Both the position numbers and the translations under genes were made by a program. A DNA stretch of 64,000 nt from contig JAPLTG010000028.1 in NCBI GenBank assembly GCA_026398255.1, positions 62,001 through 126,000 of the forward strand. Direction: 5' to 3'. The notes under the pieces are model-generated. The model had not been told where the DNA came from and did no database searches. It saw only the letters and a list, made by a program, of their open reading frames with translations. Positions 1 to 64,000 of the stretch are shown here, piece by piece (the first letter of the stretch is position 1; each line of letters starts with the position of its first letter). Source of the stretch: Verrucomicrobiota bacterium (GTDB taxonomy: Bacteria > Verrucomicrobiota > Verrucomicrobiia > Chthoniobacterales > Terrimicrobiaceae).

Positions 1-123
1 GTGGCCGTGCATCGTGGCGACCTCATGGCGAAATCTCGGACTGCCGCAAGTGGCAAGGTTGAGAACGACCTCCTGAGCTCCCCCGAGGTGGAGGCTGTCG
101 ATGACATGGAGGATGCGTTTCAC
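1..123 (-). CDS. GT4-type glycosyltransferase, N-terminal fragment (cut by window edge)
   Basis: Only the first 41 codons lie in the window. They start at a GTG (123-121) and read VKRILHVIDSLHLGGAQEVV and onward, the typical first strand and glycine-rich loop (SLHLGGAQE) of GT-B fold, family 4 glycosyltransferases. The GTG shares four bases (GTGA) with the stop codon of the upstream amidotransferase, so the two are translationally coupled and belong to one polysaccharide operon. The sugar donor and acceptor cannot be told from this fragment. Family assignment rests on the N-terminal motif only. Confidence 0.7.
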   Translation of the reverse strand, partial: MKRILHVIDSLHLGGAQEVVLNLATCGSPRFRHEVATMHGH

Positions 124-1961
124 CGGGTTGGATTGCGAGCGCTCCATTGCTGCCAGACATATTCGCACCAGAGGTGCAGACGCTCATCGGAGCGACCGGC
201 GAGATGGGAATCGAGATGCTCGCGGAGAAGAGAGTTTTTGGGTTCGGGAGCGATGCGGCCAGTGCGAAGCCAAGCGCCGACCGGGGTGCCAAAGCCTTTC
301 TTTTTGCGATGGACGATCTTGGCGGGCAGGAGCTTTTCGGCGGCGCGCTTGAGTAGGTATTTGGTGGTTTTTCCTCGGAGCTTGAAAGAGTGAGGCAATC
401 GACGGGCGAAGTCGGCGACTTCGATGTCGAGAAAGGGACTGCGAACTTCGAGAGAGTTCATCATACTTGCGCGGTCGGCCTTCGCGAGGATGCCATCCTG
501 CAGGTAGATTTCTGTGTAAAATTGAAGCGTGCGGTCCACAGGATCGGTTGTGGCGCATGACTCCCAGGCCTCGATCGACTCGCTGTAGATTTCCTCAATC
601 GAAAATCGGGCACCGGTGAGGCGGGCCAGATCAGAGGGTTCGAGTGCGCCGAGCCAGACGGGATTCCAAAGCCTCGGCGGATGATCGAGTCCGCGCAGGG
701 TGCGTTTGATTTTGAAATCGAGGCTGATGTTTTTGTGGGAAACAGGGAGGCGGGCGGCGAGGAGGCGCAAGGCCGCATGGAGAGGACGAGGAACAACTTT
801 TCGGTAAATCTCCGCGAGGCGGAGCGCTCGAAAGGGATCGTAGCCAGCGAAGAGTTCGTCCCCCCCATCGCCACTGAGGGCGACGGTGACTTTCGTCCGC
901 GCAAACCGGCAGAGCAGCCAAGTCGGGAGGAGCGAGCTGTCACCCTGAGGTTCATCCAATCGATCAAAAATTTGCGGCAAAGCAGCGAGGGCCCCGTCGA
1001 GACTCAGCGTATCAACATGATGGTCCGTTTTAAGAAAATCGGCGACTCGAGCGGCGAAGAAAGACTCGTCGAAAGACGGCTCGCGAAAACCGATGGTGAA
1101 TGTTTTCAAGCCATGAGGAGCGTCCTTCCGGCCAGCCAGTGCTGCGATGGTGGAGGAATCCAAGCCTCCACTTAAAAACACGCCAAGCGGCACATCCGCG
1201 ACGAGGCGCCGAGCCGTGGCACGGGTCAGGATTTCGAGGAGTTCCTCGAGCAAGGCCGGCTCGCTTTTGGGCTTCGCAGCGGGCTCGATCGTGTAGCGCC
1301 ACCAGCGTTGGATTCGTGGAGCGGAACCGCCCAGATCCAGCGTGAGATGATGGGCAGCGGGGAGTTTTTGGATTCCCTCGATGGCGGTGTGAGGCGCAGG
1401 GATCAAGGCGTGGGCGAGAAACTTGACCCGTGCGAGTTCGGATTCACTGCGCGGCGCGAGGGGATGCTCGAGGAGCGAAGTCAACTCCGAGGCGAACCCG
1501 AAGGTTCCCTGTCGATGGAACCAATAGAGTGGTTTTTTTCCAAAGCGGTCGCGGGCGAGAAAGAGCCGTTTCTCGCGTCCGTCCAAAATGGCAAAAGCCC
1601 ACATGCCATTAAGTCGATCGAGCATGGCCGACCCCCATTCCCGCCAGGCGTAAAGAAGCACCTCGGTATCGGAATGATCGGTTGCGAAGACATGCCCCCT
1701 CGCCTGCAATTGGGCGCGGAGTTCTGCGTGATTGTAAATCTCCCCGTTGAAAACAATAACCGTTTGGCCGTCGACGGTAGACATCGGCTGTGCGCCGCCG
1801 GAGAGGTCGATGATGGATAACCGGCGATGACCGAGAAACACCCCGGCCTCTGGTTTTTCAAAAAATCCCTGGGCATCGGGCCCGCGATGAACCAATCGAT
1901 CCGTCATTCGGCGCAATACCGCGCCATCCCCCGCGCCGACGAATCCGGCGATTCCGCACAT
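120..1961 (-). CDS. asnB: Asparagine synthase (glutamine-hydrolysing) type amidotransferase
   Basis: 613 residues. The protein begins MCGIAGF, giving the class II glutaminase nucleophile Cys2; further glutaminase motifs are RGPDAQG (26-32) and FNGEIYNH (71-78). The synthetase half has the PP-loop SGGLDSS (264-270) and SGDGGDE further on. It transfers ammonia from glutamine to an ATP-activated carboxylate in the cytoplasm. The start is fixed by Cys2 and by a TGATG junction with the upstream GT2 gene. Between two glycosyltransferases and near an exosortase-associated gene it may act in exopolysaccharide modification rather than asparagine supply; such AsnB homologues are common in these loci. 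The enzyme class is certain, the substrate is not. Confidence 0.9.
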   Translation of the reverse strand: MCGIAGFVGAGDGAVLRRMTDRLVHRGPDAQGFFEKPEAGVFLGHRRLSIIDLSGGAQPMSTVDGQTVIVFNGEIYNHAELRAQLQARGHVFATDHSDTEVLLYAWREWGSAMLDRLNGMWAFAILDGREKRLFLARDRFGKKPLYWFHRQGTFGFASELTSLLEHPLAPRSESELARVKFLAHALIPAPHTAIEGIQKLPAAHHLTLDLGGSAPRIQRWWRYTIEPAAKPKSEPALLEELLEILTRATARRLVADVPLGVFLSGGLDSSTIAALAGRKDAPHGLKTFTIGFREPSFDESFFAARVADFLKTDHHVDTLSLDGALAALPQIFDRLDEPQGDSSLLPTWLLCRFARTKVTVALSGDGGDELFAGYDPFRALRLAEIYRKVVPRPLHAALRLLAARLPVSHKNISLDFKIKRTLRGLDHPPRLWNPVWLGALEPSDLARLTGARFSIEEIYSESIEAWESCATTDPVDRTLQFYTEIYLQDGILAKADRASMMNSLEVRSPFLDIEVADFARRLPHSFKLRGKTTKYLLKRAAEKLLPAKIVHRKKKGFGTPVGAWLRTGRIAPEPKNSLLREHLDSHLAGRSDERLHLWCEYVWQQWSARNPTR

Positions 1962-2923
1962 CAGATGGCGGAGGTTTTCCCGTCCAGATTGCGGGTGTCG
2001 CGGACCATGTAGATGGCCTTGTTTTGCGACTCGTGAAAGGTGCGAGTGACCATCTCGGCAAGCAGGCCCATGAGAAAACAAATGACGCCGGTCATGAATG
2101 AAAAGATAGCCATCATCGGCAGCGGCGTGGCGGTGAAAAAATACCCTCGCGTGCGCATGTAGAGGGCCCAGGCGGTGAATCCGACGGAGCCGCAGAGAAA
2201 CAAGAATCCCCAGAAACCGAAAAGATACATCGGCTTGAGCATGTAGCGGTCCATGAAGCGGACGGTCAGGAGATCCATGACGACCTTGAGCACTCGCTCG
2301 AGGCCGTATTTGGAGTGACCGGTCTTGCGGGCGTGGTGGTTCACAGGGAGTTCCGTGATGCGGGCGCCGTGCCACTTCGCATAGATCGGCAGAAAGCGGT
2401 GCATCTCGCCGTAGAGACGGACGCCTTTGATGACCTCGGCGCGATAGGCTTTCAGCGAGCAACCGAAATCGTGGAGCTCCACACCCGAGACAGCGGAGAT
2501 GAGCTTGTTGGCAAAGATGCTCGGGATGTTTCGCTGAAGCGCATTGTCCTGCCGGTCCTTTCGCCAGCCGGAGCATACTTCGTAACCCTCGTCCAGCTTG
2601 GCGACGATCCGAGGGATGTCCTCGGGATCGTTTTGGCCGTCGCCATCGAGTGGAATGATCGTTTCACCTTGGGCAAAATCAAATCCTGCCATCATGGCGG
2701 CCGTTTGGCCGAAATTCCGACGAAAGTGAACGACTTTGACTTCAGGATTTTTCGAGGCGAGATCGTCTAATAGCTTCTCGCTGCCGTCGTGGCTCCCGTC
2801 ATTGACGAAAATGATCTCCCAGTCGTTGCCATAATGCGCGCGCATGACGCGTTGCACTTTTTCGAACAACGGCGTTAAAGCCTCACGCTCGTTGTAAACA
2901 GGGACGGAAAGTGAAATTTTCAT
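1961..2923 (-). CDS. GT2 family polyprenyl-phosphate glycosyltransferase (ArnC/GtrB-like)
   Basis: 320 residues. The N-terminal GT-A domain starts SLSVPVYNE and has VNDGSHDGS, RNFGQTAAMMAGF and the metal-binding LDGDGQNDPEDI. Two hydrophobic segments follow at about 228-255 and 262-290 (MYLFGFWGFLFLCG; MMAIFSFMTGVICFLMG). This layout matches enzymes that move a sugar from a nucleotide donor to undecaprenyl or dolichyl phosphate at the inner membrane. Its TGA overlaps the ATG of the asparagine-synthase gene by one base, so they are coupled. The actual sugar is unknown. Confidence 0.88.
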   Translation of the reverse strand: MKISLSVPVYNEREALTPLFEKVQRVMRAHYGNDWEIIFVNDGSHDGSEKLLDDLASKNPEVKVVHFRRNFGQTAAMMAGFDFAQGETIIPLDGDGQNDPEDIPRIVAKLDEGYEVCSGWRKDRQDNALQRNIPSIFANKLISAVSGVELHDFGCSLKAYRAEVIKGVRLYGEMHRFLPIYAKWHGARITELPVNHHARKTGHSKYGLERVLKVVMDLLTVRFMDRYMLKPMYLFGFWGFLFLCGSVGFTAWALYMRTRGYFFTATPLPMMAIFSFMTGVICFLMGLLAEMVTRTFHESQNKAIYMVRDTRNLDGKTSAI

Positions 2924-2966
2924 CCCCTAAAACAATCCCCCATTTTGTCCCAAAACTCAGCCAGGC

Positions 2967-3380
2967 TCACAGGTTCGAGCTGAGACGACTGTAATCGTAT
3001 CGGGTCTCGAATCCCAACTCAGGCGGAAATTCCGAGTAACCCGAGTTGATCCATGGAATGTCGCTCCGATAGGGCGGGTAGTAGCTGCCGTTGTGTGTGG
3101 GGAAAGGGAAGAGGGCGACTTCGTAGATGCCGAAACCCAGGCGCGCAAAAACCCTTCCAACTCCTCGAACGAGACCGTAGCTGAATGCCGCCGAATTGCC
3201 CTCGAGGTCATTGATGACCGACATTTGAAATGGGATTTCGGTAAGGCCAAAGGCGATGTTTCCGAGTCCACGGCCCAGCTTGCGAGTCGCTCCGTAATCC
3301 GAAGCAGGAGGCGCTTGGATATCCGCAAATACCGGGGAACACACGATCACGGCCAGGAGGGCGAAGAAAATTGGCTTCAT
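2967..3380 (-). CDS. Exosortase-system-associated protein, TIGR04073-like
   Basis: 137 residues with a signal peptide (MKPIFFALLAVIVCSPVFA, cleavage near Ala19-Asp20). The mature part has KLGRGLGNIAFGLTEIP followed by a second glycine-rich hydrophobic stretch (YGLVRGVGRVFARLGFGIYE) and a PFPTHNG segment. This resembles the small exported TIGR04073 family that occurs beside exosortase/exopolysaccharide loci; I recognise it by pattern only. It lies 43 bp upstream of the GT2 gene on the same strand. The biochemical role of the family is not known. Confidence 0.7.
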   Translation of the reverse strand: MKPIFFALLAVIVCSPVFADIQAPPASDYGATRKLGRGLGNIAFGLTEIPFQMSVINDLEGNSAAFSYGLVRGVGRVFARLGFGIYEVALFPFPTHNGSYYPPYRSDIPWINSGYSEFPPELGFETRYDYSRLSSNL

Positions 3381-3479
3381 CTGCCTGCATTAAGAGTCCG
3401 ATGCCCGCGTTCCATCAAGGAAAAAACCGCTTGGCGAGTTGCAGGGAAAATCCGCCTTGCTTTGGAAGAGCGCGGCGGG

Positions 3480-3752
3480 ATGATGGCATGCATGATTGAG
3501 GTGGAAATCTACGCGGCAGGAGTCCGGCAGCCCGATAAAATGCTGGGTCTGGCTCTCGAGTTGGATGTGATTCCGAACCTTCGCTACAAGGCGGATACAA
3601 ACCACGATGTGGTTTTCATGGAGTTCGGGGGCGAGCTTCCTTCGATCGAATCCATCGAATCCATTTTCCGAAAGATCGGCTTGGAGCCTCGCTTTGTCGG
3701 CCAACTTCCCCAAGCGGGAAACTCAGGTAAGAAAACCCAGAGAATCCTCTAG
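3480..3752 (+). CDS. Small conserved protein preceding the Mla operon, ACT/NIL-like fold suggested
   Basis: About 90 residues. The start is ambiguous among three in-frame ATGs at 3480, 3483 and 3492; a GGAAGAG lies about 13 bases upstream of the first. The sequence alternates strand-helix-strand-strand-helix-strand (VEIYAAG, DKMLGLALEL, NLRYKAD, HDVVFMEFGG, IESIFRKIG, RFVGQLP), as in small ferredoxin-like ACT or NIL domains. It ends 27 bp before mlaE on the same strand, so co-transcription is likely. There is no catalytic motif; a ligand-sensing or accessory role for the transporter is inference. Confidence 0.55.
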   Translation: MMACMIEVEIYAAGVRQPDKMLGLALELDVIPNLRYKADTNHDVVFMEFGGELPSIESIESIFRKIGLEPRFVGQLPQAGNSGKKTQRIL

Positions 3753-3779
3753 CCGGGATTCGGATTTTCCTGATCAGCC

Positions 3780-4565
3780 ATGGCCGTCGCCGAATTCACT
3801 ATCCGCATCTTTGCCCAATTCCTTGCTTTTCTCGGGCAGGTTGCGGCCCTGGCCGGGGAGACCCTTCTTTCGATCGGTGCCGGACGAATCCGCCCGCGAC
3901 TTGTCATCCAGCAAATCGCAGAAATTGGCTTTCGCTCCCAGTTGGTTGTGATCGTCACGGGGGGGTTCACCGGGGCGGTTTTCACGGCACAGGCATTTTT
4001 TCAATTCGATGCGCTGAACATGGAAACAGCGGTCGGCCCAGTGGTGGCCTTGTCGATGTTTCGCGAACTCGGACCCGTGCTTGCCGGCGTGATGGTGGCG
4101 GGCCGTGTCGGGGCCGCCATGACGGCCGAGATCGGCACCATGAAAGTCACCCAACAAATCGATGCGCTCCGTGCGCTGGCGGTGAATCCCGTCGACTACC
4201 TGGTCGTTCCCCGGGCGCTCGCGATGTTTATTTCCATGCCGTTTCTGGTGGTGGAGTGCGCGGGATTCGGAATTCTCGCCAGCTACTATGTGGGCGTGGA
4301 AGTGCTGGGAATTCAGGGAGCATATTTTTTCGCCAACACACAGAAATTCTCCGAATCGAGTGACATCATCATGTCGCTGGTGAAGGGATTTTTCTTCGCC
4401 GCGATCGTGGTCTTCATCAGTTGCCGAGAGGGATTGGAGGCAAAAAACGGCGCGGTCGGCGTGGGTCGCGCCACCACGGCGACGGTCGTGAATTGCTCGC
4501 TCGCCATCCTCATCGTGAATTTTTTCCTGACGATGGCTCTCAACATTGTTTTTCCCGCCGGATGA
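3780..4565 (+). CDS. mlaE: MlaE-family ABC transporter permease
   Basis: 261 residues, about five membrane segments. The MlaE signature region is clear: FRELGPVLAGVMVAGRVGAA followed by AEIGTMKVTQQIDALRALAVNP. The protein is the inner-membrane permease of the MlaFEDB-type complex that moves phospholipids between inner and outer membrane. Its stop overlaps the ATG of the ATPase gene (ATGA at 4562-4565). The order permease-ATPase-MCE protein is the standard mla core; no mlaB or mlaC is seen here. Confidence 0.93.
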   Translation: MAVAEFTIRIFAQFLAFLGQVAALAGETLLSIGAGRIRPRLVIQQIAEIGFRSQLVVIVTGGFTGAVFTAQAFFQFDALNMETAVGPVVALSMFRELGPVLAGVMVAGRVGAAMTAEIGTMKVTQQIDALRALAVNPVDYLVVPRALAMFISMPFLVVECAGFGILASYYVGVEVLGIQGAYFFANTQKFSESSDIIMSLVKGFFFAAIVVFISCREGLEAKNGAVGVGRATTATVVNCSLAILIVNFFLTMALNIVFPAG

Positions 4566-5320
4566 TGAAGACCGAACCACTGATTCAAGTCCGCAACCTC
4601 GTCCAAAAAATCGGCGCGCAGGAAATTCTTCGTAGCCTCTCGCTCGATGTGATGGCCGGCGAAACGATCGTCCTTCTCGGCAAGAGCGGCGGGGGCAAAA
4701 GCGTCTTCCTTCGCCACCTCATTGGCCTAATGCATCCACTTTCGGGATCGATCATTTTCGAAGGCCACGAAATTACGACCCTCACCGAGCGGGAGCTCGA
4801 GCCGGTGCGAAAAAAAATCGGCATGCTTTTCCAGGACGGCGCGCTGTTCGATTCGATGAATGTTTTCGATAATGTCGCGTTTCCGCTGCGTGAGAGCGGA
4901 GAGAGGAATCCAAAAATCATCCGCGATAAAGTCGCCGAGTCACTTGGGATGGTGAACATGACCGGCCACGAGCTAAAAATGCCAGTGAATCTGAGCGGCG
5001 GCATGCGCAAACGAGTGGCTCTCGCGCGCGCCATCATCTCTCCTCCCGATGTGATCCTCTACGACGAGCCGACCGCAGGCCTCGACCCGATCGTATCGGA
5101 CAGCATCAACAAACTCATCCGCCACCTCCAACGCGAACTCCATGTCACCTCGATCGTCGTGACCCACGACATGGTGAGCTGCTACCACATCGCCGACCGC
5201 GTGGCCCTTCTGAACGAAGGCCGGATTTACTTTTTGGGAAACCAGCAGGAATTGCGGGATAGCACCGATCCGATCATCCGGGATTTTGTGGATGGAAGAT
5301 CAGGGGAAACCATTTATTGA
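4562..5320 (+). CDS. mlaF: MlaF-family ABC transporter ATP-binding protein
   Basis: 252 residues. Walker A is GKSGGGKS, the signature is NLSGGMRKR, Walker B is ILYDEPTAGLDP and the switch His is in VVTHDM. It powers the Mla phospholipid transporter on the cytoplasmic face of the inner membrane. I place the start at the ATG overlapping the mlaE stop; the reading frame extends further upstream but only as a shadow of mlaE. A second ATG follows directly at 4565. The mce gene begins nine bases after the stop. Confidence 0.93.
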   Translation: MMKTEPLIQVRNLVQKIGAQEILRSLSLDVMAGETIVLLGKSGGGKSVFLRHLIGLMHPLSGSIIFEGHEITTLTERELEPVRKKIGMLFQDGALFDSMNVFDNVAFPLRESGERNPKIIRDKVAESLGMVNMTGHELKMPVNLSGGMRKRVALARAIISPPDVILYDEPTAGLDPIVSDSINKLIRHLQRELHVTSIVVTHDMVSCYHIADRVALLNEGRIYFLGNQQELRDSTDPIIRDFVDGRSGETIY

Positions 5321-5329
5321 GGAGCGCAC

Positions 5330-6169
5330 ATGACCACCGAAGATCGTAAAACACAAATCAAGGTCGGCATTTTCATTCTGATCGGACTGACGATCACGGG
5401 CATGCTGTTGATTTATTATGGAAGGCTCGGAGAAGGGTTCGCCAACTACTACAACCTCCGTGTCGAGTTCGCGAACGCCAGCGGCATCATCCGTGGCTCC
5501 GAAGTCCTGCTCGCTGGCGCCAAGGTTGGCCGCGTCACGGCCGACCCGGTCATCATGCCAGACATGCAGGGTGTGAATGTGGAACTTCGAATCCTCGAGC
5601 AGGTGCGAATTCCCGTAGAAAGCCAATTCTCCATCGGCAGCTCGGGTCTTCTCGGGGACAAATACATCCAGATTGTTTTGAAGAGCGGTAAACCCGAAGG
5701 CCCCCTCATCGAGGCAGACTCGACGATCAAAGGCTCGGATATCGGTGATGGAATTGGCGGCCTCACCGAGGGCGCGGGAGATTTGATTGCAGACCTGCGA
5801 ACCACGGTAAAAAACATCAACACAGTGGTCGAAAAACTCGACCAGACTGTGCTTTCCAAATCCGAGCTGGAATCGATCTCCACCACCGTCAAAAACCTGC
5901 AAACCACCACCGGGAAACTCGCCGAATCCTCGGGCCGTTTTGATACGCTGCTGAAATCCGGACAGGAAACGATGGACTCCGCCAAGAAAGCCTCCGACGA
6001 ATTTCGGGCTCTCGCCCAGCAGGCCCAAACCGGCCGTGGCGCTTTAGGCATGCTCATCAGCAATCGCGAAATGGCAGACAACCTCCGCGCCTTCATTCTG
6101 AATCTCCGCAAACACGGCATCCTTTGGTATAAAGACACCCAGAAGCCCGCACAGGGCGACGAACCCTGA
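5330..6169 (+). CDS. mlaD: MCE-domain protein of the Mla transporter (MlaD-like)
   Basis: 279 residues. One N-terminal membrane anchor (about 11-31, [20 protein letters not shown]) is followed by an MCE domain (about 40-120: [42 protein letters not shown]). A long, mostly helical C-terminal part (150-240) is rich in Thr, Ser and Lys with heptad-like spacing. MCE proteins form periplasmic hexamers that bind lipids. Preceded by GAGGAG six bases before ATG. It is longer than E. coli MlaD (183 aa) because of the helical tail, closer to the PqiB/LetB or Mce types in that respect. Confidence 0.9.
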
Positions 6170-6215
6170 CCCAGTTTCGTCTTGCTTCGAAAAAGCCCTT
6201 TCCGGAGTATGTGTC

Positions 6216-7793
6216 ATGGAAAGCTCAACGAAGAAATCCTCCCTTTCACGGAATCTTGATTGCACCTTCTATCGTCCAGCGGACGAGTTTTTTCAGTCGA
6301 ACTCCGGAGTTTCCCTCACCTACGACGATGTGTCCCTCGCCACGCTTTACAGCGAGATCGTGCCGCGCGAGGCGAACCTCGAAACCCTGATAGCGCCCGG
6401 CCTTCCGCTCCACTTGCCGGTTGTTTCTTCGGACATGGACACCGTCACCGAATCGCGGATGGCGATCGCCCTGGCATTGAATGGCGGCCTTGGACTCATT
6501 CACTACAACATGCCTGCGAAGCAGCAACTCTCCGAGGTTTCGCGGGTAAAAAACCATGTCCACGGCCTGATTCGTGAACCCATCAAGGTTCATCCCGACC
6601 AGCGGATCGGAGATGTCCTCGCCTTAATCGAAGAGAAAAAATTCAGCTTCTCGACCTTTCCCGTTGTGGATGCGGAGGACCGCCTGCTCGGTCTGCTCCC
6701 CGGTCACTGCGTGCGTCCTCGCTTCGCTCCACGCGGAGTGTCCGAGGCGATGATGCCCCGCGCGGGCGTTCTCACGATTCGCGAGGACGAACTTGGTGCC
6801 GACCCCATCGCCCGGGCCGATCGATTTTTTACCGAGCACATCGGCATCCACAAACTTCTTGTCGTGGACAAAGAAGACCGTCTGCGCGGACTTTTCACCC
6901 TCAGCGATATTGAGCGCATTACCCAGGAGCGCTCGTTGCAAACGAAGCCTGCAAGAGATGAGAAATTCCGACTCGTCTGCGGAGCGGCAGTCATGGCCCC
7001 ACGCGACTCCGAAGGCCAAATCGACAAAGAGGGTCTGATTGCCCATGTCGGCGCGCTTGTGGACCGTGGACTCGATATCGCTGCCGTCTCCACCGCCCAC
7101 GGCCACTCGCGCGGGGTCGGGGAAAGTGTTCGAGCCATCCGTGCGGCATTTCCGAAGCTGCCCTTAATCGCCGGCAATGTGACCAGCGCCGCGGGCGTCG
7201 AGTTTTTGGCAGAATGTGGAGCGACCACGATCAAAGTCGGCCAAGGGCCGGGCTCGATTTGCACCACCCGAGTGGTGGCTGGCGTGGGAATCCCGCAACT
7301 CACTGCGCTCTATGTTTGCTCACAGGCCGCCGCTGAATGCGGGGTCGCTATCTTAGCCGATGGAGGCATCACCAAATCCGGCGATGTGGTGAAAGCCCTC
7401 ACGCTGGCGGATGCCGTCATGTGCGGAAGCCTCCTCGCTGGTTGCCCCGAGGCGCCAGGCCAGATCATGGAGATCAACGGGAAATTTTATAAACAATACC
7501 GAGGCATGGGCAGCCACGCGGCGATGAAAGCTGGGAGCGCCGCGCGCTACGGTCATGCCAAGGAACTCTCCCAAAAATCCGCCGCCGAGGGCGTGGAAGC
7601 GCTCAAGGAGGTTTCGGCCTCCGCCGACACGGTTCTTGGCCAACTCGCAGGCGGCCTCCAAAGCGGCATGGGCTACCTCGGAGCTGGCAATCTTGCCGCA
7701 CTTCGTGCCAATGCCCGCTACACTCGCATCACACCCGCTGGACTCCGGGAAAGCGCCCCGCATGACATCATCGAGGTCAAAACCGGGGGCTAA
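6216..7793 (+). CDS. guaB: IMP dehydrogenase/GMP reductase family enzyme with CBS pair
   Basis: 525 residues. The TIM-barrel core is interrupted by two CBS motifs (about 113-240). The nucleotide-binding loop with the nucleophile is [11 protein letters not shown] (Cys349), and [11 protein letters not shown] and YRGMGS bind the purine phosphate. Two usual IMPDH features look altered: the Asp of the DTAHGHS motif is Ser292 (VSTAHGHS), and the mobile-flap EGR-VPY segment reads EGVEALKEV (458-466), so the catalytic Arg-Tyr pair is not visible. It is annotated as IMPDH by overall similarity, but a GMP-reductase-like or other activity is possible. RBS CGGAG lies eight bases before the ATG. Confidence 0.85.
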
Positions 7794-8559
7794 AATCGAG
7801 CGCCCTGCTCCGCTGCTTCATGCGCACAGCCACGACTACTCCCGTCTTTTAAAACGCTGGCGAGCGGTTGCTCCAACGGTCGGGCTGGCGGTCGAGGTTT
7901 TCGCCAAAGCCGACGGCCATCCCCTCCTCCACCTTTATTCCAAAAAATCCCCGCCGGATGCTCCCTCGGTCTATTTTTCCGCAGGAATCCACGGCGACGA
8001 ACCGGCCTCCACCGAGGCCCTCTTGACTTGGGTGGAAAGAAACTCCGAGATCGCGCGGCGCTTGAAACTTCGGATTTTTCCATGCTTGAACCCATGGGGT
8101 CTGATTCACAACAAACGCTCGAATGCCGATGGGCTCGACCTGAATCGCTGCTACCACCATAGCTCCATGCCGATTGTCGCCAAACACCGGCGGCTGGTTC
8201 TCCAATCCCCTTACGACTTGGCTCTCATCCTTCACGAGGATTACGACGCACTCGGGGCTTATCTTTACGAAACCTCCCCCGCGAAGCCCCACTGGGGCGA
8301 GCAGATCATCGCCGCGATGTCCCCTCACCTGCCTCCCGACTCCCGCCGACGCATCGATACCAGTCGAGCCAAAGACGGAATCATCCGGCGAAAAATCACT
8401 TCCGAAACGATGCTGGAATGGCCCGAGGCTTTCCTGCTCCATTTCCACGGAGCGACTCGGGTTTTTACCATCGAGACCGCCTCCGAATTCCACATCGACT
8501 CGCGCGTGGAGGCGCATGTGGCGGCGATCGATGCCGCCATCGCCTTACTAATCGATTAA
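7762..8559 (+). CDS. M14-family zinc carboxypeptidase / deacylase-like protein
   Basis: 265 residues from the ATG at 7762, which overlaps the guaB-like gene by 32 bases; a start inside the overlap is needed because the downstream frame has no early ATG. Zinc ligands are visible as GIHGDEPAS (His and Glu) and later LHEDYD; NPWG and DGLDLNR bind substrate in this family; the catalytic Glu is likely in FTIETAS. It probably cleaves an amide or peptide bond in the cytoplasm, since no signal peptide is seen. A paralogue lies at 29424-30242. The stop overlaps the enzyme I stop tail to tail by 12 bases. Confidence 0.8.
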
Positions 8560-10317
8560 ATCCGCGTAGTTTTCGCGCGCCATCGCACGGGATTTTTCGA
8601 GAATGGCATTGGAATCATCCATCGCCAAAACCTCGCGAACGAGAGATTCACAGGCTCCCGAGTCGAGGGATTGAACCGCTTTTTTGATTCGGGGAACTAG
8701 CGCGGTCGAGGCACTGAGTTCATCGACACCGAGACCGATAAGGAGAGGTGTGAGTTGAATGTCCGATGCCATTTCGCCGCACACACCGGTCCAAATCCCA
8801 TTCGCTTTGCCGGCATCAACCGTCATTTTGACCATCCGAAGGATCGAGGGGTGCGTGGGGTTATAAAGATGGGCGATGCGGTCGTTCAGGCGATCGACCG
8901 CGATCGAATACTGGATCAGGTCATTCGTCCCGATGCTGAAAAAACGGACCTCACGGGCGAGGTGGTCGGCGACGAGGACGGCGCTCGGGATTTCGATCAT
9001 GATCCCCACCTCGACGAAGGGATTGAAGGGAATTCCTGCGGAGGCGAGTTCCTGTTTGCACTCCTCGAGGATTTGGTTGGCGCGGCGGAGTTCCTCGATG
9101 CCCGAGATCATGGGATACATGATTTTGACATGGCCGATTCCTGCCGCGCGAAGGATCGCTCGGAGCTGGGTCTTGAAAACAGCGGGATGCTCGAGGCAGT
9201 AACGGATCGCTCGACAGCCGAGGAAGGGATTTTCCTCATGCTCAAAAGCGAGGCTGGACGCCACCTTGTCGCCGCCAATATCGAGCGTTCGGATGATGAG
9301 GGCGTGGGGGAGGCAACTCTCCGCGGCATGGCGGTAGTGCTCGTATTGCTCGTCCTCGCTGGGAGATTCCTCCCGGTTGAGAAAAAGAAACTCCGTCCGG
9401 AAAAGCCCGACTCCTTCGGCACCTTGAGCGGCAATTTCACCAAGATCATCGGGAAGATCGATATTCGCCGAGAGCGCGATGTGGCGTCCATCGCGAGTGG
9501 TCGAAACCGTCTCACGGATTTGCTCGAGGCGCTCGGCGACTTCCTCTTTCTCCTGCTCGATCCGACCGTATTCGATGAGGGTCTCCCGGCTGGGATTGAC
9601 AATGAGAAGGCCCTTGTAGCCATCGATCAAAATGTCCTCACCGATGCGAAGCTGCTGGGTGATCCCCTGCATGCCGACGATGGCAGGAATTTCCAAAGAC
9701 CGCGCCAGGATCGCGGTGTGTGAGGTTTTGCTGCCGATCTCCGTGACGAAACCGTGGACGAGACTCCGATCAAACTGTGCGGTGTCGGATGGCGAGAGGT
9801 TGTGGGCGATGACGATGTGCTGCTGGGCGTGGGCGGCCGGATTCAGCGGCGCTTTGCCAAGCAGATTGCGAATCACCCGCCGCGCGACATCTTGAATATC
9901 CACGACGCGCTCCCGCAGGTAGGGATCGTCGATGGATTCCAAAGTCTGGCAGTATTTTTGGACGACCTGCTGGAAGACATGCTCGACATTGCAATGATCT
10001 CGCTCGAGACCGCGAAGGACTTCGTCGATCAGCGTTCGGTCCTCCACGACAAGCAAGTGCGCATCGAAAATACTCGCGTCTTTCGCGCCGATGGCGGAAA
10101 CGATGCGGCGCTGGATTTCGAGCAGTTCGATGCGCGTGGAAATCAGCGCGGCCTCGAATCTGGCAATCTCACCGGAGAGTTCTTCCTGGGGGATATCCCG
10201 AGGGAGGATTTCCTCGTCCTCGGTGTAATAAACGAGGGCAGGAAAATGAGCGATTCCTTGGGCAACAGGAACACCCTGGAATCGCTTTTCCACTTTTTCC
10301 TCAAGGGGGGCATCCAT
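8548..10317 (-). CDS. ptsI: Phosphoenolpyruvate-protein phosphotransferase (PTS enzyme I)
   Basis: 589 residues, the usual enzyme I length, with no GAF domain. The phospho-accepting His200 is in GSKTSHTAILARSLEIPAI; the C-terminal PEP-binding barrel has GLFRTEFLF, FSIGTNDLIQY and the active-site Cys in GVCGEMASD. It takes phosphate from PEP and hands it to HPr. No HPr or EII gene lies next to it, so whether it serves sugar uptake or a regulatory phosphorelay is not shown. A HAD phosphatase gene ends 53 bp upstream on the same strand. Confidence 0.93.
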   Translation of the reverse strand: MDAPLEEKVEKRFQGVPVAQGIAHFPALVYYTEDEEILPRDIPQEELSGEIARFEAALISTRIELLEIQRRIVSAIGAKDASIFDAHLLVVEDRTLIDEVLRGLERDHCNVEHVFQQVVQKYCQTLESIDDPYLRERVVDIQDVARRVIRNLLGKAPLNPAAHAQQHIVIAHNLSPSDTAQFDRSLVHGFVTEIGSKTSHTAILARSLEIPAIVGMQGITQQLRIGEDILIDGYKGLLIVNPSRETLIEYGRIEQEKEEVAERLEQIRETVSTTRDGRHIALSANIDLPDDLGEIAAQGAEGVGLFRTEFLFLNREESPSEDEQYEHYRHAAESCLPHALIIRTLDIGGDKVASSLAFEHEENPFLGCRAIRYCLEHPAVFKTQLRAILRAAGIGHVKIMYPMISGIEELRRANQILEECKQELASAGIPFNPFVEVGIMIEIPSAVLVADHLAREVRFFSIGTNDLIQYSIAVDRLNDRIAHLYNPTHPSILRMVKMTVDAGKANGIWTGVCGEMASDIQLTPLLIGLGVDELSASTALVPRIKKAVQSLDSGACESLVREVLAMDDSNAILEKSRAMARENYADLID

Positions 10318-10370
10318 CGGCGTGACGATGACAAGAAAACTCTAAGCGCGCAATCGGAAGGATTTTCCCC

Positions 10371-11252
10371 TCAGTGTTTCGGCGCCTTGACGGTTCCAGC
10401 CTGAAGATCGTCCCGACGACGCTGGACGATGCGATTGGCGATCTCGAAAACCATTTCCTCGAGCAGCAAGCGAAGGTGACTGCCGGAGCGGAAATCTGAT
10501 GGAGCGATATTTTTCACACGGTCGGCATGAACGCTCAATTGGTAGCATTTTTTGAAACTCGTCCGAGTCGTGTCTTCCGGATTGTAAACAGCGATCGCCT
10601 GCCCCCCATTGCGGCGCATGACAGTGAAGCAAGGCACATCGGTAGGACCATCCCCGACATAGATCATGTTTTGAAAGGGCACAGGACGAAGTGTCGGATC
10701 CATGTGATCATTCACATCCTGATCCATCTCGAGCATGCCTTTGTTGATGCGGAAGAGAAATTGCGTCTTCTGTGTGTGACTGATCGCGCGCTTCGGAAAA
10801 GTGATGCGGTCTCTCTCGTCCACCGCGTATTCGCAACCGAAAATCTTGCGCACATACGGCGCGATGCGGCTGCCATCGATCAAGACCTTGATTCCGGAGG
10901 ATACGATGTAGTGCTCCACGGTGATGCCGTGCGCGACATGGTCGGAAGTAAGAAGGGAGGTTTTAAATTCCTCGAACATCTCGGGAAGTCCGGGGTAAAA
11001 AGTGAGCCTCGATCCGAGTTCACGGAGCTTGGCGTTTGTTGGCCGGTCGATCTCCATACAATCGAGCAAGACCTTCATATAGGCGAGTTCGTGGTCGTAG
11101 CCTTGGCTCTGAACAAGCTCGCCGCAACGGGCCCAGAAGTTTTTGGCGTTGATGCCGAAGACCGGAAATAATGCCTCCTCCTGCATGTAGGTGGGAGAGA
11201 GGGTTTGGTCGTAATCGTAAATGATCGCGATGGTATTCTGAGGCACACTCAT
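10371..11252 (-). CDS. HAD-superfamily phosphatase
   Basis: 293 residues. HAD motif I is YDYDQTLSP (nucleophile Asp14, acid Asp16), motif II is IVSSG, motif III a lysine near FPKRAIS, and motif IV YVGDGPTDVPC. The cap between motifs I and II is helical, as in phosphoserine-phosphatase-like type I HAD enzymes. No signal peptide, so cytoplasmic. The substrate cannot be told. It precedes enzyme I on the same strand with a 53-bp gap and may share its promoter. Confidence 0.8.
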   Translation of the reverse strand: MSVPQNTIAIIYDYDQTLSPTYMQEEALFPVFGINAKNFWARCGELVQSQGYDHELAYMKVLLDCMEIDRPTNAKLRELGSRLTFYPGLPEMFEEFKTSLLTSDHVAHGITVEHYIVSSGIKVLIDGSRIAPYVRKIFGCEYAVDERDRITFPKRAISHTQKTQFLFRINKGMLEMDQDVNDHMDPTLRPVPFQNMIYVGDGPTDVPCFTVMRRNGGQAIAVYNPEDTTRTSFKKCYQLSVHADRVKNIAPSDFRSGSHLRLLLEEMVFEIANRIVQRRRDDLQAGTVKAPKH

Positions 11253-11301
11253 GGTTCATCCATCGTGGAGAAGGGCAAGCAAAGGGCAACCAGAAAAAAC
11301 C

Positions 11302-14007
11302 TTACGGCGAGGTCCGCAAGACCAGCTTCAAGGCATCAACGCGCAGGGTTGGCTCCGAAAGCGCGGCGATGAGCGCGGACTTTACCGACTCCAGCGAGGC
11401 GATCTCGGCGGGGGCAACCGAGCGGTTGAGCTGAGCGAGATCGGTCAACCGCTCGATTTCGGCGGAGTATTGCTCGGAGGCTTTGTTGCGGGCGGCAATG
11501 ATCAGGGAATCTTTGCGGGCGGTGCCGATTTCAATGGCTTTTCCGAGCATGGCAGGCAGGTGCTTCTTTTTAAAAACCGGAGTGTCAATCAAACCGAAAA
11601 CATCGCCAGCGGAGAGCGGAGCATCTCGAAATTCCTCGTCATCGCCGCGATCAGCGAGGGTTTGATCCACCACCACACGCAGAGGCGTGGCGGGCAGAAA
11701 CCGATCCGCATGGAGATTCGGCGGCGCGACACACTCAAGGACCAGATGCACTTCCAGAAAAACCGCGCCGGGCAGGTCGGACTTCCAGACGCCAAAGACC
11801 GAATTTCCCGTTTCCATTCCGAGGATTGATTCAATCGCTGCCCGGACGACAGGGTGGTCCTGACTCAGAAATCCCACATCCTCGCGCGAAAGAGCCCGTG
11901 GGCGGTCAAAGGTAAACATCGCGCCATCGGGCGTAAGGCCCGGCAGGGAGGCAGACTGACCGGCGCCGGTTTTTAAAAGATATCCCCGACTGCCGAGTTC
12001 CTCGACCTCGACTCCGAGGTGATCGAGCGTCCTGATGAAAAAGGATTCAAACTCGGCGTCGCCATCTTGTTTGCGGATGCCATCGATAAGGGGAGCGGCG
12101 ACCTCGGATTTGTTGGAGTTCAGCTCGAGCAGTCGGTCGTAGCCGCGCTGGAGTTGCTTCCCGATTTTCTTGGTCTCGGCGGCGGTGTCCGAAATGAGCT
12201 TCGCCATGGTGGCGGCGGTAAAAGACTCGGAAAGCGCGGCCAATCGTCCGGAAAACATGGTGGCCAACGCAGGAGTGCCGTGGGGATTTTTTTGAAAGGC
12301 GTCCAGACCCTCGTGATACCAGCGGGCATAAACCTCCTCCTCGCCGCCTTCGCAAAACGGGACATGGATGTGGATCGTCGAGGTCTGACCGATGCGGTCG
12401 AGTCGCCCGATGCGTTGCTCGAGGAGTTCGGGATTCGTCGGCAAATCGAATAACACGAGGTGGTGGGCGAATTGGAAATTTCGCCCCTCGCTGCCGATCT
12501 CTGAGCAGATCAGGAGGCGCGCACCATCCTCCTCGGCGAAGTAAGCCGCGTTGCGATCTCGCTGGAGAAGCGTGAGGCGCTCGTGAAAGACGGCGGCGGG
12601 GATTTTGATCGTCCTTTGCAGTTCCTCCATCAACCCGATCGCGACCTCGGGCGAGGAGGTGATGAGAAGAACCTTTTGTTTCTTGAGGCTTTTGAGGAGA
12701 TCAACCAGCCAAGCGATCCGATCCGCATCAGGAGCCAGCGGGGCGAGGTGGGCTTTGCGTTTCGGAAAACCGGAAAGCGCGGCGCGAGTGTTGCGGAACA
12801 TCACGCGTCCGGTCCCAAATTCATCCAGAAGACCCGAGATGGCTTTATCCCGAGCCGACTCATCGCCGGCGAGGAATTCGTCGTAGTGTTTCCGAACGGC
12901 TCCTTGAAGCAGGGAGACGCTGGATATTTTTTTTCCAGCCATCAGAGCATCGATCGCCTTGGCGACCCATTCGTAGCGGTCGGATTCGTGCAGGAACGAT
13001 TCGAGATCGTTGTAACGCTCCGGGTCGAGAAGGCGCAACCGGGCGAAGTGCCCTTCGAGGCCGAGTTGTTGGGGGGTGGCGGTGAGCAGCAGCAAGCCGG
13101 GGACTGAACGCGCGAGGGATTCGACCAAGTGATATTCTGCACCTCCACCCGCAGGCGACCAGGCGAGGTGATGGGCCTCATCCACCACCAGCAAGTCCCA
13201 ACCAGCTTCTCGCGCTTGCTCGGCGCGATTCGGATTCGATGAGAGAAAATCCAACGCGCAAATGACGAGTTGGCTATCGAGAAAAGGATTCACGCCCGAT
13301 GCCTCCAGCGAAAGACAGCGGTCTTCATCGAAAATACTGAACGACATTTGGAACCGGCGGAACATTTCGACGAACCATTGGTTGAGCAATGCCGGAGGCA
13401 GAAGAACCAGAATGCGCGCGGCGCGGCCGGTGAGGTGGAGGCGGTGGAGAATGAGACCCGCCTCGATGGTTTTGCCTAAGCCCACTTCGTCGGCAAGAAG
13501 CACGCGCGGGGCCAAGCGGGACGCCACCTCGGCGGCGATCGAGATTTGGTGGGGAATCAAATCGATCCGGCCGCCTGCGAATCCGCGAGCTGGATTTTGA
13601 CGGAGATCGCGTCGGCGTTGGAGACATTCCACACGAAGTTTGAATCGCTCGATTTCATCCACCTGCCCAGCCAGCAGGCGTTCTTCGGGTTTTGAGAAAC
13701 TGATGGAGTCAGACAATTCCGCCTCAGCCACGGCGCGACCTCCACAGTTGTAGGAAAGCAACCCAGCCGTTTCGCTGATCGAATCCACGGTCAACGGTTC
13801 GCCCGAGTGGGTTCGGATTTTGTCGCCTTCGGAAAACCTGACACGGCGGATCGGGGCGCTGGCGAGGGCATACTGACGATGCTCACCGGCGGCGGGAAAA
13901 AAGATTTCTGCCCGGCCGTATTCGCTTTTTAAAACGATGCCCAGACCGAGTTCCGGTTCGGTGTCACTGGTCCAACGCTGCCCCGGAACGGGAATGTCTT
14001 TGTTCAT
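11302..14007 (-). CDS. rapA: RapA-like SNF2-family ATPase
   Basis: 901 residues from the ATG at 14007, which overlaps the abcF stop as ATGA; an in-frame upstream ATG (14028) lies inside abcF. SNF2 motifs run I (DEVGLGKTIEAGL), II (VVDEAHHLAW), III (LLLTATP), V (ICSEIGSEGRNFQFA) and VI (EQRIGRLDRIGQT). The C-terminal third is helical. RapA binds RNA polymerase and recycles it during transcription; E. coli RapA has 968 residues. Position at the end of the rplS-rnhB-yraN-abcF run suggests co-expression with translation functions. Confidence 0.9.
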   Translation of the reverse strand: MNKDIPVPGQRWTSDTEPELGLGIVLKSEYGRAEIFFPAAGEHRQYALASAPIRRVRFSEGDKIRTHSGEPLTVDSISETAGLLSYNCGGRAVAEAELSDSISFSKPEERLLAGQVDEIERFKLRVECLQRRRDLRQNPARGFAGGRIDLIPHQISIAAEVASRLAPRVLLADEVGLGKTIEAGLILHRLHLTGRAARILVLLPPALLNQWFVEMFRRFQMSFSIFDEDRCLSLEASGVNPFLDSQLVICALDFLSSNPNRAEQAREAGWDLLVVDEAHHLAWSPAGGGAEYHLVESLARSVPGLLLLTATPQQLGLEGHFARLRLLDPERYNDLESFLHESDRYEWVAKAIDALMAGKKISSVSLLQGAVRKHYDEFLAGDESARDKAISGLLDEFGTGRVMFRNTRAALSGFPKRKAHLAPLAPDADRIAWLVDLLKSLKKQKVLLITSSPEVAIGLMEELQRTIKIPAAVFHERLTLLQRDRNAAYFAEEDGARLLICSEIGSEGRNFQFAHHLVLFDLPTNPELLEQRIGRLDRIGQTSTIHIHVPFCEGGEEEVYARWYHEGLDAFQKNPHGTPALATMFSGRLAALSESFTAATMAKLISDTAAETKKIGKQLQRGYDRLLELNSNKSEVAAPLIDGIRKQDGDAEFESFFIRTLDHLGVEVEELGSRGYLLKTGAGQSASLPGLTPDGAMFTFDRPRALSREDVGFLSQDHPVVRAAIESILGMETGNSVFGVWKSDLPGAVFLEVHLVLECVAPPNLHADRFLPATPLRVVVDQTLADRGDDEEFRDAPLSAGDVFGLIDTPVFKKKHLPAMLGKAIEIGTARKDSLIIAARNKASEQYSAEIERLTDLAQLNRSVAPAEIASLESVKSALIAALSEPTLRVDALKLVLRTSP

Positions 14008-15866
14008 GCGTTCGATAATTCCTCCCACCGCGCATAGAGGCGATCGATTTCCTTTCTCTTAGCTTCGAGTTGCGAAAGCACGCCCGGCACCTCGGCCGTG
14101 CGGGTCGCATGAAAATCGGGCTCGTTGAGCAAGGATTCGAGATCCGCCACACTTTTTTCGACCTCAAGAATTGTTCCCTCGATCCCATCGAGTTCCTCTT
14201 TCTCTCGATAACCCAGCTTCCGCTTCGGCGCAGACTTGGAAGCCATGTCTGATTTTTTGGAATAAGCCATCGAGGCGTAGCGTGTCTCCCGCGCTTTTTT
14301 GCCTTCGAGATAATACGAGAAATTTCCCGGCTGGGAGTGGATGCCGCCCTCTTCGAATGCAACGATCCGATCGCAAATTCGGTCGAGAAAATATCGGTCG
14401 TGACTGACCACCAAAATGGTGCCATCGAAGGCGGCAAGCGCCTCCTCAAGCATTCTCAAGCTGCCGAGGTCTAGGTCGTTTGTGGGTTCGTCGAGAACCA
14501 GCACATTGCCACCACGGCTGAGCACCTTCGCGAGCATGAGCCGAGCTCGCTCGCCGCCGGAGAGTTTGTCCACCCGATCGTTCATCCGGACATCGTCGAA
14601 CAAATAGCGCCGCAAGTAGGATCGCACCGGGATTTCGCGGTTCCCAAATGGAATAGAGCCGCCATCGCCACCGATTTCCTCAATGACGGTATTGGAGCCT
14701 TTCAACTTCATTCGACCCTGATCGATGTAATTAAAAACAACGCGCTTCCCGATGGTCGCCGTTCCTTCGGTCGGGACCTGCTCGGCAAGACAGACTCGAA
14801 GCAAAGTCGATTTACCCGCTCCGTTGCGACCAACGATTCCCGTGCATTCTCCAGGACGAAGCGAGAGGTCGAGGTTTCGAAAAATCCAGCGTCCATCGGC
14901 CTCGAAACGGACCCCGACATTCACAAGTTCGACAGCATTGTTGCCCAACTCCGGCGCCGGCGGGATCAAGAGATCCATCTCGCGCTCCTCCGGCGGAGTT
15001 TCCTGTCCTGCGATTTGATAAAAGGTTTCGAGCCGCTTTTTGGACTTGGAACGCTGGGCGCGGACGCCTGCGCGGACGAATTCGAGTTCCGCGCGGATGA
15101 AACGCTGCCGGCGGCGTTCGGCCAGCGAGGCGATCTGTTGTCGAAGCGCACGGGACTCCAGATAGGCCGCGTAATTGCCCGGATGCGAGTGGGCTTTCCC
15201 TTGCGAGATTTCGATGATCCGCGTGGCGATGGTTTCAAGAAAATACCGGTCGTGTGTGACCATCACCACCGCGCCAGGAAAGCTACGAAGAAAATCCTCC
15301 AGCCAGCCCGTGGATTCGGAGTCGAGGTGGTTGGTGGGTTCGTCGAGAAGCAAAAGATCGGGCTGGGACGCAAGAGCGCGGCAGAGCGCGACACGGCGCT
15401 TTTCACCACCCGACAACGGGCCGACCATCGCGTCCAGCGGCGGGGCATGGAGGGCTCCCGCAAGGCTTTTGATGCGGGTCTCGAGGTTCCACCCGTCCGC
15501 GTGCTGGATGAATTCCAGCATGTCGTGAAGTTCTTTATCCGAGCCCTCGCCCGCCTCATAGCGACGCAAGGATTCAACGAGATCGGAAGCGCCGGCCTCG
15601 ATGTTTGCAAGGACGGTTGCCGCGGGATCGAGCTCGAACTCTTGCGGCAGATAACCGACACGCAATCCCCGGCGGCGGGAGATTTCGCCGGAGTCGGCTT
15701 CGTTTTCCCCGGCGAGGATTTTGAGGAGGCTCGTCTTGCCACACCCGTTCCGACCTACAAGCGCGACTTTTTCGCCGGGAGAGACGGTCAGTGTGATTCC
15801 TTCAAGTAGAAGTTGGTGGCCGTAGGCAAGACGGATTTCATTGGCCGAAAGAAGAGATACAGACAT
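14004..15866 (-). CDS. ABC-F family ATPase (Uup/EttA-like)
   Basis: 620 residues, two ABC domains and no membrane part. First domain: GRNGCGKTSLLK, GPLSGGEKRRVALC, LLLDEPTNHLD; second: GRNGAGKSTLLR, LSGGERARLM, LVLDEPTNDLD. The linker carries the charged ABC-F helix pair, and the C-terminus (about 565-620) is a coiled coil as in Uup. Such proteins act on the ribosome or on branched DNA intermediates. The start is set by a one-base TGATG overlap with yraN. The C-terminal coil favours Uup, but I do not assign the symbol. Confidence 0.92.
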   Translation of the reverse strand: MSVSLLSANEIRLAYGHQLLLEGITLTVSPGEKVALVGRNGCGKTSLLKILAGENEADSGEISRRRGLRVGYLPQEFELDPAATVLANIEAGASDLVESLRRYEAGEGSDKELHDMLEFIQHADGWNLETRIKSLAGALHAPPLDAMVGPLSGGEKRRVALCRALASQPDLLLLDEPTNHLDSESTGWLEDFLRSFPGAVVMVTHDRYFLETIATRIIEISQGKAHSHPGNYAAYLESRALRQQIASLAERRRQRFIRAELEFVRAGVRAQRSKSKKRLETFYQIAGQETPPEEREMDLLIPPAPELGNNAVELVNVGVRFEADGRWIFRNLDLSLRPGECTGIVGRNGAGKSTLLRVCLAEQVPTEGTATIGKRVVFNYIDQGRMKLKGSNTVIEEIGGDGGSIPFGNREIPVRSYLRRYLFDDVRMNDRVDKLSGGERARLMLAKVLSRGGNVLVLDEPTNDLDLGSLRMLEEALAAFDGTILVVSHDRYFLDRICDRIVAFEEGGIHSQPGNFSYYLEGKKARETRYASMAYSKKSDMASKSAPKRKLGYREKEELDGIEGTILEVEKSVADLESLLNEPDFHATRTAEVPGVLSQLEAKRKEIDRLYARWEELSNA

Positions 15867-16309
15867 CAGCGGATATAGTTTGAAGGAATCGGAAATGCGT
15901 TTTCGATGTGACGGATTTCGACGGGTGGGCCGATGAGGACTTCCACAATGTCGAATCGATAGGTGATTTCTGGCTTGTCGAGCATTCGGAGCCACTGCAT
16001 GGCACCGCGAATGATGAGGCGGCGTTTTTTTTGATCCACCGCCTCAGCCGGCGCTCCAAAGGCTTCACTCGATCGGGTCTTCACTTCCACAAATACGAGT
16101 TCGCTGTGCTTTTTGTCGCGGCAGACGATATCCACCTCGCCACCATGCGGAGCGCGGAAATTTTTGTAGAGAACCCGGTGCCCATGGCTGCGGAGAAATT
16201 TGGCGGCAAGGGCCTCCCCGCGTTGGCCGAGCTCGATGTGAGGTGCTTCACCAGAGTTCGGCCTGCGCCACAGGCGAGAAACTTCTTCGGTGAATTGGAC
16301 AAGGCCCAT
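15866..16309 (-). CDS. yraN: YraN/UPF0102 family nuclease-fold protein
   Basis: 147 residues from the ATG at 16309 (GAGAG precedes it closely); the frame is open to 16369. The family core is present: LGQRGEALAAKFLRSHG, then the PD-(D/E)XK-like signature GGEVDIVCRD and VFVEVKTRS, where Asp, Glu and Lys would bind metal. It overlaps the rnhB end by about 60 bases. The gene sits directly after rnhB, the usual place of yraN in many bacteria. The cellular role is unknown; a nuclease activity is suggested only by fold. Confidence 0.85.
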   Translation of the reverse strand: MGLVQFTEEVSRLWRRPNSGEAPHIELGQRGEALAAKFLRSHGHRVLYKNFRAPHGGEVDIVCRDKKHSELVFVEVKTRSSEAFGAPAEAVDQKKRRLIIRGAMQWLRMLDKPEITYRFDIVEVLIGPPVEIRHIENAFPIPSNYIR

Positions 16310-16868
16310 GCTCTCGCAGTTTGGCAAAGTGAGCGGCGGTTGGGTAGCCTTTATGCTTCGCGAAACCATATTCGGGATAGAGCCTGTCGTATTCCAGCAT
16401 GGCGCGGTCGCGCTCGACTTTGGCGATCACACTCGCGGCGGCGATGCTGAGGCTGATGCCATCTCCCCCGACCAGAGCCGTCTGAGCACAGGGAAAATCC
16501 GAAACCGGCAAGCCATCGATCAGAACATGAGCGGGACGAGGATCGAGTTTTTCCCAAGCCCGCCGCATTCCGACATGGGTCGCGCGGAGAATGTTCAAAC
16601 GATCGATTTCCTCGGAAGCAATCGATACGACGGCCCAGCGAATCTCAGGATTCCCGGTGAGCTCTGCATAAAGTGCCTCGCGACGGCGCGGCGTCAGTTT
16701 TTTGGAGTCGTCCAAACCAGTCAGGCTGATTGTGAGTGGCAGAATGACCGCCGCACAAACAACCGGACCTGCCAATGGCCCGCGACCAGCCTCGTCAATT
16801 CCCGCAACCGGAAAAACTCCCGAAGCGCGGAGCGAAAGCTCGTGCTCAAAGGAGCACGCCATCTTCAA
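16248..16868 (-). CDS. rnhB: Ribonuclease HII
   Basis: 206 residues. The family signature GIDEAGRGPLAGPVV carries catalytic Asp25 and Glu26; DDSKKLTP, LIDGLP and SIAAASVIAKVERDR complete the active site and substrate-binding set. It cuts RNA-DNA hybrids, including single ribonucleotides in DNA. It begins one base after the rplS stop codon, so the two are co-transcribed. Confidence 0.96.
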   Translation of the reverse strand: MKMACSFEHELSLRASGVFPVAGIDEAGRGPLAGPVVCAAVILPLTISLTGLDDSKKLTPRRREALYAELTGNPEIRWAVVSIASEEIDRLNILRATHVGMRRAWEKLDPRPAHVLIDGLPVSDFPCAQTALVGGDGISLSIAAASVIAKVERDRAMLEYDRLYPEYGFAKHKGYPTAAHFAKLREHGPCPIHRRSFSPVAQAELW

Positions 16869-17222
16869 TCAACCGCGAACGACCTGATCTTTGACAGTTG
16901 TAGCGGACTTGCCTTTGCGAGAACGGAGGTAGTTGAGCTTGGCACGGCGAACGGCACCCTTGCGCTCCACCTCGATCTTTGCAATACGGGGCGAGTGGAT
17001 TGGAAAAACACGCTCTACACCCTCACCATAAGAAACACGGCGAACAGTGAAGTTTTCATTGATTCCAGTGCCCTTGCGGCCAATCACAATGCCGGAATAA
17101 ACTTGGATACGCTCCTTGTCGCCTTCAATAACACGAGTGTGGACTTTGACCGTATCGCCGACATTGAAGGGCTTGAGGTCGGACTTGAATTGCTCGGATT
17201 CGATTTTTGATACGATGTTCAT
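16869..17222 (-). CDS. rplS: 50S ribosomal protein L19
   Basis: 117 residues. Typical L19 blocks are [20 protein letters not shown], the [13 protein letters not shown] strand, [20 protein letters not shown] and [16 protein letters not shown]. It lies at the 30S-50S interface. It is the first gene of the rplS-rnhB-yraN-abcF-rapA run; the usual trmD-rimM partners are not upstream, where an A+T-rich pseudopilin gene stands instead. The 26 bp before it is very A+T-rich (TATAAATTATATTAAA) and may carry its own promoter. Confidence 0.97.
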
Positions 17223-17248
17223 TTTAATATAATTTATAGGATTTAGCG

Positions 17249-17854
17249 TTATTGAAGCTTGGTATCTAGCGTTGTGTAAACGGTATCAAAAAAGAGGGTT
17301 GTATTGGTAGCTTGAGCCCCTTGGTAAACCAGACCATCCCCACCACGACGAAGCACAACAAATGCTTTGTTTCCAAAAGGCAATGCAGTAGCAACAAGTG
17401 CGGTTCCTGGAGTCACGAAGTTTGCTGAAGATATAAAGATAGATTGCATGGGGCTCGAGTCTTTAACTTGATAAACACTTAAAGCACTGGGTGTAGCTGC
17501 AGTTGGCGCAGTATTTGCAGGCCTTGAAACCCCCTGAGCGTTGAGCATTTTATTGAAATCATTCGTAGATAAATAACCGCCTGTGGTTAGGCCGGTAGCC
17601 CATGTGCTCCAACTTGGGGAGGCTGAGTCGCCAGGCCAAGATAGGTTAGTATCCCCAGTTGTCTGACCATCAGCTGCCATATTAAAAGTGGCAACATAGA
17701 GCTGCCGCGCATTACTCATGGTTTGCGATGCTTGCCCGCGAGTTAAAGCGCCGGTAATTGCCGGAAGTGCCAGTGAGGCCAAAATGGCAATAATCGATAT
17801 AACAACCAAAAGTTCAATCAGCGTGAATGCTCTGAGGCGATTAATGAATTTCAT
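17249..17854 (-). CDS. Type II secretion / type IV pilin-like protein (pseudopilin)
   Basis: 201 residues from ATG 17854; a GTG at 17875 is an alternative. The prepilin site follows a short basic leader: [20 protein letters not shown], with the conserved Glu at position 5 of the mature chain and a hydrophobic helix to about residue 35. The rest is Ala/Thr/Ser-rich with no Cys. It would be cleaved and methylated by a prepilin peptidase. Base composition is visibly A+T-richer than both neighbours, which suggests a separate history. No other secretion genes are close. Confidence 0.85.
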
Positions 17855-17902
17855 GGAATCTATTTCGCTGATCACTCCATTGAGATCAATACAAAAAATG
17901 GC

Positions 17903-18454
17903 TCAGCCACCCCTCAACAAAAACCAACCCACCCCACCGCCAAGCAGCATCAACAAAACGGGGTTGATGTGTTTTGCGAAAAGGATGCCTGTAACGGCCA
18001 GCGCGACAATTGAGGAGATGATATTGAAATCCAGCGGTCGGTCGGAATTGATGCAGGCGGTTTTTCCGACGGCGTGAACGCCCGCGAGCATCAGGCCGAT
18101 GGTAATCGGCGCCATGCCCCGCTGAACAGCATTGCGCCAGGGATTGTCTTTGAATTGATCCCAAATGTAGCTGCACCCGTAGACCAGAAAACTCGAGGGT
18201 AGATAGAACGCCACCAGCACGACTAGGAGCCCCGCCACGCCGGCGACCTGCCAACCGATCAACGCGACCATCGACATGTTCGGCCCTGGCGCCATTTGGC
18301 CGAGGCTGTAGATCGTCGCAAATTGATCGTCAGTGACCCAGTGATGAACGGCGACGGTTTCGTGCTGCATTTCTGGAAGCACCGCGCTCCCACCTCCCAC
18401 AGCGAGCAGCGAGAGGAGGCAAAAAACATTCAGCAACCGGACAAGATCACTCAT
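17903..18454 (-). CDS. chrA: Chromate transporter family, half-size subunit (second half)
   Basis: 183 residues, about five to six membrane segments. The CHR-domain features are visible: GGGSAVLPEM near the N-terminus, then YSLGQMAPGPNMSMVALIG, matching the FGGG and P-G-P motifs of ChrA. Its ATG shares four bases with the stop of the preceding half (18451-18454). In many bacteria such short CHR proteins work as hetero-pairs; transport of chromate or of another oxyanion is family knowledge and is not shown here. Confidence 0.85.
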   Translation of the reverse strand: MSDLVRLLNVFCLLSLLAVGGGSAVLPEMQHETVAVHHWVTDDQFATIYSLGQMAPGPNMSMVALIGWQVAGVAGLLVVLVAFYLPSSFLVYGCSYIWDQFKDNPWRNAVQRGMAPITIGLMLAGVHAVGKTACINSDRPLDFNIISSIVALAVTGILFAKHINPVLLMLLGGGVGWFLLRGG

Positions 18455-19011
18455 TGTTTAGGTTCGGTTTTCGGGCGGCAGAGGATGATGGCGACCGGCG
18501 CCACGAGGAACAAAACCGTCGGCAGGGAAACATGAAAAAATGCCACCATCACAAAAGTTGCGACGAGGAAGAAAAGATCCTTCAAGTTTGAAAATTGCTT
18601 CGCCCCGATCTTGAGCGTGACCTGCAAAAGTAGGCCCACTGCGGCGGCAGCGACGCCTGCCAGCGCGGCGGCGACTTCGGGATTGTGGCGGAAGCGGTCA
18701 TAAAGCAGACCCAGAATCACCAAGGCTAAAACCCCCGGCAGGATGATTCCAGCAGCGGCCGAAATGGCACCCAGTGGACCAGCGAGATGGCGACCGGCTA
18801 TGATCGAGACATTCACCGAGTTTAATCCCGGCAGCGTCTGCCCGATCTCCAGCGCGGCCAGAAATTCCTCCTCATCCATCCATTTTTTTTCATCCACCAA
18901 CGCGTCGCGCAGATATGCAACTAGTCCCCCGCCGAAGCTGGTTGCGCCGATTCGGGCGAACGCCGTGAAGATTTGTGCGAGCGTGGGGCGATTACTCGCT
19001 TTGGGCTGCAT
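18451..19011 (-). CDS. chrA: Chromate transporter family, half-size subunit (first half)
   Basis: 186 residues from ATG 19011. It has ARIGATSFGGGLVAYLRD at about 20-36 and IGQTLPGLNSVNVSIIAGRH at about 56-75, the two CHR motifs, and about five membrane segments. The frame is open far upstream but that part is a shadow of the CYTH-like gene; the start overlaps the end of that gene by 20 bases. With the next gene it makes up one full two-domain ChrA. Confidence 0.85.
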   Translation of the reverse strand: MQPKASNRPTLAQIFTAFARIGATSFGGGLVAYLRDALVDEKKWMDEEEFLAALEIGQTLPGLNSVNVSIIAGRHLAGPLGAISAAAGIILPGVLALVILGLLYDRFRHNPEVAAALAGVAAAAVGLLLQVTLKIGAKQFSNLKDLFFLVATFVMVAFFHVSLPTVLFLVAPVAIILCRPKTEPKQ

Positions 19012-19864
19012 GGGCGGGTTGGCCGATTTGATAAACGAGTGCGGTCTTGGTCGTGCCGAGTGAGACCCAATCGTGCGCGTCCAATTGGAGCGCCTTGTAG
19101 AAATCCTCCGCGCGCCGAACACTTGATTTGTGAAGATCGTCCGCGCTGTCGAACTTGCACTGGAAGGCGAACTCCCCGCAGAACGCCTTTTCGTATTTGC
19201 GCGTGCGCCAGACCGCGATCGTGGTCTTTCCTTTGAAGCCGTTCCCAAAATGCAACTCCCCGACATCCACCTGCACTTCCTCGACAGCCATATCGTTGAC
19301 CAAGCGGAGCGGTGATTCGTGGTTGGCTTCCAGTGTTCCCACCGCAGGAAATGCGGCGGCGAGGTCTTTGACCGCCATGTCCAAATCCTCACGCGGTTTG
19401 GCAAGAACGCAGTTGTGGGAAAAAATCGAACGCTTGCCGCCCAGAGTCTCACGCATCGGCAGGAACTCCTCCTTGAACTTGATGCGGGCGATCCCTCCAC
19501 TCGCTCCAGGCCGCACATCCACGGCGGCGGCTTTTTCGAATTCCGGATGCCGGAATTTGAATGTCACCTCAGGGATACCATCCGGCCAACCGCCCTTGTA
19601 GCGAGTTCGCAGGCGGAAAATAAAATGGTTCCGATAAAGAGCGAAATCCTCGGTGTCGAAAAACAAAACCTCCCGCACATGGCTCTCAAAAGCCGCCTCC
19701 GCCTCCTTGACCTTTACGTCATATTTCTTCGCGGTCGTTTTCACGATCTGCCAAAAATCTTTGAAAGCCTGCGGACTCGTGAAGTGCTGCGGCTGCAGGA
19801 TGATTTTGTATTCGTGATACTGGATCCGGTCTTCGGGGGTATTTTGGATGTCGTGTTGAGACAT
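18992..19864 (-). CDS. CYTH/triphosphate-tunnel-like protein, function unknown
   Basis: 290 residues from ATG 19864 (a TTG at 19900 is open in frame). Features recall CYTH/VTC4-type tunnel enzymes: an early YHEYKIIL strand with acidic and basic residues, FIFRLRTRYKG, VTFKFRHPE, IKFKEEFLP and, near the end, VDVGELHFG and WRTRKYEKAF, i.e. alternating strands with inward Lys, Arg and Glu. Members bind triphosphates or polyphosphate. I see no sure EXEXK signature, so this is a suggestion. It overlaps the chromate transporter gene by 20 bases. Confidence 0.6.
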   Translation of the reverse strand: MSQHDIQNTPEDRIQYHEYKIILQPQHFTSPQAFKDFWQIVKTTAKKYDVKVKEAEAAFESHVREVLFFDTEDFALYRNHFIFRLRTRYKGGWPDGIPEVTFKFRHPEFEKAAAVDVRPGASGGIARIKFKEEFLPMRETLGGKRSIFSHNCVLAKPREDLDMAVKDLAAAFPAVGTLEANHESPLRLVNDMAVEEVQVDVGELHFGNGFKGKTTIAVWRTRKYEKAFCGEFAFQCKFDSADDLHKSSVRRAEDFYKALQLDAHDWVSLGTTKTALVYQIGQPAHAAQSE

Positions 19865-19915
19865 GGCGAAAATCAACGCACAGGCGCGACCGAATGGCAA
19901 AACCGATCTTCGGCG

Positions 19916-20533
19916 TCAGCGCGCGAGCAACTCGGGCAAGGCATCGAGAACGATCTGCGACCAGGTTTCAAAATCCTCCCGCCGCGCGAGCAATTCCTCG
20001 CGCGTGGCGAAGCCGAGTTCCGCAATCGCTTTTTCGCCAGCTCGGACATCGTCGTTCTCCAATTCCACCAGATGAACGACACCCAAATGCACGCTCCCGA
20101 CCTCCGTCGAGTCATCATTGATCAGAGCCACCGCCCGCTCGGAAAATCCCCCGCCAAGCCGGAGCTCCTCGCGGATTTCGCGTTGAACCGCGTTGTGGTA
20201 GGTCGATTGGTCCAAGTGAAGAAGGCTCTCGTCGGTGTCATTGATGTGCCCGCCGATTCCGATCGAGGATTTGGCAACGAGCCGCTTCTCGCCGGACTTC
20301 GAGCCACGCGTATAGTGCAGGATTTTTCCCCCGTGCAGGAAGACTGCATACGGGATGATTTGTTTCAGCGAGGGATCGTCCTCCGCCGTCGATCTCGGAG
20401 CGAAAAAATTATTCTCCTTCAGCATAAACCTCGGGAGGTAGTCATCGACCGCCGCGCAGAGGCCTTGAAAGCTCCCCAGCTCGTCGAAAAAACTCCGCTT
20501 CACCACTAAAACTTGCTCGTCATTGTTACCCAT
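19916..20533 (-). CDS. Nudix-like hydrolase/phosphoesterase
   Basis: 205 residues from ATG 20533. A Nudix-box-like stretch starts at GIGGHIN (92-98) and continues to AVQREIREEL (115-124), with REIREEL giving the metal-binding Glu residues; the spacing between Gly and REIREEL is longer than in standard Nudix boxes because of the insert DTDESLLHLDQSTYHN. EQVLVVKRSFF at the start and VHLGVVHLVEL after the box fit the Nudix sheet. Cytoplasmic. Substrate unknown. Start lies about 110 bp from the divergent greA-like gene. Confidence 0.75.
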   Translation of the reverse strand: MGNNDEQVLVVKRSFFDELGSFQGLCAAVDDYLPRFMLKENNFFAPRSTAEDDPSLKQIIPYAVFLHGGKILHYTRGSKSGEKRLVAKSSIGIGGHINDTDESLLHLDQSTYHNAVQREIREELRLGGGFSERAVALINDDSTEVGSVHLGVVHLVELENDDVRAGEKAIAELGFATREELLARREDFETWSQIVLDALPELLAR

Positions 20534-20644
20534 GGGGCGCGGATTTTGACGACGCGTCGCCCTGCGGCAAGGCCAAAAGCGGATTCCCTCCACGCCCCTT
20601 GATTTTCTTCCCCTTGCATGGGGGCGCCCTTTTCTGTGACAACC

Positions 20645-22531
20645 ATGTCGATGACTGAAGAACTGACCCAAGCCGTTGAGAGCGGCAAATTCGATAAGAA
20701 AACCGCCGACAAACTCGCCCGCCTCGCGCCCGGATCCTTCTGCACCCACAAGAGCTGGGGCTTCGGACGCGTTGCGGAGTGGAACCTCATCGCCGGCCAA
20801 ATCCTCATCGATTTCGGCCCGAAGAAAAGCCACCCGATGCAGGCCGAATACGCCGCCGAGACTCTCACTCCGATTCCCGCAGAGCATATCCTCGCCCAGC
20901 GAGCCAATGATCCCGCCGCCCTGCGCGAGCGCTGCTCCTCGGACACTCTCGGCGTCGTCCGCCAAATCATCGCCGACCTCGGTGGCAAAGCGAATGCCGA
21001 CCAGATCGCTGCCACGCTTTCCCCGTCCGTGCTCGACACCGCTGCCTTCAAACGCTGGTGGGATGGGGCTCGGAAGAAGATGAAGAGCGACGGCCACTTC
21101 AAACTTCCTGCGAAAAAAACCGACCCGTATGTGCTACTTGAGAACCGCGTGAACACCGGCGAAGGCCTCGTGAACACCTTCAAGGAAGCCCGCCACACGA
21201 AGGACCAACTCCTCGCCCTCGATCAGATTCTCAAATCCCTCTCCGAACTGGCCGGCCAAGAAGCCGCCTTGCAAGAGGCCATCGACCGCATCCACGACAT
21301 CACCCAAAAGCTCCGCCGCCTCCAACCCGCCTCGGCAATCGAACTCCTCGTCGCCCGTGACGAAATCCTTCTGCGCTTTCCGGCGCTCGAGGCCGGCGAA
21401 ACCGCCCCGACCATCGCGGACATTCTCTCCAGCGAGTCCTCGCGACTGATCGAGATTTTCAACACCCTGCCCGGCTCCAAGCAGCGCGAGGTTTTGGAAA
21501 AATTCGACGCCGCGTTTGGCGACTCATGGCCCGACAAATCCCTGCGACTCCTTCGTGAAGCGGGCGGGCGCCTCATCGCGGACATCTGCCGCTTGTTTGA
21601 AAAACACGGCCAAAAGGATCAGTTTCAATCCACCCTCGAGCGCTGGATTAGCGAACGCTCGATCACCTCGGAAATGCTCATCTGGCTCTGCAAAGAACGC
21701 GACAAGCGATTCCCGGACCTCTTCAACGCCGAGCTTCTGGCCTCCGTCTTCAGCGCGCTCGAAGCCGACATGCTCGCCGAGAAGCGCACCTCGCGCCTCA
21801 AGGACCTGCTCATGGACGACCGCGAATTGGTCGGCGATCTGCTGGTGAATGCCAGCCGCGATGTCGTTCGCGACTCCATGCGGAAGCTGCTTCTCACGCC
21901 GGTATTTGATGACCTCTCGAAGCGCTCGCTCATGGCCCGCATCGTGAAACTTTATCCGGAGACGCAAAACATGATCACTGGCGCGCAGACCGACGAGGGC
22001 GACACCAGCCTCACCGTTTCCTGGCCCAGCTTGGAGAAGCGCAAGGCCGAGTTCGACCGCCTCGTCACCAAGGACATCCCGCAGAATCTTCGCGATATCA
22101 ATATCGCCAAGGAGCAGGGAGACCTTCGTGAAAATGCCGGCTTCAAGGCCGCTAAAGAGCACCAGCGCGTGCTTCAGAGCCGCCGCGTGGAGATGGAGCG
22201 TGAACTCGCGCTTGCTCGTGGAACGGAATTTGAAAATCCCAACACCTCACAGGTTTCAATCGGCACCGTCGTCACCGTCCGCTTCGAAGATGGCAGCAAG
22301 GAGACCTTCAGCATCCTCGGAGCGTGGGACAGCGCGCCAGATTTGGGCCTCATTTCCTACAAGGCCGGCATCGGCCAGGCTCTTCTCGGGACCCCGACCG
22401 GATCGACTATCGAATTTCCCGCCGAGAACGGCGTGCGCAAGGCGACCATCGAATCGATCCGCGCTTTCACGGATTTCGACCTGTTAAAAAACAAGGTCCA
22501 CGCTTTGAAAGCCGAAGCCGCTGCGGAGTAA
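20645..22531 (+). CDS. greA: GreA/GreB-family elongation factor with long N-terminal extension
   Basis: 628 residues from ATG 20645 (other ATGs at 20618 and 20651). The last 160 residues are GreA: a coiled coil with the acidic tip QGDLRENAGFK, then the FKBP-like domain (IGTVVTVRF, GISYKAGIGQALLG-type strands, IEFPAENG). GreA enters the RNA polymerase secondary channel and triggers transcript cleavage. The preceding 450 residues are mostly helical, with repeats resembling TPR-like bundles, and begin with a KOW-like SWGFGRVAEWN segment. Chlamydiae have a similarly long GreA, which fits PVC ancestry. Confidence 0.85.
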   Translation: MSMTEELTQAVESGKFDKKTADKLARLAPGSFCTHKSWGFGRVAEWNLIAGQILIDFGPKKSHPMQAEYAAETLTPIPAEHILAQRANDPAALRERCSSDTLGVVRQIIADLGGKANADQIAATLSPSVLDTAAFKRWWDGARKKMKSDGHFKLPAKKTDPYVLLENRVNTGEGLVNTFKEARHTKDQLLALDQILKSLSELAGQEAALQEAIDRIHDITQKLRRLQPASAIELLVARDEILLRFPALEAGETAPTIADILSSESSRLIEIFNTLPGSKQREVLEKFDAAFGDSWPDKSLRLLREAGGRLIADICRLFEKHGQKDQFQSTLERWISERSITSEMLIWLCKERDKRFPDLFNAELLASVFSALEADMLAEKRTSRLKDLLMDDRELVGDLLVNASRDVVRDSMRKLLLTPVFDDLSKRSLMARIVKLYPETQNMITGAQTDEGDTSLTVSWPSLEKRKAEFDRLVTKDIPQNLRDINIAKEQGDLRENAGFKAAKEHQRVLQSRRVEMERELALARGTEFENPNTSQVSIGTVVTVRFEDGSKETFSILGAWDSAPDLGLISYKAGIGQALLGTPTGSTIEFPAENGVRKATIESIRAFTDFDLLKNKVHALKAEAAAE

Positions 22532-22548
22532 GAAAACTTCTCAAATCT

Positions 22549-23124
22549 TCAGGGCGCTTTCATCGGCGCACTGAGAAATCGACTCCCTGCCTTGGTAAAA
22601 CGCCAAGGCAGTTCGGCGGAGCGAGAAATTCCAATTCGAGGACCTTCGAGGATTTCCGGCTGATTTGATGGCAAGATCAGATTGAGGCCTGGCGACTCGA
22701 AAATGTCGCGTCCATGAAAATCTCCATCCACGCCCAAGGCGCGGGTGAGTTTTCCCGGCCCGGAGCAGAGGTTTTTGAGTTCGTTCATTCCACGGCGCTG
22801 GCGCATTTCCTCGATTCCCCGCGTGGGCTCAAGGGCGCGGATGAGCACGAAACCATCCTCCGCGCCGCCTTTGACTAGGAAGTTCAACAGCCAATGCATG
22901 CCGTAGTTGAGATAGACATACGCGGCGCCGGGTGGCTTTTTGGAGACGAATGCGCGCGAGGAGGGACGATGGAATGTGTGGCACGCCTCGTCATTGCGCA
23001 CCGAGTAGGCCTCGGTCTCGACGATCACGCCCCCGGCTTGATTCCAAACCAACTCGCAGCCGATCAATTCGCGCGCGCAGGTGAGAGGATCGCGTTGGAA
23101 AAACTCCCTTGTGAGCGTTTTCAT
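22549..23124 (-). CDS. mpg: DNA-3-methyladenine glycosylase (MPG/AAG family)
   Basis: 191 residues. Family motifs: ELIGCELVW, IVETEAY with the catalytic Glu, DEACHTF, YVYLNYGMHWLLNFL, VLIRALEP and GPGKLTRALG. It removes alkylated bases from DNA by hydrolysing the glycosidic bond. Tail-to-tail with the GreA-like gene, 17 bp apart; no other repair gene is adjacent. Confidence 0.93.
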   Translation of the reverse strand: MKTLTREFFQRDPLTCARELIGCELVWNQAGGVIVETEAYSVRNDEACHTFHRPSSRAFVSKKPPGAAYVYLNYGMHWLLNFLVKGGAEDGFVLIRALEPTRGIEEMRQRRGMNELKNLCSGPGKLTRALGVDGDFHGRDIFESPGLNLILPSNQPEILEGPRIGISRSAELPWRFTKAGSRFLSAPMKAP

Positions 23125-23256
23125 GAATTCGGATGCGATCTTTTCAAGGCGTTCCGCTTTGCAAACCCAAAACTTCCCAGCTCGACTTGAACTCGGCGCC
23201 GCATTTCCCTAGAGAAGCTTGCAAGCATCCCCTCCGCGGGCCGCTTCCGAACCGGA

Positions 23257-23763
23257 ATGAAACTCACCAAACGCGGCGAATACGCCCTGCGCGCCCTTAT
23301 TGATCTCGCCATCGCCCGCGAGGCTGGTCGCGATTTGCTCCCGCTCAAGGAGGTCGCCGCCCGCGAGAACATCCCGCTTCCGTTTCTCGAGCAAATCTTC
23401 GCCCAACTCCGCGAAGCCGGTATCGTCGACGGCAAGCGCGGCAAGCACGGCGGGTTCTTCCTCGCCCGACCGGCGGACAATATTTTCATCGGCGAAATCG
23501 TCCGCCTCATCGACGGCCCGCTCGCACCCATCGGCTGCGTGAGCCAAACCGCCTACAAAAAATGCTCCTGCCCGGACGAGGACCACTGCGGCCTGCGCCT
23601 CCTCATGCTCGATGTGCGAAACGCCATCGCCGATGTCCTTGACCGATACAGCCTCGCGCAAGTCGTCGAAGTCACCCTCCAAAAACTCCGCCGCGATCTA
23701 ATCGCCCTTCCGTTCACCGCCCCGCTGCCGCTGCCTGCAGACTCCCCAGATTACCAGATCTAA
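23257..23763 (+). CDS. Rrf2-family transcriptional regulator with Cys cluster
   Basis: 168 residues. The winged-helix N-terminus is typical of Rrf2 (MKLTKRGEYALRALIDLA, then RENIPLPFLEQIF and GKRGKHGGFFLARP). A cysteine group C-x7-C-x-C-x5-C (CVSQTAYKKCSCPDEDHCGL) lies at about 93-112, as in Fe-S-binding IscR/NsrR-type members. It stands just upstream of yezD and the sulfate operon, transcribed in the same direction, and is the likely regulator of that operon, comparable in place to CymR. The ligand is inference. Confidence 0.88.
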   Translation: MKLTKRGEYALRALIDLAIAREAGRDLLPLKEVAARENIPLPFLEQIFAQLREAGIVDGKRGKHGGFFLARPADNIFIGEIVRLIDGPLAPIGCVSQTAYKKCSCPDEDHCGLRLLMLDVRNAIADVLDRYSLAQVVEVTLQKLRRDLIALPFTAPLPLPADSPDYQI

Positions 23764-23862
23764 TCCCTCCCAGGATTCCAAGCTCGGGATTTTCTAAAAA
23801 AAACAGACAGCGATTTTATATTGATTTTTATGTTGACCAATCCAGTCACCTTAATTATTTCA

Positions 23863-23877
23863 TGATTTATTCAATCA
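23863..23877. promoter_or_regulatory. Candidate operator: 15-bp palindrome before yezD
   Basis: TGATT-TATTC-AATCA, a perfect 5-bp inverted repeat with a 5-bp centre, lies four bases before the yezD ATG in a very A+T-rich gap (about 23795-23881) between the Rrf2 regulator and the operon. The gap also has a TTGACC at 23833-23838 that could be a -35 box, but no good -10 follows. Binding by the Rrf2 protein is inference. Confidence 0.35.
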
Positions 23878-23881
23878 ACAA

Positions 23882-24085
23882 ATGCCAGTGATCCCTTCAA
23901 CCGCAAAACCAACCCATGCGCTGCCCGAGCGGGAAATCCTGCAAGCCGTCCGCGAGGTTCGTTTCGGCACGGTGGAGATCGTGGTCCACGACGGGCGGGT
24001 CATGGAAATCCGCCAAACCAAGAAGGTCCGCATCCCCTCGGAGGGCGCGACCTCAAATTTGTCCGACCTGAAACCAGGAGGCTGA
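23882..24085 (+). CDS. yezD: YezD-family small protein (DUF2292)
   Basis: 67 residues. The family core is EILQAVREVRFGTVEIVVHDGRVMEI followed by Q-x-x-KKVRIP, a short helix and two strands. Such proteins are found in sulfur-assimilation operons of many bacteria, and here it opens the sulfate-uptake operon, 61 bp before the porin gene. Its molecular role is unknown. Confidence 0.8.
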   Translation: MPVIPSTAKPTHALPEREILQAVREVRFGTVEIVVHDGRVMEIRQTKKVRIPSEGATSNLSDLKPGG

Positions 24086-24146
24086 AAACCCATCCGCAAC
24101 ACCACCACCCCGCGAGGCGGAGTGCTGTCGCAGCCTACTCATTAAA

Positions 24147-25565
24147 ATGACTAAATTAATAACCTATAAATCCCGCCTCGCGGCGAAGCTTTCGCTCGCC
24201 GGGGTCGTCACCCTCGCGTCACTCCCACTCGGCACCGCCCTTGCAGGCAGTGCCGAACCTCCACCCCCTACTGCCGAAAAATCCGCTCTCGCCGAATGGT
24301 GGGATGGAAGACAAGCCACCGGAAATTGGTTCGGCGTTCGCGACTCCCTGCAGGATCGCGGCGTGAACTTCCGGGCCGACTGGCGCGCCAATTTCCTCGC
24401 AATCGTCGATGGTGGACTCGAGCAACGCGGCGGATTCGACCAGGAGATTCGATTCGAACTCACTGTCGATGCGGCCAAGCTCACAAAGATCGATAACCTC
24501 GACGGCCTAAGCTTCACCGGCGATGTCCGCTGGCGCGAAGGCACCTACAGCATCAACAAATATTCCGGCACCGACAGCACCTTCCGCCCCAGCGCCTACA
24601 CGGGCGGGGCCGGTTGGCGTTTCCGCAAATCCTACGCGACCTACACGACTCCCGAGCTTTTCGGCATTCCCGAATTCCTCACGCTCTCGGGCGGTTGGCA
24701 GGTGCCGACGGATTTGTTCCTCGTCCAACCGGAATCAAAGCTCTTCGTGAACCAAACGATCCGCACGGCGAAAGGCATCAACCCGAACCTCCCATGGGGC
24801 GGTTCCTTCTCGACCTGGGGCGGCTACGCAAAAATCGAGCCCACCGATTGGCTCTACGCGCAAAGCGGCTTGTATTTGGCCTACCCCTTCGGCACCGATC
24901 CGATGAACCACGGCCTTTCATTCCAAGGTTACGCCCTCGAACCTTCGCTGCACGGCCTCTACAGCCTCGACGAGATCGGCGTGACACCGAAAATCGGCCC
25001 GGAGCAATTGCCCGGAAAATACGCCGCCGGCATGATCTACTGGGGCGTCGAAAAAACCGGATTCGACGGCGTGCCCTACGATGGAAATCTCCAGTTCTAC
25101 TGGCAAGCCGACCAGCAGTTGTTTCGTGAAAAATCCATCGCGTCGCGTTCGAGTATCGAGGGGACCGACAGCGGCAAGAACCCTGTGGCGGCGGTCAAAC
25201 CCAAGAAGGACGACCAAGGCCTCTACTGGTTCAGCACGCTGAACTTCGCACCTCCGGAGAACAACCTCATGCAATTCTACGCGCTGGGCGGCCTCGTTTA
25301 CAAAGGCCTCATCCCCGGCCGCGATAAGGACCAAACCGGCGTGGCCTTCGCTTACGGCAACTACAGCTTCGAAGCCGCCGATGCGGCTCGGGCCAGAAAC
25401 CGCGATCCCCAAACCTATCAAGCCGTCTTGGAGGTCGACTACCGGATCCAGCTCAACCGCTTCGCGTATGTGCAGCCCGTCGTCCAATACATCATGAACC
25501 CTGGCGGGCGCGGCCTCGTGGCCAACGACACCATTATCGGCCTGCACATGGGCGTGAATTTCTGA
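24147..25565 (+). CDS. OprB-type outer-membrane porin
   Basis: 472 residues with a signal peptide ending at LGTALAGSA. The mature protein has the OprB features: [22 protein letters not shown] at the N-terminus, many alternating strands with aromatic girdles, and a C-terminal [14 protein letters not shown]-type strand ending in Phe (GLHMGVNF). OprB proteins are usually called carbohydrate-selective, but in this operon it more likely passes sulfate or sulfur compounds through the outer membrane; that is inference from position. Confidence 0.88.
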
Positions 25566-25596
25566 ACCCAACGACAACTCCAACCAAACCAACATC

Positions 25597-26607
25597 ATGA
25601 AAACCCATACACACACACCGCGCCGCCTCGCCGCCGCGCTCGTCATCGCCCTGTTCGGCCTCGCGCTTTCCAACGCCGCCGCGCAGACGCTCCTCAATGT
25701 CTCCTACGATCCCACGCGGGAGTTTTACACCGATTTGAACGCCGCCTTCGCCAAACACTGGAAGGAAAAAACCGGCGAGCAAATCGAGTTCAGCCAGTCA
25801 CACGGCGGCTCGTCGAAGCAGGCCCGCGCCGTCATCGACGGACTCGAGGCCGATGTCGTCACACTTGCGCTCGCTGCGGATGTGAATGCCATCGCCAAGG
25901 CCGGACTCCTGCCGGAAAACTGGCAGAGCCGCCTGCCGTCGAACAGTGCGCCCTACCAATCCACGCTGGCCTTCCTCGTGCGAAAGGGAAATCCGAAGAA
26001 CATCAAGGATTGGGACGATCTCATTCGACCCGATGTGCAGGTCATCACGCCGAATCCCAAAACCTCCGGCGTGGCCCGCTGGAACTTCCTCGCCGCATGG
26101 GGCTGGGCCCAAAACCACTTCGGCGGCGATGAGGCGAAGACCCAGGAGTTCATCAAAAGACTCTATGCCAATGTTCCGGTCCTCGACACCGGAGCGCGCG
26201 GATCCTCGACCACCTTCACCGAGCGCCAGATCGGCGATGTGCTCATCAACTGGGAAAACGAGCTGCTCCTCGCGTTGAAGGAACAAGGCGACAAATACGA
26301 AATCGTCACCCCGTCGCTCAGCATCCTCGCCGAGCCCACCGTGGCCTTGGTCGACAAGAATGTGGACAAAAAGAAAACGCGCGAAGTCGCCCAGGCCTAC
26401 CTCGAATACCTCTACTCCGACGAGGGCCAGCAGATCGCCGGGAAACATTTCTATCGCCCGAGCAATCCAGCCATCCTCGCAAAGTTCCAATCGCAGTATC
26501 CGAACCTGAAGCTCTTCACCATCGACGAGGTCTTCGGCGGTTGGAATCCGGCCACGAAGAAGTTCTTCGAGGACGGCGCGATCTTCGACCAGATTTACCT
26601 GAAATAA
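25597..26607 (+). CDS. sbp: Sulfate ABC transporter substrate-binding protein
   Basis: 336 residues with signal peptide (cleavage near AAAQT). Sulfate-binding motifs are visible: [16 protein letters not shown] at about 67-83, [20 protein letters not shown] and GARGSSTTF, where main-chain amides and Ser hold sulfate. It is periplasmic and feeds CysTWA. The 31 bp before its ATG has no Shine-Dalgarno but is A/C-rich (CCAACCAAACCAACATC), like the leaders of the shell protein genes. Confidence 0.95.
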
Positions 26608-26626
26608 CACCCGCCCCGGAGAACGG

Positions 26627-27469
26627 ATGGAGACACGCAAAAAAACCAAGCGCCGCCCCTCGCGCCGTATCCTGCCTGGCTTCGGCCTGACCATGGGCAT
26701 CACCGTGACCTATCTCACGCTGCTCGTGCTCATCCCGCTGTCCGCCGTCTTCATCCGTTCCTCCGGCATGGGCTGGGACGCCTTCTGGACCGCCATCACC
26801 GGCCGTCAGGTCGTGGCGTCCTACAAGGTTACCTTCGGAATCTCGTTCCTGGCCGCCGCAACCAATGCGGTCTTTGGATTTCTCGTTGCCTGGGTGCTCA
26901 CACGCTACCGCTTCCCCGGCCGGCGGATTCTCGATGCGCTCGTCGATTTGCCATTCGCCCTACCGACCGCCGTGGCCGGCATCGCCCTCACCGCGCTCTA
27001 CGCCCGCAACGGTTGGCTCGGTCAATTTTTCTATTCGCTGGGAATCGAAACCGCCTACTCGCAAGTCGGCATCTACATCGCACTCACCTTCATTGGCCTG
27101 CCCTTCGTGGTGCGAACCCTACAACCGGTGATGGAGGATTTGGACGCCGAGGTGGAGGAGGCCGCTGCCTCGCTCGGCGCGGGCCGCGCCAAGGTTTTCA
27201 CGCAAATCATCGTGCCCGCCCTGCTGCCCGCAATGCTCACCGGCTTCGCCCTCGCCTTCGCCCGCGCCATCGGGGAATACGGCTCGGTCATTTTCATTTC
27301 CGGCAACATCCCGCTCCGCACGGAAATCACGCCACTCGTCATTGTCAAATTCCTCGAGAACTACCAATACCCGCAGGCCACCGCCGTGGCCGCCGTGATG
27401 CTCACCGCCAGCTTCGCCCTGCTTTTCGTTATCAACCTCCTCCAGCGTTGGGCCGAAAAAAATTCCTGA
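26627..27469 (+). CDS. cysT: Sulfate ABC transporter permease CysT
   Basis: 280 residues, about six membrane segments, with the binding-protein-dependent permease loop EEAAASLGAGRAKVFTQIIVP. The GEYGSVIFISGN motif is typical of CysT/CysU. Preceded by GGAGAACGG directly before ATG. With CysW it forms the inner-membrane channel for sulfate/thiosulfate. Confidence 0.94.
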   Translation: METRKKTKRRPSRRILPGFGLTMGITVTYLTLLVLIPLSAVFIRSSGMGWDAFWTAITGRQVVASYKVTFGISFLAAATNAVFGFLVAWVLTRYRFPGRRILDALVDLPFALPTAVAGIALTALYARNGWLGQFFYSLGIETAYSQVGIYIALTFIGLPFVVRTLQPVMEDLDAEVEEAAASLGAGRAKVFTQIIVPALLPAMLTGFALAFARAIGEYGSVIFISGNIPLRTEITPLVIVKFLENYQYPQATAVAAVMLTASFALLFVINLLQRWAEKNS

Positions 27470-27476
27470 CCCTCCC

Positions 27477-28352
27477 ATGGCCGCCATCGTCTCCCGCACC
27501 CGCTCGTTCGTTCCACCGAAATCCTTCCGCACCATCACGGAGTCTGCTCCGGTGCGTTGGACGCTCACCGCCATCGCCGTCGGATTCCTCTCGCTCTTTT
27601 TGCTAATGCCGCTCATCGCGGTTTTTTACGAGGCCTTTAAAAAAGGAGTCCAACTCTACCTCGCCACCTTCTCCGATCCCTACGCGATCGATGCCATCCG
27701 GCTCACGCTCACCGTCGCCGCCATCAGCGTGCCATTGAATCTCCTCTTCGGCCTCGCCGCCGCGTGGGCCATCACGAAATTCACATTTCGCGGAAAAAGC
27801 CTGCTCGTCACCGTGCTCGACCTGCCCTTCGCTGTCTCGCCCGTCATCGCGGGCCTCATCTTCGTTCTCATTTTCAGCACCACCCACGGTTGGCTCGCGG
27901 AGCCAATCAAAGCCTGGGACCTCCGCATCATCTTCGCCCTGCCTGGCATCGCGCTGGCCACGATTTTTATCACACTCCCGTTCATCGCACGCGAGTTGAT
28001 CCCCGTCATGCAGGCGCAGGGACGAGACGAGGAATTGGCCGCTCTCACACTCGGCGCAGGCGGTTGGCGCACCTTTTTTCATGTGACCCTCCCGAATGTG
28101 AAGTGGGGCCTCTTCTACGGCGTCATTCTCTGCAACGCCCGCGCCATGGGCGAATTCGGAGCCGTGGCCGTCGTCTCGGGCAACATCAAGGGCAAGACCA
28201 GCACCATGCCGCTCTACATCGAGACGCTCTACATGGAATACCAAACCGTGAGCGCGTTCTCGCTCGCCACAATTCTGAGCCTCCTCGCGCTCGCCACCCT
28301 CCTTCTCAAGAACTTCATCGAGTGGCGCACCGCCAAATCCGCCCGCCACTAA
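27477..28352 (+). CDS. cysW: Sulfate ABC transporter permease CysW
   Basis: 291 residues, six predicted membrane segments. The coupling loop is [20 protein letters not shown] and the CysW signature [20 protein letters not shown] is followed by [11 protein letters not shown]. It starts seven bases after the cysT stop codon and pairs with CysT. Confidence 0.94.
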
Positions 28353-28365
28353 ACACCTCGAATCC

Positions 28366-29427
28366 ATGAGCATCCAAGCCACCCATATCTCCAAAACCTT
28401 CGGCGACTACCGAGCCCTCGAAAATGTCTCGCTCACCGTCCCCGACGGCCGTCTCGTTTCGCTCCTCGGTCCCTCCGGTTCAGGAAAAACCACGCTCCTG
28501 CGCATCCTCGCTGGCCTCGAATATCCCGACCCCGACGCCCTCGGCCGCGTGCTCTTCCACGGCGAGGATGTCACCGACCTCGCCCCGGGAAAACGCGGCG
28601 TCGGTTTTGTGTTTCAGCACTACGCCCTCTTCCGGCACATGACCGTGGAAAAAAATATCTCCTTCGGCCTCCGCGCCATGCCCCTCTCGAAGCGTCCCTC
28701 GACTGACGAAATCCGCAAACGCGTGAACCACCTCCTCGAACTCGTTCAACTCAACGGTTTGAACAAACGCTATCCCTCCGAACTCTCCGGCGGCCAGCGC
28801 CAGCGCGTTGCTCTGGCCCGCGCCCTCGCCGTGGAACCCCGCGTGCTCCTGCTCGACGAACCCTTCGGCGCGCTCGACGCCAAGGTCCGCAAAGATCTCC
28901 GCCGCTGGCTGCGCACCTTCCAGGAGGAAATCCAAATCACCACCATCTTCGTCACCCACGACCAGGAGGAAGCCCTCGAACTCGCCGACGAAGTCGTTGT
29001 GATGAACAACGCCCGCATCGAGCAAGTCGGCTCGCCGCAGGAGGTCTACGACAAACCGAAATCCCCCTTTGTCATCGAATTCCTCGGCAATGTGAACCGC
29101 TTCCGCGCCGGTGACTCCCACCACTCCACCGCCGAAGCCGGCGTTCTCTATGTCCGACCGCACGATGTCGAAATCCAGCCATCCGGCGCAACCCCGCACC
29201 AACAAGCGATCCCCGCCAAAGTGCTCCACATCTTTTCCGCCGGAAACTTCGCTCGGGTCGCCCTGGAACGAATCGGCACCCACGAACACTTCGAGGCCGA
29301 AGTCCCCCGCGAACGCCTCCGCGAACTCGCTCTCGAACAAGGGCACACGGTCACCGCCACCTTCCGCCACATCCGCCTCTTCGAAAAAAATGGCTTCATC
29401 GAGGATACGAACCTCTTAGCGCCATGA
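28366..29427 (+). CDS. cysA: Sulfate/thiosulfate import ATP-binding protein CysA
   Basis: 353 residues. Walker [14 protein letters not shown]-loop VFQHYALF, signature [15 protein letters not shown], Walker [20 protein letters not shown] and H-loop [10 protein letters not shown], which matches CysA; the C-terminal part (about 240-353) is the TOBE-like regulatory domain. It hydrolyses ATP for sulfate import. Its stop overlaps the start of the M14 peptidase gene (ATGA at 29424). Confidence 0.95.
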
Positions 29428-30242
29428 TTTCGAAAACAAATTCCCCGTCCATGGATACCAGGCTACGGAAACACAGCATCGCCGAGCTCTTCGAGCCGCT
29501 CACAGATCTCGCGACAGAATCCGAGAGACTCTTTCCCGCGCATTTGGAGTTCACCGATCCACGGGGTTCAACCACAAGCATTCCGCGATTTCTTTTCACC
29601 GGTCCCGGCGAACGCTCCACTTTTTTGCGGGTTGGCATCTTTGCGGGCATCCACGGCGATGAGGTCAGCGGCATCCATGCCGCAGTGGAGCTCCTCCGCC
29701 GTCTCCATGAAAACCCCGATCCGGTTACTGGCTACGAGTTGTTTGTTTATCCGGTTTGCAATCCGTGGGGCTTCTCGCAAAACACCCGCTGGCTGAAAAG
29801 CGGAGCAGACATGAACCGCGAATTCTGGCGCGGCTCCAACGAGGTCGAAGTCCTGATGCTCGAGGGGCAACTCCTGCGCCTCACCTTCGACGGCATCATC
29901 GCTCTGCATACCGACGATACCAGCCACGGTCTTTACGGCTTTGCCAAGGGCCACCAACTCACGCGACATGTTCTCGAGCCCGCGCTTGAGTCTGCCTCAC
30001 GCTTCCTGCCAAGGAACTTCGACCGTAGCATCGACAACTTCCAAGCCAATCAAGGCATCATTGAGCAAGGATACCCCGGCATCCTTGGAGCCCCGCCCAC
30101 ACAATCACCTCAACCCTTTGAGATCGTTTTCGAAACCCCGCATCAGACTCCCGCCGATCTCCAGACCGCCGCGCACATCGCTGCCATCACGGCGATTCTT
30201 GAGAACTACCGATCCCTCATCTCTCACGCCCAAAATATCTAA
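29424..30242 (+). CDS. M14-family metallopeptidase/deacylase in the sulfate operon
   Basis: 272 residues. Zinc-site motif GIHGDEVSG at about 77-85; [20 protein letters not shown] carries the substrate-binding Asn-Arg; LHTDDT and VFETPH give the third zinc ligand and the catalytic Glu. No signal peptide. It is translationally coupled to cysA through ATGA, which ties it to sulfate uptake although no such link is known for this family. Paralogue of the gene at 7762-8559. Possible substrates: an acylated or glutamyl-linked sulfur compound; this is speculation. Confidence 0.8.
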
Positions 30243-30275
30243 AAACCAATCGTGGCGTTTGTGCGCTTGGCACAG

Positions 30276-30413
30276 TTACTGGAAGCCCAAGTCAAGGTCA
30301 TCGAGCATCCGTGCTTGGAGGTCTTTTTCGAAGAACGCCTTCATCATGTAAGCTGTGGCGCCGGCTTTGATGGCCGCGATGATTGCTTGGCGCTTGCCCT
30401 TGGTGGCGAGCAT
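30276..30413 (-). pseudogene. Relic of a CheY-like response-regulator receiver domain
   Basis: A 45-codon open frame reads MLATKGKRQAIIAAIKAGAT, then AYMMKAFFEKDLQARMLDD. This matches the last third of CheY-type receivers: the strand with Thr/Ser, the A-I-x-A-G-A-x-x-Y helix and strand, and the K-P-F switch lysine, here K-A-F. A stop codon lies just upstream in frame and there is no phospho-acceptor half. I read it as a decayed gene fragment. The surrounding 30243-30464 holds nothing else I can support. Confidence 0.5.
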
Positions 30414-30464
30414 CAGAGCATGGTTTCAGATGGAGAGCCATCGAGCGGCGTCAAACCAAAAGCC

Positions 30465-30899
30465 TCAATCCCGGTGATAGGGCGAACCAGCGAGGATCGA
30501 TTCGGCGCGGTAGAGTTGCTCGAGAGCGACCAGCAGGGCCAGTTCGTGCTGGAGGGTTTGAGGGCCGAGAGACCAAAGCAGATCGGCTTCCGCGCGGGCC
30601 GAGGCGTCCCATCCATCCGAAGGCCCGACCAGCAATGCACACCGAGAGACCCCACGGTTCTGGAGGGTTTGGATTTCCGTCGCGAAGGCCCGACTCGAAA
30701 ATTGCCGGCCCCGCTCATCGAGAAGAATCCGGAAACTCCCCTTGGCGAGTTCATCCATTTTTTCCGCGAGACGAGCGCCGGTTTTGACGAAGTGGATTTC
30801 GAATTTTGAGCAACCCGCGAGACGGCGACCGTATTCCTCGATGCCCAACTTGGCAAAATCCAGCGCGGGCTTCCCGGCGGCGATGACTTTCCAGATCAA
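30465..30899 (-). CDS. rlmH: 23S rRNA (pseudouridine1915-N3)-methyltransferase RlmH
   Basis: 144 residues, close to the usual 155. The SPOUT-class knot motifs are present: LLDERGRQFSSRAFA, ALLVGPSDGW and the C-terminal LEQLYRAESILAGSPYHRD, the RlmH hallmark. It methylates pseudouridine 1915 in helix 69 with S-adenosylmethionine. The start is a TTG at 30899 overlapping the lipA stop (TTGA). Confidence 0.93.
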   Translation of the reverse strand: MIWKVIAAGKPALDFAKLGIEEYGRRLAGCSKFEIHFVKTGARLAEKMDELAKGSFRILLDERGRQFSSRAFATEIQTLQNRGVSRCALLVGPSDGWDASARAEADLLWSLGPQTLQHELALLVALEQLYRAESILAGSPYHRD

Positions 30900-31783
30900 C
30901 GCTGGACCGGGTTGAAGTCCGCCGCGTGGTAGGAACTGCGAACAAGCGGTCCGCTGGCGACAAATTCGAAGCCCTTGTTGCGCGCGATCGTGCCGTAGAG
31001 CTCGAAAGTCTCCGGGCTGATGTATTCGAGAACCGGCAGGTGGTTCGGCGTCGGGCGGAGATATTGGCCGAGCGTGAGCACTTTCACGCCGGATTCGCGG
31101 AGGTCATCCATCGCTTGGAAAAGTTCGATCTCCGTTTCGCCGAGTCCGAGCATCAATCCACTCTTCGTCATGATGTCCGGGCGGAGTTCTCCGGCGCGCT
31201 TAAGGAAATCCAGCGAGAGCCGGTATTTCGCACGGGAACGGACGAGTGGCGTGAGACGCTCGACGGTTTCGAGGTTGTGGTTGAAAACATCCGGGGCGGC
31301 CTCGAGCACTCGCTGGAGCGGTTCGTCCTTGCCGTTGAAATCGGGAACCAAAACCTCGATGACGATCTTGGGATCAAGAGCACGGATGGCCTCGATGGTG
31401 CGGGCGAAGTGATCCGCCCCGCCATCCGCAAGATCATCGCGCGCCACGGCAGTGACCACGACATGCTTGAGCCCGAGGCGCTTGACGCCCTCCGCCACGC
31501 GCTGCGGCTCATCCTGCTCGAGCGGGAAGGGCTTTGCGGTATCGACCGCGCAAAACCCGCAAGCACGGGTGCAGCGATCGCCAGCGATCATGAAAGTCGC
31601 CGTGCCGCTGCTCCAGCACTCCCAGCGGTTCGGGCACTGCGCGCTCTCGCAAACGGTGTGAAGCCGCAGATCGGAAATCAGCCCCTTGGTCGAAAAAAAG
31701 ACCGGATTCGATGGCAAGCGAACCTTGATCCAGTCGGGTTTCTTGGCTTGGTGGAGCGCGGGATCGATTTTGATGGTGGCCAT
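30896..31783 (-). CDS. lipA: Lipoyl synthase
   Basis: 295 residues. Two Fe-S clusters are shown: the auxiliary cluster cysteines C45-x4-C50-x5-C56 (CESAQCPNRWEC) and the radical-SAM triad C71-x3-C75-x2-C78 (CTRACGFC). The end has the LTLGQYLRPTPNHL and SSYHA pieces; the family's final R-S-S-Y motif is complete. It inserts sulfur into the octanoyl groups of lipoyl proteins. An open frame continues upstream but overlaps the GH1 gene; ATG 31783 fits the family length. lipB is not in the window. Confidence 0.95.
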   Translation of the reverse strand: MATIKIDPALHQAKKPDWIKVRLPSNPVFFSTKGLISDLRLHTVCESAQCPNRWECWSSGTATFMIAGDRCTRACGFCAVDTAKPFPLEQDEPQRVAEGVKRLGLKHVVVTAVARDDLADGGADHFARTIEAIRALDPKIVIEVLVPDFNGKDEPLQRVLEAAPDVFNHNLETVERLTPLVRSRAKYRLSLDFLKRAGELRPDIMTKSGLMLGLGETEIELFQAMDDLRESGVKVLTLGQYLRPTPNHLPVLEYISPETFELYGTIARNKGFEFVASGPLVRSSYHAADFNPVQR

Positions 31784-31787
31784 GCGG

Positions 31788-31808
31788 AAAAAAAGTTGCG
31801 GAAACGCA
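31788..31808 (-). terminator. Weak candidate Rho-independent terminator after the GH1 gene
   Basis: On the minus strand TGCG-TTTC-CGCA is followed by ACTTTTTTT. The stem has only 4-5 bp, so termination may be partial. It lies between the GH1 stop (31845) and the lipA start (31783) and would separate the two transcription units. Confidence 0.3.
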
Positions 31809-31844
31809 GGTGGGAATTTTCTCCCTACGCCTCGGGCTGTCAAT

Positions 31845-33371
31845 TCAACTTCCCACGCCACCGAGCCCCAATTCCCGAACGAGTCGAGCGTAGGTGCGGG
31901 AGGGATTGTCGCCCATGTGGTCCACAGGCAAGCGCTCCAGCCCTTTCGCAAAATCAATCCGGTAAAGCCCGAAGCGTGGTGTGAACGAGCCCCACTCGTA
32001 GTTATCGGTGAGCGACCAGTGCAGGTATCCGATCAGCGGCACGCCTTGATCGAGCATTCGCCGAACCTCGCGTAGGTGGGCCTCGAGATAATCGCTACGC
32101 AGAATTTTATCAGGGCGGTGAGCGACGACGGAGTTGTCCCGACTGCACCGCTGGGACATGCCGTTTTCGGCGATCAGGATTCCCAGGCCGGGGAAGGCTT
32201 TCGCGTAATACGAACAAAAAGCCGTCATGCCTTCGGGCAGAAAATGCCAGTCCCACCACTTGCTCGTGAGCACATCGAACAAATGCGCGGAGACGCTTCG
32301 GCTTTTGAATTCGAGATCCGAAAAATCCGGCATCCGCAGCGCGTGGCTGAGGAACGGGTCGTAGTAGTCCACGCCGAGGTAGTCGAGCGTGCTGTCGCGC
32401 TTGGCCCGCTCCAATTCGCGCAAAAAGAATCCGCACCCTTCCTCTGTAGCGGCTCGGGAGGCGAGGAAATTGGCGAGCGCGTGGAGACTGGCGCCGGCGA
32501 GCGCGGCAAGGTCCGTGCGGCGGCGCAGGGCAGCGACTCCGAAGTGGAGGGACAAATCCTCGGCGCGTGATTTAAAATATCCGCCGACTTCGGCAGGCTT
32601 CACTCCGGTTTTTCTGAGGCAAAGCAAGTCGAGCAACATCACATCCGACCAATACACATCGCTGCAAAAGGTGTTCATCGAGACGAGCGGCTTCGACCAG
32701 CCGCGGGATTCGTAAAGATCGTGGACTGCGTTGTAGCCACGCACATGCGCCGCCAGCAGGCGGTTGTAGGCTCGAAGGCCGATCGCCACGCCCGCATCCG
32801 GCCCGCCGGGAAAGCAGCGGTTCAGATAGGTATTCAGCACGAGCATGTTTGGCTCGTTGATGGTGACATACCAACGCACCGGCGCTTGGCCATGGACATC
32901 CACCAAGCGATCGTTCAACCGGGTGATCGTGTGCCTGACGAAGATTTCAAAGAGATCGACCGTCTCATCCATGAGCCATGCATCGATGCCCAGCCAGGCG
33001 GGATGCGTGAAATGTTGGAGCGTTACGACAGGCTCCAAGCCTTCCTCGCGGCAGGCGGCGATGCGCAGCGCATAGGCATCGATCGCCTCGTTGTCGAACT
33101 CCGGCGCGGCCCCACGGGCGGTGGAGGTCGACGGCTGAATCCGCGCCCACTCGAGACCGAGGCGGAAGGAATTCAAGCCAAGTCCTCGCGTGAGCCGGAA
33201 ATCCTCGCGGTATCGATTCCAGAAATCCACAGCGGCTCCGGTTTTTTGAACTCTCCCGGAGGCCTCGCAGCCACCCCAGTTGTTTTTCGGCTCGCCGGGG
33301 CCGTTGTAGCCTCCCTCGCTTTGGTAGCCCGAGGTGGCGACTCCAATAAGAAATGATTTCATCGGCTCCAT
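31845..33371 (-). CDS. Glycoside hydrolase family 1 protein (beta-glycosidase)
   Basis: 508 residues. GH1 catalytic pair: acid/base in YVTINEPNM (about residue 178) and nucleophile in LIAENGMS; also WHFLPEGM and DNYEWGSF near the end, typical of the sugar-binding pocket. No signal peptide. It starts two bases after the GT28-type gene stop, so the two are probably in one operon, pairing a glycolipid-type transferase with a glycosidase. Substrate is not shown. Confidence 0.88.
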   Translation of the reverse strand: MEPMKSFLIGVATSGYQSEGGYNGPGEPKNNWGGCEASGRVQKTGAAVDFWNRYREDFRLTRGLGLNSFRLGLEWARIQPSTSTARGAAPEFDNEAIDAYALRIAACREEGLEPVVTLQHFTHPAWLGIDAWLMDETVDLFEIFVRHTITRLNDRLVDVHGQAPVRWYVTINEPNMLVLNTYLNRCFPGGPDAGVAIGLRAYNRLLAAHVRGYNAVHDLYESRGWSKPLVSMNTFCSDVYWSDVMLLDLLCLRKTGVKPAEVGGYFKSRAEDLSLHFGVAALRRRTDLAALAGASLHALANFLASRAATEEGCGFFLRELERAKRDSTLDYLGVDYYDPFLSHALRMPDFSDLEFKSRSVSAHLFDVLTSKWWDWHFLPEGMTAFCSYYAKAFPGLGILIAENGMSQRCSRDNSVVAHRPDKILRSDYLEAHLREVRRMLDQGVPLIGYLHWSLTDNYEWGSFTPRFGLYRIDFAKGLERLPVDHMGDNPSRTYARLVRELGLGGVGS

Positions 33372-33373
33372 GC

Positions 33374-34558
33374 TCAGGTCCCCTCGGCGATTCGCTTGCG
33401 GAGAACCTTCTCGCGAAGCTTGGAAATAATGACTGGCCGCTTCTCAGGCTCCTCCAGCGTGATTCGCGCGATGTCCCGGGCGGCATTCGGGCGGCCCAGT
33501 TGGCGCGCCGCCTCCCGCATCCGCTCCAGGCGGGGGGGATCATCGATCAGACGGCGAAGTTTGTGGGCGACCAGCGTCACCTCGGTGCACTTCACAGCAG
33601 CGCCGGCTTCGAGGAGCACATCGGAGTTTCGCTCTTCCTGTCCTCCGATCGGGTCGAGAATCATCATGGGCAGGCCCCGCGCCAAAGCCTCGGCGGTCGT
33701 CATTCCTCCGGGTTTCGTGAGAATCATTGTGGAGGCGGCCATGAGTTCTGAGATTTCCGCCGTGTAGCCAAGAACGCGGAAGTCCCCCGGCCGGGATTTG
33801 ACCAGTTGCACGATGTCGTCCTGCATTTCCTCGTTGCGACCGCACACAATCACCGCCTGAAAATCCCGATCGAGATTCAGGAGCTGACGGACGACTGCCG
33901 TCGCCGGACTCAGGCCCAGTGCGCCTCCAACCACCAAAAAAGTCGGGCGCCCCACTTGCAATCCATGCCGCCGCAACACGGCATCGGCATTCACCGGTTG
34001 CGCGAATTCGGGTTCGACGGGAATTCCCGTGATCATGATGCGGTCGCCAGGCAGGCCGAGCGCCTCCATGTGGATTTTGTCATCTTCCTGAGCCACGAAA
34101 TACCAATTGAACGCCCGCGTGATCCAAAACGCATGGAAGTGAAAATCCGTAACCACCACGCCGAGGCGCGCCTCCAATTTCCCATTCGCGATGAGCCAGG
34201 AAATCACCCCCGCCGGCATGAAATGGGTGCAGAGGATCACATCGGGCCGAAAATCTTTCACGAGACTCATCAACGGCAGCGCCTGCGGAAGGTCGATCGC
34301 GAGGCGGCTTTTGTCCGCGACCCACGGGTCATCGCTCGTCTCATACCACCAGCCGAGAAATTCCGGCAGCATCTCGGAGAGTTTTTTGTAGAGCGTCGAG
34401 TAGAACTGCTTGTGCAGGATATTCGTGTGATCGAGCGAATCGTCACACAGCACCTCTTCCACATCGGATCGCTCGCGCATCGCACGAGCCAAGGCGTCAG
34501 CGGCCTTTACATGCCCCGAGCCGACCGAGGCCGACAAAATCAAAACGCGCTTACCCAT
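33374..34558 (-). CDS. GT28-type diacylglycerol/MGDG-synthase-like glycosyltransferase
   Basis: 394 residues. N-terminal SASVGSGHVKAADAL is the loop of UgtP/MGD1-type enzymes; middle CTHFMPAGVISWL and VVVTDFHFHAFW; C-terminal donor site LTKPGGMTTAEALARGLPM and DPIGGQEERN. Such enzymes add glucose or galactose to diacylglycerol at the membrane. The C-terminus is rich in Arg and Lys. The coupled GH1 gene may trim or recycle its product. Confidence 0.85.
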   Translation of the reverse strand: MGKRVLILSASVGSGHVKAADALARAMRERSDVEEVLCDDSLDHTNILHKQFYSTLYKKLSEMLPEFLGWWYETSDDPWVADKSRLAIDLPQALPLMSLVKDFRPDVILCTHFMPAGVISWLIANGKLEARLGVVVTDFHFHAFWITRAFNWYFVAQEDDKIHMEALGLPGDRIMITGIPVEPEFAQPVNADAVLRRHGLQVGRPTFLVVGGALGLSPATAVVRQLLNLDRDFQAVIVCGRNEEMQDDIVQLVKSRPGDFRVLGYTAEISELMAASTMILTKPGGMTTAEALARGLPMMILDPIGGQEERNSDVLLEAGAAVKCTEVTLVAHKLRRLIDDPPRLERMREAARQLGRPNAARDIARITLEEPEKRPVIISKLREKVLRKRIAEGT

Positions 34559-34609
34559 TCGCCGCGCAACCTACCCCACCCCGCGCGCGCCACAAGCCCC
34601 TGATTCTAA

Positions 34610-36499
34610 TCAGCCCTGGAGACGCAGCATCCAGTTGTAAACAACCAGCCGCTCGGTCGGGATCGCGAGGTAGTCCGGCCCGGGAAGCGTGTTCCGGGCG
34701 AGGAATCCAAAAAGCACACTCTCCCAGCGCCGCATCAAGCGCCTCGGACAAGTCAGGATCAACTCCTGCGCGAGAATGTAGAAAACCCGGCTCTCCTCGA
34801 GCTCCAGCCCGCTCTCGGCAATCGCCCGCCGGAGGATCAACGGCACATCCGGCTCGCGCATGTAGCCGTGGTCTGCCGTGATCACACTCAGCCCGCCCGC
34901 CAACCGCCGCACCTCGATATTGTCAGCCTTCGCGAAAGGCTTTCCCCACGCGGAGTTCAGCAAAAGAATCGCGATATTCTCGGGCAGCACATGCATTCGC
35001 CGGAATTGCTCCAACACCCGCGCCGCCGCGTAGTCCGGATCTGATTGCCTTAAAACAAAAACCTGCGCGCCCGGAATCCGGCCCGTTCCATGATCTCCCG
35101 CGACCTGCTCCAACCGCGCCAGCGAGGCTCCACGCTCGTCCAGCGACCGCCGCACCAAGTCCCGCCCTTTTCGCCAAGTCAGCATCACCACCCCCACCCC
35201 GGCGGCGATCAGCAGTGGCACCACGCCACCGTCCGCGAGTTTCGTCAGGCACGCGCCAAAGAGCGGCAAATCCAGACACAGCAACGCCACCAGCAAAAAC
35301 GCACCCTTCCAAGCCGCCAGCCCGCGACACCGCACCATCACATACGCGAATGCCACCGAGGTCGAAGCCATCGCCCCGGTCACCGCGATCCCATAAGCTC
35401 CCGCCAGCGCATCACTCGTCCGGAATCCCAGCACCAGCAAAATGCACAATGCCGCCAGCACGGCATTCACCACCGGAATGTAAACCTGACCGCGCGATTC
35501 GGCGTCCGTGTGTTTCACATATAGCCTCGGCAGATACCCCAAATCCATCGCCTGACTCGCGAGCGAGAACACCCCGCTGATCAACGCCTGCGAGGCGATC
35601 ACCGTCGCCAGCGTCGCCAAAATCACGAGCGCCCCGCGCCAATGCGGATCGGGCAAAAGCAGGAAAAACAAATTCGTCTCCAACGCCGCCTCGGGCAACC
35701 GCCGCACCAGCGCTGCCTGGCCGAGGTAGTTCAGCACGAGCGATGGAAAGACCACCCATTTCCACGCCCGCACAATCGGCCCCCGGCCGAAATGCCCCAG
35801 ATCCGCATAGAGCGCCTCGGCCCCCGTCACTGCCAGCACGACCGCACCCACCAACGCCCAAGCCCCCCAACCCCCGCGCGCCAACAACTCCGCCGCCAGC
35901 GCGGGATTGAACGCCTCGAGCACCCCAGGCTCCAAAAAAATCTGCCACGCCCCGAGCGCCGCCAACACCGCAAACCACACAACCATCACCGGCCCAAAAA
36001 GCCCGCCCAACCGCGCCACCCCGAATCTTTGTGAATAAAACAACGCCACCAAAATCGCCAAGCTCACCGGAAGCGAATAACTCGCCCACGCCGCATTCAC
36101 AGTCGCCAACCCCTCCACCGCACTCAGCACCGACACCGCCGGCGTGATCGCGCCGTCACCAAAAAGCAACGCCGCCCCGAAAATCATCAGCAACGCCAGA
36201 AACCCCCGATCCATAGCCGCCGAAGGCTTGCCGCCGAACGCCAACGCCATCAGCGCAAAAATCCCGCCCTCCCCGTTGTAGTCCGCCCGCATGACTAGCA
36301 GCACATATTTCACCGCCACCACGAGAAAGAGCGTCCACACAATCAGCGACGCCACCCCGGTCGCATCCGTCGCCCCTGTCAAAGCCACCGCCGTCTGAAA
36401 CGCATAAAGCGGGCTTGTTCCGATATCGCCAAAAACCACCCCCAGCGCCAAAAGCGCCATCCCCGCACCGCCCGCGTGTTTAGTTGATTCCAACCGCAT
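34610..36499 (-). CDS. kup: Potassium transporter Kup
   Basis: 629 residues from ATG 36499, the usual Kup length; the frame is open further upstream through the repeat patch, which I reject as coding. Twelve or so membrane segments; the Kup signature ALGVVFGDIGTSPLYAFQ opens the protein and GDGAITPAVSVLSAVEG follows. The last 150 residues are a cytoplasmic domain. It imports potassium with protons. G+C-rich, on the minus strand alone. Confidence 0.93.
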   Translation of the reverse strand: MRLESTKHAGGAGMALLALGVVFGDIGTSPLYAFQTAVALTGATDATGVASLIVWTLFLVVAVKYVLLVMRADYNGEGGIFALMALAFGGKPSAAMDRGFLALLMIFGAALLFGDGAITPAVSVLSAVEGLATVNAAWASYSLPVSLAILVALFYSQRFGVARLGGLFGPVMVVWFAVLAALGAWQIFLEPGVLEAFNPALAAELLARGGWGAWALVGAVVLAVTGAEALYADLGHFGRGPIVRAWKWVVFPSLVLNYLGQAALVRRLPEAALETNLFFLLLPDPHWRGALVILATLATVIASQALISGVFSLASQAMDLGYLPRLYVKHTDAESRGQVYIPVVNAVLAALCILLVLGFRTSDALAGAYGIAVTGAMASTSVAFAYVMVRCRGLAAWKGAFLLVALLCLDLPLFGACLTKLADGGVVPLLIAAGVGVVMLTWRKGRDLVRRSLDERGASLARLEQVAGDHGTGRIPGAQVFVLRQSDPDYAAARVLEQFRRMHVLPENIAILLLNSAWGKPFAKADNIEVRRLAGGLSVITADHGYMREPDVPLILRRAIAESGLELEESRVFYILAQELILTCPRRLMRRWESVLFGFLARNTLPGPDYLAIPTERLVVYNWMLRLQG

Positions 36500-36630
36500 G
36501 AGCGGCGATCCAAGCACGCCACCCGCCCGTAGAAAAGCCCTCGTCAGCCAAATCCTCGGAGTTGTTTTCAGGATGCACTGAGTGACATCACTCCTCCCGC
36601 GCCATGGCGGGCTCGGGTTCAGCCGCGTTT

Positions 36631-36772
36631 TCACATGTTTTGGACTCGAAGGGCGCCATGGATTTTTGCTCTCAAACCCTTTCCCCGGCGCCGACGGAGC
36701 GTCGCCCTCCAACTTTTGGATGGGGACGCGGTCTGCCTTTCGAAACCCGTTCCGGGTTCCGCTACGAACGGG
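36631..36772. repeat. 142-bp palindromic repeat, copy A
   Basis: Begins TCACATGTTTTGGACTCG and ends CTACGAACGGG. It contains nested inverted pairs, CCCGTTC with GAACGGG and AACCCG with CGGGTT. It translates plausibly in several frames only because of its composition; it lies in the non-coding gap between kup and vapC. Copy D at 37018 is nearly identical. Confidence 0.85.
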
Positions 36773-36793
36773 CGCGGGGTTGGTCCCGCGTAT

Positions 36794-36909
36794 TCACATG
36801 TTTTGGACTCGAAGAGCGCCATGGATTTTTGCTCTCAAACCCTTCCCCCGGCGCCGACGGAGCGTCGCCCTCCAACTTTTGGATGCGGACGCGGTCTGCC
36901 TTTCGAAAC
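36794..36909. repeat. Palindromic repeat, copy B (3' part replaced)
   Basis: Matches copies A and D from TCACATG up to TTTCGAAAC, then breaks directly into the truncated copy C, so the CCCGTTCCGGG tail is missing from this copy. It differs by a few bases (GATGCGGAC for GATGGGGAC). The join looks like recombination between two repeat copies. Confidence 0.8.
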
Positions 36910-36985
36910 GAGCGTCGCCCTCCAACTTTTGGATGGGGGCGCGGTCTGCCTTTCGAAACCCGTTCCGGGTTCCGCTACGAACGGG
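36910..36985. repeat. Palindromic repeat, copy C (5'-truncated)
   Basis: Starts inside the unit at GAGCGTCGCCCTCCAAC and continues to GAACGGG, giving only the last half of the 142-bp unit. It is directly fused to copy B. Confidence 0.8.
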
Positions 36986-37017
36986 ATTTGGGTCGGCTCG
37001 GGGTCGGTCCCGCGTAT

Positions 37018-37159
37018 TCACATGTTTTGGACTCGAAGAGCGCCATGGATTTTTGCTCTCAAACCCTTCCCCCGGCGCCGACGGAGCGTCGCCCTCCAAC
37101 TTTTGGATGGGAACGCGGTCTGCCTTTCGAAACCCGTTCCGGGTTCCGCTACGAACGGG
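37018..37159. repeat. 142-bp palindromic repeat, copy D
   Basis: Full-length unit identical or nearly so to copy A, including the CCCGTTC...GAACGGG pair (end at 37159). The spacer before it (GATTTGGGTCGGCTCGGGG) differs from the spacer after copy A. The gap 36500-37211 holds only these repeats plus short unique edges; I see no gene in it. Confidence 0.85.
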
Positions 37160-37211
37160 ATTTGGGATCCTGAGTTTTGATTCCGTGCGGGATGGCGGGG
37201 GAGAAAACCCC

Positions 37212-37598
37212 CTACTCCAACCTGGGGAGGCTAGGAATTCTGTCGAAATGGGCGTCGCGCGAATAGAGGACGAGAGAGTGCTCGATAGCGAGAGCGGCGA
37301 TCCAGAGGTCGTTCGTGGGGATCGGCGTGCCGTCTTTTTTTAAGCGGGCGTAAAGGGTGGCGTAGTGGTGGGTCGTGGTGTCGCTGCTGTGGGCGACCCG
37401 CACACCGGGTTGCTGGAGGAGTTCGGCGAGGATCCGCACTTGGGCGTCGCCGCGTTTGATCGACGCCGCGCCGACGCGGATTTCTGCCAATACGATGAAC
37501 GGCACGACGAGCAAGGCGGCTTGTTCGAAAGCTTCAACGACCTCTGGCACCCCTGCGCAGAAGTCGATGAAGCGGTTGGAATCGATGAGAATCCTCAC
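37212..37598 (-). CDS. vapC: PIN-domain toxin (VapC-like ribonuclease)
   Basis: 128 residues from a GTG at 37598. PIN acidic residues are in ILIDSNRFIDF (Asp), VLAEIRVG (Glu) and TNDLWIAALAIEH (Asp), with a final SRDAHFDRI. PIN toxins cut RNA. The GTG overlaps the antitoxin stop codon (GTGA at 37595-37598), so they are coupled. A longer upstream frame exists but runs through the antitoxin gene. Confidence 0.85.
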   Translation of the reverse strand: MRILIDSNRFIDFCAGVPEVVEAFEQAALLVVPFIVLAEIRVGAASIKRGDAQVRILAELLQQPGVRVAHSSDTTTHHYATLYARLKKDGTPIPTNDLWIAALAIEHSLVLYSRDAHFDRIPSLPRLE

Positions 37599-37861
37599 TT
37601 CCAGTCCTCGGGATTCGTCTGGTCTTGTTCCTCGAGCGCGGCTTGCCACGCTTTGGTGGAAACTTTGGGAGTCTGGGCGATCATTTGGCGCAGAGTCCGG
37701 TAGCGGACGGGTTGCCGCTCGCTCCCAAGTCCCCGCTCCAAGGCTCGCAAGGTGGCTTGGTTGAGGCTCACCCCCTCCAAGGCGGCGCTTTCCCGCAAAA
37801 GGCCATCCACTTCCTCCGGAACATCCCGAACCGTGTATTGAACTGTTGGTTTCTTTTCCAT
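37595..37861 (-). CDS. vapB: Ribbon-helix-helix antitoxin (VapB/FitA-like)
   Basis: 88 residues from ATG 37861. VQYTVRDVPEEVDGLL is the DNA-binding strand and first helix of RHH antitoxins, followed by EGVSLNQATLRALERGL. The C-terminal half (QMIAQTPKVSTKAWQAALEE) would bind and block the toxin. Its start codon abuts the perfect inverted repeat at 37861-37890, a likely autoregulatory operator. An in-frame TTG at 37873 is also open. Confidence 0.82.
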   Translation of the reverse strand: MEKKPTVQYTVRDVPEEVDGLLRESAALEGVSLNQATLRALERGLGSERQPVRYRTLRQMIAQTPKVSTKAWQAALEEQDQTNPEDWK

Positions 37862-37890
37862 GCCTGCACTCAACTACAAGAGTGCAGGCA
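37861..37890. promoter_or_regulatory. Operator-like 11-bp perfect inverted repeat of vapBC
   Basis: TGCCTGCACTC, eight bases, GAGTGCAGGCA: perfect arms at 37861-37871 and 37880-37890. The left arm includes the last base of the antitoxin start codon, as expected for an RHH antitoxin that represses its own operon. Also could form an RNA hairpin, but it lacks a T-run. Confidence 0.7.
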
Positions 37891-37914
37891 CGGCAAGCTT
37901 TTTTTAAGGGGACG

Positions 37915-38451
37915 CTACAGGATGCCCAGCTTCATTTTGCCGGCTTCGGTGATCATGGATTGGTTCCATGGCGGGTCCCAGACGAGCTCGACTTCGGCGT
38001 CGTCGATGCCTTCGAGGGCGAGGATTTTGCCTTTGGCGTCGGCGGCGATCGTGGGGCCCATGCCGCAACCGGGGGCGGTGAGTGTCATTTTCACCAAGAC
38101 CGAGGTTTTGCCGTCGGCGGTGTTGACGCTGCAATCGTAGATCAGGCCGAGGTCCACGACATTCACGGGGATTTCGGGGTCGAACACGGTTTTGAGCTGG
38201 CTCCACACGGCGTCTTGGGTGGTGCCTTCGACCTTGATTTTTTCGGCGGCTTTGGTGGCGTCGAGGCCGAGGGCGTCGGCGTCTTTGATATCGATGCGGG
38301 CTAGGCCGCCAGGCGTGGCGACGGTGTAGGTGCCGCCGAGGGATTGGGTGACGACGACTTCCATGCCAGCAGGCAGGGTGATCGGGTGGCCGCTCGGGAT
38401 CTGGACGGCCTCGCAATCCCGCGAGAGCTGGATTTCGGTGTTTGAGTTCAT
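37915..38451 (-). CDS. sufT: SufT-like Fe-S assembly protein (MIP18/DUF59)
   Basis: 178 residues from ATG 38451. The C-terminal DUF59 core is VFDPEIPVNVVDLGLIYD, KMTLTAPGCGMG with the reactive Cys, and VELVWDPPWN. A short N-terminal beta domain (QIPSGHPITLPAGMEVVV and GTYTVATPGG) is typical of SufT. It helps deliver Fe-S clusters. No other suf gene lies here; its stop is 53 bp before the vapBC operator. Confidence 0.88.
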   Translation of the reverse strand: MNSNTEIQLSRDCEAVQIPSGHPITLPAGMEVVVTQSLGGTYTVATPGGLARIDIKDADALGLDATKAAEKIKVEGTTQDAVWSQLKTVFDPEIPVNVVDLGLIYDCSVNTADGKTSVLVKMTLTAPGCGMGPTIAADAKGKILALEGIDDAEVELVWDPPWNQSMITEAGKMKLGIL

Positions 38452-38536
38452 GGTCTGGAAAATGTCTATCCAGTAGCCGGGTGTCGAGGCGTTTCGCAAC
38501 TTGGGCAGTTATCCGACCAAGTCGCTCACGCTCGGA

Positions 38537-39748
38537 TTAATCCAGTTTGGGCCCGGTTCCGCGGGCGCGTTCCGGCGGTTTCCAGCCGGGTGGCCGTTCT
38601 GGAGGGGGACCAGTCACATTGATCGCCAAATTGGGGATGTCAGAGCGGGAAAAACATTCGTTCGGCAAACTAATCGACCACCCGCAAGGTATTCCTTTTT
38701 TATCTGCAATTTCCCTCGCCAGAGCGTAGGCATACATCGATGGGGAATCCACCACGAACATAAGCACATCATTGGGCGGACGAAGCTTGCTGATATCGGA
38801 AGCAAACCCGTTGGTCGGCTTTGAGAGCTCCTCAATAGGAGTGCCACCATTTTTGTCAAAACCACCAATATCCATACGCGCCCCTCCAAACCAGGGCTGT
38901 GAATTCACACTACCGCCCAGACCGGGAGGCAAGATTTTCTTCAGTTTTTCATTCAAGATCGGAAGGACTTTGTCACGATCAAGGACAACGGGCTTTTCTT
39001 TCTTGGCCTCAGCTTTTTCCTTTTCGCGTGCGGCCCTTCTTTCTGCGGCAGACAACTTTTTATCCTCTTCCTCTTCGGTTTTTTCCCCTGTGGCTATATG
39101 GTTGCTTTTGTCATCCTTGAGTTTATCCACAATCTCAGCCATTTCTTCTTGGTATTTGGGAAGATCAACGAAATAAGCTCTGTCTGCTATAATATAAGCA
39201 TAATGAACTTTGGCCCCCTCGGGAATGGGGCGCGTGGCGGGAATGGTGATCTCGGTTGCGGGAATGTCTTTAGCCACAGGGGTGGTATCGAGCATGGCCT
39301 CCAAACTGGCGATCTCCTCCATCATGGCGTTCGCTTTTACTTGCTCCGCGTCGCGAGCCGCTAACTTATCATCATGAAGTTTTTGCAATTCCGCGATATT
39401 TTTATTGTTCGTGTCGATGGCAGACTTTTTGTTTTGGACCAATGTCTGCAATGCGGAGATTTTTTGGTTGATGCTATCCAGATCGACTTTGGGAGGAGGG
39501 GGGAGTTTTTTGAGCTCTTCGAGTTTTTTCTTATCGATCTCGAGTTGCTTGAGCATGTCCTTGAGTTTCTGAATCTCCTCCGGGGAGGCAGGCACGAGAT
39601 CCTCCATCATTTGCACAACCTTCTGGGAGACCTCGCAATTCACCAGAAGAAGGACGAAAATCAGAACCGCCACGACATTCGTGAGAGCATCCATCAAGGA
39701 ATCCAGACTGCCTGTATCCTCTTCGACGACTTTTCTTCGTTGGGGCAT
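38537..39748 (-). CDS. ExbD/TolR-like membrane protein with long coiled coil (subunit C)
   Basis: 403 residues. A TolR/ExbD-like anchor SLMDALTNVVAVLIFVLLLV at about 16-35 has the Asp just before the helix, where ExbD proteins carry their essential proton-binding acid. A coiled coil rich in Lys and Glu (55-155) follows, then a highly charged stretch (225-255) and a C-terminal globular part with KPPERARGTGPKLD. It starts seven bases after the previous gene and is the last gene of a three-gene operon with an ExbB-like protein. Periplasmic function unknown. Confidence 0.7.
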   Translation of the reverse strand: MPQRRKVVEEDTGSLDSLMDALTNVVAVLIFVLLLVNCEVSQKVVQMMEDLVPASPEEIQKLKDMLKQLEIDKKKLEELKKLPPPPKVDLDSINQKISALQTLVQNKKSAIDTNNKNIAELQKLHDDKLAARDAEQVKANAMMEEIASLEAMLDTTPVAKDIPATEITIPATRPIPEGAKVHYAYIIADRAYFVDLPKYQEEMAEIVDKLKDDKSNHIATGEKTEEEEDKKLSAAERRAAREKEKAEAKKEKPVVLDRDKVLPILNEKLKKILPPGLGGSVNSQPWFGGARMDIGGFDKNGGTPIEELSKPTNGFASDISKLRPPNDVLMFVVDSPSMYAYALAREIADKKGIPCGWSISLPNECFSRSDIPNLAINVTGPPPERPPGWKPPERARGTGPKLD

Positions 39749-39754
39749 GATTTT

Positions 39755-40669
39755 TTAGAGTTTCTTCAAGCGGAAACCAGAGAGGTCAATTTTGCCGTCG
39801 TTGGGCACGGGAAGTTTGGAGGTTTTGACCTTGAAATCGAGTTCTGCAAGGGCGTTAGCGTAATTGTAAGAAAGGATCCCCCCTTTGCGGACCAGGAAGA
39901 GAATGACATAATCCTCGCCGGAGGATTGCTTGGCGTTGATGCAAAAATCGTGAAATTCCACACTGGAGCCGGCTATGATGGATTCAATAGGGATGGCCTT
40001 GGTCTCATCGCCCGTTCCGCGGAGGACGATGCCAGTCGAGTTGCACTCGACGAAGAACAAGTTACGAGGAGCCTTGACGCCGATCTTGGGAGCTTTGATT
40101 TTGACCGATTCTTTGGGAACTGGTTTTTCTTTGAGCGCAGCGACTTTGGCTTTCAACTCCTCGATCTTTTTCTCCATGGGCGGGTGCCCTTTTTCGATAG
40201 CGATCTTTTCTTCCGAATAAAGCTGGATTTTTGTCTTTAGCTCGTCTTCTGGAGAAATCTTCACCTTATCGAGCTCGTTTTTTTGCTTTTCCAGCTCTAA
40301 AAGCATGAGCTTGAGCTTTTCCAACTCCAAGGCGTCGAGGTTGTTTTTGGTCGGTTCGGGCTTGCTTTTATCAAGCTCGTCTTTTTTCTGTTTTAGTAAG
40401 AAAGCCAGAGACTTAGCTTCCTGCGCACGCTTGACATCCTCCTCGGTCATCCCCTCTTTTTTCTGGTTCACCGCCATGCTGAGGCCGATGAGCAGGGTCA
40501 GGATGCCGATGAGGCTGGCCAAGATGCTCATGAACGGGAAGAGGGAGACGGCCCCGCGCCGGGTGGCGATCAGGGGCTTCATGGCAGGGGCGGGATTGGA
40601 GAAAAATGTTCCATTTTCCGCTACTGGGTTTCTCGCAGAGCGGGATTCCAGCTGTTCCGTTACGGGCAT
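39755..40669 (-). CDS. ExbD-like membrane protein with coiled coil, no helix Asp (subunit B)
   Basis: 304 residues from ATG 40669, which has a CTGGAAACG before it; ATG 40582 is the shorter choice. The single membrane helix (SLFPFMSILASLIGILTLLIGLSMA, about 42-66) resembles ExbD but has no Asp. A Lys/Glu-rich coiled coil follows (80-190), then a C-terminal ExbD-like periplasmic part (VKAPRNLFFVECNSTGIVL). With subunit C it would form a heteropair around the ExbB-like pore. The gene is A+T-richer than its surroundings. Confidence 0.7.
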   Translation of the reverse strand: MPVTEQLESRSARNPVAENGTFFSNPAPAMKPLIATRRGAVSLFPFMSILASLIGILTLLIGLSMAVNQKKEGMTEEDVKRAQEAKSLAFLLKQKKDELDKSKPEPTKNNLDALELEKLKLMLLELEKQKNELDKVKISPEDELKTKIQLYSEEKIAIEKGHPPMEKKIEELKAKVAALKEKPVPKESVKIKAPKIGVKAPRNLFFVECNSTGIVLRGTGDETKAIPIESIIAGSSVEFHDFCINAKQSSGEDYVILFLVRKGGILSYNYANALAELDFKVKTSKLPVPNDGKIDLSGFRLKKL

Positions 40670-40693
40670 CGTTTCCAGAAAGGATCCAGATGT

Positions 40694-42043
40694 TTAGTTT
40701 TTCTTAAACAATCCAAACAAGCCACCACCGCCCCCTTGGACCGGGACGCCGGAGCGCTTCATGCTTTCATTGAAGGAGTCGATGCCCGTGGCGATGCGAC
40801 GGAGAGAAGAATTCAGCTCTCCCTCGGTCTGGGAGATGAGTTGGGTGGCGGATTTGGTGAGTTGGTCTGTGGCCGTGGTGAAGGAGCGATTGATCGCTTT
40901 CTGACTCTCGACCAACTGGTTATTCGAGGCGCTGAACGCTTGGGCCATGGTGCTGTGCAATTCTGTGGCGGCCTTTTGGTTATCATGCAGCAACTGTCGC
41001 ACGGCGAGGGTGGCTTGGTTCAAGTTCTCCAAGAAGGTCGAGTGGGCCTTTGAGAGGGAGTTCACCATCTCGGGAAGGTTCTCGGCTTGGGCGAGGGTGG
41101 TATCAGCGGAAGGATCGGGCTGGCCACTTTCCTCATTGAGTTTGGGGAGGAGCTTCTCGGTGCAAAAGACATCCATGAGAGTGAGGGCGTCTTCATCTTT
41201 CTTTTGGACGAGAGCCAAGGGAAAGCTCATGAACATCGAAAGGATCAGACCAAGGAGCGTGGTGTCGAACGCCACACCGAGACCGCCGGTGAGGTTACCG
41301 ATCGCCGCCTTGAGGGCTGCGGGGTCGGAAGCGTCGATGTTGAGGGATGACACGGCTTGGGCGAGACCTTGCACCGTTCCGATAAAGCCCAAGATCGGGA
41401 TGGCCCAGAGGAAGACTTTTGTGAGCGCGTAGGAGCCGGTGGCTCGGTTGGCATCCACGGCGGAGGAGGAGTTGAGCATGGCCTCGGTTTCCGATTTGCT
41501 GTTCCGAGCTTCGAAAAGCTCGAGGGCTTTGCGGATGCGATTGACGATGATGCTGTCTCTCATCGAGGCGGGCATATCATAGATATTATCAATGAAGGCT
41601 CCGACGGTGGAGGAATCCACAACCTCACTGATATTTGAGGGAAAGAGATTGAGAAGCAGCGAGCGCTCTTGGTGTTTGATTTTCTGATACTTGAGATAAA
41701 TGATCGCCATACCCCAGAAGAAGAACCAGGTCTCGGCAAAGTCCACCCAACCGCGATCGACGAAGATGGCACCGAACGAGGCGCGAATCGGCGGGATATA
41801 CATACAGCTGAGCCAGACCGTCGAGGTGACTAAGCCGATAAGGAAGGCATGGAGGGCATTGACATTCGCGTGGTCGGACTCCTGCCAACCGTGGCGGACA
41901 GGCTTGCCGGTGATGGTCGGAAGTTCCTCGGCCGGGGCGTCGATTTTGAGTTTGCCATTGCAGACGGGGCATTGGACGACCTGACCGTAGAGATCGGGAG
42001 AGATGTCTAGATTGGCTTGGCAGTGGGAGCAGGCGATGAGCAT
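40694..42043 (-). CDS. MotA/TolQ/ExbB proton-channel protein with N-terminal zinc ribbon (subunit A)
   Basis: 449 residues. The N-terminus is a zinc ribbon C-x2-C-x16-C-x2-C (CSHCQAN...VVQCPVC). Membrane segments lie at about 62-84 and 105-120, and the TolQ/ExbB core is LWAIPILGFIGTVQGLAQAV and GGLGVAFDTTLLGLILSMF (about 212-285). A helical tail of about 110 residues ends in a Gly-rich GGGGGLFGLFKKN. Family members turn proton flow into work on a partner TonB/ExbD-like rod. The cytoplasmic zinc ribbon is unusual for this family. Confidence 0.82.
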   Translation of the reverse strand: MLIACSHCQANLDISPDLYGQVVQCPVCNGKLKIDAPAEELPTITGKPVRHGWQESDHANVNALHAFLIGLVTSTVWLSCMYIPPIRASFGAIFVDRGWVDFAETWFFFWGMAIIYLKYQKIKHQERSLLLNLFPSNISEVVDSSTVGAFIDNIYDMPASMRDSIIVNRIRKALELFEARNSKSETEAMLNSSSAVDANRATGSYALTKVFLWAIPILGFIGTVQGLAQAVSSLNIDASDPAALKAAIGNLTGGLGVAFDTTLLGLILSMFMSFPLALVQKKDEDALTLMDVFCTEKLLPKLNEESGQPDPSADTTLAQAENLPEMVNSLSKAHSTFLENLNQATLAVRQLLHDNQKAATELHSTMAQAFSASNNQLVESQKAINRSFTTATDQLTKSATQLISQTEGELNSSLRRIATGIDSFNESMKRSGVPVQGGGGGLFGLFKKN

Positions 42044-42248
42044 GGGCGTGGGTGGAGTTGGTGGACTAGGATGATTTTTCCCGGCGACTGGATGGCTCCG
42101 AAAGACCCAAAATAAAAGTCCTCACCGAGTTGGCTCGATTCGGAAGTTCGGGGCTGGGGCATGTTCGCATAGCGGGTGGACTGGTGCGGACGATAGAAAA
42201 GCGGGGAACCATGTCAAGCCGTGGAAATTTTTTGCGCGAGAAGGCAGG

Positions 42249-42620
42249 CTAAACCCCGGCGACGCGGAAGCCGGCGGACTCGAAAAACGCGCGGACTTTA
42301 GGGGGATTGTCGCCTTGGAGTTCGATCTCGCGCTCGCGGACCGTGCCCCCGCAACCGCAGGCCTGGCGGGCTTCGCGGGCGAGTCGCTCGATGTGGGCGG
42401 TGGTGATTTGGGGCTCGAAATCATAGACAATCACGACGGTCTTGCCGCCGCGCTGGGCCTTCTCCCGGCGGAGGACGATGCGGCCGTTCCGGCTCGGCGG
42501 CGCGGGCTTGTCCGGCACCAGAGGCTCGGCGGGTCCCTCGGGCAGGCCGTCGAGCTGAAGGCTCGCGAAGGGGGATTGGAGCGCGCTCTGCTGGCCGGAG
42601 GTGTCGATGCGGGCCTTCAC
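42249..42620 (-). CDS. SUI1/YciH-family translation initiation factor-like protein
   Basis: 123 residues from a GTG at 42620, one base after the S49 stop. The SUI1 domain is RIVLRREKAQRGGKTVVIV, FEPQITTAHIERLAREARQ, GCGGTVREREIELQGDNPPKV and the final FFESAGFRVAGV. E. coli YciH is close in size. It may check start-codon choice; the role in bacteria is debated. The gap 42044-42248 has nothing I can support. Confidence 0.85.
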   Translation of the reverse strand: MKARIDTSGQQSALQSPFASLQLDGLPEGPAEPLVPDKPAPPSRNGRIVLRREKAQRGGKTVVIVYDFEPQITTAHIERLAREARQACGCGGTVREREIELQGDNPPKVRAFFESAGFRVAGV

Positions 42621-42621
42621 A

Positions 42622-43623
42622 TCAAGGAGCAAAAAACGGCGGCAGGAGATAAACGCGACCGGGCTCAAGCGCGGTGTGTTTGCCGGGGAGGTCGAGCTGG
42701 ATTTTCGCGGCGCGGGACTCGCCGAGGAATTGGAGGAGCTTGCCGAAATGATAGTGGCGGAGGTAGCGGACGACGGTGGCGTTCGGCGCTTGGCCCAGCT
42801 CGCGGGCCTTGGCGTAGGCGTCCTCAATGTAGCCGAGTTGATCGACGAGTTTTTCGCGGAGGGCGTCGGTGCCGCTCAGGATGCGGCCATCGGCGGGACC
42901 GGCGCGGAGCTTTTCAGGATCGAGCTTGCGCGAGGCGGCGACGATGCCGAGGAAGCGGTCGTAGCTCTGCATGACGAGGCCCTGCACATATTCTTTCTCC
43001 TCTGGGGACATCTCGCGGGCGCCGTTGAGCATGTCCTTGAATTTTCCGCTTTTGAAAACCACGGATTCGAGGCCGATTTTCCCAAAGAGGTCGCGGTAGT
43101 TCAGCGTGGAAATGATCACGCCGATGCTGCCGGTGAAGGTCGTGTCGTTGCACATGATCCAATCCGCCCCGCAGGCCATGTAGTAGGCTCCGGAGGCGCC
43201 GATGGCGTTGAAATAAACGATCACGGGCTTGTCGGCATCAAAGTTCCGGACCGCGTCGTTGAGCACATCGGAAGCGGTGATCTCGCCGCCGGGCGAGTCG
43301 GTTTCGATCACGACGGCCTTCACATCGGGATCGGCAGCGGCTTGTTTGAGCGCAAGCTTGAAATCCTCGACCATGGCATCGCCCAGGCTGCCCTCGGCCT
43401 CGAAGGCGATGATGCCGGCGAGCGGGATGACGGCGATTTTGTGGTGCGGATCGCTGCCTTCTTCGATGACCTCCTCGTCGTATTCACGAGGCTCGAGAAC
43501 TTTCATGCCCGCCATTGAGGTCGCGCCCTTCGCGCCGAGCAGCGCGAGCAGAATGAGATTGGCGAAAAGGCTCACGCAAACGGCCACGAGCAGGAAGGCC
43601 ACGAGACATCCGGATTTTTTCAT
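42622..43623 (-). CDS. sppA: Signal peptide peptidase A-type S49 serine peptidase
   Basis: 333 residues. An N-terminal membrane anchor (7-29) is followed by the S49 core: VVIETDSPGGEITASDVL, catalytic Ser144 in FNAIGASGAYYMACGAD, TGSIGV, and the catalytic-Lys loop VFKSGKFKDM. SppA cleaves left-over signal peptides in the inner membrane. This is the short, single-domain type. Confidence 0.9.
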   Translation of the reverse strand: MKKSGCLVAFLLVAVCVSLFANLILLALLGAKGATSMAGMKVLEPREYDEEVIEEGSDPHHKIAVIPLAGIIAFEAEGSLGDAMVEDFKLALKQAAADPDVKAVVIETDSPGGEITASDVLNDAVRNFDADKPVIVYFNAIGASGAYYMACGADWIMCNDTTFTGSIGVIISTLNYRDLFGKIGLESVVFKSGKFKDMLNGAREMSPEEKEYVQGLVMQSYDRFLGIVAASRKLDPEKLRAGPADGRILSGTDALREKLVDQLGYIEDAYAKARELGQAPNATVVRYLRHYHFGKLLQFLGESRAAKIQLDLPGKHTALEPGRVYLLPPFFAP

Positions 43624-43670
43624 GGTTGGAAACTCTGGATCATCTGGCGCGCGCCGCCAAGTCTGGTTGT

Positions 43671-44687
43671 TCAGAGCGTGCGGCCGGTGGCGTTAAGAAA
43701 CGGCTGAATGCCCTCAATGAGGCCGCGGAACGCGTGGAAATCGACTTGCTGTTGGCCATCGCTCATCGCCTCGGCGGGGTTCGGGTGGACCTCCACCAGT
43801 AGGCCGTCCGCGCCGAGCGCCACGGCGCCTTTGCACAATTCGGTAACCAGATCGGAGCGGCCGCAACCTTGGCTCGGATCGACGACGACCGGCAGGTGGG
43901 ATTCTTTTTTGGCAATCGCCACGGCGGCGAGGTCGAGTGTGTTGCGCGTGTAAGTCTCGAAGGTCCGGATGCCGCGCTCGCACAGGATGACCTTGGGGTT
44001 TCCATGGGCGAGGAGGTATTCGGCGGCGAGGAGCCATTCCTCGATGCGCTCGCTCATGCCGCGCTTGAGCAGGACGGCCTTGCCGGACTTCGCACACTCG
44101 ATGAGGAGTTGGAAATTCTGGGCGTTGCGCGCGCCAATTTGAAGGATGTCGGCCGTGGCGGCGACATGCTCGACATCGCGCTCGCTCAAGACCTCGGTGA
44201 TGATTTTCAGGCCGGTCTCGCGGCGGGCGAGTTCGAGGAGGCGCAGGCCCTCTTTGCCGAGGCCTTGGAATTCGTAGGGCGAGGTGCGGGGCTTGTAGGC
44301 ACCACCACGGAGGATTTTTGCCCCGGCGGCTTTGACGGCGCGGGCGGTCGTGAGGAGTTGCTCCTCGCTTTCGACCGAACACGGGCCGGCCATCATGGCG
44401 AAATGCCCGCCGCCGATTTTGACGCCATCCACATCGATGACGGAGTCGGCGGGCTGCGATTCGCGACTGGCGAGCTTGAAGCGTTTCTGGACGCGAAGGA
44501 CGCGCTCCACCTGCGGGAGGGCAGTGAGGGATTCGAGGTTTTGGTGAGTGCTCTCGTCACCAATGGCGGCCACGATGGTTTGGGTGGCGCCGTGGATGGG
44601 AGCGGGCTCGTAGCCGAGCTTGGCGACTTCGGAGATGACCTCTTCGATGAGGTGGCGGGAGGTATGTGGACGAAGGACGATGATCAT
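43671..44687 (-). CDS. aroF: 3-deoxy-7-phosphoheptulonate synthase, type I-beta
   Basis: 338 residues. The first 70 form a ferredoxin-like regulatory domain (IVLRPHTSRHLIEEVISEVA). The catalytic barrel has AGPCSVESEEQ, RGGAYKPRTSPYEFQG, EVLSERDVE, QIGARNAQNF, LKRGMS, PVVVDPSQGCGR and EVHPNPAEA. It joins PEP and erythrose 4-phosphate at the start of aromatic amino acid synthesis. Divergent from the LOG gene across 54 bp that must hold both promoters. Confidence 0.95.
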   Translation of the reverse strand: MIIVLRPHTSRHLIEEVISEVAKLGYEPAPIHGATQTIVAAIGDESTHQNLESLTALPQVERVLRVQKRFKLASRESQPADSVIDVDGVKIGGGHFAMMAGPCSVESEEQLLTTARAVKAAGAKILRGGAYKPRTSPYEFQGLGKEGLRLLELARRETGLKIITEVLSERDVEHVAATADILQIGARNAQNFQLLIECAKSGKAVLLKRGMSERIEEWLLAAEYLLAHGNPKVILCERGIRTFETYTRNTLDLAAVAIAKKESHLPVVVDPSQGCGRSDLVTELCKGAVALGADGLLVEVHPNPAEAMSDGQQQVDFHAFRGLIEGIQPFLNATGRTL

Positions 44688-44741
44688 GATTTTCGGTTGC
44701 CGCCGTTCTGGCGCGGCGCCTAGTGTTAAACCCTCGATCGC

Positions 44742-45764
44742 ATGAAATCAAAAGAAGTCGACCCCCGAATCAAGGCCCTGACTGGCGAAGTCGCCGAGGG
44801 AAAAAACGCCCGCCACATCGAAGACATGATCAACACCGCGCTCGGCTTCGGGCGGGACCGGGCGACGATCGCCGAGGTGAAGCTCATGAGCCGCGCCCTG
44901 CGAGAAATGCGCAATGCCGCGAGGATTTTCGCTCGTTACAATCGGGTAAAGAAAGTGGCGGTCTTCGGCAGTGCGCGCACCAAGCCGGAGCAGGACGAAT
45001 ACAAACAGGCCGTGGCCTTCGGCGAAAAAATCGTCGAGCACGGCTACATGCTCATTACCGGCGGTGGCGATGGTATCATGGGCGCGGCGCAGAAGGGCGC
45101 AGGCGCGGAAAAGAGCTTCGGCCTCAATATCCGACTCCCCTTCGAGCAGGCAGCAAATGAGACGATTCACGGCGACCCGAAGCTCATCAACTTCAATTAT
45201 TTTTTCACCCGCAAATTGAATTTCGCCAAGGAAACCCACGCGTTCGCCTTGTTCCCAGGCGGCTTCGGCACGCACGACGAGGGGTTTGAAATTCTGACGC
45301 TCATGCAGACTGGCAAGATGCCGATCGTGCCGATCGTCATGATCGACCGACAGAACGGCCACTATTGGGAGACCTGGCGCCGGTTCATCACGAACGATCT
45401 TTTGCACAACGGGCTCGTGTCCGAGTCGGACTTCAACCTCATCCACATCACCTACGATGTGGACGACGCGGTGCGGCACATCAACGCGTTCTACCGGAAT
45501 TTCCACTCCTACCGCTGGGTCCGCGAAAAGATGGTCATCCGCATCCACCGCCCGCTCACCGAGGAGTCGGTTCAGGCCTTGAACAGTCGTTTCGACGGGA
45601 TGCTCGCCGCCGACCGGATCGAACAGACCGGCGCCCTCGAGGAAGAAATCGACGACGCGCACCTGCACCACATGCCGCGCATCGTGCTAACTCCGCACAA
45701 GCGGGACTTCGGAAAAATCCGCCTCCTGCTGAACGCTATCAACGAGCTTCCGGCGAAGGAGTAA
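44742..45764 (+). CDS. LOG-family protein (TIGR00730-like, nucleotide/cytokinin riboside 5'-monophosphate phosphoribohydrolase type)
   Basis: 340 residues. The Rossmann-like part has VFGSARTKP, ITGGGDGIMGAAQKGA and the LOG signature FPGGFGTHDEGFE (catalytic Glu). The N-terminal 70 residues are helical and the C-terminal 100 carry an extra domain with FYRNFHSYRWVREKMVIRI. LOG proteins cut the bond between base and ribose phosphate; the true bacterial substrate is often not known. Tail-to-tail with the GH75-like gene, overlapping by 26 bases. Confidence 0.85.
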   Translation: MKSKEVDPRIKALTGEVAEGKNARHIEDMINTALGFGRDRATIAEVKLMSRALREMRNAARIFARYNRVKKVAVFGSARTKPEQDEYKQAVAFGEKIVEHGYMLITGGGDGIMGAAQKGAGAEKSFGLNIRLPFEQAANETIHGDPKLINFNYFFTRKLNFAKETHAFALFPGGFGTHDEGFEILTLMQTGKMPIVPIVMIDRQNGHYWETWRRFITNDLLHNGLVSESDFNLIHITYDVDDAVRHINAFYRNFHSYRWVREKMVIRIHRPLTEESVQALNSRFDGMLAADRIEQTGALEEEIDDAHLHHMPRIVLTPHKRDFGKIRLLLNAINELPAKE

Positions 45765-47040
45765 TTGATTCCTGGGGCGACGGCGCTGGAGTGGGTTCAG
45801 GGCTTGGCGTGGGCGTGGGCCATGGAGGGACGAGATTCGGCCAGGTGTGGAGCGGGACGCCGAGACCACCGAGTTCGTCGATGAGGGTTTGGCATTTCGC
45901 CTGCCACTTTTCCAAGTCGGGTGGCGTGTTTTCTGGTTCGGCAGAGCCTGGGAAAACGACATAGGCGACCTTCAGATCGCTGATCGGGCGGCTGAGGTTG
46001 GAGGAATTGCCGTTGAGTTCGCGGCAGAGCAGGAGCGAGGCTTCTCCAGCTTTGTGCGAGGGGCCGGAGTCACCCAGGATCGCTGGGAAGGCGCGACCCT
46101 CATGGATCACCACGGCGTAGTCGCCCACTTTCGGAACGAATGGACCGGTGTGGTCGCGCATGATGAAACCGGGGAGAACGATGAAGGGGTCCACCGAGGA
46201 GACGAGGAAACTCCACTTCTTGAGATCGTGAATGCGGCGTTTGGCGAGATCGATTCCGTCTTTGATTTCTTGAATGCGGGCAGGCTTGAGACCCGGCTTG
46301 GCCAGCTCCGCCTCGAACTCGGCGAGTTTTTTTTCCTCGATCGGCAGGCAGGGATTCACGCGGTCGGTTTGCTTCAGCCAGCGATAACTCGTCTGCGGCA
46401 GGAAGAACATCGACGAGCTGTCCACGGCGACATTGCGGTCGCCATCGGAACCGTCGGTATTCACATCCATATCCGAAAGCAACAGCAGGGCGCGGCGCGA
46501 GGTGGCGGGGTTCTGGAGTTCCAGCATCGTCTCGCAATCGTAGAAATTGTGGCGCGAGAGGACGGTGTCGAGATTGGCCTGCTTGCGACGCACATCACGG
46601 ACTTTGAGGTCGTAGAATTTCTCAAAAAACGGGGAGACCGTGGCGTTGGCGAGAAGCGTCGGCAGTGTCGGAAGCACTGCGGCCAAGTCCGGCTTATTGG
46701 AAAGGATGTCCTCCAGCGTCGCGGCGGAGCGGGGCAAACGCAGCCGCAGGGTGACTTCGACCTTGTAGGCGTTGTTTTCCTTGCGATCGGCGGAGGCGAG
46801 GTCCGCGCCAGTTTCGGTAACAACCGCGGATTCGAGCGCAATGCCGTTGAAGAGCGTCGCGGTGGGGAGCGGCTTGCGGACCAGCGCAGGGATCGGCGTG
46901 GGGGTGGGAACCGGTGTCGGAGTCGGCGCGGGGGTTGGTGGTGGAGGCGGGGGCGGCGGCTTCGGGCAGGCAGTCAGAAGCAGGGCGGCAGCGGCCGAAG
47001 TCGAAAACAGAAGCCCTCGTGTGACCGCCCAGTTCCTCAT
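45739..47040 (-). CDS. GH75-like (chitosanase-type) lipoprotein with Pro-rich flanks
   Basis: 433 residues. A lipobox (LLLTAC, Cys25) suggests outer-membrane or periplasmic anchoring; a Pro/Thr-rich linker follows and a similar one ends the protein. The middle resembles GH75: LLLSDMDVNTDGSDGDRN with acidic catalytic residues, VGDYAVVIHEGRAFPAILGD, and SGPSHKAGEASLLL. GH75 proteins cut chitosan. I recognise this only by motif. Confidence 0.65.
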   Translation of the reverse strand: MRNWAVTRGLLFSTSAAAALLLTACPKPPPPPPPPTPAPTPTPVPTPTPIPALVRKPLPTATLFNGIALESAVVTETGADLASADRKENNAYKVEVTLRLRLPRSAATLEDILSNKPDLAAVLPTLPTLLANATVSPFFEKFYDLKVRDVRRKQANLDTVLSRHNFYDCETMLELQNPATSRRALLLLSDMDVNTDGSDGDRNVAVDSSSMFFLPQTSYRWLKQTDRVNPCLPIEEKKLAEFEAELAKPGLKPARIQEIKDGIDLAKRRIHDLKKWSFLVSSVDPFIVLPGFIMRDHTGPFVPKVGDYAVVIHEGRAFPAILGDSGPSHKAGEASLLLCRELNGNSSNLSRPISDLKVAYVVFPGSAEPENTPPDLEKWQAKCQTLIDELGGLGVPLHTWPNLVPPWPTPTPSPEPTPAPSPQESITPSPEAR

Positions 47041-47046
47041 GCCAGA

Positions 47047-48900
47047 TCAGGTGTGGGCGATGAATGCCGAGTAAACATCCGGCGGGATATCGAGCATCTT
47101 GTAGTCCGACGAGGAGACGAACAGCAGGCTCTGCTTTCCCTTCCCGAGCATTTGGCCGAGCGAGTCGTAAATTTCGTGCTCGAGGGTGGCAAATTTTCGA
47201 TTGTAGCCGGCCACGCGGATTTTCACCTGCACGGTTTCGAACTCGCGGGTCTCGCGGATGAACTTGTGCTCGAACGAGCGCGTGAGGATGTAGAACGGCG
47301 TGTTCTGAAGGTTGAACTTCGGCATCACGCGGTTGAAAAACAGCTCGCGCGTCTTGCCGACCCACATGGCATACATGCCGAAATAGACATTCCCGACCGA
47401 GTTGGTGTCGGCATAGGTGGCGATGAGCGTGTGGACGAACCATTTCCCTTCAAAATGTCCCGCAAGACTGTGCTGGATCGCGTTGGGATCGAGCATCGTC
47501 ACCGGGCTTGCGACGCTCACGGCGCTTTGAGGAGAGGTTGCCAGTGAACTGGAAGCCGGGGCTTCCAACTCCGCCGTGTCGTTAGCGAAATCCTCGGTGG
47601 CGCTGGGCTTGATGAGCAGCCAGATCACATAGCCAAGAGGCAGAAGCGCCCCGACGATTTGCATCTCCGGCGAGCGCAGGAAATATCCGAACGAAAAGAT
47701 CAGCACGGCGATGCTGCCAATGCAGAACATTTTCACTTGGGGAATCGCGTTTGCGGGACCCGCGATGAAGCAGCGCGCGATAGCCAACATCGAATACCCG
47801 ACGAAGAAGGTCGCGTAGAAGATCATGAAAAATTCCAGCTCGAACTTCAGCAGCACGCCAATGACGGCAACGATGCCGGCCAGCAGGTAAGCGGGAATCG
47901 GCGAGGTCAGGAGCTTGGTTGGAACCAAGGAAAAAATCGGGTGGTTGCTGGTGCTGGCGTTCGATGTGAGGAACCACTTCAGCGCGATGTAGCCGCTATC
48001 CAGCGTGGTGAGCACGCACACGCAAATGAACACGGCATAGGCGGCGAAAGTCCACGGCGAGGCCACCGGCAGGACTTTGGCGAGGATTTCCTGACCGTAG
48101 TTGTGGCCAGTGATGCCAACCCGCACGAACTCCGCCGCGCCCCAGTTCAACGCCCAGAGCGCCATCAGGCCGTGGAAGAGAATCAGCGCCAGAAAAAGGC
48201 TTGAGCCGATGATATAGCCAGCTGCGATCGAGACACGCTCGCGGTGCATTTGAATCGCGCGCTGCCATTGCTGGAGGTCGAGCCAGGGGCCGACCAGAAA
48301 CCCGATGATGATCGGCACGGCGTAGCCCCAGTAGTTCCAGTCGTTCGTCGGGAGCTTCGGAAATGACAGCGGGCCGGTTCCTTTTTGCGCCGCATGGCCG
48401 ATCAGAATCGTCACCGCCGCTGCCAGAATCAGAAACATCACGCCGTGGCTGTATTTGATTCGCTTGATGTCGAATTCCTCCCCGAAAAGAATCGCCGCCG
48501 CGAGGATGACGAACATCGTGAGAGGCAGGTAGAGCAACTCCGGAGTGAAGCCCAGCGGTTGCCACGCGTAGCGGATGAAGGCGAAAATCGTGAGAGTGAT
48601 CGCGAGGAGTTGGTAGAGGAAAAAAACGAGGCGGAATGGCCGCGACCACGAGGCGAAAAACTGCGCGAGCGACTCCGAGCCGGACTGGCGCCGCGCCAAG
48701 TGGTGCGTAACCAACCCGAAGATCAGTAGGCCGAGGAAATTTGGAATCGCAAAAGTCAGCAGGCCGAACAAACCGAACTGCGTGGTGAATTGAACCGAGA
48801 AAAACAACCCGAGGCCCCACATCCAGGAGAGGGCCACGGAAATTCCCCAGAGCACCGCCCCGATCGGACGCGGTAATTGAAAGGTGGAGGATTGTGCCAT
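47047..48900 (-). CDS. Multi-pass membrane protein fused to a hotdog thioesterase-like domain
   Basis: 617 residues from ATG 48900. Residues about 10-430 hold about eleven to twelve hydrophobic segments (for example GLFGLLTFAIPNFLGLLIFG, FFLYQLLAITLTIFAFI, GYAVPIIIGFLVGPWLD), the pattern of a secondary transporter. After a linker (430-480), the last 140 residues are hotdog-like: TYADTNSVGNVYFGMYAMWV, with the Asp of 4-hydroxybenzoyl-CoA thioesterases, and VAGYNRKFATLEHEIYDSLG. I do not know this fusion from any named family. The order in the envelope gene group suggests lipid or acyl handling. Confidence 0.7.
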   Translation of the reverse strand: MAQSSTFQLPRPIGAVLWGISVALSWMWGLGLFFSVQFTTQFGLFGLLTFAIPNFLGLLIFGLVTHHLARRQSGSESLAQFFASWSRPFRLVFFLYQLLAITLTIFAFIRYAWQPLGFTPELLYLPLTMFVILAAAILFGEEFDIKRIKYSHGVMFLILAAAVTILIGHAAQKGTGPLSFPKLPTNDWNYWGYAVPIIIGFLVGPWLDLQQWQRAIQMHRERVSIAAGYIIGSSLFLALILFHGLMALWALNWGAAEFVRVGITGHNYGQEILAKVLPVASPWTFAAYAVFICVCVLTTLDSGYIALKWFLTSNASTSNHPIFSLVPTKLLTSPIPAYLLAGIVAVIGVLLKFELEFFMIFYATFFVGYSMLAIARCFIAGPANAIPQVKMFCIGSIAVLIFSFGYFLRSPEMQIVGALLPLGYVIWLLIKPSATEDFANDTAELEAPASSSLATSPQSAVSVASPVTMLDPNAIQHSLAGHFEGKWFVHTLIATYADTNSVGNVYFGMYAMWVGKTRELFFNRVMPKFNLQNTPFYILTRSFEHKFIRETREFETVQVKIRVAGYNRKFATLEHEIYDSLGQMLGKGKQSLLFVSSSDYKMLDIPPDVYSAFIAHT

Positions 48901-48972
48901 TGGGTGGTATCCATACAACGCCCCACCCCGCGCCGCAACTTCTCTCGCCGCAAGCGCGCCGGGTTTCGCTGA

Positions 48973-49617
48973 TCAATGAACCACCCGCACCGGCGTGCCA
49001 ACTGGAGCGTTTTCAAAAAAACGCTGGGCCGCACCGCGCGGCATTCGAATGCAACCATGCGAGGCGGGGTAGCCCGGGAGGTAGCCCGCATGCATCCCCA
49101 CCGCTCCGTGGATTCTCATAAAATAGGGCATTGGCGCCCCGCGAAACCTCGCACCCGCTGGGCATTTGTCGCGGCCGAGCGCGACATTCGCCTTCACGAC
49201 ATTCCCCTCCCCATCCACAAAATCGCCGTAGAGATTCGAAGCATGGTTTTTGTTTTTCTGAGTGATTTTGAAACTGCCCGTCGGCGTGCCGAAACCCTCC
49301 CGACCTGTCGAAACCGGGGATTTTCCGACCGGTTGATTCCCTTTAAAAAAGGTCGCCGTCTGTGAGCCGAGATCGATCGTGACGGACGGGGCCCCCAGCA
49401 CACCGTCACCCGTCCAAGTCCATTCTTGCGAGGGTTTTGGGGTCGGCTTCGGACGCGCCCCGGAATTTACCGCGTAAACGACCTGATTGTCGTCGGTGAG
49501 ATAAGCCGTCGAATAAACCGAAATCCGCGAATGCGGAGAATCTCCCTGCGGCGCACAGGCGCCGAGCCATCCAGAAAGCAAAACCGCCCCCAGACACCTG
49601 TATCGAAATTCAAACAT
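48973..49617 (-). CDS. L,D-transpeptidase (YkuD) lipoprotein
   Basis: 214 residues from ATG 49617. A lipobox is visible (WLGAC). The catalytic YkuD motif is HAGYLPGYPASHGCIRMP, with the nucleophilic Cys and its His. It cross-links peptidoglycan or attaches lipoprotein to it in the periplasm. Upstream of it, 49618-49696, is a short gap before the ldh gene; on the other side lies the hotdog fusion gene. Confidence 0.9.
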   Translation of the reverse strand: MFEFRYRCLGAVLLSGWLGACAPQGDSPHSRISVYSTAYLTDDNQVVYAVNSGARPKPTPKPSQEWTWTGDGVLGAPSVTIDLGSQTATFFKGNQPVGKSPVSTGREGFGTPTGSFKITQKNKNHASNLYGDFVDGEGNVVKANVALGRDKCPAGARFRGAPMPYFMRIHGAVGMHAGYLPGYPASHGCIRMPRGAAQRFFENAPVGTPVRVVH

Positions 49618-49696
49618 GCCAGCCGAGGCTAAGCCGACCAAACCCTCTGTCAATCGGACTCAAAACCCCATTCACCGCCCGGCGCGCTTGAACGGC

Positions 49697-50620
49697 TCAG
49701 GAAATCTTCGCGCGGGTGTTTTTGAGGGCCTGCGCGGAGGCTTGGAGCGCTTGGATTTCCTTGGGCCAGAGTTCCAGTTCGATATGCTTGAGCGCGCCGG
49801 CGCGGCCGACAACGGTGGGCACGCTGATCGAAACGCCACGGATGCCGTAGGCGCCGTTGATCTGGCTCGAGACGGGAAGGATGAGGCGACGGTCGAGGGC
49901 GATGCAATCGATGACCTCGCGGATGGCGACGCCGACGGCATAGCCGGCTCCGCCTTTGCGGGAGATGACTTCCGCGCCGCTCTTTTGGGTGCGCTCGAAG
50001 ATTTGGGTTTGGAAGGCGGGAGTAACGCCGGGGAATTTGGTGAGAGGGAAGCCGTCCACCGAAGCCGAGGACCACACGGGCAGCATGGTGTCACCGTGTT
50101 CGCCGAGGATCATCGCGCGGACCTGCGTGGCAGGGAGATCGAGCGACGAGGCGATCAGCGAGCAGAAGCGCGAGGTGTCGAGGACGGTGCCGAGTCCAAG
50201 GACTTGGGCAGCGGGGAGACCGGTTTTTTCCACCGCGAGTTGGGTGAGGATGTCGACGGGGTTCGAGACCACAAAGATGATCGCGTCTTTTTTCATCCCG
50301 GCGGCCTTGAGGCTTTCGAGGATGCCGAGGAAGAGGGTGACATTGCGGTTGATGAGATCGAGGCGGGACTCGTCGGGTTTGCGGCGGAGTCCGGCCGTGA
50401 TGCAAATGATGTCGGCGTCTTTACAATCCGCGTAGGTGCCGGCGGTAATTTTCTGATCGGCGCAGTAGGCGGCGCCGTGCAGGAGGTCGAGGGCCTCGCC
50501 TTCGGCGGTGGCTTGATTGGCGTCAAGAAGGACGAGTTCGCGGACGATTCCGGAGCATTGGAGAGCGAAGGCCGCGCAGGATCCGACCCGCCCGCCGCCG
50601 CCGATGATGGCTACTTTCAT
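49697..50620 (-). CDS. NAD-dependent lactate/malate-type dehydrogenase of the BMC locus
   Basis: 307 residues from ATG 50620. Rossmann motif VAIIGGGGRVGS; substrate loop AGLRRKPDESRLDLINRN; catalytic His in GEHGDTMLPVWS. The residue that separates lactate from malate dehydrogenases (Gln versus Arg) is Arg in RRKP, but the following Glu is LDH-like, so the substrate is open; in PVM loci it is called lactate dehydrogenase and would reoxidise NADH made by the aldehyde dehydrogenase. It follows the aldolase gene by seven bases. Confidence 0.85.
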   Translation of the reverse strand: MKVAIIGGGGRVGSCAAFALQCSGIVRELVLLDANQATAEGEALDLLHGAAYCADQKITAGTYADCKDADIICITAGLRRKPDESRLDLINRNVTLFLGILESLKAAGMKKDAIIFVVSNPVDILTQLAVEKTGLPAAQVLGLGTVLDTSRFCSLIASSLDLPATQVRAMILGEHGDTMLPVWSSASVDGFPLTKFPGVTPAFQTQIFERTQKSGAEVISRKGGAGYAVGVAIREVIDCIALDRRLILPVSSQINGAYGIRGVSISVPTVVGRAGALKHIELELWPKEIQALQASAQALKNTRAKIS

Positions 50621-50627
50621 GGTATTA

Positions 50628-51677
50628 TTATTTGTTGAGGTTGGCCACAATCTCGTTCGTGAGTTTTTGAACGAGGGCTTCGAGTTCCGCATCCGACTGC
50701 GGGGAATTCATGGGATTACAAGGCGTCACGGGAGTGGCGCAGCCGCGGGAGCCGCACATCTCGGACCAAGGATCGACTTCGCAGAGTTCCGCGTTCTTGA
50801 GTTCGTAGCGGTTGTCGGGGAGACCCATGCTCTTCTTGATCTTGAGGAGGTCATCCATCTTCTCGCAAGGGATCGAGGCCGCGCCGGGAAGCGATTGGGC
50901 CAGGATGATCGTGCGGCAGTAGGCGTCGGTGATCTCCATCTTGAAGTAGGCGTCCTCGACGGATTTGCCCCAGCAGATCACGCCGTGGCAGCCCATGATG
51001 ATCGATTGGTGCTGCGGCGCGAGCGGACGAATGCTCGCTGCGATCTCGGGCGATCCAGGGGTTTGGTAACCGGCGACGGCAACTTGGCCGACGAAAACCT
51101 CGAGCTCGGGAATGAGGCGGGCGGGCGGCTGGAGTTCCTTAATGGCAAAAGCTCCAGCGTGCACCGGATGGGCATGGCAGACGGAGGCGGCTTCGGGAGT
51201 GGTCTCGTAAATCGCCGCGTGGGTGGTGAACTCACTCGAGCGCTTCCAAGAGCCGGCGAGTTGATTGCCCTTGATGTCCACCATCGAGAGCATGTCGGGG
51301 GTCATGAAACCCTTGCTGACGCCGGTGGGCGTGATGATGAAACGGTCAGGGCCGAGGCGGGCGGAAATGTTGCCGCCATTGCCATCGCAGTATTCACGGG
51401 CCCAGATGCGGCGGCCGATGTCGCAGATGTCCTTTTTGATCCGCTCGGCCTCGGGGCTGTTGAAGAGTTTCTGATCATCCGAAGTGCCAGCGGCGGCAGC
51501 ACAGGGCGCGGGCGTGGACTCGGAGGCGGAGACCTCGGCGTCAAACACGACCTTCACTCCGGCTTCAGAGAAAACATCTTTGGCTCCGGGGGTGAGGCGG
51601 ATGTCGCGGTTGTAGCGGAACTCGGTGGCTCCCGTCTTCACGAATGCTTCGGCTTCTTTTTGTGCGATCAGTTTCAT
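50628..51677 (-). CDS. Class II aldolase of the microcompartment (fuculose/rhamnulose-1-phosphate type)
   Basis: 349 residues. The aldolase body (about 85-290) has GGNISARLG, the TPTGVSKG phosphate loop, zinc His residues in HAHPVHAGAFAI and GCHGVICWG, and the Glu of SSEFTTHAAIYE. The first 70 residues carry the BMC-associated motif LTPGAKDVFSEAG, and the C-terminus ends in an amphipathic helix (ELEALVQKLTNEIVANL) after a low-complexity linker, a probable encapsulation peptide. It would yield lactaldehyde and dihydroxyacetone phosphate. SD-less A-rich leader. Confidence 0.85.
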   Translation of the reverse strand: MKLIAQKEAEAFVKTGATEFRYNRDIRLTPGAKDVFSEAGVKVVFDAEVSASESTPAPCAAAAGTSDDQKLFNSPEAERIKKDICDIGRRIWAREYCDGNGGNISARLGPDRFIITPTGVSKGFMTPDMLSMVDIKGNQLAGSWKRSSEFTTHAAIYETTPEAASVCHAHPVHAGAFAIKELQPPARLIPELEVFVGQVAVAGYQTPGSPEIAASIRPLAPQHQSIIMGCHGVICWGKSVEDAYFKMEITDAYCRTIILAQSLPGAASIPCEKMDDLLKIKKSMGLPDNRYELKNAELCEVDPWSEMCGSRGCATPVTPCNPMNSPQSDAELEALVQKLTNEIVANLNK

Positions 51678-51680
51678 GGT

Positions 51681-51959
51681 TTATTTTTTGTAAAAGTGGT
51701 CGTCGACCAATGCGGCGCAGTAGGCGTCTACTGGGGTTGGTTCAGGGAAAGGGCAAGCAGCCTCGCGGCCTTCGCTAATAGCGATGTTTTGGCCGATATT
51801 GGCACCGAGTTGATCGTAAACAACGATGGATGGCGCGTAGGTGTCTTTGCCATCGAAGGTGTCACTCGTCCAAGGCAGCGTGAGGAGAAGACGCTCGCCC
51901 ACGAATCGCTTGTTGCGAACGGAAAGAGTCACTCGACCAACGACGGTGCCCATTCTCAT
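51681..51959 (-). CDS. BMC-P pentameric shell protein (EutN/CcmL family)
   Basis: 92 residues. MGTVVGRVTLSVRNKRFVGERLLLT and the short Val/Ile-rich strands match the EutN/CcmL fold. Pentamers cap the corners of the shell. It overlaps the next BMC-P gene by four bases (ATGA, 51956-51959) and is followed by the aldolase gene after three bases. Confidence 0.85.
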   Translation of the reverse strand: MRMGTVVGRVTLSVRNKRFVGERLLLTLPWTSDTFDGKDTYAPSIVVYDQLGANIGQNIAISEGREAACPFPEPTPVDAYCAALVDDHFYKK

Positions 51960-52219
51960 ACAGCGAGGCTCCTTTCGAGGTCGATGATGCCCATTACGGT
52001 CCAGCGGGCGGGACTGAGTTCGTCGCCCACGATTTTGCGGGCCTCACTGCCATCACTCGAGATCATGACCTTCTGGCCGATGGCGGCACCGAGGTTATCG
52101 ATCACGATCTGCGGCGCCAAATCCGACGAATCCGGCTCAGCCAACAACAAGCGCCAACCTTCAAGGCTGGCATGCTTGATCGTGCTGGTCGCGTAGCCGC
52201 GGATGGTGGCGAGTCGCAT
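51956..52219 (-). CDS. BMC-P pentameric shell protein (EutN/CcmL family)
   Basis: 87 residues. LATIRGYATSTIKHASLEGWRLL and NLGAAIGQKVMISSDGSEA are the corresponding EutN/CcmL strands and turn. Coupled to the downstream BMC-P gene; it starts directly after the aldehyde dehydrogenase stop. The three BMC-P copies differ enough to take different vertices. Confidence 0.85.
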   Translation of the reverse strand: MRLATIRGYATSTIKHASLEGWRLLLAEPDSSDLAPQIVIDNLGAAIGQKVMISSDGSEARKIVGDELSPARWTVMGIIDLERSLAV

Positions 52220-53656
52220 TTAGTAGAGGTTCAAATTTTCCACCATCACGCAGCGGCGGGAGCGGGTGAAGGTCATGGGGGTGGTGACGCCTTCGCCCGT
52301 GGGCGTGGCAATGCTGAAGCTGAGGAATCCTTCGCCGCCGAGGCCGAGGCCGGTCATACACGGGCCGTTTTTGATGAAGAGCGTGGTGTCGATCTCCTGG
52401 GCCATTTTCGTGAGGTTGCGGATGTTTTGGGAATGCATCACGCCGGTGTGTTTGTAGCCATGCTCGGCCTTGATGGCTTCGGCGATGGCGGTATCCACAT
52501 CGGGAACACGGACGACCGGGATGAACGGCATCATTTGCTCCTCGTCCACAAAGATGTGGTCGGCCTTGGTCTCGCCGAAGAGGAGTTGCGTGGAAGCGGG
52601 AATGTCGAGGCCGATGGCTTTCGCGAGCACGGCGGCGTCGCGGCCCACAAGGTCACGGTTGACGACCGGGTGAGGGCAACCAGCGCCTTTACCTTTTGGA
52701 AAAACGAACGCCTTCTCGGCGAGGGCCTCGATTTGCTGGGCGTCGAGCTGGACGGCTCCGGCCTTGCGGAGGGCCTCCAGGAGTTTGTCAGCAACGGAGG
52801 CGACGACGAAAACCTCCTTCTCGCCGATGCAGAGAAGGTTGTTATCGTAGGAAGCACCTTGAATGATCGCGCGGGCGGCGGCATCGAGGTCGGCGGTTTC
52901 GTCAACGACCACGGGAGGATTTCCTGGGCCGGCGCAGACGGCACGCTTGCCTGTTTTCATCGCGGCGGCAACGACGGCTGGACCGCCGGTGACGCAAAGC
53001 AATTTCACATGCGGGTGCTTGCAGAGCGCGTCGAAGGTCTCGAGCGTCGGCTTCACGACAGTTGTGAGAAGGTCGGTGATGCCAGTTTCTTTCGCGATCG
53101 CCTGATTGTATTCACGGACGGCGATGGCGGCGCACTTCGCAGCGGAAGGGTGCGTATTGTAGGTCACGGCATTGCCTGCGGCGATCATGTTGATCGCATT
53201 GCCGGTGAGTGTGGGAACACTGTGGGTCGAGGGCGTGATCGCGCCGATGACTCCCCACGGAGCGTAGTCGATGACAGTGAGGCCCGAGTCGCCGCTGAAG
53301 GCCATGCGGTCGATCATTTCGACGCCTGGAACGAGTTCGCCGCAGATGGAGAGTTTTTCGATCTTGTGATCGAGGCGGCCGATTTTGGTCTCGTTGAATT
53401 CGATCTCGCCCCACTCCTTGGCTTTTTGCACGCAGAGCTTGCGAATGACGGCGATCGCTTTTTTGCGGGCTGTCATACCACCCGCGCGGAGTTTCTCGAA
53501 CGAGCGCTGGGCGGCCTCGACGGCAGCGTTCATGTCCTCGTAAACGCCATAGGCGGTCTGCGAGGGCGCGGCTTTCGCGGCGGAGGGTTGAGTTGAAAGG
53601 CGGGTGAGAACTTCTCCCACCACACGGGCCACTAGTTTTTCGTCAATCGCTGGCAT
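52220..53656 (-). CDS. CoA-acylating aldehyde dehydrogenase (PduP/EutE-like)
   Basis: 478 residues. The N-terminal helix MPAIDEKLVARVVGEVLTRL, followed by a linker, is a probable encapsulation peptide. The catalytic Cys is in NNLLCIGEKEVFVV, with the nicotinamide part around VTGGPAVVAAAM and AGPGNPPVVVDETADLD. It converts an aldehyde, here probably lactaldehyde, to acyl-CoA with NAD and CoA inside the shell. A five-base gap separates it from the BMC-P gene upstream. Confidence 0.92.
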   Translation of the reverse strand: MPAIDEKLVARVVGEVLTRLSTQPSAAKAAPSQTAYGVYEDMNAAVEAAQRSFEKLRAGGMTARKKAIAVIRKLCVQKAKEWGEIEFNETKIGRLDHKIEKLSICGELVPGVEMIDRMAFSGDSGLTVIDYAPWGVIGAITPSTHSVPTLTGNAINMIAAGNAVTYNTHPSAAKCAAIAVREYNQAIAKETGITDLLTTVVKPTLETFDALCKHPHVKLLCVTGGPAVVAAAMKTGKRAVCAGPGNPPVVVDETADLDAAARAIIQGASYDNNLLCIGEKEVFVVASVADKLLEALRKAGAVQLDAQQIEALAEKAFVFPKGKGAGCPHPVVNRDLVGRDAAVLAKAIGLDIPASTQLLFGETKADHIFVDEEQMMPFIPVVRVPDVDTAIAEAIKAEHGYKHTGVMHSQNIRNLTKMAQEIDTTLFIKNGPCMTGLGLGGEGFLSFSIATPTGEGVTTPMTFTRSRRCVMVENLNLY

Positions 53657-53661
53657 GGTTT

Positions 53662-53970
53662 TTATTCGGCCTTATAGAGAATGCGTTTTCCGAGATCGAC
53701 GGTGTCAACGATACCGATGACGACCGCGTCCACGGGGGAGTTCTTGTCCTCGGCCGCGAGGCGGGCGGAGCTGCCTTGAACCACGAGAACGCAATCGCCC
53801 TCACCGGCGCCGAGACTATCGGAGGCGACGAGTGTGGATTGACCGAGGCGCAATTCCTTCGCCGCAGGCGAATCGATCACGAGCGGACGGACAACGAGGA
53901 ACTTGGTCCCCGTCATCTTCGCGTTCTTCTTGGTGGCAACGACGCTGCCTTCGACCTTGGCCAGAATCAT
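53662..53970 (-). CDS. BMC-P pentameric shell protein (EutN/CcmL family)
   Basis: 102 residues. MILAKVEGSVVATKKNAKMTG, LVVRPLVID and VASDSLGAGEGDCVLVVQGSSA are the clear EutN/CcmL features (the first strand, the pore turn and the loop before the last helix). Overlaps the BMC-H gene by four bases (ATGA). Confidence 0.9.
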   Translation of the reverse strand: MILAKVEGSVVATKKNAKMTGTKFLVVRPLVIDSPAAKELRLGQSTLVASDSLGAGEGDCVLVVQGSSARLAAEDKNSPVDAVVIGIVDTVDLGKRILYKAE

Positions 53971-54248
53971 TTGGCCTTGGGCAGAACGGCGCCGAGATCG
54001 CCGTGTGGGCGAGCGATAACGCTAACGCTGATGACTTCACCGAGCGACTGGGCGGCTGTTTTGCCGGCTTCGGTGGCGGCTTTGACGGCGGCGACATCTC
54101 CGGACACGCAGGCGGTAACCATGGCGTTTCCGACTTGGGTCATTGGGCCGATGAGTTCGACATTGGCGGATTTGAGCATGGCGTCCGTGGCTTCAACGAG
54201 GGCGATGAGGCCGCGGGTTTCGATCATTCCGAGTGCTTGTTGTGACAT
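53967..54248 (-). CDS. BMC-H hexameric shell protein
   Basis: 93 residues. QALGMIETRGLIALVEATDAM, KSANVELIGPMTQVGNAMV and GDVAAVKAATEAG are the BMC-H fold; VISVSVIARPHGDL ends it. Hexamers tile the shell facets. A third BMC-H; its leader is the SD-less A/C-rich stretch 54249-54286, like that of the BMC-H at 55817. Confidence 0.92.
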   Translation of the reverse strand: MSQQALGMIETRGLIALVEATDAMLKSANVELIGPMTQVGNAMVTACVSGDVAAVKAATEAGKTAAQSLGEVISVSVIARPHGDLGAVLPKAK

Positions 54249-54286
54249 GGTGTTTGGTTTGGTTGGTTGACTGATTCGGGGTTGGT
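54249..54286 (-). promoter_or_regulatory. SD-less A/C-rich leader of BMC-H
   Basis: On the minus strand the whole gap between ackA and the BMC-H start reads mostly A and C, with CAACCAACCAAACCAAAC, and has no Shine-Dalgarno. It starts with AACCCCGAATC. A closely similar leader precedes the BMC-H gene at 55817-56086. Confidence 0.5.
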
Positions 54287-55474
54287 TTAGTGGGATTCTT
54301 GAAGCTTGGCCCAGGCGTTGCGGGCGATGACGATTTCCTCGTTGGTCGGGATCACGCGGACTTCGATCTTCGAGGAGGGTTTGGAAATCACGGTCTCGGT
54401 CGCGCGGGTGGCGGCGTTGAGTTTGGGGTCAAGTTCGAGCCCGCAGAAATCGAGATTCGCGCAGACGGCGGCGCGGAGACTTGGGCTGTTCTCGCCGATG
54501 CCGGCGGTGAAAATCAGGGCATCCGCTCCGTTCATGCGAACGAGGAATTGGCCGATGAAGCGGCGGATTTGGTTGGCAAACATGTCGAGCGCGACGCGGG
54601 CATTGGTGTTGCCTTTAGCGGCGGCTTCGTCGAGGTCGCGGATGTCGCCGGTCGCGAGGCCGGACATGCCTTTGAGGCCGGACTGGCTGGTGAGCGCCTT
54701 TTCGACATTGTCGAGTCCGAGGCCGAGATTGCGGGCGAGGTAGATGAGCGCGAAGCAATCAAAGTCGCCGGCGCGGTTGTTTTGCGGCAGGCCGCTCTGC
54801 GGGGTCATGCCCCAACTTGAATCAACGGCTTTGCCATCGACGACGGCCGCGATCGAGGAACTCCCGCCGAGATGGCAGGAAATGACGCGGAGCTTGTCGG
54901 TGCCGCGGAGTTCGGCGCAGCGCTGGGAGACGAACCGATGGCTCGCTCCGTGGAATCCGTAGCGGCGGATTCCGTATTTTTCCTCCCACTCGAGAGGCAC
55001 CGGGTAACGATAGGTCGCGGGACCGATGTGGTCGTAGAACGCGGTCTCGAAGGTGCCGATGCAGGGCAGCGAGGGGTGGAGTTGATTGAAAAGCCGGACG
55101 CCGGCGATGTAGGGCGGGTTGTGCGCGGGGAGGAGGGTGTTGTAGTCCTCCATGGCCCGGAGCACTGGCTCGTCCATGATCTGCGTGCCGGAAATACCCT
55201 TTGCCATCACGGGCTTGAAGCCCACCGCCGCGATGCCGTCGAACCCGCCGAGCTTATGCTCGATGAAGCGGATGGCGGCGCCGTGGTCGGGGAAGGATGC
55301 CGTGCCTTTTTCAGGCGCGGCATCCCCGAGCGAGATGGTGTATGGGCAATCGGTTGATCCGATGCGCTCCACGCCGCCCTTCGCCAGAACCTTCTCGGAA
55401 GGCATCTCGAACAAGCGGAACTTGAACGAAGTGCTCCCGATATTGGAGACGAGGATTTTGTTTTTGGCGGACAT
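54287..55474 (-). CDS. ackA: Acetate kinase (acyl-phosphate kinase of the BMC locus)
   Basis: 395 residues. Acetokinase motifs are VSNIGSTSFKFRLFE, the YRRYGFHGAS-type segment RRYGFHGASHRFV, LGGSSSIAAVVDG and FTAGIGENSP. It makes ATP from acyl phosphate formed by PduL, probably lactoyl or propionyl type as well as acetyl phosphate. It is cytosolic, with no encapsulation peptide visible. Confidence 0.93.
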   Translation of the reverse strand: MSAKNKILVSNIGSTSFKFRLFEMPSEKVLAKGGVERIGSTDCPYTISLGDAAPEKGTASFPDHGAAIRFIEHKLGGFDGIAAVGFKPVMAKGISGTQIMDEPVLRAMEDYNTLLPAHNPPYIAGVRLFNQLHPSLPCIGTFETAFYDHIGPATYRYPVPLEWEEKYGIRRYGFHGASHRFVSQRCAELRGTDKLRVISCHLGGSSSIAAVVDGKAVDSSWGMTPQSGLPQNNRAGDFDCFALIYLARNLGLGLDNVEKALTSQSGLKGMSGLATGDIRDLDEAAAKGNTNARVALDMFANQIRRFIGQFLVRMNGADALIFTAGIGENSPSLRAAVCANLDFCGLELDPKLNAATRATETVISKPSSKIEVRVIPTNEEIVIARNAWAKLQESH

Positions 55475-55496
55475 GGATCTTACCGGATCGCGTGGA

Positions 55497-55796
55497 TTAC
55501 TTGGCGGCGGCGGGTTTACCGCCGAGGAACTTGCCGAGTTTGATGAGATCCTCGTGCGGACGAGGGATCACATGGACGGCGACGATTTCTCCGATGGAGG
55601 TCGCGGCGGTCGCGCCCGCTTCCACAGCGGATTTGACGGCGGCGACAGAGCCGGCGATGAAGACGGCGACATTGCCGGAGCCGACTTTTTCCCAGCCGAT
55701 GAGTTCGACATTAGCAGCCTTGAGCATTGCGTCCGTCGCTTCGAACTGCGACACGAGGCCTTTGGTTTCGATCATTCCGAGTGCTTGGTTAGCCAT
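55497..55796 (-). CDS. BMC-H hexameric shell protein
   Basis: 99 residues with a C-terminal Lys/Ala tail. QALGMIETKGLVSQFEATDAM, NVELIGWEKVGSGNVAVFIAG and HVIPRPHEDL match the family. It differs from the other two BMC-H in the pore-near region (KVGSGNVAV). Followed by ackA after 22 bases. Confidence 0.92.
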   Translation of the reverse strand: MANQALGMIETKGLVSQFEATDAMLKAANVELIGWEKVGSGNVAVFIAGSVAAVKSAVEAGATAATSIGEIVAVHVIPRPHEDLIKLGKFLGGKPAAAK

Positions 55797-55816
55797 AAAA
55801 TTGGTTTTCTAAAGAA

Positions 55817-56086
55817 TCAGGCGGTGAAAAATTTCAGGAGTTCCGGCGCTGGCCGGGCGATTACGTGGGAGGCCACGAGATTGCCGACGCGGTTCGCCGC
55901 TTCGCGTCCGGCTTCGACGGCTGCTTTGACGCTGCCGACATCGCCTTGGACGATGGTTGTGATCAAGGCACCGCCGATGGGGACGGATTTGATCAATTGC
56001 ACATTGGCGGCTTTGACCATCGCGTCACTGGCTTCCACCAGGCCGACGTAGCCGCGGGTTTCGAGTAGTCCGATTGCTTCGCTCAT
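55817..56086 (-). CDS. BMC-H hexameric shell protein
   Basis: 89 residues. AIGLLETRGYVGLVEASDAM, NVQLIKSVPIGGALITTIV and the C-terminal HVIARPAPEL are BMC-H. The pore segment IGGALI differs from the other two. Preceded by an A/C-rich SD-less leader (56087-56116) after pduL. Confidence 0.92.
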   Translation of the reverse strand: MSEAIGLLETRGYVGLVEASDAMVKAANVQLIKSVPIGGALITTIVQGDVGSVKAAVEAGREAANRVGNLVASHVIARPAPELLKFFTA

Positions 56087-56116
56087 TTTGTTTGGGTTGG
56101 TTGGTTGGGTTCGGGG
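56087..56116 (-). promoter_or_regulatory. SD-less A/C-rich leader of BMC-H
   Basis: The minus strand reads CCCCGAACCCAACCAACC then AACCCAAACAAA before ATG, with no purine-rich Shine-Dalgarno. The CCCCGAA start and the repeated CAACC are shared with the leader at 54249-54286. Confidence 0.5.
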
Positions 56117-56788
56117 TTAGGATTTGAAAAGTTCCACCTTCTCGGCTTGGTCGAGATTGCAGGCGTTTGCCTCGTCGGTATCGATGTGAACCTCGAGTTT
56201 GAACGAGGGATCGACGCGGACGAGGAGGTCGTCGAAGCGCGTGTTGCAGCCCTTCGAGGTGACTTTGAGAGTGATCTTGTCGAGGTGCTTCACACCGTAA
56301 AAAGCAGCGTCCGAGGGCGACATGTGGACATGGCGCGCGGCGCGGATGACGCCGTTTTTCATCTCGAGCATGCCTTTTGGTCCCATGATGTAAGCGCCAG
56401 GCGTTCCCTCGATGTCGCCGGACATGCGGACCGGGATGTCGATGCCGAGTTGGATCGAGTCGGTCAGTGCCAGTTCGATCTGGGTGAGATTCCGGCAAGG
56501 GCCAAGGATTCGGAGATTCGGAATGATTCGTTTGCGGGGACCGACCATCGTCACCGTCTGCTGTGAGGCGAACTGGTCGGTTTGATAAAGCATTTTGTGC
56601 ACGGTCAACTCCGCGCCTTTGCCGAAAAGCACCTCGAGGTTTTCCGGCGAGATGTGCATGTGGCGCGCGGAGCTGTTCACGAGAAGCGTGGGCGCCGCAG
56701 CGGGAGCGGGTTTGCCGAGTTGGCGGAAAAGCGCCTCGCGGACGAGGGTTTCAACCATAGAGCGGTTTTGGGCGGCGGGAGAGGACAT
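56117..56788 (-). CDS. pduL: PduL-type phosphate acyltransferase (phosphotransacylase)
   Basis: 223 residues. The N-terminal helix RSMVETLVREALFRQLGK, then a Pro/Ala linker, is an encapsulation peptide. Zinc-binding motifs SARHMHISPE and AARHVHMSPSD are the PduL hallmark; GPRKRIIPNLRILGPCR lies between. It exchanges CoA for phosphate in the compartment. It is the first gene of the operon, after the promoter at 56822-56849. Confidence 0.93.
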   Translation of the reverse strand: MSSPAAQNRSMVETLVREALFRQLGKPAPAAAPTLLVNSSARHMHISPENLEVLFGKGAELTVHKMLYQTDQFASQQTVTMVGPRKRIIPNLRILGPCRNLTQIELALTDSIQLGIDIPVRMSGDIEGTPGAYIMGPKGMLEMKNGVIRAARHVHMSPSDAAFYGVKHLDKITLKVTSKGCNTRFDDLLVRVDPSFKLEVHIDTDEANACNLDQAEKVELFKS

Positions 56789-56821
56789 TTTTTCGAGAGA
56801 GAAATTTAATGAACGGAACCG

Positions 56822-56849
56822 ATCATATAAATTCGCATCGGATCGTCAA
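56822..56849 (-). promoter_or_regulatory. Sigma70-like promoter of the microcompartment operon
   Basis: On the minus strand the -35 box is TTGACG (56849-56844) and the -10 box TATGAT (56827-56822), 16 bases apart; each fits five of six consensus bases. It lies 33 bases before the pduL start. The related GATCGG and GATCCG pieces nearby could be regulator sites, but this is not shown. Confidence 0.6.
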
Positions 56850-56880
56850 CAGGATTTTTAAAAAAAATTACTAGGGGGCT

Positions 56881-57765
56881 TTAGAGGAAGTGAACCGGCA
56901 GTTCGGAGGTATTGCCAACAGACCGCGGAGGCAGTGGCGGAGCGGCATGGCAGTCGATGATACCGGAAAATCCAGGGAGGATTCCGGCTCCGCGGAGGCG
57001 ATCGGTTTTGGCATCCGTGAGCAAAATATCCACCCGATCCCAACCAACCAGAGATTGGGGTGCCGTGGTTCCGATTTTGGTGTCGTCGAGGCAAAGCAAA
57101 ACCCGTTTCGAGCGCTCCATCGCCACGCGCTGCATTTCGACAATCGCCTCTTGGGAATTCCAAACCCCCTCCGCATTGGCGGCCTCGGCGGAGAGAAACG
57201 CAATGTCGAAATTCCAAAACTCCAGGCTGTGGAGGGCCGTTTCCCCCAGCAGAACGGACTGCCGACCGAGGATTTGGCCGGCGGTGAGATAGACGCTCAA
57301 GCCCTCAACCCCTGCCAAAAGCTCGCCCACAGGCAGGTTCGAAGTGACAATGGTCGCTGGTGTGACGGGGGCCTCGCGGAGGAATTCCGCCATGGCGAAA
57401 ATCGTCGTTCCCGAGTCGAGAAAATAGGTTCCGCCCGGTTCGATGAAGCGCGTGGCGGCCTTGGCGACCTTTTGTTTTCCCGCCCCGCCGAGCGACCGGC
57501 GTTCATTAAACGAAGGGAAACGCTCATTGTATTCCGCCAAGGCACCGCCGTGGGTGCGCTTGACGACATTCCGCTTGGCCAGTTCCGCCAAATCACGCCG
57601 CGCAGTGGCCTCGGAAACCCCCAATCGCTCGCACAACTCCCTTAATGGCAGATAGCGATGAGTTTCGATCAGTTGCGCCAGTTTATCCCGGCGCGCCTCC
57701 ACAATGTGCAGGGGAACTCGCATGTTTCGCTGAAATTTCTCTGAAAAATGATCGATTGCAATCAT
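56881..57765 (-). CDS. DeoR-family transcriptional regulator of the BMC locus
   Basis: 294 residues from ATG 57765, chosen because GGGAGGGG lies six bases before it; the open frame reaches 57858. The N-terminal helix-turn-helix is RYLPLRELCERLGVSEATAR; the sugar-phosphate-binding domain has FLDSGTTIFAMAE, VTSNLPVGELL and the usual DeoR effector loops. It likely responds to a rhamnose- or fucose-derived sugar phosphate and controls the BMC operon and the divergent rhaB. Confidence 0.88.
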   Translation of the reverse strand: MIAIDHFSEKFQRNMRVPLHIVEARRDKLAQLIETHRYLPLRELCERLGVSEATARRDLAELAKRNVVKRTHGGALAEYNERFPSFNERRSLGGAGKQKVAKAATRFIEPGGTYFLDSGTTIFAMAEFLREAPVTPATIVTSNLPVGELLAGVEGLSVYLTAGQILGRQSVLLGETALHSLEFWNFDIAFLSAEAANAEGVWNSQEAIVEMQRVAMERSKRVLLCLDDTKIGTTAPQSLVGWDRVDILLTDAKTDRLRGAGILPGFSGIIDCHAAPPLPPRSVGNTSELPVHFL

Positions 57766-57771
57766 TTTCAA

Positions 57772-57779
57772 CCCCTCCC
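57772..57779 (-). promoter_or_regulatory. Strong Shine-Dalgarno of the deoR gene
   Basis: GGGAGGGG on the minus strand, six bases before the ATG at 57765. It decides the start over ATGs at 57723 and over the longer frame reaching 57858. A GATTGCAATC palindrome lies next to the start codon. Confidence 0.65.
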
Positions 57780-57878
57780 GGGAGCTCCGGTCTTTTTCAT
57801 TGCCGAAACCGAAAAACTTCCTAACATCGATCACCTCGAAAATTCTCCCTGAATCCACACCTTTAAGTCATTCCCGTT

Positions 57879-59354
57879 ATGAAAAACCGACGCAAAACCC
57901 ATCTTGCTATCGACCTTGGAGCCTCCAGCGGACGCGTAATGGCGGGCCACCATGACGGCGGACGCCTCGAGATCGAGGAAGTCGCCCGCTTTGGCAATAG
58001 CGGCGTCGAGCTTTCCGACGGCTGGCACTGGGATGCCGAGGGGCTTTTTGAGGAAATCAAAAAAGGCCTCGCTACCGCCGCCGAGCGCTTCGGCGACGAC
58101 ATCGTCTCGGTGGCCGTCGACACCTGGGGCGTCGATTATGTGATCCTCGATGAGGCGGGAAAACCGATCAATCCCCCGTGGATGTATCGCGACTCGCGCA
58201 CCGACGGCATGATGGACAAGGCGAACAAAACGCTCGGCCCCGACCGGCTCTGGGAGCGCACCGGCATCCAGCCGATGTTTTTCAACACGATCTACCAGCT
58301 CATGGCTGAAGTCACCCGCAACGGCGAGCGCCTCCGCAAGGCGAACGAAATCCTCTTCATTCCCGACTACATCAACTACCGCCTCAGCGGAGTCCGCGCC
58401 ATCGAGCGCACGATCGCCAGCACCTCCGGCCTTCTCTTTGCCGGTTCACCCGAGTGGGATGTCGAGATCGCCGCCGAACTCAACATCCCCACCCTGCTCC
58501 TCTCACCCGTTACCGAGCCCTGCCGCGTGCTGGGCGAGATCAGCCCGTCGATCGCGGCTGAGACCGGTCTGCACGGCGTGAATGTCTGCACCTGCGGCAG
58601 CCACGACACCGCCTCCGCCGTGGCCGGAGCGCCCTCGCGCGGACACCCGCTCTTCCTCAGCTCCGGCACCTGGTCGCTCCTCGGCATTGAACTCCGCCGC
58701 CCGATCAACAGCACCGCCGCGCGCGAGGCCGGCTTCTCGAACGAGCAAGGCCTCGAAGGCCGCACCCGCTTTCTCACGAACATCGCCGGCATGTGGCTCC
58801 TCCAGGAATGCCGCCGCGTCTGGGCCGAGCAGGGCAAAAATATCGACTACGGCACGATGGTCGAGATGGCCGCTCAGGCCAAGGCCCCTGCGTTTATCAA
58901 CCCCGACGCAACCGAGTTCCAAAAGCCCTGCGACATGCCGAAGGCGATCCTCGATTGGATCGAAAAATCCGGCCAGACCGCTCCGGCCAACGATTCCGAG
59001 CTGATCCGCACCATCCTTGAGAGCCTCGCCCTCAAATACCGCCGCATGGTCCGCCGCCTCGCCGAGCTCGTGCCCGAGATGCCTTCCACGCTCAACATCG
59101 TGGGCGGCGGCGGGCAGAATAAACTCCTCAATCAAATGACCGCCGACGCCACTGGGCTCCGCGTCGAGGCCGGTCCCGTCGAAGCCACTGCTGCCGGCAA
59201 TGTCATCGCCCAAATGATCGCCTCTGGCGACATCTCCTCGCTCTCCGAGGGCCGCGAACTGCTCAGGAATTCGTTCGAAATTTCCTCCTACGAGCCGGGC
59301 GACACCGCCGCGTGGGACGCCAAAGCCGCCCGCTTCGACCAAATCCTCGGATAA
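57879..59354 (+). CDS. rhaB: Rhamnulokinase (FGGY family)
   Basis: 491 residues, near E. coli RhaB (489). Motifs: AIDLGASSGRVMAG (phosphate-1), AVDTWGVDYVIL, MYRDSRTDGMMD, LSSGTWSLLGIE and NIVGGGGQNKLLNQMTAD. It phosphorylates L-rhamnulose with ATP to L-rhamnulose 1-phosphate, the substrate of the aldolase in the compartment operon. Divergent from the regulator gene with a 113-bp shared intergenic region. Confidence 0.93.
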   Translation: MKNRRKTHLAIDLGASSGRVMAGHHDGGRLEIEEVARFGNSGVELSDGWHWDAEGLFEEIKKGLATAAERFGDDIVSVAVDTWGVDYVILDEAGKPINPPWMYRDSRTDGMMDKANKTLGPDRLWERTGIQPMFFNTIYQLMAEVTRNGERLRKANEILFIPDYINYRLSGVRAIERTIASTSGLLFAGSPEWDVEIAAELNIPTLLLSPVTEPCRVLGEISPSIAAETGLHGVNVCTCGSHDTASAVAGAPSRGHPLFLSSGTWSLLGIELRRPINSTAAREAGFSNEQGLEGRTRFLTNIAGMWLLQECRRVWAEQGKNIDYGTMVEMAAQAKAPAFINPDATEFQKPCDMPKAILDWIEKSGQTAPANDSELIRTILESLALKYRRMVRRLAELVPEMPSTLNIVGGGGQNKLLNQMTADATGLRVEAGPVEATAAGNVIAQMIASGDISSLSEGRELLRNSFEISSYEPGDTAAWDAKAARFDQILG

Positions 59355-59367
59355 GCTTTTCGGGTTC

Positions 59368-60636
59368 TCAAGCCTTCGCCACCGGCAGCTCGTCCCAGCG
59401 CGTGGTGAATTTCCGCGAACGCCGCTCCTGCCGCATCGCCCAACGCGATTTCACGCCCATCGAGCCGTAGCGAATCGCATTTCGCCCGAGCTTGCGGTTG
59501 AGCCCGTCCACGATCTGATCAAGCTCCCGAACGCGCCCAGCGGCCTCCGGCGCGGCATCGAACAAATCGGGCTGCAGGTCCGACTCCGCGATCAAGTCCG
59601 TCACGAAAATGCCTGTCTTTTTGTATTGGTGGCCGGGCCGGTAAATTTCCCGCAACAGCTCCAGCGCGGCGGCGATCAAGTCCGGCGTGTGGTTGGAGGG
59701 ACGAACCAAAGCGGTTTGCGCTCCGGCGCTGTATTGGGGCTGGCGCGCCGAGAAGGGATTCGTCGCCACAAAAACATGGACCTGCCGCGCCAGAAGCCGC
59801 CCCGCGCGGAGTTTCTCGGCCGCCCGCGCGGCGTAGGTGGCAAGCGCCTCCTCGAGTTCGCGCAAAGATTCCACCGGCCTGCCGAACGACTTGGCTGAGG
59901 CGATGCCTTTCTTCGGCGCAGGCACCTCCTCGAGCGTGAGACACGAGACGCCCTGCAACTCAAGCCGGATGCGCTCACCCACGACGCCGAGGGTTTTTCG
60001 AACCCAAGCCGCCTCGCCGTGTTTTAGATCGCAGGCCGTGCGAATGCCTCCCGCTGCGAGGCGAACGGCGAGCCGTTTGCCGATGCCCCAGATGTCCTCG
60101 CAGGGAACGCGGGACAGCAATTCATCCATGTCCCGCACGGTTTCCAAATCCAGCACGCCGCCGAGTTCCAGCGTTTTCTTGGCAAGGCGGTTGGCCATCT
60201 TGGCCAGCGTCTTGGTCGGCCCGATGCCGATGGAAACAGGAATCCCGGTCCATTGCCGCACGCGCGCCCGCAACTCCCGCGCAAACTCCACACCCTGCCA
60301 GTCCTCGAGCGCCAGAAACGCCTCGTCAATCGAGTAAACCTCCATCGTCGGCACGCACGGGCGGAGCGTTTCCATTACGCGCGCCGACATGTCGCCGTAG
60401 AGCGCGTAGTTGGAACTCATCACCACCACGGCGTTCTTCTCAAAGGTCGCCTTGTGCTCGTGCGCCGGGGCGCCCATCGGCACGCCGAGTCGCTTCACCT
60501 CCTCGCTGCGCGCGATCACGCAGCCGTCGTTGTTGCTCAAAATCGCCAACGGACGACCGATCAGGCGTGGATCAAAAACGCGCTCGCAGGACGCGTAGAA
60601 ATTATTGCAGTCGACCAGCGCGAACCGGGTTTTCAC
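59368..60636 (-). CDS. umuC: Y-family DNA polymerase subunit UmuC
   Basis: 422 residues, the E. coli UmuC length. Catalytic acids in FALVDCNNFYASCE and VYSIDEAFLAL; SIGIGPTKTLAKMAN in the fingers and palm; the C-terminal part has UmuC-specific strands (FVATNPFSARQPQYS). It copies past lesions with UmuD'2. Coupled to umuD by ATGA (60633-60636). Confidence 0.93.
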   Translation of the reverse strand: MKTRFALVDCNNFYASCERVFDPRLIGRPLAILSNNDGCVIARSEEVKRLGVPMGAPAHEHKATFEKNAVVVMSSNYALYGDMSARVMETLRPCVPTMEVYSIDEAFLALEDWQGVEFARELRARVRQWTGIPVSIGIGPTKTLAKMANRLAKKTLELGGVLDLETVRDMDELLSRVPCEDIWGIGKRLAVRLAAGGIRTACDLKHGEAAWVRKTLGVVGERIRLELQGVSCLTLEEVPAPKKGIASAKSFGRPVESLRELEEALATYAARAAEKLRAGRLLARQVHVFVATNPFSARQPQYSAGAQTALVRPSNHTPDLIAAALELLREIYRPGHQYKKTGIFVTDLIAESDLQPDLFDAAPEAAGRVRELDQIVDGLNRKLGRNAIRYGSMGVKSRWAMRQERRSRKFTTRWDELPVAKA

Positions 60637-61061
60637 TGCGGTTTGTGGATTACAAAAGTCACCGCACCCCAGATGACAAGTTCGCTGTCCGCAGCGACCT
60701 CGATCGGCGGATAGGCGCTGTTTTCCGCCTCGAGAAAAACTTTTTCCTCCCGCTTGCAGAGACGCTTCACGGTGAAGTCTCCATCCAGCATCGCCACCAC
60801 GATCTGGCGGTCCTTCGGCTCCACCGAGCGGTCCACCACGAGGATGTCGCCATCCCGAATGCCTGCATCGCGCATCGAGTCGCCCTGGACCCGCACGAAA
60901 AATGTCGAAGCGGGGTTGGCCACGAGATGCTCGTTGAGATCGAGCGAGCGCTCCATGTGGTCGTCCGCCGGCGAGGGAAAACCCGCCTGCACCTTCGCCG
61001 AAACGAGGGGAATCCTCAGCCGGGTGCGGGCTTCAAAAGGAATGGGTTCGCCGGAAATCAT
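60633..61061 (-). CDS. umuD: UmuD/LexA-type S24 serine autoprotease
   Basis: 142 residues (E. coli UmuD has 139). The cleavage region is KVQAGFPSPADDHM, corresponding to the CGFPSPAADY site; Ser is in GDSMRDAGI and Lys in GDFTVKRL. Cleavage gives UmuD'. The ATG at 61061 is 21 bases from the only GGAGG (61087-61083); an in-frame ATT at 61079 is at better spacing, so a rare start is possible. No clear LexA box was found. Confidence 0.9.
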   Translation of the reverse strand: MISGEPIPFEARTRLRIPLVSAKVQAGFPSPADDHMERSLDLNEHLVANPASTFFVRVQGDSMRDAGIRDGDILVVDRSVEPKDRQIVVAMLDGDFTVKRLCKREEKVFLEAENSAYPPIEVAADSELVIWGAVTFVIHKPQ

Positions 61062-61086
61062 CGTGGAGCAGTGAACAATCTACCTC

Positions 61087-62274
61087 CTACCCCTGCCGGC
61101 GCGCGAGGGAGAAGGCGAGGACGGCTAAGCCGATGGCGGGGAGTGCGGTGGCGGCGAAGATGTGGGGGAGTTGGAGCTTGAGGAGGCTTTCGAGGGGGCC
61201 GACGCCGAAGGCAGCGAGGCCGTAGCCGAGTTGGTAGAAGGCGATCATCAATCCGGCGACCGAGGCGGCGATGGTGGACATTTGTTTTTGTCCGAAACTG
61301 ATGAGGAGCGGGAGCATGGCGGAACAACCGAGTCCGGCGAGCGCGAAGGCGGCGAGTCCCGGGAGTGGCGACTTCGCGGGCAGGAGCGGGGTCAGGCAAA
61401 ACGAGGCGAGGATGACCAACGGCAGGATGCGGAAGACGCGTTCTTCGGGGAACCAGCGGTCGATCGAGGCGAAGAGGAGGCGTCCACCGGTGACGGTTCC
61501 CCAGAAAATCGTGAGGGCGAGAGACGAGGTGGCGGGGGTATTGCCGAGCGTGGTGGACATCAGGATCGAAGCCCAGTTGCCATTCATCGTTTCGCAAATG
61601 CCGTAGAGCAACGCGGCGGCGGCGAAGGCGGGAAAGGCTGCAGGCAGGCCGGCGCGGGATTTATCGGCAGTTGGCGTGCCTGCCGAGATCGCGAGCGGCA
61701 GGGAGAAAACGAGAAGCCCGGCGCTCAGCGCGGCGACGAGGACGGGCAGTCCCCACCAAAATCCGAGGCCGACGAAAACGGCGACGAAGGCGGGTGCGAG
61801 CGCCGTGCCGAGGCCGAGGAGGGTATTGAGCGTGAGCAGGGCGCGGTCGGCGGTTTTCGGAAAAAACGCGGCGGCGCAGGTATTGATCACCGGCACCGTG
61901 AGGCCGAAGGCCAGGCCCATGAACGAGGTGGCGACGAGCAGGACTGGGTAGGCGAGCGAGTGATTGCCCGCGACGAACTGGCTCGCGATGAGCAGTGCCA
62001 TGGAGACAAGGTTCGCTGTCATTCCGGAGAGAAAGACGGTTTTTGCGCCGAGGCGGCTGGCGAGCTTCGGGCCTGCGAGTGAACTCGCAATCGCGAGGAT
62101 CGCCTGCGGAATGAACAACGCGCCGTATTGCGTGCTAGTAAGTCCGTAGTGGAGCGGGCTCGTGAAAATCGCCCCGGCGGCGGGGAAGGTGACGAGCGCG
62201 ATGCCCTGCGCCACGCCCGCCCCGAAAACCGCACCCACGGCCGCGCGGGAGGGACTAGAAGCGGGTATCTGCAC
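61087..62274 (-). CDS. Major facilitator superfamily transporter
   Basis: 395 residues if started at GTG 62274; the frame is open to a GTG at 62313 that lies inside a palindrome arm, whose codons would add MALTSSALLNATP. Twelve hydrophobic segments with GPKLASRLGAKTVFLSGM in loop 2-3 and SIDRWFPEERVF in the middle loop. The fold is MFS; the substrate is unknown. Its stop is 26 bases before umuD on the same strand. Confidence 0.8.
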   Translation of the reverse strand: MQIPASSPSRAAVGAVFGAGVAQGIALVTFPAAGAIFTSPLHYGLTSTQYGALFIPQAILAIASSLAGPKLASRLGAKTVFLSGMTANLVSMALLIASQFVAGNHSLAYPVLLVATSFMGLAFGLTVPVINTCAAAFFPKTADRALLTLNTLLGLGTALAPAFVAVFVGLGFWWGLPVLVAALSAGLLVFSLPLAISAGTPTADKSRAGLPAAFPAFAAAALLYGICETMNGNWASILMSTTLGNTPATSSLALTIFWGTVTGGRLLFASIDRWFPEERVFRILPLVILASFCLTPLLPAKSPLPGLAAFALAGLGCSAMLPLLISFGQKQMSTIAASVAGLMIAFYQLGYGLAAFGVGPLESLLKLQLPHIFAATALPAIGLAVLAFSLARRQG

Positions 62275-62287
62275 AGGGGTGGCGTTT

Positions 62288-62363
62288 AGGAGGGCGCTGC
62301 TTGTCAGCGCCACACCAGTGTGTTTGCAGGAATCGTTCCGGCGCTGACAAGCAGCGCCCTCCT
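62288..62363. repeat. 24-bp perfect inverted repeat with inner hairpins, overlapping the MFS start
   Basis: Left arm 62288-62311 and right arm 62340-62363 are perfect 24-bp inverted copies (AGGAGGGCGCTGCTTGTCAG at the left edge). The 28-base middle can form two more hairpins (CACACCAGTGTG and GGAATCGTTCC), giving a branched structure. It starts inside the open N-terminal part of the MFS gene. No T-run follows, so it is not a standard terminator. Confidence 0.8.
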
Positions 62364-62425
62364 GGGCGGGGCGGGGTCGATTTGGACCGAGTCATCAATG
62401 GATGGGGGCTGTTTCCACCGAACTT

Positions 62426-63984
62426 TTATTTCAGCCGCTCGAGGAGGTGGTCGCCGACACGGAGGGCGTTCGCCATCGCGGTGAGCGCGGGGTTTACTGC
62501 ACCGATGCTCGGAAAGAACGAGGTGTCCACGACATAGAGGTTGTCGAGTTCGTGGGCCTTGCAATTCGTATCGAGCACGGAGGTGGCGGGATCGGTGCCG
62601 AAGCGGCAGGTGCCGGACTGGTGGGCCACGCCGCCGATATCGATCTCGTTTTTCATGTAGAGATTCCTCGGGATGAGGTGCTCGTGCATGTCGAGATGGT
62701 TGAGCATCGACTTGAGCTTCGCGTAGAGGCGGTTTTTCGGCTCCTGGTTGTTCGGCGTGTAGCTGAGCGTGATTTGGCCGTCGCGGTTGATCATGACGCG
62801 GTTGTGTGGCGATGGCAGATCCTCGGTGGAGAGCCAGAAATCGACCGCGTGCTTGGCGACCATGTCGAGGGTGAACATCGGCGCGAGCCCGGCCTCGATC
62901 GGCTTCTCGCCTTTATACATCGGGCCTTGGGATTTTCCGACCATCTGGATGTTTCCCATCGGGAACTCGAAATCCTTCATGCCGAAATAAAAATCATTCA
63001 ACCCAAGAGTCTTTTGGTATTTCGTCGGATTCGGCTCCTTGGAAATGGCGAGGACGGCCTGGCTGTTGTGGAACATGTAGTTTCGGCCGACTTGGTCGGA
63101 GCCGTTGGCGAGGCCGTTCGGGTGTTTGTCGTTGGCCGACATGAGGAGCAGGCGGGCGGAATTCGCGGCTCCGGCGGAAACGACGACGATGCTGGCACGG
63201 AACGACTCGGTTTTTCCACCGCGATCCACGAGGACTTCGCTCACGGATTTGCCGGTGGGGTCGGTGACGAGTTTGAGAACCTGCGAATCGGTGAGGAGCG
63301 TGACATTTGGGTGTTCGAGCGCGGGGCGGACGCCGTGGATTTCGGCATCGGATTTCGCCTGCACGAGGCAGGGGAAGCCGTCGCAATCCTCGCAGCGCAC
63401 GCATTGGCTGTATGGCATGTTCGCCTCGTTGAGCATGATGCCGCAGGGCGAGTGGAACGGGTGGTAACCGGCGCGCTTGAGGTCGTCGGCGAGCTTTTGG
63501 ATGCGCGGCTCGTGGGAGACGGCGGGATGCGGGTAGGGCGCGGAGCAGGGCGGTTCGGTGGGGTCTTCGCCGCGGGCGCCGTGCACATGATACATCTGCT
63601 CGGCTTTCGTGTAGTAGGGCTCGAAATCCTCGTAGCCGAGCGGCCAGGCGGGCGAGATGCCGTCGTGGTGTTTCAGGACGCCGAAATCCTCTTTGCGCAG
63701 GCGATACAAGGCCGCGCCGTAGAGTTTCGTGGCGCCGCCGACGAAGTAGTGGACGCCGGGCTGGAATTCCTTGCCGTGCTTGTCTCGCCAGGTGTCCTTC
63801 GAGGTGTAGCGGTTCGCGATGAAGACCTCGGAGGCTCGGAGGCCGACCAGTTCTCGGGCTCGCGGGGCAGCCAGCCGCCGCGTTCGAGGATGAGGATGCG
63901 TTTGCCCGAGGGTGCGAGGTGGCGTGCGAGCGTGCCGCCGCCGGCGCCGCTGCCGATGATGATGATGTCGTAGTCGTTTGCCAT
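62426..63984 (-). pseudogene. GMC-family oxidoreductase, disrupted by an 8-bp tandem duplication
   Basis: Two reading frames together make one protein. The first (63984 to about 63830) holds the FAD-binding IIIGSGAGGGTLARHLA and ends off-frame after ENWSAS; the second (to 62426) has FQPGVHYFVGGATKLYGA, a cysteine set (SQCVRCEDCDGFPCLVQAK), GGVAHQSGTCRFG with the catalytic His, and GAVNPALTAMANALRVGDHL. Removing one copy of the 8-bp repeat CTCGGAGG (63827-63842) joins them as ENWSASEVFIANRY. So this is a recent frameshift, a phase-variable site or a sequence error. Substrate: a sugar or alcohol, unknown. Confidence 0.85.
63827..63842. repeat. 8-bp tandem duplication causing the frameshift in the GMC gene
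   Basis: CTCGGAGG occurs twice in a row (63827-63834, 63835-63842). One copy restores the reading frame of the surrounding oxidoreductase. Eight bases is not a multiple of three, which fits slipped-strand insertion. Confidence 0.85.
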
Positions 63985-64000
63985 GGGATTTTACCTGTCG

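Follow-up and report, generated by a model that had tools for sequence, protein, structure and literature searches.

What do three adjoining genes of a Verrucomicrobiota bacterium, one coding for a protein like the ring subunit of known membrane motors and two for different proteins like their axle subunits, build together? The genes lie at 38537-42043 of the window, the 64,000-nucleotide stretch of contig that we analysed, and are called A, B and C here. A reading made from the sequence alone had taken them to be a candidate membrane motor undescribed in kind. Rotary motors of the 5:2 kind consist of five ring subunits and two axle subunits and are driven by ions. The solved ones (MotAB, PomAB, ExbBD, GldLM and ZorAB) all have a homodimeric axle, and their rotation has been modelled on the assumption of two equivalent Asp residues used alternately. 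We consider the most probable answer, with a probability of roughly 0.6, to be that the trio forms one ion-driven membrane motor of this kind, in which a ring of A would surround an axle made of one B and one C.

The three genes and the probable ring protein A

All three co-directional reading frames of the earlier reading were found on the minus strand: A at 40694..42043 (449 aa), B at 39755..40669 (304 aa) and C at 38537..39748 (403 aa). The gap of 24 bp between A and B was as reported, whereas the gap between B and C is 6 bp and not 7 bp. The trio was also correctly described as richer in A+T than its neighbours; the window as a whole has a G+C content of 58.9% and the trio 52.3%, and equally low stretches of this length make up only 0.3% of those in the window. 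The neighbours in the window are housekeeping genes and a PIN/RHH pair. None of the ten neighbour proteins tested was a TonB, Pal, TolB, vWA or TPR protein, in agreement with the earlier statement that tonB, pal and tolB are not near. The PIN-domain and ribbon-helix-helix genes (37212-37873), two genes away from the trio, overlap and resemble a toxin-antitoxin pair. A 150-base direct repeat of unassigned nature occurs at 36623-37159 in three good copies (85-97% alike), and part of it is also found at the related locus in genome G015.

Protein A combines an N-terminal four-cysteine ribbon, four hydrophobic segments detected by hydropathy, a MotA/TolQ/ExbB core and a helical tail. The core assignment of the sequence-only reading was borne out by Pfam, in which A passes the PF01618 (MotA_ExbB) cut-off with 37 bits against 22.9. 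The same applies to the ribbon (C5xxC8...C25xxC28; 41960..42031, minus strand), whose four cysteines all occur in 104 of the 106 rows of the A family, the other two rows being cut at the N-terminus. Because A has four hydrophobic segments, both the ribbon and the tail are expected to be cytoplasmic. The tail (residues 303-449; 40697..41137, minus strand) varies from about 110 to about 800 residues among relatives, but its tip is conserved, and a KKGWF-like tip is often terminal. The pore-lining Thr residues conserved in the MotA/TolQ/ExbB superfamily, T223 and T262, are found in 108 of 108 rows; Thr262 forms a pair with Thr261 (41258..41263, minus strand). The residue beside this pair, 260 (41264-41266), is Asp in 99, Asn in seven and Glu in two of the 108 rows, and a hydrophobic residue occupies the position in the ordinary ExbB proteins of the same genome.

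The proposed axle subunits B and C

AlphaFold2 models predict that B and C each consist of one membrane helix, a long coiled coil and a C-terminal domain. According to the models and hydropathy, the membrane helix of B spans residues 44-71 (motif PFMSILASLIG; 40457..40540, minus strand) and that of C spans residues 15-40 (motif LDSLMDALTNVV; 39629..39706, minus strand). Asp20 of C (39689..39691, minus strand), invariant in 92 of 92 rows, is located at the usual place of the membrane Asp of ExbD/TolR (PF[I/L]D compared with LMD), where B has Ser48 (40526..40528, minus strand). Position 48 of B is Asp in ExbD/TolR; among B relatives it is Ser in 67 rows and Asp in 32. C carries an additional carboxylate, Asp16 (39701..39703, minus strand; Asp in 62 rows and Val in 30), one turn ahead of Asp20, and this second Asp accompanies the Asp-less form of B. 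The helix motifs had been quoted exactly in the sequence-only reading, with an Asp in C and none in B, but the Asp at position 16 was overlooked; the asymmetry it had seen, Ser48 in B against Asp in C, is thus matched by a second Asp in C.

The C-terminal domains of B (residues 203-287; 39809..40063, minus strand; pLDDT about 95) and C (residues 177-370; 38639..39220, minus strand) were compared with known structures. VIA-align ranked TolR 5by4 first for both models, with Z scores of 7.5 for B and 7.9 for C, which are below 8 and not strong matches standing alone; ExbD 8pek (Z 6.5) and other ExbD entries also ranked high for B. The two C-terminal domains match each other in profile comparison (probability 84, E 8e-6). 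Neither B nor C of the window passed the cut-off of any Pfam family, PF02472 (ExbD) included, and only four of 59 B relatives matched PF02472, the best at E 0.013 and under the cut-off. Homology to ExbD was not significant in profile comparison, and a Foldseek search of the models against the PDB gave nothing under E 0.001, with ExbD 8p9r at 0.1. No Pfam profile for an OmpA domain matched either protein. As the two models, the B-to-C profile match and the membrane-helix motif agree, the predicted folds of B and C resemble the periplasmic domains of TolR/ExbD, and the earlier description of two different ExbD/TolR-like partners, each with a single helix and a coiled coil, holds on these models. 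Their linkers are about 140-150 residues long.

Another view is that the trio energises a TonB or TolA protein encoded at another locus, as an ordinary ExbBD or TolQR system in which ExbD has been duplicated. The proteins belong to the same fold group, A shares its core motifs with the ordinary ExbB of this genome, and operons with two ExbD genes exist, such as exbD1/exbD2. However, the genome already has seven ordinary PF01618 matches and one MotA-like match, A has one hydrophobic segment more than the usual three, TonB, TolA and Pal are absent beside the trio, and B and C combine long linkers with scores under the Pfam ExbD cut-off. We therefore regard this explanation as very improbable; the possibility raised with the sequence-only reading, that the genes might prove to be ordinary TolQ-TolR pairs, was checked, and the trio did not reduce to such pairs. 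Compared with ExbBD and TolQR in general, the trio has the core ring motifs, the predicted TolR/ExbD-like C-terminal domain and, in C and in those B proteins that have it, the helix Asp at the same place; those systems differ in having a homodimeric axle, short linkers, a three-helix ring protein and a TonB or TolA partner.

Coupled changes in A, B and C

The distribution of the membrane Asp residues was analyzed in the non-redundant set of 92 complete trios. Residues A261/B48/C16/C20 are T/S/D/D in 61 trios, including that of the window (S-type), and A/D/V/D in 30 trios (D-type), with Haloferula rosea as an example of the former and Verrucomicrobium sp. BvORR034 of the latter; the Val rows of C16 noted above are those of the D-type. 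The remaining trio, L141, is in a mixed state of T/D/D/D, with Thr261 in A, Asp in B and both Asp residues in C. Consequently, B and C together hold two carboxylates in 91 of the 92 trios. The mixed trio (1699-3720 and 1775-2605) sits on a long branch, and its contig is short. Twelve of 1028 alignment columns separate the S-type from the D-type without error: 97, 104, 210 and 261 of A; 42, 44, 48 and 51 of B; and 14, 16, 17 and 37 of C. The eight columns of B and C are all in or beside the membrane helix, as expected from contact of A, B and C in the membrane within one complex.

The number of switches between the two types depends on the tree. A single switch suffices on the tree of A alone, whereas the B, C and joined trees need three or more coupled switches; this count is provisional, since these trees were quick ones and the last set was run under a simpler model. 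Two S-type trios of Prosthecobacter are nested in a D-type clade with full SH-aLRT support in the B, C and joined trees, and the starred branches force the D-type label to change at least twice in the joined tree and three times in the B+C tree. A single coupled switch, as on the A tree, could be rejected for B (AU p 7e-4) and for C (AU p 2e-7), in both cases on quick trees run without a mixture model. An independent-pairs test of B against C had too few pairs for significance. The linker lengths of B and C were not correlated (rho 0.11), and matching of linker lengths was dropped as evidence for a heterodimer. Gene conversion could be another source of the coupled segments, but three separate segments would need to be transferred jointly.

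That the three proteins switch jointly favours a single ring of A with a B:C axle inside it. A different arrangement is that two alternative motors share A, the ring taking an axle of either two B or two C subunits and giving two outputs, as has been thought possible for AglRQ and AglRS. B and C do differ, each with a C-terminal domain of its own, C is unlinked in six planctomycete genomes, and whether AglQ and AglS form hetero- or homodimers is not known (PMC9389320). Nevertheless, B has no membrane Asp in 61 of the 92 trios, so a motor with two B subunits would there lack the usual means of binding the ion, and the Asp positions of B and C switch together. We consider two alternative motors unlikely and retain a single motor with a B:C axle as the preferred reading.

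In such a single motor, five copies of A would form a ring in the inner membrane, and the axle inside it would be one B and one C rather than two copies of either. Ions would move between the axle Asp residues and the Thr ring on A, and ring and axle would thereby turn or be put under tension relative to one another. Through their coiled coils, B and C would pass this motion across the periplasm to the TolR/ExbD-like domains, which probably touch peptidoglycan or another envelope partner. Docking or gating of the motor is the probable task of the two cytoplasmic parts of A, the ribbon and the tail. In the S-type, to which the window belongs, both axle Asp residues would be on C and B would act as a strut; in the D-type, B and C would hold one Asp each.

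The switch also concerns residues implicated in the choice of ion. In a HMMER alignment with positions counted by hand, T223, T261 and T262 of A align with T158, T185 and T186 of PomA. These three Thr residues are reported to be conserved in all sodium-driven stators, and T158 and T185 are Ala in two proton-driven stators (PMC10374538). S-type A proteins keep all three Thr residues of the sodium site, whereas D-type A proteins have Ala at the equivalent of T185. In addition, Asp16 of C is four residues before Asp20, and the PomB residue four before its Asp, G20, gives a backbone oxygen to a sodium site. Because residue 261 of A aligns with a Thr that is Ala in two proton-driven stators, the coupling ion may change along with the switch; this is no more than a fair hypothesis from the alignment. 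We did not accept sodium drive as settled, since ordinary ExbB proteins in this genome share the Thr pair and since both freshwater and marine sources have yielded S-type trios (judged from record titles alone).

Taken to its full extent, the proposal would be an asymmetric 5:(1+1) motor, with both carboxylates of the B:C axle on one helix. Lineages would convert to and from one Asp on each subunit by coupled changes in all three proteins, and the same switch would add or remove the sodium-site Thr in the ring and might alter the coupling ion. We put this extended form forward tentatively, at clearly less than even odds. One axle subunit without Asp and a partner with two, toggling to the usual layout, would amount to a natural experiment on the number and place of ion sites. 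If the change between Thr and Ala alters the ion, the two types would offer a paired sodium/proton comparison outside the flagellum.

Distribution of the trio and comparison with known motors

With 92 non-redundant loci, the co-occurrence of A, B and C is far beyond chance, and the trio has been kept in both Verrucomicrobiota and Planctomycetota; the check proposed with the sequence-only reading, conserved co-occurrence in related genomes, thus came out positive in two phyla. A profile scan of GTDB contigs gave 80 loci, mostly from Verrucomicrobiota and a few from Planctomycetota, and a planctomycete genome panel gave further loci. Across one panel of 286 genomes from the class, full-length A and C were each found in 25, and these are the same genomes, at cut-offs (A, E<1e-90; C, E<1e-40) picked after the result tables were seen; A and C are on different contigs in one of the 25. 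The order A-B-C is kept wherever the contig is long enough, with two kinds of exception. At locus L144, B and C face a truncated A, and six related planctomycete loci have A-B without an adjoining C, which is elsewhere in all six genomes. Clustering revealed no other conserved neighbour family of the trio, as recurrent ones were confined to close relatives or lay at scattered distances.

Within the window's genus, the trio is present in two other genomes. A of G015 is 96% identical to that of the window and lies in the same surroundings, and the trio of G010 lies in other surroundings. In a third genome, G004, only part of A is present, at the end of a contig, and the genes next to it also occur at the G010 locus. 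Many members of one further family in the window's order have the trio as well, as the D-type, whereas the S-type genes of the window's genus group with those of Akkermansiaceae. This grouping and the low G+C content suggest that the genus acquired the trio by horizontal gain. No clean pre-insertion site was found in the genus, because the two genes that flank the trio are apart in the relatives. A viral origin was rejected, as no relatives were found in viral contigs.

The patchy occurrence in the genus would also fit an anti-phage system of the Zorya type, in which an A-B-C motor senses attack through the envelope and signals along the cytoplasmic tail of A. ZorAB (PMC11890865) likewise has a MotA/ExbB-like ring protein with a long cytoplasmic tail, and it was the best PADLOC match of A. 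The PADLOC ZorA profiles match A over the core and tail, although weakly (1.1e-11), ZorA 8vvn matches the A profile, and the tail of A is long and very variable in length. However, only A is matched, in coiled coil and in the region that every such motor has in common; for B, the matches were to weak coiled-coil models only. ZorB is a homodimer with an OmpA-like peptidoglycan domain, which B and C do not have, and their C-terminal domain ranks TolR first. The effectors ZorC, ZorD and ZorE are absent beside the trio, which has no conserved neighbour. We judge this role quite improbable for the trio, and compare the single motor with its other relatives below.

One TolQ-like protein with two TolR-like partners is already known, and the claim that the motor is undescribed in kind is not supported as it stood. 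AglRQS, which acts in gliding of Myxococcus xanthus (PMC3169522, PMC9389320), also combines one TolQ-like and two different TolR-like proteins encoded by adjoining genes, a composition true of all 92 trios. The PVC vWA-linked motors of Planctomycetes and Verrucomicrobia are again made of one TolQ-like and two TolR-like proteins (PMC12204202). Against these precedents, the differences are in the details. AglQ and AglS both retain the membrane Asp, whereas in 61 of the complete trios, that of the window among them, B has Ser48. AglQ and AglS are short (162 and 194 aa) and detected by Pfam ExbD, unlike B and C, and a ribbon or long tail is not described for AglR, whereas A has both. No glt gliding genes were found among the neighbours of the trio. 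For the PVC motors, a TPR gene and a gene for a vWA transducer belong to the same cluster; neither is a conserved neighbour of the trio, judging from the ten window neighbours and the clustering of relatives. PomAB, the sodium stator, has four membrane helices like A and the Thr triad aligned above, but its PomB axle is a homodimer in which each subunit has a single Asp, and Gly takes the place of Asp16 of C (PMC10374538); no flagellar genes lie beside the trio. In a limited search of the open literature, we found no description of the trio or of a trade of Asp between axle partners. The trio makes a question about AglRQS testable, namely whether two TolR-like partners share one ring.

Two groups of related proteins were also observed. 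A distant, ribbon-less cousin of A is encoded in larger operons (L034:316-9608, L035:6104-16000 and L216:5968-9798) together with ExbD-like proteins (two in L035 and L216) and GYF_2, trypsin-like or PrsW proteins. The L034 operon also encodes a GAP1-N2 protein, a type found in GTPase-centred conflict systems. ExbB and ExbD go unmentioned in the paper describing these systems. In genomes of family f18 (e.g., G100:C97:31119-33748), a longer A-like protein (frames of 570-640 aa) is encoded near a short C-like protein of about 215-235 aa.
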